Below, piece by piece: positions 1-32,529 of a stretch of 32,529 bases of DNA; position 1 is the first letter of the stretch, and each line of letters begins with the position of its first letter. Both the position numbers and the translations under genes were made by a program. The notes beneath the pieces were generated by a model that worked only from the letters and a program-made list of their open reading frames with translations, had not been told where the DNA came from and made no database searches. The stretch comes from Candidatus Bathyarchaeota archaeon (GTDB lineage: Archaea; Thermoproteota; Bathyarchaeia; Bathyarchaeales; DTEX01). The DNA lies in NCBI GenBank assembly GCA_018396555.1, contig JAGTQL010000007.1:1-32529 (forward strand). Direction: 5' to 3'.

Positions 1-182
1 AGGGGTTAATCTCTGAAGCCACGAGTTAAAGCCCTCAATCAGAAGGTTTAAAGTTGAGAGGAAATCCGCCGGAGAGGACAAGGAATTCGCGCCTCAGATA
101 ACGACGTTTTAAGGATCACGTATCGGAACTGGAAAACTATTATTGGTCGTCTTATACTTATTATTTTTTCTCAAAAGTAACA

Positions 183-1241
183 TTAGGAATGCTCCCAAGA
201 TCCATCCCTAAAATTAATAATATTCGATCCATCCGCCCTAAATGCTAATAGCAAATTATTATATCCTTTGCGGGTTAACCGATATTGGAAAATTGTTTTA
301 AGAGTTGCCTCATTAATCTCGAAGTTTTTCTCGCAACTCAAACACTTAAAGTTGAAGACTGGTAGGCTGAATAAATGTCCGTTTGAACACTTAAATAATG
401 TTCCGACCTTTCTGTAGTCGACGCCTAGTTGTCTAACTTTTTTACCACATTTAGGACATACTAGGGTTTCCTCGTCTTTATTAAAGTTAAATTTAAGGTC
501 AACCCCCCCGCAGTTCATATGCTCTATAGCTTCACCCTTCAGCAAATTACCGCTTCCACAATGTGGACACTGGAGTAAAAGATTTGGCTTTAATGAACCG
601 CAATATGGACATGCTATCGCTGAATGTAATGGTTTGCGCTCGGCGAAGCCAACTCTAACTAGCTCATCCAGTGCCGAGAGTATCTCCTCAAGTTGAAGGC
701 GATGATTTTGCTCAAATAAATATTCTATTTCCTCAGCGCTCAGCGCTTCATGCATTGAGAAAAGATTAGCTATATTTAAGGCAACTTCAACACTGATATT
801 TTTTGGGAGACTGATTTCCAGCGCTGTTTCTTCTATAGCTTTTATTAACCTGTCAAAGTCAGTTTCATCCTTAACTATATAGTCTTTGGCGCCGCGTTTC
901 ATGGCTTCAACGGCAACTCGCTCATCGCCCTTTCCAGTAATAAATATAACTGGCGTTTTAACATCTAATTTTTTTAACTTTTCAAGAAATTCAAGTCCGG
1001 ACATTCCCGGAAGCTTATAATCCAAAATTATAAGGTCGAAATACTCTTCATTCACTCTTCTTAATCCATCAAACCCATCGCTTACGATTACCAATTCAAA
1101 GTTTATTTTACTCTTTTTCTCTAGCAAATGCTTAAGAATTATTTGATCATCTTTAGTATCCTCAATATATAATATTTTAATTTTATAAAATATCTTGTCA
1201 GGATATAGGTCCCGCATTAAGGGCTCGTTTTGACCCCCCAA
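183..1241 (-). CDS. Response regulator: N-terminal CheY-like receiver plus C-terminal multi-Cys zinc-ribbon output domain (TackOD1-like)
   Basis: Receiver signatures KILYIEDTKDDQ, LDYKLPGMSG, VIFITGKGD, DYIVKD. C-terminal CPYCGS, CPHCGS, CPKCGK, CLSCEK motifs. ORF start is TTG; an internal ATG (MRDLYPDK) is an alternative. Confidence 0.8.
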   Translation of the reverse strand: MGGQNEPLMRDLYPDKIFYKIKILYIEDTKDDQIILKHLLEKKSKINFELVIVSDGFDGLRRVNEEYFDLIILDYKLPGMSGLEFLEKLKKLDVKTPVIFITGKGDERVAVEAMKRGAKDYIVKDETDFDRLIKAIEETALEISLPKNISVEVALNIANLFSMHEALSAEEIEYLFEQNHRLQLEEILSALDELVRVGFAERKPLHSAIACPYCGSLKPNLLLQCPHCGSGNLLKGEAIEHMNCGGVDLKFNFNKDEETLVCPKCGKKVRQLGVDYRKVGTLFKCSNGHLFSLPVFNFKCLSCEKNFEINEATLKTIFQYRLTRKGYNNLLLAFRADGSNIINFRDGSWEHS

Positions 1242-1267
1242 TCATTATCCCCCCTTAAATCTTACTT

Positions 1268-1711
1268 TCATTTAGTGGGAATCTCCGACATTTCCAACCA
1301 ATAACGCTTTATCTCCTCAATAACTTTTATAAATTCATCAAATTTCACAGGTTTCACAACATAACTGTTACAGCCAAGCTTATAAGCTAATTCAACATCC
1401 TCACTTCTTTCCGATGATGTGAAAACAATTACTGGAAGAACCTTTAGAGTCTCATCTTTTTTTAGCTCCTTTAAAACTTCAAATCCATCAACTCTTGGCA
1501 TCTTCAAATCCAATAAAATTAGAGAAGGCAGCTTAGCATCTCTATATTCATCTCTTCTTCTAAGAAATTTTAAGGCTTCTTCACCATCGTTAACGATTAT
1601 CAGCCTGCCTGCAATGTTCGCTTTATCCATTGCTCTTCTAGTTATTAAAATATCGTCTGTATTATCCTCAACCAGTAATATTGTAAAACATGATAAATTT
1701 TTTTTAACCAG
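1268..1711 (-). CDS. Single-domain Rcp1-like response regulator; listed ORF is N-terminally truncated
   Basis: In-frame upstream extension reads (CTG)VKKNLSCFTILLVEDNTDDILITRRAMDK, restoring the acidic pocket (VEDN); LDLKMPRVDG, VFTSS and KPVKF are also present. No ATG/GTG/TTG exists between the upstream in-frame TGA and the receiver core. Confidence 0.75.
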   Translation of the reverse strand: MVKKNLSCFTILLVEDNTDDILITRRAMDKANIAGRLIIVNDGEEALKFLRRRDEYRDAKLPSLILLDLKMPRVDGFEVLKELKKDETLKVLPVIVFTSSERSEDVELAYKLGCNSYVVKPVKFDEFIKVIEEIKRYWLEMSEIPTK

Positions 1712-3296
1712 AGCCTTTCACCTCTGTCCAGTATTTTTTCGGTATAGTGAAGCAGAATGTACTTCCCTTGCCAAAAACGCTCTCAACCCATATTCTTCCA
1801 CCCCAATTCTCAACGATCTTTTTACATATTGCTAAGCCAGCGCCTGTCCCTTCATATTCTTCACTTGAATGCAACCTTTCAAATAAGTTAAAGAGTTTAT
1901 TGAGGTGCTCCTCTCTAATTCCAATACCGTTATCGCTAACTTTAAAAAGATACTCTTCCGTTTTCTCTTCGCATGAAACTTCAATTCTCGGGGCTTCAGA
2001 CTTATTAAACTTTAAACCATTATCTATTAGGTTCATGAATAATTGTTTAATCCAAATCCTCTGAATGTAGAGCATTGGTAACCTATTAACGATCACTCTG
2101 GCATTTTTGCTATCGATAATAAGCTTAAAATCTTGGGTAATTTCCTCTAAAAGATTATTCAAGTCAACCTTTTCAACTTCCATAAATTTGCGGCCAACAC
2201 GCGAAAGAATCAGTAGATCTTCAATGAATTCATTCATGCGTGAGGCAGCAGCATCAATTCTCTTTAAATATTCTAGGCCCTCTTTATCCAGTTTCTCCTT
2301 ATAATCTTCTAGAAGGAATGATATAAAGGATCTTATGGCGCGTAATGGAGCTTTCAAATCATGTGAAACAGCATAAGTGTAATTTTCCAATTCTCTATTT
2401 GATCGCTTAAGTTCTTCTTGAACTTTTTGCAATTCCTCTATATGTCTCTTTAACTCGATATTTGCATGCTCAAGTTTTCTTTCCATGAGTTTTAGATCTG
2501 TGATATCTCTTGAAATTCCAACTAAACCTATTATTTTTCCATTTTTATCTCTAATTGGAATTTTTGTAGCGCTAACCCAGCGGGTTATTCCATCCTTACT
2601 TCTAACCTCCTCAATTTTGCCTATAAGCGCTTCCCCAGTCTTCATTATCTCTTGCTCATCTTCATAGGTTTCGTGCGCAAAATCTTCATGATAGAAGTCA
2701 AAGTCCGTCTTGCCAACGGCTTCCTCGGGATTTTTTAAACCGAGCCTGATAGCTTTAGGTCTGTTGATTTTGATGAAGCGTGAATTTAAGTCTTTAAAAT
2801 AGATTGCATCAGGTATGCTGTCCATCAGCACATTAAACATTTGTTGATCGTTTTTCAACGTCTCCAAGATCCTTTTTCTTTCAGATACATCCTTTATAGA
2901 TAAGATGGCGTCGGTGATTTTCCCTCTTGGATCCTTTATGAAATTTACAGAAATCTCTGCCGGAATTCCGCATCCATCCGCACTTATAAAATTAACCTCA
3001 ACGTTTGTTAGCCTACATCTGCTGTTCAAAACCTCTATAATCTTTGATTGATCATTTTTAGCAATAAGATCAAGCACCGATTTATTTAAAACCTCATTTT
3101 TAGATTTACATCTGCAAAACTCTAAAAATGCTTTATTACAATCGATAATGGTGCCATCAGAAGCCGTAATTAATGTAGCCTCTGGATGTAAATTAAAAAC
3201 CAAGTTTATCTTATCGTCTTCAATGATTTTAACAGAGGATTGAAAGGCCTCTATGATTTCGGAGGAAGCTGATTGAGTATCTGAGGGCCAGCCCAA
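1704..3296 (-). CDS. PAS-PAS sensor histidine kinase (HisKA + HATPase_c)
   Basis: H-box YAVSHDLKAPLRAI, N-box NLIDNGLKFN, DNGIGI, GTGAGLAICKKIVENWGGRIWVES; two PAS-like segments; TTG start. Confidence 0.88.
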   Translation of the reverse strand: MGWPSDTQSASSEIIEAFQSSVKIIEDDKINLVFNLHPEATLITASDGTIIDCNKAFLEFCRCKSKNEVLNKSVLDLIAKNDQSKIIEVLNSRCRLTNVEVNFISADGCGIPAEISVNFIKDPRGKITDAILSIKDVSERKRILETLKNDQQMFNVLMDSIPDAIYFKDLNSRFIKINRPKAIRLGLKNPEEAVGKTDFDFYHEDFAHETYEDEQEIMKTGEALIGKIEEVRSKDGITRWVSATKIPIRDKNGKIIGLVGISRDITDLKLMERKLEHANIELKRHIEELQKVQEELKRSNRELENYTYAVSHDLKAPLRAIRSFISFLLEDYKEKLDKEGLEYLKRIDAAASRMNEFIEDLLILSRVGRKFMEVEKVDLNNLLEEITQDFKLIIDSKNARVIVNRLPMLYIQRIWIKQLFMNLIDNGLKFNKSEAPRIEVSCEEKTEEYLFKVSDNGIGIREEHLNKLFNLFERLHSSEEYEGTGAGLAICKKIVENWGGRIWVESVFGKGSTFCFTIPKKYWTEVKGSG

Positions 3297-3644
3297 TAAC
3301 CTCTCAACCTCAGATTAAGGCAGCATTTTAAGAATAACTTTGGTGAAAGCCAAATAAGAAAGTTAAGAATAATAGATACATATTATAAACATGAAAAAGA
3401 AATTCAATAATTTAAAGGCTAAAAACAAATTTAGGAAATTCAAAATTACAAAAGTAATATTCTAACTTTTCTTTCCCGCCTAATAAGCATCTTCCAAATA
3501 GTTTAGCAACTTAATTATCCACTTTAAAAGTTTTATACTGTCATCTGAATCCGGTTGCCAATGCTTTCAATGAAAATACTTTAAGATTTAATATGAGGCA
3601 TTACAATGTATTAGCCTTATGCATGGTTCCCGGAGCTGATATAA

Positions 3645-4814
3645 ATGGTTAAGGTGGTCATCGCTAAAGGTGAAAATATTAAGTTTAGAACTAAAAAGTC
3701 CCTAGAAGATATAGGCGGAGTTAATAAAGTGGTTGGCAAAGGAGATAAAGTTTTCATAAAGCCAAACATCGTTGATGGCGCCCCATTCATAACGGGCGAA
3801 GTCGTACAGCTTGAAACCATTGAAGTCCTGGTTAAAGAATCCTTTAATGCAGGAGCGTCAGAAGTGCTTATTGGAGAAACCCCCACATATAGAAAACCTA
3901 CTGAAACAATCATAAGCTATATGAGGCTTGCAAAGGAAACTGGAGCGAAATTTTTGGAATTAAACAATTATCCTTTTACGGAGGTAAATGTTGAGAATCC
4001 TTGCTTTTTTAATAAAGTCAGATTATCCAGCCTCCTCCTGGAATCAGATGTTTTCATCAATGTGCCTACTCTAAAAACCCACTTATCATGCGGCGTTACA
4101 TTAGCCATAAAAAACATGTATGGTTTAATTTCACCAGAAGACAGAATCCTCTATCACTCCATAAATAGAGTTGAAGAGGCAATAGTCGATCTGTATAAGG
4201 CTAGAAGAGCGGATTTAATCGTTGTCGATGGAACATATACAACGTTACATTTAGGGGCTAGGCCACTAGAGGATTTCAAAGAAACTTTCAGGCTTAACTT
4301 AACGATCGCTGGTTTTGATCCCGTCGCAGTAGAAACCATTTCAGCAAAAATACTTGGGGTGGATCCTTCGTCTCTAAGGTACCTCAAGTGGGCTGAGGAA
4401 GACGGTTTAGGGACGATGGATTTGAATCGAATAGAAATACTCGGGGTGCCATTTGAAGAAGCCTACTTTGGAAAAGCCGTGGATATCGTGAAATACATTA
4501 ATAACAGAATGGAAAATTTAAGAATCATAAATTTCGGCGCATGCACTGGCTGCCTGCAAATGCCAACGAGCATTATGCGCATGTCGAGGATCCTTCAATC
4601 CGCATCTAAAGACAAGAGGATCATCTGCGTGATAGGTCCAAAAATAAAGGTCGATGAATTAAAGAAAAGTTTAAGGGGAAACGAAATAATCATTCTGTGC
4701 GGATACTGCGCGGCTCCAACCTTCTATAATGAGCTTGATGGACACTTTGTTCCAGGATGCCCACCTCAGCCCGAAGATTTACAGCGTAAGATTAGGGAGG
4801 CGCTAAAACTTTAG
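3645..4814 (+). CDS. DUF362 family protein with C-terminal Cys-rich segment
   Basis: DUF362-like N-terminus (VFIKPNIVDG, PTLKTHLSCGVTLAIKNMYGL); C-terminal CTGC, CGYC and GCPPQPEDL. Confidence 0.7.
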   Translation: MVKVVIAKGENIKFRTKKSLEDIGGVNKVVGKGDKVFIKPNIVDGAPFITGEVVQLETIEVLVKESFNAGASEVLIGETPTYRKPTETIISYMRLAKETGAKFLELNNYPFTEVNVENPCFFNKVRLSSLLLESDVFINVPTLKTHLSCGVTLAIKNMYGLISPEDRILYHSINRVEEAIVDLYKARRADLIVVDGTYTTLHLGARPLEDFKETFRLNLTIAGFDPVAVETISAKILGVDPSSLRYLKWAEEDGLGTMDLNRIEILGVPFEEAYFGKAVDIVKYINNRMENLRIINFGACTGCLQMPTSIMRMSRILQSASKDKRIICVIGPKIKVDELKKSLRGNEIIILCGYCAAPTFYNELDGHFVPGCPPQPEDLQRKIREALKL

Positions 4815-4835
4815 TGAATATAGGAGGATTTGATC

Positions 4836-5915
4836 GTGGAAAATATTTTTGTCTATATTGGAACATACACTTACGAGGGAGATGAAGGAATATACATTTT
4901 TCGAATGGATCCAGAATCCGGAAGACTTGAGAGAATGGGAAAAGTGAAGAATGTAATAGATCCATCTTTTCTCACGGTGGATTCTAGGCAACGCAACCTT
5001 TATGCCGTTAATGAGGTTTCATTTTTCGCTGGAGAAAAAGCGGGCGCCGTAAGCGCCTTTTCGATAGATGATAAAAGCGGCGAATTAACCTTCTTAAATA
5101 GCAAATCCTCTAAAGGCGCCGATCCCTGCCATCTTTCCCTTGATAAAAGGGATCGCTACGTCTTTGTAGCAAATTATGTTGGCGGAACCGTATGTGTATT
5201 ATCAGTAAATGATGATGGGAGCCTTGGTGAACCTGCAGATTTTGTTCAACATAAAGGTTCAAGCATAAATCCTGAGAGGCAGGGGGCGCCTCATGCTCAC
5301 TCAGTTGTTGTGGAACCTAATAATAGATACGTGTATGTTGCTGATCTAGGTCTAGACAAGGTGATGATATACAATTTCGATTCAAACCGGGGAAAACTAA
5401 CGCCTAATGATCAACCTTATGTTAAAACTAAACCCGGCGCTGGACCGCGCCACCTCACTTTTCACCCTAACGGTAAATTGGCGTACTTAATAAATGAGCT
5501 TGACTCAACAATAGTTGCATACGCCTATGATGAGCATAAGGGGTTCCTTAAAGAGGTGCAAACAGTGCCTACATTGCCAGAGGACTTTAGGGGTATAAAT
5601 TATGCTGCGGATATACATGTGGCGCCTTCTGGGAGGTTCCTTTATGGTTCAAATCGGGGTCATGATAGCCTCGTAATTTATCAGGTGGACGAAAGAACCG
5701 GCATACTGAAATATATAGGCCATAAGCATACTCTAGGCAAGTTTCCACGAAATTTCACCATAGACTTTCTTGGAAAATTTCTGCTTGTGGCCAATCAACG
5801 AAGCAACAATGTAGTATCCTTACGAATAAACCCTGAGACGGGATTACTTGAGCCAACCGGACATGAGATACACGTGCCTTCACCAGTATGTGTTAAAATC
5901 GTTTCCTTCCCCTAA
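4836..5915 (+). CDS. Lactonase family protein (7-bladed beta-propeller, 6-phosphogluconolactonase-like)
   Basis: YIGTYTYEGDEGIYIF, GADPCHLSLDKRDRYVFVANY, GAPHAHSVVVEPNNRYVYVADLGLDKV, GPRHLTFHPNGKLAYLINELDSTI. GTG start preferred because AGGAGG lies at suitable spacing; the ORF track starts at a TTG at 4830. Confidence 0.85.
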   Translation: MENIFVYIGTYTYEGDEGIYIFRMDPESGRLERMGKVKNVIDPSFLTVDSRQRNLYAVNEVSFFAGEKAGAVSAFSIDDKSGELTFLNSKSSKGADPCHLSLDKRDRYVFVANYVGGTVCVLSVNDDGSLGEPADFVQHKGSSINPERQGAPHAHSVVVEPNNRYVYVADLGLDKVMIYNFDSNRGKLTPNDQPYVKTKPGAGPRHLTFHPNGKLAYLINELDSTIVAYAYDEHKGFLKEVQTVPTLPEDFRGINYAADIHVAPSGRFLYGSNRGHDSLVIYQVDERTGILKYIGHKHTLGKFPRNFTIDFLGKFLLVANQRSNNVVSLRINPETGLLEPTGHEIHVPSPVCVKIVSFP

Positions 5916-5972
5916 AAAATAAATCTTTATGGTTTATGACTAACTTGAAAGCTAAAGGATCTTTCGCTAAAG

Positions 5973-5991
5973 ACTTTTTAAACTAAAAAGT
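5973..5991. promoter_or_regulatory. Perfect 8-bp inverted repeat (3-nt spacer) upstream of the MR/MLE dehydratase gene; possible operator overlapping an A/T-rich promoter
   Basis: ACTTTTTA-AAC-TAAAAAGT, about 33 bp before the preferred TTG start. Confidence 0.35.
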
Positions 5992-6023
5992 TTAACATAA
6001 AGATGCAAGGGACGGTGATCGAT

Positions 6024-7139
6024 TTGAGAATCATTAAAATTGAAATGGTGCACGTGAAACCTAGATGGTTGTTCTTGAAAATGCATACGAATGAGGGGCT
6101 GGTGGGCTATGGGGAGCCAACCCTTGAGGGCAGATCTAAAACTGTTGAGATGGCTGTAAGAGAAATGGAAAGATACCTTATAGGCAAAGATCCATTAAGA
6201 ATTGAGCATCACTGGCAAGCCATATATAGAGGGACATTTTACCGCGGCGGGCCCGTCCTTACGAGCGCTATAAGCGGAATTGAACAAGCTCTATGGGACA
6301 TTTTAGGCAAAAAGTTAAGAACGCCAGTCTATCAACTTCTAGGCGGAGCATGCCGAGATAAGATCAGGGTTTACGCGCATGTTAGTGGGCGCACGCCGGA
6401 GGAATGTGCTAAAACCGCTTTAGCTAAGGTGGAAGAGGGGTTTACCGCCTTAAAAACGGGGCTGTTTGAGGCTGTTAAGACGGTTGATTCCTTAACGATA
6501 GTAAAGAAGGCATGTGAAAAGTTTAAGGCGATGAGGGATGCGGTAGGAGAGGATGTTGATATAGCCGTGGATTGCCATGGAAGGTTAAGTCCAGCTATGG
6601 CTGTACGCATGGCGAAGGCTCTTGAACCCTACTACCCAATGTTCCTTGAGGAGCCATGCCTGCCCGAAAATGTTGATGTAATGGCTACAGTTGCCCGTAC
6701 AACATCAATCCCAATAGCCACGGGAGAAAGATTATTCACTAAATGGGGCTTCAGGGAAGTTCTCGAGAAGCAAGCGGCATCAATACTCCAGCCGGACATA
6801 TCGCATGCAGGTGGAATAATGGAATGTAAGAAGATAGCTGCCATGGCTGAAACTTATTATGCCGCAGTTGCACCGCATTGCCCACTTGGTCCAATAGCTT
6901 TAGCAGCATGCATTCAGCTAGATGCTTGCGCACCAAACTTTCTAATACAGGAACAGGTAACCTTGGGTGAGGGTTACCTTGAAAAACCATTCATCTTAAA
7001 ACATGGATACTTAGAAATTCCGAAGGAACCCGGCCTTGGAATAGAGATAGATGAGGATCTTATAAAGGAGAAAATTTACGATGGTGAATGGGAAACTCCA
7101 CGCTTATACCATGAAGACGGCTCAGTGGCAGACTGGTAA
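6024..7139 (+). CDS. Mandelate racemase/muconate lactonizing enzyme family sugar-acid dehydratase (galactonate dehydratase-like)
   Basis: VDCHGRLSPAMAVRMAKALEPYYPMFLEEPCLPEN, IPIATGERLFTKWGF, LQPDISHAGGIMECKKIAAMAE, APHCPLGPIAL. TTG start at 6024 preceded by GGTGATC; the ORF track uses an ATG at 6003. Confidence 0.85.
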   Translation: MRIIKIEMVHVKPRWLFLKMHTNEGLVGYGEPTLEGRSKTVEMAVREMERYLIGKDPLRIEHHWQAIYRGTFYRGGPVLTSAISGIEQALWDILGKKLRTPVYQLLGGACRDKIRVYAHVSGRTPEECAKTALAKVEEGFTALKTGLFEAVKTVDSLTIVKKACEKFKAMRDAVGEDVDIAVDCHGRLSPAMAVRMAKALEPYYPMFLEEPCLPENVDVMATVARTTSIPIATGERLFTKWGFREVLEKQAASILQPDISHAGGIMECKKIAAMAETYYAAVAPHCPLGPIALAACIQLDACAPNFLIQEQVTLGEGYLEKPFILKHGYLEIPKEPGLGIEIDEDLIKEKIYDGEWETPRLYHEDGSVADW

Positions 7140-7205
7140 ACATGCCTTTTAATTGCAAAGTTAGCGTGCCGTTCTTTACATCAATATGTTCCATAGATAA
7201 TTGAA

Positions 7206-7473
7206 CTAATTTCCATCATCAAGAATCACCGGTCTATTTCTCTCACCCACAATCCCATTCTTTTACGAAGTATTTTCTCCTTAGTCCATGGAAAACCATA
7301 ATTGAGCCTCTTCTTATACATTATTATATTAGTAGAGCTGCTGCCTTCTAGCCTCGTAAAGAAGAGCCAAACAACATCCTTAGTGAATAAAACAGGGTTC
7401 TGATTAGATTAACCCGACGCATCAATTAAAACTTTTGGCTCACTCCACATTTCTTTCTTAGGAGAGAATTAAT
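7206..7473 (-). pseudogene. Eroded sialidase/BNR-repeat protein fragment
   Basis: Minus-strand frame reads INSPKKEMWSEPKVLIDASG*SNQNPVLFTKDVVWLFFTRLEGSSSTNIIMYKKRLNYGFPWTKEKILRKRMGLWVREIDR*, then VILDDGN* in a shifted frame. Resembles BNR/sialidase-like proteins but has an in-frame TAA (7409-7411) and a frameshift. Confidence 0.65.
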
Positions 7474-7683
7474 TCACCGTTTTTTTATCTCGGTATCTCG
7501 GTTATTATTGAAGCATTAGGATTAAACTCGAATATATTTTTCTTTGTATTTACTTTAGAATAATATTTTTAGGAATTGCATTGGGTGACGAAGAATATGA
7601 GCAATAGCCAGAGCGATGCTAAGGTCCTTCATCTGGGATAGCGTCTAAATCCTCTACGAAGCATGAAACGTTATCTTTAGCTT

Positions 7684-8709
7684 TCATGTAAGCGGTAGAG
7701 TTATTGGTTTTACTTCTTCAAGTGATTTTGTTGCAGCCAAAACTGCTTCTAACGCAGCTCTCCCATCCTCGCCGGATACTAACGGCTTTCTATCATTGAT
7801 TATGCATTCTATAAAGTGCTTATCCTCCTTCAAATACGCATCCTTAAAGCGGTCCCTCCAGCTTGGAAAAGTTGATGTGTAAGCGCCAGTCTCCTTCTTA
7901 CAGACAAGAATGGACTGAGACTTTAATTCACCGATCAATATGACCCCATCTGTTCCAAGAACCTCAACACGTGCATCGTACCCGTACTTAACTGGGCAGC
8001 CGCCGTCTATTAATCCTAGGGAACCGTTTGCAAACCTTAACGTCACGACTGCTCTATCATAAAAGTCTGGGTATCGACTCTTCAATTCTGGAACTGCAAT
8101 GGCTTCAGCCTCGGCGTAAACCCTACTTATGTTGCTTCCCATAAGCCATCTGACGGAATCAAAATCATGGCTATTTACCTCGGCAAGCATCCCTATTGAC
8201 GTCTTAGGATCACAAGCCCACGGCGGTGGCAACCCAGGACCATGTCCAGTTGACTTTATAATTGAGGGCTTTCCGATAACTCCCTCTTCAATCATCCGCT
8301 TTGCGGTTTGAAAGTCTACGTCAAATCTTCGCATGAAGCCTATCTGAAGCTTAACGCCTACCCTGCGAGCAGCAGCTATCATCTCGTCGGCTTCCTTCAG
8401 CGTTAGAGCCATAGGCTTTTCGCAGAAAATATGTTTTCCAGCTTCCGCGGCGTCAATGGCGATTCTTGCATGCGTAAAAGTTGGAGTTGATATAATAACA
8501 GCATCCACATCACTCCGTTTCAAAGCCTCTTCATGATTTATATACCAATCAGCACCGTATTTTTTGGCGATTCTCATAGCGGGTTCTTGAACAGAATCCA
8601 CAACGGCAATAACCCTTGAGTTAACAATGTGCTCAGAGTAAATTTCAGCATGAAGAGAACCGGCTCGACCAGCACCTATTATGCAGATGCCGACCTTCTT
8701 CATGGACAT
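7684..8709 (-). CDS. Gfo/Idh/MocA family oxidoreductase (myo-inositol 2-dehydrogenase-like)
   Basis: GAGRAGSLHAEIY, ISTPTFTHARIAIDAAEAGKHIFCEKPMALTLKEAD, MRRFDVDFQTAKRMIEEGVIGKP, EVNSHDFDSVRWLMG. Confidence 0.88.
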   Translation of the reverse strand: MSMKKVGICIIGAGRAGSLHAEIYSEHIVNSRVIAVVDSVQEPAMRIAKKYGADWYINHEEALKRSDVDAVIISTPTFTHARIAIDAAEAGKHIFCEKPMALTLKEADEMIAAARRVGVKLQIGFMRRFDVDFQTAKRMIEEGVIGKPSIIKSTGHGPGLPPPWACDPKTSIGMLAEVNSHDFDSVRWLMGSNISRVYAEAEAIAVPELKSRYPDFYDRAVVTLRFANGSLGLIDGGCPVKYGYDARVEVLGTDGVILIGELKSQSILVCKKETGAYTSTFPSWRDRFKDAYLKEDKHFIECIINDRKPLVSGEDGRAALEAVLAATKSLEEVKPITLPLT

Positions 8710-8859
8710 GATGAATTCTCCACATGAATTCTATTTCTAGGACCAAAAATAAATTTTTATCCTGCTTGTTAACTAGTTCCTGTAAAAGGAAAAATGGCAC
8801 GCTTATATGAAAAGAAAAGTTTTATCCCACCACCAAACAAGTAAAAATGAGGAAAAATT

Positions 8860-9900
8860 ATGAGAGCTATAAGGCTTCACAGCATAAAAGATCTGCGTTT
8901 CGAAGAGGTTGAGGAACCAGAGATCAGTGAGGACGAGGTTCTCATAAGAGTCAGGGCCGCAACTATCTGCGCTACCGATGTTCGAATATATACGTATGGG
9001 GATTCTCGCGTCAAACTGCCGCGAATTTTGGGCCATGAATTCGCTGGAGATGTTGAAAAAGTTGGTGCAAACTTGAGAGGCCATCTTAAAATCGGCATAA
9101 GGGTAACTGTCAACCCAAACATGTATTGTGGAAGATGTAGATACTGCATTACTGGTAGGCATGAGCTCTGCGTTTCAAGATACGCTCTAGGGATCGATGT
9201 AGATGGAGCGTTAGCAGAATACATTAGAATACCATCCGAAGCCTTTAAAACAGGCGCTATATGCGAAGTACCAGATAATCTCTCATATGAGGAGGCAGCG
9301 CTCATCGAACCCCTCTCAGCATGTCTTCACGGGCAAGATGTTGCCCAAACAAGAATTGGCGACATAGTGGCGGTTATAGGAGCTGGTCCAATAGGGCTAA
9401 TGCATGTTATTTTAGCAAAGGCATTGGGCGCTTCTAAAGTTATTGTAAGCGAAGTAGAGGAAGAAAGGCTTAAAGAGGCCGCAAGTTTCGGAGCAGACCA
9501 TCTAATTAATCCGCTGAAAGATGATCTTTCTTCAAAAGTTAACGAAGTCACATATGGGCATGGAGCAGACGTGGTAATAGTCGCTGTAGGATCACCAATA
9601 GCGCAGCAACAGGCCCTATCAATAGTTGCAAGAGGCGGTAAAATAAACTTCTTCGGCGGGCTCCCATCTGGCAAAGAAATAGTTCCGTTGAACACAAATT
9701 TGATACACTATAGAGAAATTTCAGTTTTCGGTTCTTCTTCCCAATCAATTTATGACTTTCATAAAGCATTAAATCTTGTCAGCCATGGTGTACTAAACGT
9801 AAAACGTTTCATAACGCACCGCCTCTCATTGGAAGAGACGCCTAAAGCATTCGAGATAGTTTCTTCAAAGCGCGGATTAAAAGTTTGCATTAACCCATGA
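8860..9900 (+). CDS. Zinc-dependent medium-chain alcohol/polyol dehydrogenase
   Basis: GHEFAGDVEKVG, CGRCRYCITGRHELC structural zinc motif, GAGPIGLMHVILAKALGASKVIVSE Rossmann fold. Confidence 0.9.
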   Translation: MRAIRLHSIKDLRFEEVEEPEISEDEVLIRVRAATICATDVRIYTYGDSRVKLPRILGHEFAGDVEKVGANLRGHLKIGIRVTVNPNMYCGRCRYCITGRHELCVSRYALGIDVDGALAEYIRIPSEAFKTGAICEVPDNLSYEEAALIEPLSACLHGQDVAQTRIGDIVAVIGAGPIGLMHVILAKALGASKVIVSEVEEERLKEAASFGADHLINPLKDDLSSKVNEVTYGHGADVVIVAVGSPIAQQQALSIVARGGKINFFGGLPSGKEIVPLNTNLIHYREISVFGSSSQSIYDFHKALNLVSHGVLNVKRFITHRLSLEETPKAFEIVSSKRGLKVCINP

Positions 9901-9963
9901 TTTTTGGGGCCTAATGATGAAACCTTAATTAACCTGAAGACCCTTTAAGCAAGCATCATGAAA

Positions 9964-10971
9964 TTAACCATCACGCTTTTGATCTCTAAAGTAAGGAAAA
10001 ACCCTCTTTCCGAAAAACTCTATAAACTTATTCTGATCTGGGCTTGTGCTTAAAAACTCGACTTCATTTACTCCAAACTTCAAGTATAACTCAATTTTTT
10101 TAATGGCTTCCTCCTCTGAAGTTATAATGAAACGTTTTTTCACGATATCCTCCCTCCCTATCGACTTGGCTTTTAACTCAAGATCTCTAGGATCGTAAAC
10201 CTCAGCCTCAAAAATTCCTGGTATCATCGTAGCGTTCCAGAATTTACAGCCTTCAACAGCTCTCTCAAAATCTTCATCGTAGGAAGTTATTATGTGGACA
10301 ATCTTTTTAATTCCCTCAGGATTTCTACCTGCATCCTTAGCGCCTTTAACAAGAGCGGGAAAAATTTCTGAGCTAAATTTCTCATCAAACACACGGCCGC
10401 TCGTTAATAGTCCATCGGCATATTTGCCCGCAATGTAGGCGGCGGATGACCCATTAGCCGCCACATATAGTGGGATTTTTGATTTAGGTTTGGTATATAA
10501 ATTCGCCTTTCTTAAGCAATAGTGCTTTCCATCAAAATCCACAAAACTTTCTTTCCATAACCTCCTGATTATAATTATGGACTCTTCAAGTCTACTTAGT
10601 CTCTCTTTGTAGGGCGGCCACCGTAACCCCAAAGGGGCTTCATTCATAGACTCCCCTGTACCCAAACAGAGAAATATTCGTCCAGGATGCATGAAATCTA
10701 GAGTTGCGAAAGCTTGAGCCACCACCCCCGGATGGTATCTTAAGAGCGGAGCAGTAACTGAGCCGAGAGACACTTTCTTTGTTCTCTCAGCAGCTGCTGT
10801 CAACCAAACCCATGCGAAACCGGATTTCGCGTTAGTGTGAGCCCACGGATGGAAATGGTCGCTGCTCCAAATAGTGTCAAAACCAAGTTTCTCTGCTTTA
10901 ATAGCAAAACGAAGCAGCTCATTTGGATTATATTGCTCCTGCGCAGCGTAAAAGCCGAACGTGCAATTCAT
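9964..10971 (-). CDS. F420-dependent LLM-class oxidoreductase, FGD (F420-dependent glucose-6-phosphate dehydrogenase)-like
   Basis: MNCTFGFYAAQEQYNPNELLRFAIKAEKLGFDTIWSSDHFHPW, GSVTAPLLRYHPGVVAQAFATLDFMHPGRIFLCLGTGESMNE. Overall architecture matches my recollection of mycobacterial FGD1. Confidence 0.8.
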   Translation of the reverse strand: MNCTFGFYAAQEQYNPNELLRFAIKAEKLGFDTIWSSDHFHPWAHTNAKSGFAWVWLTAAAERTKKVSLGSVTAPLLRYHPGVVAQAFATLDFMHPGRIFLCLGTGESMNEAPLGLRWPPYKERLSRLEESIIIIRRLWKESFVDFDGKHYCLRKANLYTKPKSKIPLYVAANGSSAAYIAGKYADGLLTSGRVFDEKFSSEIFPALVKGAKDAGRNPEGIKKIVHIITSYDEDFERAVEGCKFWNATMIPGIFEAEVYDPRDLELKAKSIGREDIVKKRFIITSEEEAIKKIELYLKFGVNEVEFLSTSPDQNKFIEFFGKRVFPYFRDQKRDG

Positions 10972-11053
10972 AGGATTCCACCCTTAAATCTTATTTAGCC
11001 ACTTATAGTATAATAAAAAGTAGGGCGCAAATACCCGCTCTCTGGTAATAATG

Positions 11054-11818
11054 CTATTTTAGAATTGACATGCCGCCATCAACAACAACCGCTTGACCTG
11101 TACACCAATCAGAGTCATCGCTGGCGAGATAAAGCGCTGCTCCAGCTATATCCTCTGGCTTCCCAAGTCTTCTAAGCGGAATCTCCTTCTTTAACTCTTC
11201 AAGCTGCTTAAGATGCTCTTCAGTCATCGGTTCAAGCACCATCGCCGTCTCCGTCGGACCTGGACAGATCGCGTTCACATTTATATTATATTGCGCGAGT
11301 TCTATAGCCATAGCCCTAGTTAATGAGAGGATAGCGCCTTTCGAAGCGCTATATGCGGCGTGACCAGGCTCCCCCACGATAGCTGCCTTCGAAGATATAT
11401 TGATGATTTTTCCTCTTCTTTTCTCCATCATATGTGGCACTACCAGTTGGGATGGAATAACTGTACCCAGCACATTTACTCTGAACATTCGCTCATAAAA
11501 CTCTAGGGGTTCTTCCCAGAAGGATCTGCCGGCATGTATTCCCGCATTATTAACTAATATATCTATGGTTCCAAATCTTTCCAGAACTTGGGAAATTATT
11601 TCTGCCATTCTTTCCCTTGATGAAACATCCCCTTGAAAACCTAGAACTTCCCCTCCCTGATCCCTGATCTTTCTCTCAGCCTCCCTTACGCCTTCCTCAT
11701 GAAGACCTATGATAACCACTTTAGCCCCCTCCCTTGCAAATCGAGATGCTACTGCAAAGCCTATTCCCCGAGTGCCACCAGTAACTATGGCAACCTTGCC
11801 TTTCAACTTCATAAGCAT
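11054..11818 (-). CDS. SDR family NAD(P)-dependent oxidoreductase (glucose dehydrogenase/3-oxoacyl reductase-like)
   Basis: GKVAIVTGGTRGIGFAVA, NNAGIH, YSASKGAILSLTRAMAIELAQYNINVNAICPGPTET, GQAVVVDGGMS. Confidence 0.92.
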   Translation of the reverse strand: MLMKLKGKVAIVTGGTRGIGFAVASRFAREGAKVVIIGLHEEGVREAERKIRDQGGEVLGFQGDVSSRERMAEIISQVLERFGTIDILVNNAGIHAGRSFWEEPLEFYERMFRVNVLGTVIPSQLVVPHMMEKRRGKIINISSKAAIVGEPGHAAYSASKGAILSLTRAMAIELAQYNINVNAICPGPTETAMVLEPMTEEHLKQLEELKKEIPLRRLGKPEDIAGAALYLASDDSDWCTGQAVVVDGGMSILK

Positions 11819-11885
11819 TCACCCAACTAATTTTCATGAAGGACTCCATTAAAAAATATTTCTAAATTTGAACCCACATGCTAAA

Positions 11886-13433
11886 TTAAATGGTTAAGTG
11901 TTCGTACCGCTCAAATAATCTATCTAATTCATTGAGCATTTGCTCATAGAAATCAGCATATTTCCTGTATTTTTCATGTCTCTCTTTAGATGGCATCACT
12001 TTTCTTACTGGTTTAACCCAATCATCTATTGTTTTCGTATAGCTGTCGAATGCTTTAACGGCATACCCACCGAGAACCGCTAGTCCTAATACCGCGTATT
12101 CCTCTCTATTTAACAGAACATAGGGTATGTTAAGGACGTCCGCTTTTATTTGGTTCCACACGCTGCTTTTACTGCCTCCTCCTATGCCCCTAACTTTGTT
12201 AAATTCTATATTCTTAAAAAGCCCTCTTATTATTCTGAAGTAGTAATGATATTCATACGCAATGGACTCAAGGATCGACCTATATAGGTGACTTGTGGTA
12301 TGCTTCCAGCTGAAACCTAACCATACACCTTTTATCCTAGGATTATATGGATATATTCTGCCTCCTAAATGAGGCACAAAGAACAAATCCTCCGAACCTT
12401 CAGGGACCTGTGACGCATATTGATCTAAAACTTGATATGGATCTTTACCGGTCTCCTCCGCAATTTTCTTCTCGTAACGCGCTATTTCATCTCTAAACCA
12501 TCTTAAACAAAGCCCGCCGCCTCCAACATAGGCATGAGGAATCCATAGTTCAGGTACAACCGCCTTAGTATAAAGAAGCGTCTTAAACTCTTTGTCTGGG
12601 ATCACCTTATCAGTAGAGGCGGAAAGTATCGAAGCGGTGCCAGCTACATCCAAGCATAATCCAATTTTAGTTATGCCAGCACCTAAACATGAAGCAGGAT
12701 AATCACCCGCTCCAGCTACAATAGGTATTCCTCCGACCAGCCCACATTTTTCAGCTTCTTTCCCAGAGAGTTCACCGATGATTTCCCATGGTCTCACAAT
12801 TCGCGGGAGCTTATTAAACGGAATCCTGAAAATTTCGCAAAGATCATCCGACCATTTCATTCGTTTAACATCGTACAAGCCAGTGTATGTGATATAGGTG
12901 TAATCCAAAAAAGATTGATCGCCTTTAAGACTGGCAAGTTTTCCAGCTACATATACGGAGGGTACAGTAAATTTGTATATTTTTTCAAAAATCAAAGGTT
13001 CCTCATCCTTCCACCAGAGCATTTTTGGCAAATGTGCTATTGATGGTGGAGCTGCAGTAACATCCATCAAGACGTCAACATAGTTTTTTCTAAGGTAGTC
13101 AACTTGGACCCTACATCGCGTATCAAGCCATGAATCATATGGCATGACAGGGTTCCAATCCTTATCTACTCCAAGTATACCGGCCATTTGACCGCTGAAA
13201 GCTATAGAGGCAACATCTTTCGGATTTACGCCAGACTTCTTAATCGCCTCTCTTAACGTATAAATTGTAGATGTGTAGAAGTCTTCGGGTTTCTGTTCAA
13301 CCCAAGAGGTTCGTGGATAAAGCAGTCTCGACTCCTCATAGGCTGTTGCGAGCTGATTTCCATTTAAATCAAATATGGCTGCCTTTGTTCCTCCAGTGCC
13401 GATATCCACTCCAATAAAATATTGAGAGGACAT
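11886..13433 (-). CDS. FGGY family carbohydrate kinase (xylulokinase-like)
   Basis: FIGVDIGTGGTKAAIFDLNG, SFSGQMAGILGVD, GAGDYPASCLGAGI, RGIGGGSKSSVWNQIKADVLNIPY. Confidence 0.88.
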   Translation of the reverse strand: MSSQYFIGVDIGTGGTKAAIFDLNGNQLATAYEESRLLYPRTSWVEQKPEDFYTSTIYTLREAIKKSGVNPKDVASIAFSGQMAGILGVDKDWNPVMPYDSWLDTRCRVQVDYLRKNYVDVLMDVTAAPPSIAHLPKMLWWKDEEPLIFEKIYKFTVPSVYVAGKLASLKGDQSFLDYTYITYTGLYDVKRMKWSDDLCEIFRIPFNKLPRIVRPWEIIGELSGKEAEKCGLVGGIPIVAGAGDYPASCLGAGITKIGLCLDVAGTASILSASTDKVIPDKEFKTLLYTKAVVPELWIPHAYVGGGGLCLRWFRDEIARYEKKIAEETGKDPYQVLDQYASQVPEGSEDLFFVPHLGGRIYPYNPRIKGVWLGFSWKHTTSHLYRSILESIAYEYHYYFRIIRGLFKNIEFNKVRGIGGGSKSSVWNQIKADVLNIPYVLLNREEYAVLGLAVLGGYAVKAFDSYTKTIDDWVKPVRKVMPSKERHEKYRKYADFYEQMLNELDRLFERYEHLTI

Positions 13434-13607
13434 GGAACCCCGCCCCTATGCTTTGCTTCATTATACGGTTTTAAATCATTAATATTTTAATTACCATAAA
13501 AATTAAAGATAATTTCATCTTCAAGTAGCCCCCGTTATGCTAAACTTATCCGGAAAAATCTCTAAGGCAGAAATAATTCTCATCTTTCAATCCAAGGTCA
13601 ATTTAAC

Positions 13608-14567
13608 CTACTCGGATAATCTTTCTTCAGGCGGGATTAAAGCGTTAAGGATAGGTTCAACCCATTTATCGCTGTTCATGTCATAAACGATGAAGTCGCC
13701 GTCAAACTGCCAGTAAGCCCAGCTCCACCCCATCTTCTCAGCTAGCCGTGCCACAAAGCTCAGGTAGCGGACACGTGAAGCCATATCCGCCTTGTCATAT
13801 ACCCCAAATTCGCCTAGAAACAAGGGGCGCTCAATCCTCTCAGACCAAGCCTGCGCCTTCTCAAAATCTTTGACGATCACCTGCTCTTCTTCCATTGTGC
13901 CTTTCCATTTAACGCCAACCTTATTCCCCCTTCCGGCCCAGATTGCACCTTGATGGGTGAAATCCATGGGGCGATAATAGTGAACGGTAACAATGATGTT
14001 CCGGTCGTCTTTTGGCAGCTTAAGATAGTCCAGATAGTAAATATCGTTCCAGTTTCCAGGTCCAATAATAACTGTTCTCTCCGGGTTTGTTTCGCGTATT
14101 ATAGACAACGCTTCATGATAAAACTGATTCCATAGTTCAGGCGTAAGTTCCTCATGAGGTTCGTTAAGTATTTCAAAAATAACATTATCCGGGCTGTTTC
14201 TGTAGCGTTCCGCCATCTGTTTCCACGTTGAAAGAAACCTATCTTTATTGCCCAACGGGTCTTTACCCATCGCCACAAACTCATGGAAATCAAGCACAAC
14301 CATAAGCCCATTGCTGAGCGCTTGATCAACCGCCCAGTCCAGAACTTTAAGCCATTCGTCTCTTAACTTATTTTTCTCATCGATTCCATCGTCTCGAAAC
14401 GGATGCAATGGGATACGTACGCTGCTAAATCCAGCTTGCTTAATTAAAACGAAATGCTTACTCTTCATCCTCGCTCTAGAGAATGACTTCCAGATCGGAT
14501 CGTACCCTAGAACATTTACGCCTCTGCCTAGACGCCGATTTTGCTCAAAAACATATGTTTTTCTCAT
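13608..14567 (-). CDS. Glycoside hydrolase family 5 (endoglucanase-like), no signal peptide visible
   Basis: GFSSVRIPLH, VVLDFHEF, VIFEILNEPHEELTPE (acid/base Glu), VTVHYYRPMDFTHQG, PLFLGEFGVY (nucleophile Glu). Confidence 0.88.
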   Translation of the reverse strand: MRKTYVFEQNRRLGRGVNVLGYDPIWKSFSRARMKSKHFVLIKQAGFSSVRIPLHPFRDDGIDEKNKLRDEWLKVLDWAVDQALSNGLMVVLDFHEFVAMGKDPLGNKDRFLSTWKQMAERYRNSPDNVIFEILNEPHEELTPELWNQFYHEALSIIRETNPERTVIIGPGNWNDIYYLDYLKLPKDDRNIIVTVHYYRPMDFTHQGAIWAGRGNKVGVKWKGTMEEEQVIVKDFEKAQAWSERIERPLFLGEFGVYDKADMASRVRYLSFVARLAEKMGWSWAYWQFDGDFIVYDMNSDKWVEPILNALIPPEERLSE

Positions 14568-14588
14568 CGAATTTCACCCCTACATAGA

Positions 14589-15036
14589 TTATAAGATCTT
14601 CCAGTTAAAGATTGCCTGTCTCTCCTCTCCAAAATATTTGTAGCATTCTATGTAGGTGCGGCCCTTCCGCTTTATAGCTCTGAACGAATACTTCATCTGC
14701 GCGCTGAGGATTAGCCTTTCTTCCGGCGGGAGGTTTTTCCAAAGCTGCTTTCGCTCTTCAATGGAAAGTTTGGCCCAAGCTTCTTTGCTGAGGGCTTGCG
14801 CAGTTTCGACAGTTCCGAGGGAAAAACGGGCTGTGGCTTCTGCAGGTTTTTCATCCTTCCTCGGTAGCCCTTTTTCCTGCGAGGTCTCCGTGGAGGTCTA
14901 TGATCCTGAGGTCTTCGCCGTCCCTAACGTTCTGCAACGCGAGGCTCAGGAGGAAGCGGGACTTGCCTCTCCCGTCCGAGCACAGCGTGACCACTGGCCT
15001 TTTAGGAGCAGCCTGCACCGCTACGGGTTTGAGACT
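14589..15036 (-). pseudogene. Relic of a mobile-element DNA translocase (TraG/VirD4/HerA-like P-loop ATPase) and a following fragment
   Basis: Minus-strand 15036-14851: LKPVAVQAAPKRPVVTLCSDGRGKSRFLLSLALQNVRDGEDLRIIDLHGDLAGKRATEEG* (Walker-A-like ...GKS and a DLHGDLA motif reminiscent of DPHGDL). A second frame ending at 14589 reads ...EATARFSLGTVETAQALSKEAWAKLSIEERKQLWKNLPPEERLILSAQMKYSFRAIKRKGRTYIECYKYFGEERQAIFNWKIL*, with no canonical start until an internal ATG. Confidence 0.5.
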
Positions 15037-15443
15037 TCAGGTTTTGAACGCTTGAACGGCGAGAACAGTGGCATGGCCCTTCAAAGGCAAATGATGCGAG
15101 CCCTTAAAAGCCTAGAAGGATGAAAGCCCTTGGTGAAACGCGTTGTAAAAGCGCCTCAGCCCGCTTAACCCCAAAATCTCTAACCTTTCTATTCTCTTTT
15201 CTTTACTCTCTTACGTTAATTTCCATTGCAAGGGGGTTGTAGCACCTGTGTGTAGCGAAAGGATATCTGTGGAGGCGTTGCCTAGATTTTTAATATAGCA
15301 CTCAAGAGATAAAGCGCTTTTTATAAGTGAATAGAAGTATTTGCTTCAAGATATGTTAAGTCTCCATTAAGGCTTAGGCGCTCGCTTTATTTCCATATTT
15401 GTAATTTTTAAGTTTACACGCCTTCAGTTTTTGGCGAGGATTG

Positions 15444-15533
15444 ATGTCTGAAGACGAATATGTTGTTGTTAGAAAGTCTAATATTGAGCAAATACTTGCC
15501 GAGCTTGAGAAGTTGAAGAGGCTTTTTCGTTAG
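15444..15533 (+). CDS. Possible 29-aa microprotein MSEDEYVVVRKSNIEQILAELEKLKRLFR
   Basis: ATG preceded by GAGGA; heptad-like helical composition. Sits inside otherwise eroded DNA. Confidence 0.35.
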   Translation: MSEDEYVVVRKSNIEQILAELEKLKRLFR

Positions 15534-15534
15534 A

Positions 15535-15927
15535 GATGCTCTTCCCGCTAAGCAAAGCATGTACGAGCCTCTCAAGATCTTCAATGCGCCTGATTATGGC
15601 TTCGTTCTTCATGCGTTCTTCCCACTCAATTTTTATGGCAAAGCCCTTTGTCAAGCATGTATCCGCAGCATCTACACCTGACGGCGTCGAGTGAGTTCCT
15701 TTTTCCGCATCTTGGACATTCCATTAGCTTTATTATTCCCACAGCCTTTACTGCTTTTTAACCCATGAACTTCGAGGATGGCTTCTTCCAAGTGCCTAAC
15801 TGAGAAATGCGCATATCGCCTGACCATGTCTGATCCGTGAACCCAGCCAGCGTATAATTCCAGTTTGGCCTCCGTCAATATTTTGGCCGTGGACGTTAGA
15901 CACGTGTACCTAAACAGGCGGGGTCAG
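15535..15927 (-). pseudogene. Truncated, frameshifted archaeal tyrosine recombinase (integrase) C-terminus with zinc ribbon
   Basis: Frames join as PRLFRYTCLTSTAKILTEAKLELYAGWVHGSDMVRRYAHFSVRHLEEAILEVHGLK (catalytic-Tyr region) then CPRCGKRNSLDAVRCRCCGYMLDKG then FAIKIEWEERMKNEAIIRRIEDLERLVHALLSGK; at least two frameshifts, and an upstream in-frame TGA. Confidence 0.75.
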
Positions 15928-15998
15928 GTGATTTACGATATACATATATACCTTACCTTTCTTCAGTCTATACAAATAAAGAGAAAGGTTTGTGTGTA

Positions 15999-16826
15999 AT
16001 GGTACAAGGAAAGTTTGAGAATAGAAATTTGCTGTTATTCTTCTTTATTGCCTTTGCATGGTCTTGGTATTTTTGGCTACTTCAGATGTTGGGTTTTAAC
16101 CTTTACGTAGCTCCTTTTGGACCATTTGTTGCAGCGTTTTTACTTACCTATATCGATGAAGGCATTGAAGGAGTAAAGAAATTGCTGAGAAAAGGGTTTG
16201 ATCCTAGAATTGGAAAAATTTGGTATATTCCCACCATTTTGCTTTGGCCTGTTATTGCAAGCTTCTCATTCTTAGGAGCATCATTCAGCGAGGGAGCGGC
16301 TCCTAAACTTGCAATACTATTCCAACCATGGCTGATTCTTTGGAATTTTGTCTACATATTTTTTCTTGGAGGGCCCCTTCAAGAGGAATTTGGGTGGAGA
16401 GGTTATGCGCTTACCCGTCTCCAAGCGCGTTATTCGGCTCTTGTTTCCAGCGTGGTGTTAGGAGTGATATGGGCTATTTGGCATCTACCTCTGAACCTAA
16501 TGTATTTGACAAGTCCCCAGTACCAAGTTGGAATTGCGTGGCTATCTAGTACAGTTATTCTGTTTGTCTTTGTGTCAATACTTTTCACTTGGATATATAA
16601 TAACACTGGAGGCAGCATCCTAGCTACTCTAATCTTCCACACAATGCTTAACCTGTCAACTTATGTTGCCTTTCCAGTCTTTGAAACAGAAACTGGCCCA
16701 GCCTACTACTTCTTCTCAATAATCGTTGTTGCCATAATTATTTTAGTGGTCTTTGGAGCAAAAAGAATGGTTCGGGATAGGAGCCGGGTTAACACTGAAA
16801 ACAAAATAGGTGATCATTTTGAATAG
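15999..16826 (+). CDS. CPBP family intramembrane metalloprotease (Abi/CAAX protease-like)
   Basis: QEEFGWRGYALTRLQARYSALVSSVVLGVIWAIWHLPLN (EExxxR and HxxxN-type motifs), multiple TM segments. ATG at 15999 preferred over TTG at 15990. Confidence 0.88.
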   Translation: MVQGKFENRNLLLFFFIAFAWSWYFWLLQMLGFNLYVAPFGPFVAAFLLTYIDEGIEGVKKLLRKGFDPRIGKIWYIPTILLWPVIASFSFLGASFSEGAAPKLAILFQPWLILWNFVYIFFLGGPLQEEFGWRGYALTRLQARYSALVSSVVLGVIWAIWHLPLNLMYLTSPQYQVGIAWLSSTVILFVFVSILFTWIYNNTGGSILATLIFHTMLNLSTYVAFPVFETETGPAYYFFSIIVVAIIILVVFGAKRMVRDRSRVNTENKIGDHFE

Positions 16827-17622
16827 GTTCGTTGTTTATTATTTCAGTTTGGCTCTGCTAATTGGCGGTTTAGCCTATGCTCCGTGGGTTCTGGCTTCGT
16901 ATAGCATGTTTCCGTCTGATCTGATCTTTGTTTTTGCGGTCGTTGGCGGAGTTTCTCCAACTATTGCCGCGCTTGTGGTAACCAAACTTGAATTTGGTAA
17001 GGGCGGCGCGGAATATTTGTTCGGTCAATTTGGTCGTAAGGACTTTTCAAAATTGTGGTTTTTGGTGGCTGTTCTTGTTCCTTTGGCTCTTGCAGCCTGT
17101 GCAGTCTTGCTGTGGTCTATAGCTGGAGGAACATATCCTATGGACTTGATGAAGTTAATCGAATTTCCGCCGATCCTAATTACGAGTTTCTTGATGAACA
17201 TGTGGGAGGAAATAGGATGGAGAGGCTACGCTTTACCCGCACTACAGAAGAAACACAATGCGCTTATTTCAAGCCTGATTGTTGGAATATTTTGGGCTTT
17301 ATGGCATTGGCCACACTTTGCAGTCAAAGAAAGCCTCATGGCGGTAAACTATCATAATTTTCTCTTGTTCGCTATTTTCACGCTCTTGTACTCCATCTCT
17401 TACACGTGGCTTTACAACTCCACTAAAGGAAGTTTATCCACCGCATCGCTATACCACGCATCCACAAACGCAGCAAACACCATACTCTTTGTTGAAGCTA
17501 ATATTGCCAACTCCATCTTCCCCTTCTATTTTCTGATAGTCATCATTTTCACCCTTATCATCATTTTTGCAAAGCATTCGAACATGAAAACCAACGTGAT
17601 TCTCAAAATTCCTATAAAATAA
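16810..17622 (+). CDS. CPBP family intramembrane metalloprotease (second copy, overlapping the first)
   Basis: WEEIGWRGYALPALQKKHNALISSLIVGIFWALWHWPHF; polytopic; ORF overlaps the upstream gene by 17 bp. Confidence 0.87.
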   Translation: MIILNRFVVYYFSLALLIGGLAYAPWVLASYSMFPSDLIFVFAVVGGVSPTIAALVVTKLEFGKGGAEYLFGQFGRKDFSKLWFLVAVLVPLALAACAVLLWSIAGGTYPMDLMKLIEFPPILITSFLMNMWEEIGWRGYALPALQKKHNALISSLIVGIFWALWHWPHFAVKESLMAVNYHNFLLFAIFTLLYSISYTWLYNSTKGSLSTASLYHASTNAANTILFVEANIANSIFPFYFLIVIIFTLIIIFAKHSNMKTNVILKIPIK

Positions 17623-17757
17623 CAAAGCTTGACAAAAAATCTTAGAAATGCGGGGGGTTAGGTTTTGACCTCGGTTTAAATTCTCGGAATTTTTGTTGAA
17701 TAACCGATTTAGGCAATTCTTTCCATGGTTCGATGAAACAGTAATGGAATGGAAAAT

Positions 17758-18576
17758 TTATGGTGCACTAATAGGAGCCGCTTTTCTGACGAATTTTAGG
17801 ACTAAAATCTGGATGAAATTGAGTAGGGACGAAAGCATGAGTGCGGCAATCTGGGATGAAAAGGTTACTTCTCCGTGCATCCATAGGAAGGGTATGTTAA
17901 AGAACATTTGGCTGAAATGGTATGCCACTGGACCTAGAAGGTTCCTGCCAGTTTTGTAATAAAAGTAGGCGAGGAACAGCCCAGCTGTAAAAGAATGAAA
18001 CGCATATGCCGCTTGAAACAGCATGTCTGTTGGGTTTCTGTAGACGATTAAGGGAATATAGTAGACGTGGTACAGCCCAAACATTATTGAAGAAACGGTC
18101 ATGGCTGTCTTACCGCCATACTTATGTAAAAGCTGTCCAAGAATGCAGCCTCGGAAAATCCCTTCTTCTGATATGCTTACTATCCAGTAAAAGGCAAAGT
18201 AAACTGGCATGTGGACGTACAATGGCAAATAGTAGCCATACTTTAAACCTATGAAAACGCTTGAAATTATGAAAGCAATTATATTATGAAAGACAGCAAA
18301 TCCGAAGCCCACTGCAGCATAGCTTTTCCATGGGCTTATTTTTCTAAATCCAAGCTGGGAGAAAGAGTGTTTTCTCACCATTTTCACATAAAAGTATAGC
18401 AGGGCAAATTCACCCAAATAGAGGAGGGTGTGAACGGTGAAACCCGCAGGATAATAATTAATGAATAAATTAAACTTCACAGAAACAAGCCAGAAGACCT
18501 GCGCAAGACCCACTACTGAGAGGAAAAGAAGGAGCGAATCACGAACTTCAGAAGAGAAAGTCGAAAGAGACATCAA
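17758..18576 (-). CDS. CPBP family intramembrane metalloprotease (third, divergent copy)
   Basis: SISEEGIFRGCILGQLLHKYGGKTAMTVSSIMFGLYHVYYI; polytopic; convergent with the upstream pair. Confidence 0.82.
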   Translation of the reverse strand: MMSLSTFSSEVRDSLLLFLSVVGLAQVFWLVSVKFNLFINYYPAGFTVHTLLYLGEFALLYFYVKMVRKHSFSQLGFRKISPWKSYAAVGFGFAVFHNIIAFIISSVFIGLKYGYYLPLYVHMPVYFAFYWIVSISEEGIFRGCILGQLLHKYGGKTAMTVSSIMFGLYHVYYIPLIVYRNPTDMLFQAAYAFHSFTAGLFLAYFYYKTGRNLLGPVAYHFSQMFFNIPFLWMHGEVTFSSQIAALMLSSLLNFIQILVLKFVRKAAPISAP

Positions 18577-18815
18577 CCCTTATTAGAAATAACCAGTATT
18601 TATGAGTTACGCAATGTATCTTGAGCAATTCTGATGAATCTTTCAGCCCGATCATTCTAAGCGTCTCTTATCAACCGATAAGCCTGTTGTAACTGATGTT
18701 TGAGACTGAACTTTAAACCTGAATTAGACACCATAAACGTAGAAGCAAGGTGTTTGGTATAATACTGTAGAAGGTGAGGAAAACCGAGAATTTAAACGCT
18801 GTTTGTAGCATTTAG

Positions 18816-18919
18816 TGCGGGGGGTGGGATTTGAACCCACGAACCCCTATGGGACAGCCGCTCTGAGAGGCGTTTTTCTCCTCAGGGCTGCGCCTTTGGC
18901 CTGGCTTGGCAACCCCCGC
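18816..18919 (-). tRNA. tRNA-Leu(GAG) with a 19-nt canonical-position (37/38) intron at 18861-18879
   Basis: Reverse complement folds: acceptor GCGGGGG/CCCCCGC, T-arm GTGGG-TTCAAAT-CCCAC, type II variable arm, anticodon stem CAGCC/GGCTG, loop CT-GAG-G|AGAAAAACGCCTCTCAGAG|C with a BHB motif (CTGA/TCAG helix, 3-nt bulges GGA and AGC). Confidence 0.93.
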
Positions 18920-19135
18920 CATCTAAGATTTTATAAAGTTTATTCTCTAGTTAAATCTTTATCGGTTTGATTTTTAAGAATTTAATCAGGAATTTTATAA
19001 TTCATAGATAAGGAAGTTTTAGAAGTAGAGTATATTTAGATGGACATAAATTTATATTGGCAAATTTTTGTTTTACATCATGCTTATATTTTTAACTTGG
19101 AATAGGGATTCATAGATGAGACTAATGGTGGTATA

Positions 19136-20512
19136 ATGTCTAGGGCTTTATCTCTTAAGGAGAAAGATCTGGAGTCTTTTGAGGGGGGCGAGAAATACAC
19201 CATTACCGTTGTCGGATGCGGAAGAATGGGGCTTCCAACAGCATGCTTATTTGCAGACGCAGGCTTCAAAGTTATATGCTTGGATCTTAATCCCCAGATT
19301 GTGGATCAAATTAACAGGGGAATTAGTCCCTTCCTTGAGCATAATTTAGAGAGACTTATAAAAAAGAATCTGAGGGAGGGACGTTTAACAGCCACAAGCG
19401 ATCCAAAACTATCAATTCCGAAAAGCGACATAATAATAATTGTGGTTAATACTCCCATCGATGATAAAAAAAGACCCGACTACTCCAACCTTGAGAGTGC
19501 GTGCAGGGATATAGGGCTAAATCTTAAACCAGGGTCGCTAATAATTCTACAGAGTACGGTTGGCCCGGGAATAACAGAGACGCTTATCAAAGAAACTTTA
19601 GAGGCAGCTTCAGGTTTGAGAGCTGGGAAAGACTTTGGCTTAGCGTTTAGTCCAATACGTGCCACAGCTGGAAGAGTCATCCATGACATCATAAATTACC
19701 CTAGGGTTTTAGCGGCTATAGATAAGCAGAGTTTAGCCGCCGCAAAAGCCGTGCTGAAAACCATCATTAAGGGCGAAATAGTTGAGGTCAGCAACATCAA
19801 AACTGCCGAGACCGTTAAACTGTTCGAGAACATTTATCGCGATGTAAATTTGGCATTAGCCAACGAGTTCGCAGAGTTCTGCGAGAAGTCCGGCATAGAT
19901 TATAATGAGGCTCAACAGGCTGCTAACACCCAACCATACTGTCATCTTCTTAGCCCCGGCATTATCAGCGGACACATACCTAAAGACCCCTATCTCCTAA
20001 TCGAGGAGGCGGAGAACTTAGGTATTAAGATGCGGCTTCCAATCGTAGCTAGAAGAATAAATGATGAGTCCGTTAGAAGGGCGATTGAGCTTATCAGAAA
20101 TGCTTTCAAAGCCATGGAGAAAACACTTAAGAGATCAAAGATTGTAGTTATGGGCATTTCTTATAAACCTAATGTTAAGGAGGTTAAGGGTTCACTAATA
20201 ATAAATTTAGTGAAGCTATTACAGAATAAGGGTGTGAAAGTCAGCGTCTTCGATCCCTTCTACTCCTTCGAGGAGATAAAAGATCTGGGTTTACCTGCTG
20301 AGGATAACTTCACTAAAACCTTAGAGAGCTCAGATTGCATCGTGATAGCAGTTGGACATGATAAGCTTAAGCGCTTAAATCTTGGGAAAATATGTGTCTT
20401 AATGAAGAAACCTGCTGCATTAGTGGACTTAGCTAACATAATTGATCCGGCTAAGGCTGAGAAAGAAGGTTTCATTTATCGAGGCTTAGGCAGAGGGGTT
20501 TGGTCAAGATGA
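19136..20512 (+). CDS. Nucleotide sugar dehydrogenase (UDP-N-acetyl-D-mannosamine/glucosamine dehydrogenase, WecC/WbpA-like)
   Basis: ITVVGCGRMGLPTACLFADAGFKVICLDLN, IIIIVVNTPID, KLFENIYRDVNLALANEFAEFCEKSGID, VVMGISYKPNVKEVKGS. Confidence 0.9.
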   Translation: MSRALSLKEKDLESFEGGEKYTITVVGCGRMGLPTACLFADAGFKVICLDLNPQIVDQINRGISPFLEHNLERLIKKNLREGRLTATSDPKLSIPKSDIIIIVVNTPIDDKKRPDYSNLESACRDIGLNLKPGSLIILQSTVGPGITETLIKETLEAASGLRAGKDFGLAFSPIRATAGRVIHDIINYPRVLAAIDKQSLAAAKAVLKTIIKGEIVEVSNIKTAETVKLFENIYRDVNLALANEFAEFCEKSGIDYNEAQQAANTQPYCHLLSPGIISGHIPKDPYLLIEEAENLGIKMRLPIVARRINDESVRRAIELIRNAFKAMEKTLKRSKIVVMGISYKPNVKEVKGSLIINLVKLLQNKGVKVSVFDPFYSFEEIKDLGLPAEDNFTKTLESSDCIVIAVGHDKLKRLNLGKICVLMKKPAALVDLANIIDPAKAEKEGFIYRGLGRGVWSR

Positions 20513-21456
20513 GAAAAATAAAGATAGCTGTTGTTGGAGCAGGCTTCTGGGGTAGAAACCATATCAGAGTTCTAAGCGAGCTGCCTGAAGTAGAACTCAT
20601 CGCCGTTTGCGATGTAGATAAGCAGAGGGCGGACGCAGTCTCTGAAAAATACGGTTTAAAATCCTACAGTGAAAGTCTAAAAATGTATAAGGAGGAAGAT
20701 CTGGACGCTGTGACGATTTGCGTCTGGTCTTCTAAACTCGCCGAGGAGTCCCTAAAGGCCCTAAAAACCGGAAAGCACGTGCTAGTTGAGAAGCCGATGG
20801 CAAGCTCCATAAAGGAAGCGCGAAAAGTTTTAAGGATGGCAGAGGCAAAGAAGCGTAAATTAGCAGTTGGCTTCATAGAGAGGTTCAATCCCGGAGTTAG
20901 AAGAGTTAAGAAAACTATAGAGGAAGGGCTTATTGGATCACCAGTCTCAGTAACGGCTAGGCGGGTTTCCAAATGGCCTCAGCGACTAGGCGATGTTGGA
21001 GTGGTTAAAGACACGGCGATACACGATATAGATATTATGCGCTTCATATTCAACGAGGACCCAATAGCAGTATATGCAAGAGCCGGATGCCTCCAACATC
21101 AGAGATTTGAAGATTACGCGCAGATAATGCTGGCATTACCGAATAACAAAACAGCGTTTATAGAAGCAAATTGGCTAACCCCATATAAAATTAGAAGGTT
21201 AACTGTCACTGGAAGCGAAGCCATAATCACTTTAGACTACATCACGCAGGAAATGACTATTGAGACATCTGGGCAAACATTAACCCCCAGATACGAGTGG
21301 GAGGAACCCTTGAAACTAGAGCTCCAACACTTCGCGGACTGCATATTGAACAATAAGGAGCCCGCGGCGTCGGGAGTGGACGGTATAAAAGCCTTAGAAA
21401 TAGCGGAGGCAGTGCTTAAATCCGCAGTTAAAGGATGCACTGTAAAGATTTTATGA
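20509..21456 (+). CDS. Gfo/Idh/MocA family oxidoreductase (WbpB-like)
   Basis: KIAVVGAGFWGRNHIRVLSELPEVELIAVCDVD, GKHVLVEKPMASSIKEA, GFIERFNPGVRR. ATGA overlap with the upstream dehydrogenase stop. Confidence 0.88.
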   Translation: MRKIKIAVVGAGFWGRNHIRVLSELPEVELIAVCDVDKQRADAVSEKYGLKSYSESLKMYKEEDLDAVTICVWSSKLAEESLKALKTGKHVLVEKPMASSIKEARKVLRMAEAKKRKLAVGFIERFNPGVRRVKKTIEEGLIGSPVSVTARRVSKWPQRLGDVGVVKDTAIHDIDIMRFIFNEDPIAVYARAGCLQHQRFEDYAQIMLALPNNKTAFIEANWLTPYKIRRLTVTGSEAIITLDYITQEMTIETSGQTLTPRYEWEEPLKLELQHFADCILNNKEPAASGVDGIKALEIAEAVLKSAVKGCTVKIL

Positions 21457-21580
21457 TTTATAAATTCTTCTGCATCATCCTTTTAAATAAACATTAAATA
21501 TTCTCCGTAAAGGAGATTGATGCTTAAGAATAACGTAAAAATGAATTTGATTAATTACCTTAATTAATGAATAGCGGCGC

Positions 21581-21862
21581 CTAGATTTCACCTTTTAAGT
21601 TAAAGGGTTTTCCCTCTAGAAGTATTTTCTCAGGTATCTTATCCTTCCATTTCCTAAGGAATAATAATTCATCCTTTTTTCCCCTAAGTTCATCCGGTAG
21701 CATTTCCGGGATTTCATCCCTTATCGGGTACCAACGCAGGCATTTTGGGCAAATAATAATTCCCTCCACTATTTCATCCCTTTCCTCGAACACGTGGAGT
21801 TCCAGCGGATAGTATTTATCTATTGGGCAAGCCAGAATGTCCATTAAACGCCTCTTCATCAT
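21581..21862 (-). CDS. Trm112-like zinc-ribbon protein
   Basis: RRLMDILACPIDKYYPLELHV, IICPKCLRWYPIRDEIPEMLPDELR. Confidence 0.75.
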   Translation of the reverse strand: MMKRRLMDILACPIDKYYPLELHVFEERDEIVEGIIICPKCLRWYPIRDEIPEMLPDELRGKKDELLFLRKWKDKIPEKILLEGKPFNLKGEI

Positions 21863-21977
21863 TTAATCCCCTTAAGGCTAATCATTAGGCATATTTAATT
21901 TGCTGGTTATAAATATAGCGAAAACCCGCCCAAAAATAAATAGGGTCGTAAATAAAGATCAATCGATCTTCAATTTT

Positions 21978-23261
21978 TCAGAAGGCAGCCCATTTCGCTT
22001 CGGCTTTAAACATTTCATCAACCATTTTCTCAATTTCTTTAGGCGTAAGTATAGCTGACGTTAACGGATCGAACATCACGGCCTGTAGGGCTGCATTCCT
22101 ATCTTTTTCTAGAGCCGCCTTAACCGCTAGCTCTTGGACATTTATATTAGTTCTATTTAGGGCTGCGCATTGCGGTGGTAAATTGCCTACATGACATGGG
22201 TGTATGCCGCCTTTATCAACTAGACATGGAACTTCAACGCAGCATCCATAGGGAAGATTGGTTATTAACCATTTATTTTCGACGTTACCATTTATGCGTA
22301 GGGGTTTACCAGTCTCCATAGAGTATATTATGTCTACGCCATATTCATGCGACCGGTTCAGTTCAAGCGGCGCCTCTCCGCTTATCTGTTTCTTTATGTA
22401 TTCGAAGTGAGGCTTCCAGGCTTCCTTACATATTTCTAAATAGAACCACCTTGGCTCACAGTAAGTTTTTCTTCTCTCCTCTGTTATCCTAAAGTATGGG
22501 ACATATTCACCTAGATGATGGCTTGATTCGGTTATAAAATATCCTAAATACTTCATCATCTCAAAGCGAACTTTATCCCTTTCATAGATCTCTTTCCTAT
22601 TCATTGCCTCCCAAAGGAGCGGATAGGCGTCTTCACCCCTATATTTAAACTCTAAAAAGAACGCCTGATGATTTATCCCGGCGACCCAGTAGTAAACATC
22701 CTCGTATGGAACATTTATATAGCTTGATAGCTGCATGGCTGTTCCCTGAACGCTGTGACATAGTCCAACATTTCGTATTTTAGTTGCTTTATTCATGGAC
22801 CAGCAGTTGATGGCCATTGGATTAGCATAGTTGATTAGGAGCGCATTGGGACATAATTCTTCCATGTCATAACATATGTCCAGTAAAACCGGTATCGTTC
22901 TGAGGCCACGGAAGACCCCGCCTGGACCAATCGTATCTCCGACTTCTTGACTCACACCGTATTTCAGTGGGATATTTATGTCAAGTTCAAAAGCCTCTAA
23001 TCCCCCAACTTGAATCATTATTACCACGTAATCGGCGTCCTTCAAGGCTTCTCTACGGTTTAAAGTTGATTCAATTCTCATATTCGGCGCATATTTAGAA
23101 GCTAATGTATGCGCAAACTTGCTTATTAAATCAAGACGCTCCGCATCAATATCCATCAAAGCAATCGTAGAATCCCTAAGTTCAGGATGATAAACGATGT
23201 CTGTTAGCAGACGGCTGGCAAAAACCACACTTCCAGCACCAATAAAAACTATTTTGGCCAT
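21978..23261 (-). CDS. GH4 family glycosidase (alpha-galactosidase MelA-like)
   Basis: KIVFIGAGSVVFASRLLTDI, LLINYANPMAINCWSM, GLCHSVQGTA (CHSV signature of the alpha-galactosidase-type GH4 subgroup), GINHQAFFLEF. Confidence 0.88.
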   Translation of the reverse strand: MAKIVFIGAGSVVFASRLLTDIVYHPELRDSTIALMDIDAERLDLISKFAHTLASKYAPNMRIESTLNRREALKDADYVVIMIQVGGLEAFELDINIPLKYGVSQEVGDTIGPGGVFRGLRTIPVLLDICYDMEELCPNALLINYANPMAINCWSMNKATKIRNVGLCHSVQGTAMQLSSYINVPYEDVYYWVAGINHQAFFLEFKYRGEDAYPLLWEAMNRKEIYERDKVRFEMMKYLGYFITESSHHLGEYVPYFRITEERRKTYCEPRWFYLEICKEAWKPHFEYIKKQISGEAPLELNRSHEYGVDIIYSMETGKPLRINGNVENKWLITNLPYGCCVEVPCLVDKGGIHPCHVGNLPPQCAALNRTNINVQELAVKAALEKDRNAALQAVMFDPLTSAILTPKEIEKMVDEMFKAEAKWAAF

Positions 23262-23341
23262 TTTAAGACACCGAAAAGAACTATGCTTAAAACCCCATTA
23301 AAAATTTACGGTTCTCTCTTCAAAGAATCGCTCAGGAAAAT

Positions 23342-24217
23342 CTAACTGCTGAGGGCTTCATTTTTCAAAGTAGTCTTCACAAATATGTCTAAAACCACCT
23401 GATACCATCTTGGACCAACGCTTCTAACTATTCTGGCAAACAAGATTTCAAATTCCACACTTAAACTTGAAAGCTTCCTAGAAACTTTCTCAATTATCTT
23501 TTTTATCGGGTCTTCATCCTTTTCAGCATGTTCAAAAGCATAAAAATGAATTATGCCCCCCTCAGGTTTTAGGGCCATCAGCGCATAATCAAGATATTCA
23601 TATGCCCTTTCAGGTAAGGGCATAAGAACCCTATCCACAACACCCCCCAACTTAGACATTATCACTTCTTTCGCATCGCCTTCGATTGGCTCAATAATGT
23701 CCATGACTTTATTTAGATTCGCGTTTATCCTCATATATTGAACTGCCGCCGGATTAATATCTATTGAATATATTTTTTTAACCTCTACATGTTTAGCAAT
23801 CATTATTGAAAATCCCCCAACGCCTGCAAACATGTTAACTATAACCTCACCGGGCTTAACTTGTCTAGCAATTCTCATATGCTCATAAGATAGTCTCGGA
23901 GAAAAGTAACATCTAGCTAAGTCAACCTTAAATAGGCAGCCATACTCCCTATGAATCGTCTCAGTTTTGTCCTCGCCGCATATCCACTCAAGTTTTCTTA
24001 ATCGTAAATCGCCTGAAATTGGACTCGCCTGACGCAGCACCGTTCTTACATTCCTATGGCTTTCCATTATTATCTTTGCAATATTTTTGGCTTTATCCTC
24101 GAAAGCATTTGACACTTTAATAATTGCTATGTCACCAACAATATCGAAGCCTTTAAAAAAAGTTTTCAGCTCTGAGGGGGTAAGTAGAACCGCAAGCTTA
24201 TCTTTTAAGGATCTCAT
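23342..24217 (-). CDS. trm5: tRNA (guanine37-N1)-methyltransferase, Trm5 family
   Basis: GEVIVNMFAGVGGFSIMIAKH, YSIDINPAAVQYMRINANLNKV, MPLPERAYEYLDYALMAL; RVLRQASPISGDLRLRKLEWICGEDKTETIHREYGCLFKVDLARCYFSPRL. Confidence 0.87.
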   Translation of the reverse strand: MRSLKDKLAVLLTPSELKTFFKGFDIVGDIAIIKVSNAFEDKAKNIAKIIMESHRNVRTVLRQASPISGDLRLRKLEWICGEDKTETIHREYGCLFKVDLARCYFSPRLSYEHMRIARQVKPGEVIVNMFAGVGGFSIMIAKHVEVKKIYSIDINPAAVQYMRINANLNKVMDIIEPIEGDAKEVIMSKLGGVVDRVLMPLPERAYEYLDYALMALKPEGGIIHFYAFEHAEKDEDPIKKIIEKVSRKLSSLSVEFEILFARIVRSVGPRWYQVVLDIFVKTTLKNEALSS

Positions 24218-24229
24218 CTTTATTCATCT

Positions 24230-25720
24230 TCAATTCAATTTTTCCGAAATTTCTCTCGAAGCGAAATCCTTAGTCATCTTCAGCATTTTTCTAGCCTCCT
24301 TGTCGACTAATAGAACTAGCGAGAAGTAGACTAGTGCGCCAAAAAGCACCTTTACCGCCACCATGGAAAGCCTCGCTAAGGTTGGGGTCAAATATAAAAC
24401 TAAAGACATCACCAGCGATGCGCTCAAATACTTTATAAGGCTAACCCACGGTATATCAAATCTTAGGCATCTCGACGCTATAACATATTTAGATACGATA
24501 ATAGATAGGTTAGTTAGGACATTTATTAGCGCCAAATATTCAGTTGCTGTCAGGGCATCCGGCATTCCAACGGCAAGAATTACATACATAAGCGGCACGA
24601 TCACCGCTGCCTGAGCATAGGTTAACGTTTGCTGAAGGAAAAGTCTGCTTCCAATCATTTTCCTATAGGATATTTCTTCATCAGCATCCAATCTTTCTGT
24701 GCCGCTTATGATCGAATCAAAAACCGAGGAAGCTGCCGAGAGAAGAGCGTTGATAGATAGTAAAATCAGGATCGGCTTGGCTACGGCGTATAATGGATTC
24801 AGAATCAGCAAAAGAGGTTCTGAGAGAACTATTGCACCTATGCACATGGGCAATGCAAACATTAGAATCATTTTTAATGATGATGAGACGTCGCTGGGGT
24901 TAGCTTCAGATAGAAGTTTTGGGTATAAGGCGAATGATAAGGAGGATGAATAGCCTACTATGGAGGCTATGGCGGATGATGCGCCGTAATAGGCTCTTGC
25001 TAATTCCCCGCTATAAACGAAAAGAAGGATGTTTGCAAACATTAGAATTCTTCCACCTATAATGCCGTAAATATTTATTAGAGAAGCCTTGAACCACCTT
25101 TTAGCGTAATCCCACCTAATCCTCCCGAGGATCTCGCGCCGTATGCCCCTCACATAAAATAATATCTGAACTAAGTAGGATGCTATAAGGCTGAATAAAA
25201 CCCCTATTAAGCCCATCCTAAAACCTATTATAAAAAGAAAGCCCAGGGACACTTTGCCGATCTCAAGCACTAATAATCCAAACGCCATCATTTCCGGACG
25301 TTTAGGATAAAATATTGCCTCCAAAACTGCTTGAATATGGTTCTCAACTATTAAGAAGACGCCTACGAAATACGTTAAAAAGTATTTGCTGGAAACTTGA
25401 AGTATGCCTAATATATTTGGTATAGTGATGAGATAAACCGCAGTGGATGCTAAGGCTACTAGAAGATTTATGATTAGACCCGTTTTCGGAGAGTCCTGAC
25501 GTCCTCTAGCCGTGAACCTTGTTACCCAGAAAGGTATTATTGCGGATGCTAGCGTGAAGTAAGATAGGGTATCGCCGATATTACTGTATACACCATACTC
25601 CTCAAGCGTAATATTTCTGGTGACTAGAAGCGTGAACACTAAGCCGGTTCCCACGCTAAGCAACCTAAAAAGGAACAGCATGAGTCCGGAATAGCGAAGT
25701 CTAATGCGGCTGCCAGACAA
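24230..25720 (-). CDS. Polysaccharide/oligosaccharide flippase (Wzx/MVF-like)
   Basis: About 12-14 hydrophobic segments; LLSVGTGLVFTLLVTRNITLEEYGVYSNIGDTLSYFTLASAIIPFWVTRF N-terminus typical of the family. Confidence 0.85.
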   Translation of the reverse strand: MSGSRIRLRYSGLMLFLFRLLSVGTGLVFTLLVTRNITLEEYGVYSNIGDTLSYFTLASAIIPFWVTRFTARGRQDSPKTGLIINLLVALASTAVYLITIPNILGILQVSSKYFLTYFVGVFLIVENHIQAVLEAIFYPKRPEMMAFGLLVLEIGKVSLGFLFIIGFRMGLIGVLFSLIASYLVQILFYVRGIRREILGRIRWDYAKRWFKASLINIYGIIGGRILMFANILLFVYSGELARAYYGASSAIASIVGYSSSLSFALYPKLLSEANPSDVSSSLKMILMFALPMCIGAIVLSEPLLLILNPLYAVAKPILILLSINALLSAASSVFDSIISGTERLDADEEISYRKMIGSRLFLQQTLTYAQAAVIVPLMYVILAVGMPDALTATEYLALINVLTNLSIIVSKYVIASRCLRFDIPWVSLIKYLSASLVMSLVLYLTPTLARLSMVAVKVLFGALVYFSLVLLVDKEARKMLKMTKDFASREISEKLN

Positions 25721-25833
25721 TCTTTTTCAAACCTTTCTTTTCCACTTATAGATTATTTTAAAAAGCCTAATATTTATTAGGTTTAGCTATAAGCGTAAAT
25801 CATAATTGTGCTTTACAAGGTGGCGCTGGGATC

Positions 25834-26703
25834 TTGGGAATAGCGAAACTATTTCCTAAAGCTCCGGATGAGCATAAGCCCGGTAGACCGATGGTTTCAA
25901 ATGGGCTTGGCGCAGTATATATTCTATCTTCAGTAATCTACCTGTTTATTCTTCAAGGGCTTCAAAGATGGAATAGATTGTCCGCATTAACTTTAGCTTC
26001 ATGCATACTCTTCGGCGGCTTTATGGGCCTGTTTGACGACTGGGCGGATCTAAGATGGAGGTACAAAGCGTTCTTACCGCTTATAGCAGCTCTGCCATTA
26101 ATAGTGCTCCGTGAGGGTGAGACAACGATGAGCACATATTTCTGGGGGAAGGTTGACCTTGGTCCGCTATACTACTTCGTAGTTGCCCCACTAATCGTAA
26201 CCATAACAACAAACACCGTGAATCAGCTCGGCGGCCTTAACGGTTTGGAATCCATCTGTCCCTCCATAGTTTTATCAGGATTGTTTACCGTCTCTATGCT
26301 TCATGGGCGCGAGCAAACCGTTCTATTATATGTTCCGCTCGTCGTCTCATGGGCTCTGGCATATTACAATTTTAGAGGTAAAATTTTTGTTGGCAATACA
26401 GGTTCATTTTCTTTTGGAATAACTTTAGCTTCCTACGCTATAATAGCGAACATAGAGCAAACATTAGCCATTTCAATAATCCCATACATAATTAACTCAT
26501 CGCTAATTCTAATCAACATTTTACTTTTTAAGCGTAGAGCTGCGCTCGAAATAAGCTGGCCGATGCTGAAGGCAAAACATAGAAGAAGCCTAACCACGCT
26601 AATTGCTTACTACTATCCAGCAACAGAGCGTAAACTAGTCTTATTAATCTCATCGCTATTTATTCTAACAACAGTGGTGGCCGTGCTAACATCAGTTACC
26701 TAG
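25834..26703 (+). CDS. Glycosyltransferase family 4 (GPT/AglH-like UDP-sugar:polyprenyl-phosphate sugar-1-P transferase)
   Basis: DEHKPGRPMVSNGLGAVYI, FGGFMGLFDDWADLRWRYKAFLPLIAALPL, NQLGGLNGLES, KIFVGNTGSFSFGI. TTG start; no first TM helix before the substrate loop. Confidence 0.85.
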   Translation: MGIAKLFPKAPDEHKPGRPMVSNGLGAVYILSSVIYLFILQGLQRWNRLSALTLASCILFGGFMGLFDDWADLRWRYKAFLPLIAALPLIVLREGETTMSTYFWGKVDLGPLYYFVVAPLIVTITTNTVNQLGGLNGLESICPSIVLSGLFTVSMLHGREQTVLLYVPLVVSWALAYYNFRGKIFVGNTGSFSFGITLASYAIIANIEQTLAISIIPYIINSSLILINILLFKRRAALEISWPMLKAKHRRSLTTLIAYYYPATERKLVLLISSLFILTTVVAVLTSVT

Positions 26704-26723
26704 AACCTAAATGGTGCATTTAA

Positions 26724-27707
26724 ATGAAAATATGGTATGACGCATGCACCGGCAAACATGTTCGCTATGGAGCCGCTATAACGGAACGTTTAAGACAAAA
26801 AGGACATGAAATAATATTTACTTTAAGGAAACATCCAGATACGATTTCACTGGCAAAACACTTAAATTTAAAGTTTAACGTTGTAGGAGAATATGATCCT
26901 TCATCAAAGTTCATGAGGCTTTATAAGGGTTTACTTAGGCAAGTCGAGTTCTGTAAAATGTTTAAGGATGAGCCTCCTAATGTTGCGATTTCCCACGGGT
27001 CTGTTGATTTATGTCGAGTTGCATTCGGTTTAGGTGTGCCCATAATCTCCACTTACGATACGCCGCATGCTGATGCTGTAAGTAGATTAACGATTCCACT
27101 AAGCGACGTAGTTGTTGTCTCAAAAGCTGTTCCAGAAAATTACTTGCGTACTTATGGAGCGAAAAGAATAACCACGTTTGACGGTGTCGATGAAGTTGCC
27201 TGGATGAGAAACTTTAAGCCTAAAGTTACATGCGATTTTGGAAGACCGCTCATAATTGTTAGACAAATTGAGAGCAGAGCAGCGTATGCAGAGGGCTTAA
27301 CTACAGATATAACTGAGAAAATAGCCGCAGAATTAACATCGCTTGGTAAAGTTGTATTTCTAGCCAGATATGATAGGAAGTCCAGGGGGGGCTTAATTGT
27401 TCCAAAGGTTTTCATCGATTCAGCAAATCTAGCATCTCAAGCGGACTTGGTTATCAGCGCTGGCGGAACAATTGCTAGGGAAGCCGCTTTGGCTGGAACA
27501 CCAAGTATAGTTATCAAAATTTTTGATGGAATGCATGTTAATGAATACTTGGCCAACAAGGGATTTCCAATTTTTATAGTTAATCCTGAAGAAGCCATAA
27601 ACTATGCTGAGAAGTATTTAGGGAGACGTTTTGACATCAGTTCGCTAATTAATAGTCTCGAAGATCCAGTTAATATTATTGAGAGTATTATTGAAAAGAT
27701 TAGTTAA
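26724..27707 (+). CDS. DUF354 family (MGT-like/UDP-GlcNAc 2-epimerase-like fold) protein
   Basis: MKIWYDACTGKHVRYGAAITERLRQKGHEIIFTLRKHPDTISLAKHL; SAGGTIAREAALAGTPSIVI. Confidence 0.8.
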   Translation: MKIWYDACTGKHVRYGAAITERLRQKGHEIIFTLRKHPDTISLAKHLNLKFNVVGEYDPSSKFMRLYKGLLRQVEFCKMFKDEPPNVAISHGSVDLCRVAFGLGVPIISTYDTPHADAVSRLTIPLSDVVVVSKAVPENYLRTYGAKRITTFDGVDEVAWMRNFKPKVTCDFGRPLIIVRQIESRAAYAEGLTTDITEKIAAELTSLGKVVFLARYDRKSRGGLIVPKVFIDSANLASQADLVISAGGTIAREAALAGTPSIVIKIFDGMHVNEYLANKGFPIFIVNPEEAINYAEKYLGRRFDISSLINSLEDPVNIIESIIEKIS

Positions 27708-27904
27708 TGAATTTTTGACTCCATGACGCATATAGCACAAGTGTGTTTAATATGCGCTGAAAACCGAATAGGTTTATGGCTAGCGAAGATAAGCATTCTT
27801 GATAAAGATGGTATTAGTGCGAAGAACCAGTACTGCCAAGGAGCATTATTCCCGTTTTTTCTCGCATTATTAAGTTGAGAGACGTGTTTTATGCTTAGCG
27901 CACG

Positions 27905-28417
27905 CTACTTCTCACCAGCGAATTTCAGCCTTTTCATTTCATATTCTTCCCATTTCATATACTCTTTTGCGGGTATTCCCTTAACCACAGTTCCAGCCTT
28001 AACGTTTCTTGTCACTATGCTTCCAGCAGCTATAACTGCATTTTCCTCTACTACTATATTTGGCATTATTACTGCACATCCTCCGATTATAACATTGTTC
28101 TTTATTACTGGCGGCGTTACCTGCTTGCTTACCGGATATTTATCGTTTAAGATTGATACGTTGGGCCCTATGAAGACATCGTCACCTATTCTACAGCCGT
28201 TTGATATTGTTACATGTGCTTGTATATTGCAGTTTTTCCCTATCTTAACATTCTTCCCTATATCGCAGAAGCTTCCAATTCTCGTGTTATCGCCTATTCG
28301 TGTGTTATCGCCGATTATAACATAGTTCCATATAATTACGCCAGAACCCAGCTGCACATTACTGCCCAGAATAATGCCTAAACCAAATCTAGGCTTAAGA
28401 TTTTCCAAATACGTCAC
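27905..28417 (-). CDS. Left-handed beta-helix N-acetyltransferase (WbpD-like)
   Basis: Hexapeptide repeats VIIGDNTRIGDNTRIGSFCDIGKNVKIGKNCNIQAHVTISNGCRIGDDVFIGPNVSILND; VIIGGCAVIMPNIVVEENAVIAAGSIVTRNVKAGTVVKGIPAKEY. Confidence 0.88.
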   Translation of the reverse strand: MTYLENLKPRFGLGIILGSNVQLGSGVIIWNYVIIGDNTRIGDNTRIGSFCDIGKNVKIGKNCNIQAHVTISNGCRIGDDVFIGPNVSILNDKYPVSKQVTPPVIKNNVIIGGCAVIMPNIVVEENAVIAAGSIVTRNVKAGTVVKGIPAKEYMKWEEYEMKRLKFAGEK

Positions 28418-28663
28418 GCTCGTAAATCATTATTTATAAAGGTGTTCATAAATTTCACTTATGAAACCTGTAGATGAGATCTTTCATTAGCAACAATGCC
28501 ACAACTGCTATGTCGATCAGCCGCCATAAAATGACGCGTGTAAAAAGAAATCCATAATCAGTATACAATCAATCATAGCGGAATTTTTATAAGAGAAGCA
28601 AAGGAACGGTCTGAGAAATTAAAAGTATCTATATTCCTTTAAAAATGGAAGGATTGAGATGCG

Positions 28664-28829
28664 GAACGTGGCAACTTAAGGATTTTTGAGCTTAAAATCG
28701 TTATGTGGTCGCGTATGCTGAAACAAAATTTTCTTTGTCGATTTAGTGAAAAGTCTAAATTTCAGGCTTTTCTCAGAATGATAAATAACGTTGTTTAAAT
28801 TCATAATACGGTCTTAAGTTGTCACGTCC
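28664..28829. mobile_element. MITE-like non-autonomous insertion: 17-bp TIRs (15/17 match) and perfect 8-bp TSD
   Basis: Left TSD GAGATGCG (28656-28663), left TIR GAACGTGGCAACTTAAG (28664-28680), right TIR CTTAAGTTGTCACGTCC (28813-28829; reverse complement GGACGTGACAACTTAAG), right TSD GAGATGCG (28830-28837). No ORF inside. Confidence 0.72.
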
Positions 28830-28891
28830 GAGATGCGAATAGTAAAGTTTAAATTTCCACTATGTTTCTTCTTCTCTGAGCGTGTGTCGTA

Positions 28892-29053
28892 TTGTCCAGC
28901 GCAGAAGAGGCTGAACTGCTCTACCAGTGCGTTAGATGCGGCGCAATAGTTAAGTCGTCTGAGCTTGAGCTTGGAATAAGATGCCCATACTGCAGATATA
29001 GGGTTCTGAGGAAAATTAGGCCACCTGTTGTTAAACGTGTTCAGGCAAGATAA
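28892..29053 (+). CDS. rpoP: DNA-directed RNA polymerase subunit P (Rpo12)
   Basis: TTG-start 53-aa ORF absent from the track: (M)SSAEEAELLYQCVRCGAIVKSSELELGIRCPYCRYRVLRKIRPPVVKRVQAR; YxCxxCG...IRCPYCxYRVLxKxRPPVVKxVxAR is the RpoP signature. Confidence 0.93.
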   Translation: MSSAEEAELLYQCVRCGAIVKSSELELGIRCPYCRYRVLRKIRPPVVKRVQAR

Positions 29054-29124
29054 ACGTTTAATCCTAACATAATGTTAAAATTCTTCTGAAGGCATTTTTT
29101 GGATCGTAATGTTTGCTGGTGAGC

Positions 29125-30384
29125 ATGATGGCGGATTTTAAAATTAAAGATCCTAGCTTGGCCGATAAGGGCGAATTACTTGTTGAATGGGCTTCAATAC
29201 ATATGCCCGTTCTAAATCAGATTGCTCAGCGTTTTACTGTGGAAAAGCCGCTTGAGGGCTTAAGAATTGGAGCATGCCTACATGTGACCAAGGAGACAGC
29301 GGTCTTGATTAAAACGCTTACTGCTGGTGGAGCTGAGGTTGCACTTTGCGGTTCAAATCCATTGTCAACGCAGGATGAGGTTGCGGCGGCATTGGTGAGA
29401 ATGGGCGTCAAAGTTTATGCTTGGCGCGGCGAAACAACGGAAGATTACTATTGGTGCATAAACCGCGTTATAGATCACGAGCCGATTATCACCTTAGACG
29501 ATGGCGCGGATCTGGTAGGCACGATGCATGCTTCCAGGAGGGATGCTATAGAAAACGTTAAGGGCGGAACTGAGGAAACTACAACTGGGGTTATGAGGCT
29601 TAAGGCAATGGCTCAGAAAGGGGTGCTTGAATACCCAATTATAGCCGTAAATGATGCCTACACAAAATATTTGTTCGATAATCGCTATGGAACCGGACAG
29701 AGCACGATAGATGGCATATTAAGGGCGACAAACACGCTTTTAGCTGGAAAAAGGTTTGTTATTTGCGGCTACGGTTGGTGTGGGCGAGGGTTGGCGTTGA
29801 GGGTTAGGGGCATGGGTGCAAATGTAATAGTCACCGAAGTTAATCCGCTGCGTGCACTTGAAGCAGTCATGGATGGTTTCCAAGTGATGCCCATATCTGA
29901 AGCAGCTCCAATGGGCGATATCTTCGTGACGGTAACTGGAAACATAAACGTCATAAGAAAGGAGCACATGCTCAAAATGAAGGATGGTGCAATACTCGCT
30001 AATAGTGGGCACTTCAATGTTGAGATAAACGTGCCCGGTTTGGAGGAGGCTTCCGTATCAAAAAGGCTCATAAAGCCGAACCTTGAGGAATATAAACTTA
30101 AAGATGGGAGAAGAATATACCTGCTCGCCGAGGGTCGACTTGTAAATTTGGCTTCAGCTGAGGGACACCCATCGGAAGTTATGGACATGTCATTTTCAAA
30201 TCAGGCATTATGCGTTGAATATTTAGCTAAGAATCCTAAGATGGCGCCTAAAGTTTATGGTGTTCCGAGGGAGATCGATGAGATGGTTGCTAAGTTAAAG
30301 CTAAAGTCAATGAATATAGATATCGATGAATTAACTGAAGAGCAGAAGCAGTACCTCTCAAGCTGGGAGGTTGGAACAACCTAA
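29125..30384 (+). CDS. ahcY: Adenosylhomocysteinase
   Basis: [84 protein letters not shown]. Start revised to ATG with upstream GGTGA. Confidence 0.95.
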
Positions 30385-30412
30385 ACAATTTTCATGGTAA
30401 AGGTAGAATTAG

Positions 30413-31198
30413 ATGCTGAATGGCTATTACATGCCTAAAGGGATGCGTCCCTCAAATCTAGAGGAGCGTAGACGCTTCTACAGCGAAGAATTTAATGTTA
30501 ACGGAGTTCAGGAGTGGCTTAGAGGTTGGGGTGGAAAAATAGTTTTCGCAGTGATAATTGGCAGGCATACAAGAATTTATCCTCCGGAATATGAAGGTGA
30601 CGCTTCAACTACGATACTGATAGACAAATATAGGGGTCTAGGAGATGTAAGAAGGTGGATTTTAAAGTTTCTACCGGAATCGGTTTATTATGATAGAAAC
30701 GTCTACGATGATGACGAAAATATCGTAGGACAAGAAATGGCTTTTGATCTAGACCCGGAAAACCTAACATGCCCAATACATGGTTCCCTGGAAGATAAAA
30801 TGAAGAGGCATCAGGGGCTAAGCTTTTGTGAAATAGAACTTGAAATGGTGAAGAATGAAACCATGAGGCTTCACGAAGAACTATCTAAGATGTTCTCAGA
30901 CATTGGAATAGTCTACTCTGGAAGAGGATTCCATATACATGTTTTCGATAAGGATGTTTTCAGCTGGGGCAAAGAAAAACGAAGGGAGATTGCCGAAGAA
31001 ATAAAAAGAAGAGGGTTCATGATAGACGAGTGGGTAACATCGGGCAGCATGAGGCTCATCAGGCTCCCCTATAGCCTTCACGGTATGGTTTCCAGAATCG
31101 TAACCCCATTAGATATAAGTCGGCTGGAGAAGTTTAATCCAATCGAAGACGAAGTGTGCATACCGCGTTTCCTGAAAGAGAGTTTAAAAGCTGGCTAA
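30413..31198 (+). CDS. priS: DNA primase small subunit PriS
   Basis: EMAFDLDPENLTC (catalytic acidic residues), GIVYSGRGFHIHVFD, DEWVTSGSMRLIRLPYSLHGMVSRIVTPL. Confidence 0.93.
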   Translation: MLNGYYMPKGMRPSNLEERRRFYSEEFNVNGVQEWLRGWGGKIVFAVIIGRHTRIYPPEYEGDASTTILIDKYRGLGDVRRWILKFLPESVYYDRNVYDDDENIVGQEMAFDLDPENLTCPIHGSLEDKMKRHQGLSFCEIELEMVKNETMRLHEELSKMFSDIGIVYSGRGFHIHVFDKDVFSWGKEKRREIAEEIKRRGFMIDEWVTSGSMRLIRLPYSLHGMVSRIVTPLDISRLEKFNPIEDEVCIPRFLKESLKAG

Positions 31199-31293
31199 GC
31201 CTTCTTCTTCACCTTTCTTTTTTTCACTTCTTTAGCTTTCTTCTCTTTCTTCCCATAGTAGTAATACTTCTTTTTCTTCTCAGCCTCAGCCAA
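31195..31293 (-). CDS. Lys/Tyr-rich 32-aa microprotein MAEAEKKKKYYYYGKKEKKAKEVKKRKVKKKA
   Basis: TTG start with a strong GGAGGG SD 6 nt upstream; occupies the whole priS-IMPase gap; convergent, overlapping the priS stop by 3 bp. Confidence 0.6.
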   Translation of the reverse strand: MAEAEKKKKYYYYGKKEKKAKEVKKRKVKKKA

Positions 31294-31315
31294 AAATATC
31301 CCTCCATCAATATTC

Positions 31316-32215
31316 TTGATGCGGAAACATAATATAAAGTTGCTGCATAAAATGTTTAATGTAAAATCCGTCTACAGTCGGATGGAGAAATATGAGATGA
31401 GCTGGAAGCTTAGTCTGCTAACCGATCTTGCTAAAGAGGTATTTTCCGCTATTCATCCGCTGCTTGGAACTGCAAGGTCAAGGGAAGTGCTTGGTTTAGG
31501 CTTTGGTGGGGATAAGACAAGGTTTATAGACGCCGTATCTGAGTCGGCGGCTCTACAATACCTTAAGAATAAAGGTTTTTCATGCATCTTCATCGGTGAA
31601 GAATGCGGTGTTAAAGAGATCGGCTTCTTCCCGAAATTTTATCTTATTCTTGATGGTGTTGATGGAACGACGAATGCAACAAGGGGAATAGGGTTCGCAT
31701 CCGCTTCAATAGCTATGTCACCAACAAGCTGGTTAAGAGATATTGAAGCCGCGGTTGTAATAGATTTGTATAACGGAGGGATTTATTCTGCTGAAAAAGG
31801 GGAAGGCGCGAAATTTAATGGACAGCCGATAAAAACATCAAGCATTAAAACTCTTGAGGAGGCAGTTTTAAGCATAGATATCTCGAGAAGCCCGGGTTCA
31901 ATTGAGAAAGTAGCGCCGCTGGTGAGTAAAGTCAGGGGCGTAAGGGCTCTAGGTTCAGCGTCCCTAGAAATATGCCATGTCGCATCGGGACTTTTAGATG
32001 CATATGTAGATATACGAGGAAAACTTAGGATGGTGGATTTTGCAGCCGGCATGTTAATAGTTAGAGAAGCCGGCGGAGTATTTCTTCAGCCGAATGGCGA
32101 AGATATACCCAATGCCCAATTAAACGAGCTTAAGGGCTTCTCGGTAGTAGCCTCTGCGAACAGAGATATTTTCGATAAAATACGCCTCCTAATTAGTCCA
32201 AATGCACCTAGCTAA
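31316..32215 (+). CDS. Inositol monophosphatase/fructose-1,6-bisphosphatase family protein
   Basis: FIGEECG, LILDGVDGTTNATRGIGFASASIA, VDFAAGMLIVREAGGVF. Confidence 0.87.
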   Translation: MMRKHNIKLLHKMFNVKSVYSRMEKYEMSWKLSLLTDLAKEVFSAIHPLLGTARSREVLGLGFGGDKTRFIDAVSESAALQYLKNKGFSCIFIGEECGVKEIGFFPKFYLILDGVDGTTNATRGIGFASASIAMSPTSWLRDIEAAVVIDLYNGGIYSAEKGEGAKFNGQPIKTSSIKTLEEAVLSIDISRSPGSIEKVAPLVSKVRGVRALGSASLEICHVASGLLDAYVDIRGKLRMVDFAAGMLIVREAGGVFLQPNGEDIPNAQLNELKGFSVVASANRDIFDKIRLLISPNAPS

Positions 32216-32224
32216 GTGATATTT

Positions 32225-32529
32225 ATGACACGCGAGAATCCCACGTTGCTGAAACCCGTAACCCCCTACGCTGCACTTATTCTAATTAGTGGCTCAGAAA
32301 AGTTTCTAGTTGTTTCAGATCTGCATCTAGGCTGGGAGGCATCGCTTGCAGAGGAAGGCATTCATATACCATCCCAAACCAGCAAACTTTTGAAAAAGAT
32401 TGAGCGTGTAATCTCTCTTGAGAAGCCTGACTGCCTTATAGTGCTTGGAGATGTTAAGCATACGGTTGAAAAAATAGAGATTGAGGAATGGCGTGACGTG
32501 CCAATATTCTTCGAAAAACTCCGCGGTAA
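32225..32529 (+). CDS. Metallophosphoesterase (partial, runs off the window)
   Basis: ATG reads MTRENPTLLKPVTPYAALILISGSEKFLVVSDLHLGWEASLAEEGIHIPSQTSKLLKKIERVISLEKPDCLIVLGDVKHTV; SDLHLG and LGDVKH motifs; no stop before the window end. Confidence 0.85.
   Translation, partial: MTRENPTLLKPVTPYAALILISGSEKFLVVSDLHLGWEASLAEEGIHIPSQTSKLLKKIERVISLEKPDCLIVLGDVKHTVEKIEIEEWRDVPIFFEKLRG

Follow-up and report, generated by a model that had tools for sequence, protein, structure and literature searches.

What is the short sequence, bounded by inverted repeats, that separates the gene for RNA polymerase subunit P (rpoP) from a divergent acyltransferase gene, and which enzyme moved it there? The sequence was read directly from the window (the whole 32,529-nt stretch analysed). 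We identified further copies of it, target duplications, an empty site in a relative and, in the same genome, transposase genes with the same ends. The feature is almost certainly a 166-bp MITE mobilised in trans by the transposase of an archaeal IS6-like insertion sequence (IS) of about 720-730 bp, with which it has 17-bp ends in common. A preliminary description of this DNA had proposed a MITE from the pair of terminal inverted repeats (TIRs) and the direct repeat outside them, the hallmark of transposase-mobilised elements; the copies, the empty site and the IS with the same TIRs all agree with that reading.

Structure, copies and empty site

The sequence at 28656-28837 reads GAGATGCG / GAACGTGGCAACTTAAG ... 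CTTAAGTTGTCACGTCC / GAGATGCG, in the order duplication, TIR, TIR, duplication (Table 1). Direct reading bears out the described 15/17 match between the TIRs and the exact 8-bp direct repeat outside them, as well as the imperfect continuation of the inverted symmetry inward. The figure of 166 bp, given earlier for the interior, is the total length of the element. The description also saw no ORF inside, and indeed the longest is a 42-aa mechanical frame on the minus strand, which is not a credible gene. An exact 8-bp repeat abutting TIRs that match at no fewer than 15 of 17 positions, 80-1000 bp apart, was found once in the window and in none of 200 dinucleotide-preserving shuffles of it.

Table 1. 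Coordinates in the window of the element, its repeats and the neighbouring features.
Feature	Position	Strand	Basis
Hexapeptide-repeat acyltransferase (wbpD-like), divergent upstream neighbour	27905..28417	-	Pfam Hexapep, 4e-26
Left target-site duplication copy, 8 bp, GAGATGCG	28656..28663		Direct reading, flank comparison, single copy in G002
MITE, 166 bp, non-autonomous, no credible ORF	28664..28829		Multicopy, ends in common with the IS6-like IS
Left TIR, GAACGTGGCAACTTAAG	28664..28680	+	One mismatch to the IS TIR GGACGTGGCAACTTAAG
Right TIR, minus-strand reading GGACGTGACAACTTAAG	28813..28829	-	One mismatch to the IS TIR
Right target-site duplication copy, 8 bp, GAGATGCG	28830..28837		Direct reading, flank comparison
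Predicted rpoP core-promoter block, AATAGTAAAGTTTAAATTTC, BRE/TATA-like	28838..28857	+	Conserved in nearly all genus genomes; TTTAAATT at 28848-28855
rpoP (RNA polymerase subunit P), downstream neighbour	28892..29053	+	NCBIfam NF001608, E=2.4e-15, under the curated cut-off

Both neighbouring genes are as first named. Since they are divergent, the MITE sits in an upstream region common to both. The rpoP gene is conserved in all 11 genomes of the genus, and at the orthologous locus of one of them (G002) the element is absent and the target is present in single copy (GAGAGGTG). The acyltransferase-rpoP region of G002 can be aligned on both sides (TTGAGAGGTGAATAGTAAAG, compared with TTGAGATGCG-element-GAGATGCGAATAGTAAAG in the window), with 93% identity in the right flank and 88% in the left. 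One target copy without the element is the prediction of insertion, so this locus is the empty site that the preliminary description had suggested seeking in a relative. In a sister genome, G010, the contig with rpoP (C99, L060) stops at the last base of the target site, and a search of that genome for the flank upstream of the site did not find it.

The genome from which the window comes (G000; 1.74 Mb in 120 contigs, about 90% complete) contains four copies of the MITE, on C98 (the element studied), C29 (92%), C42 (87%) and C65 (75%), with E values from 1.4e-82 to 2.4e-17. Three intact and two broken copies occur at different sites in G010. The MITE was absent by DNA search from the other nine of the ten further genus genomes searched, and from all of ten additional genomes of the family, so that G000 and G010 are the only carriers among these. 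The copies adjoin unrelated genes. Multiple copies with different 8-bp flanks, proposed earlier as a check, are thus present in both genomes; the contrary outcome, a single-copy sequence, did not occur.

Two of the seven intact copies have an exact 8-bp target duplication (C98, GAGATGCG; C42, GAACAATT), and at two more (C68 and C59 of G010) seven of eight positions match. At the remaining three the duplications are just 6 bp long (C65 and G010 C11) or are not recognisable in the flanks (C29). A match of seven of eight was reached by only 5 of 552 mismatched flank pairings, in a control that enters one copy (L003) twice, as a locus and as an alignment row. The C29 copy is orthologous to one on G010 C79 (flanks about 97% identical on one side) and the C42 copy to one on G010 C85 (94% identity). 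Two insertions at orthologous sites indicate that the MITE family was active before the lineages of G000 and G010 split. The C79 orthologue (L027:1273-1651) is interrupted by sequence that, by eye, resembles part of another transposase gene.

Parent insertion sequence and transposase

A scan of G000 for the 17-bp end (GGACGTGGCAACTTAAG), allowing up to three mismatches, gave about 50 matches, and a control with the pattern reversed gave three. In G010, with up to two mismatches allowed, the corresponding counts were 55 and 0. The majority of these matches do not belong to the MITE. Among the ones inspected closely, most are IS ends, in which the left end leads into an ATG and the right end follows the stop of the ORF. 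A distance of about 250 bp or less separates many IS ends from a contig end, as would be expected of a multicopy IS at which the assembly broke.

Joining two contig ends across a 163-base overlap (four mismatches) gave an IS of 728 bp that encodes a 219-aa protein. A copy in G010 is 718 bp long and has one in-frame stop. Neither G000 nor G010 yielded a full-length, ORF-intact IS in one assembled piece. The family assignment is based on the ORF read from the two joined contig ends; an approximate transposase query (about half of the protein, from about residue 64, modelled on related transposases) was used solely for locating copies. The protein matches Pfam DDE_Tnp_IS240 (PF13610; E=1.2e-10, 42.1 bits, above the cut-off of 27), and its best NCBIfam model is IS6 (NF033587; E=1e-28, 100.4 bits, below the curated 125). 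The sequence ESAFPSLKQR in the ORF corresponds to the archaeal IS6 signature of the catalytic domain, E--F---K-R. The W---F motif of archaeal members was not seen at its exact spacing in the translated ORF (by eye). This motif does not define IS6 as such (PMC6807381), and the parent is accordingly named IS6-like.

The preliminary description had attributed the element to a DDE transposase, advised looking for a longer IS with the same TIRs and left the parent family unnamed. The IS with the same ends does encode a DDE transposase, and such a longer, transposase-bearing IS of about 720-730 bp was found, its 728-bp version being joined from two contig ends. We infer from the 17-bp ends that this archaeal IS6-like element is the parent, and the MITE is probably mobilised by its transposase. 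Ends are common to MITE and IS (including a 16-bp exact stretch), and the interiors have nothing substantial in common.

Internally deleted copies of the IS are also present. An 8-bp duplication (GTTTTGCG) flanks the one on C33, and duplications matching at 8/8 positions flank those at L039, L045 and L093 of G010; several others are without a target duplication. These copies are apparent intermediates on a path from the IS to a short element. Examples with 7-9-bp duplications are L013:1501-2020 (C33), L021:1501-1848 (C46) and, in G010, L039, L045 and L046; lengths are 348-520 bp in G000 and 372-387 bp in G010.

We identified a second MITE family of 167 bp (L071:180-346 on C23 and L072:172-338 on C41), with ends of the same type (AGACGTGGCAACTTAAG) and an unrelated interior. 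Its C23 copy is flanked by an exact duplication, TGTCAAAG. Thus, two or more MITE families probably depend on a single transposase. A separate locus (L073:76-1636 on C12) carries a pair of TIR-like ends spaced about 1.56 kb, each bordered on its outer side by the same sequence (TCGCTTCTCTCCAT). The inverted repeat therefore runs past the ends, and this is not a simple IS copy.

The rpoP promoter and rival explanations

The block AATAGTAAAGTTTAAATTTC begins directly after the right duplication, and the rpoP start is 54 bp past the end of that duplication. The position of the block and the archaeal promoter consensus suggest that it is the BRE/TATA promoter element of rpoP. Because the MITE lies just upstream of the block, sequence further upstream is shifted by 174 bp and the core promoter is left intact. 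It had been suggested that the element may carry or displace the rpoP promoter. For the core promoter, comparison across the genus led to rejection of this idea: the block does not overlap the element and can be recognised ahead of rpoP in nearly all genus genomes.

A putative subtler effect is that the MITE was co-opted and alters expression of rpoP or the acyltransferase, for example through replacement of an upstream activator sequence or provision of a second TATA box. Insertion immediately upstream of the conserved BRE/TATA block fits this idea, TTTAAATT occurs also inside the MITE (near 28795), and bacterial MITEs with promoter activity are known (PMC10969869). We nevertheless consider co-option very unlikely, given that the core promoter is intact, that the internal TATA-like string is present in most MITE copies whatever the neighbour, and that such strings are common in an A+T-rich region. 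There is a slender chance that the MITE persists on account of an effect on transcription in the promoter region between the divergent rpoP and acyltransferase genes; if so, it would be an archaeal MITE with a putative regulatory role at a core RNA-polymerase gene. A different proposal is that the MITE derives from another transposase family and that the likeness of its ends to those of the IS6-like element is coincidental. It draws on the unrelated interiors, which leave the link to about 17 bp per end and the common 8-bp duplication size. It is highly improbable, as no more than one mismatch separates the 17-bp ends of MITE and IS, the reversed pattern gave 3 matches against about 50, and 8-9-bp duplications around internally deleted copies of the IS show use of these very ends.

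Least probable of all, with hardly any chance of being correct, is that the element is a structured RNA or rpoP leader that merely resembles a MITE. It abuts rpoP, and both strands fold better than shuffled sequences (z of -4.9 and -4.2), but the TIR stem forms the main and strongest helix, which would be true of any MITE. The conserved covariation named in the preliminary description as a contrary outcome is negligible here: in the consensus fold of seven aligned copies the covariation term is +0.58 and compensation is seen at 2 of 46 pairs, and an Rfam search of the MITE gave no match. A structured RNA was rejected on these grounds (folding of both strands, the consensus fold and Rfam). The location of copies beside unrelated genes, and the absence of the element from the G002 rpoP locus and, by DNA search, from the nine genus genomes besides G000 and G010, also count against it; the multicopy state and the empty site largely refute it.

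Route of movement and known systems

In the proposed mechanism, the transposase would bind the ends of the MITE and cleave the 3' strands, which would be joined to the target with an 8-bp stagger to give the GAGATGCG duplication. At rpoP, insertion took place just upstream of the core promoter, which stayed intact. IS6-family insertion produces 8-bp duplications, and characterised members pass through cointegrates (PMC7986276). If the parent is like the characterised IS6/IS26, movement would be replicative (via a cointegrate), followed by homologous resolution between molecules that would leave the new copy flanked by the duplication. This route is transferred to the archaeal element by analogy with characterised IS6 members. 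Deletions or inversions are the expected outcome of IS6-type transposition within one molecule. Because such intramolecular replicative movement would rearrange the chromosome, the intact duplications at chromosomal MITE copies suggest intermolecular events (e.g., between chromosome copies or from a plasmid), or may point to another route.

A 2021 review of IS6 counts only two IS6-family MITEs, of 227 and 336 bp (PMC7986276); the IS6-family MITEs named in ISfinder are MITEBth2 and MITEHarch3 (PMC6807381). Compared by description, these are like the present MITE in having two IS6-type ends and no transposase, together with the 8-bp duplications typical of IS6-family insertions. The present MITE differs in its shorter length (166 bp), host lineage and TIR sequence. 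In part of the archaeal clades, IS6-family elements are 700-750 bp long (PMC7986276). Harmer and Hall, who give the E--F---K-R signature for archaeal members, dispute their placement in IS6 and consider that they may form a separate family (PMC6807381). The parent resembles archaeal IS6-family elements in its length (about 720-730 bp), its E--F---K-R transposase, its 8-bp duplications and its TIR (GG at the start, G at position 7, no G10, at least 17 bp). Unlike them, it is below the NCBIfam IS6 equivalog cut-off and does not have W---F in the exact spacing described.

A MITE-parent pair of the archaeal IS6-like group, with an empty site and duplications, is thereby added to a class with two counted MITEs (PMC7986276). 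Apart from this pairing and the question of movement, the locus is a tidy case of ordinary genome biology. The Sulfolobus MITEs SM1-SM4 have parents from IS families other than IS6-like. They too are multicopy archaeal MITEs dependent on resident insertion sequences, and their copy number is far higher, at 25 to 44 per family (PMC10969869).
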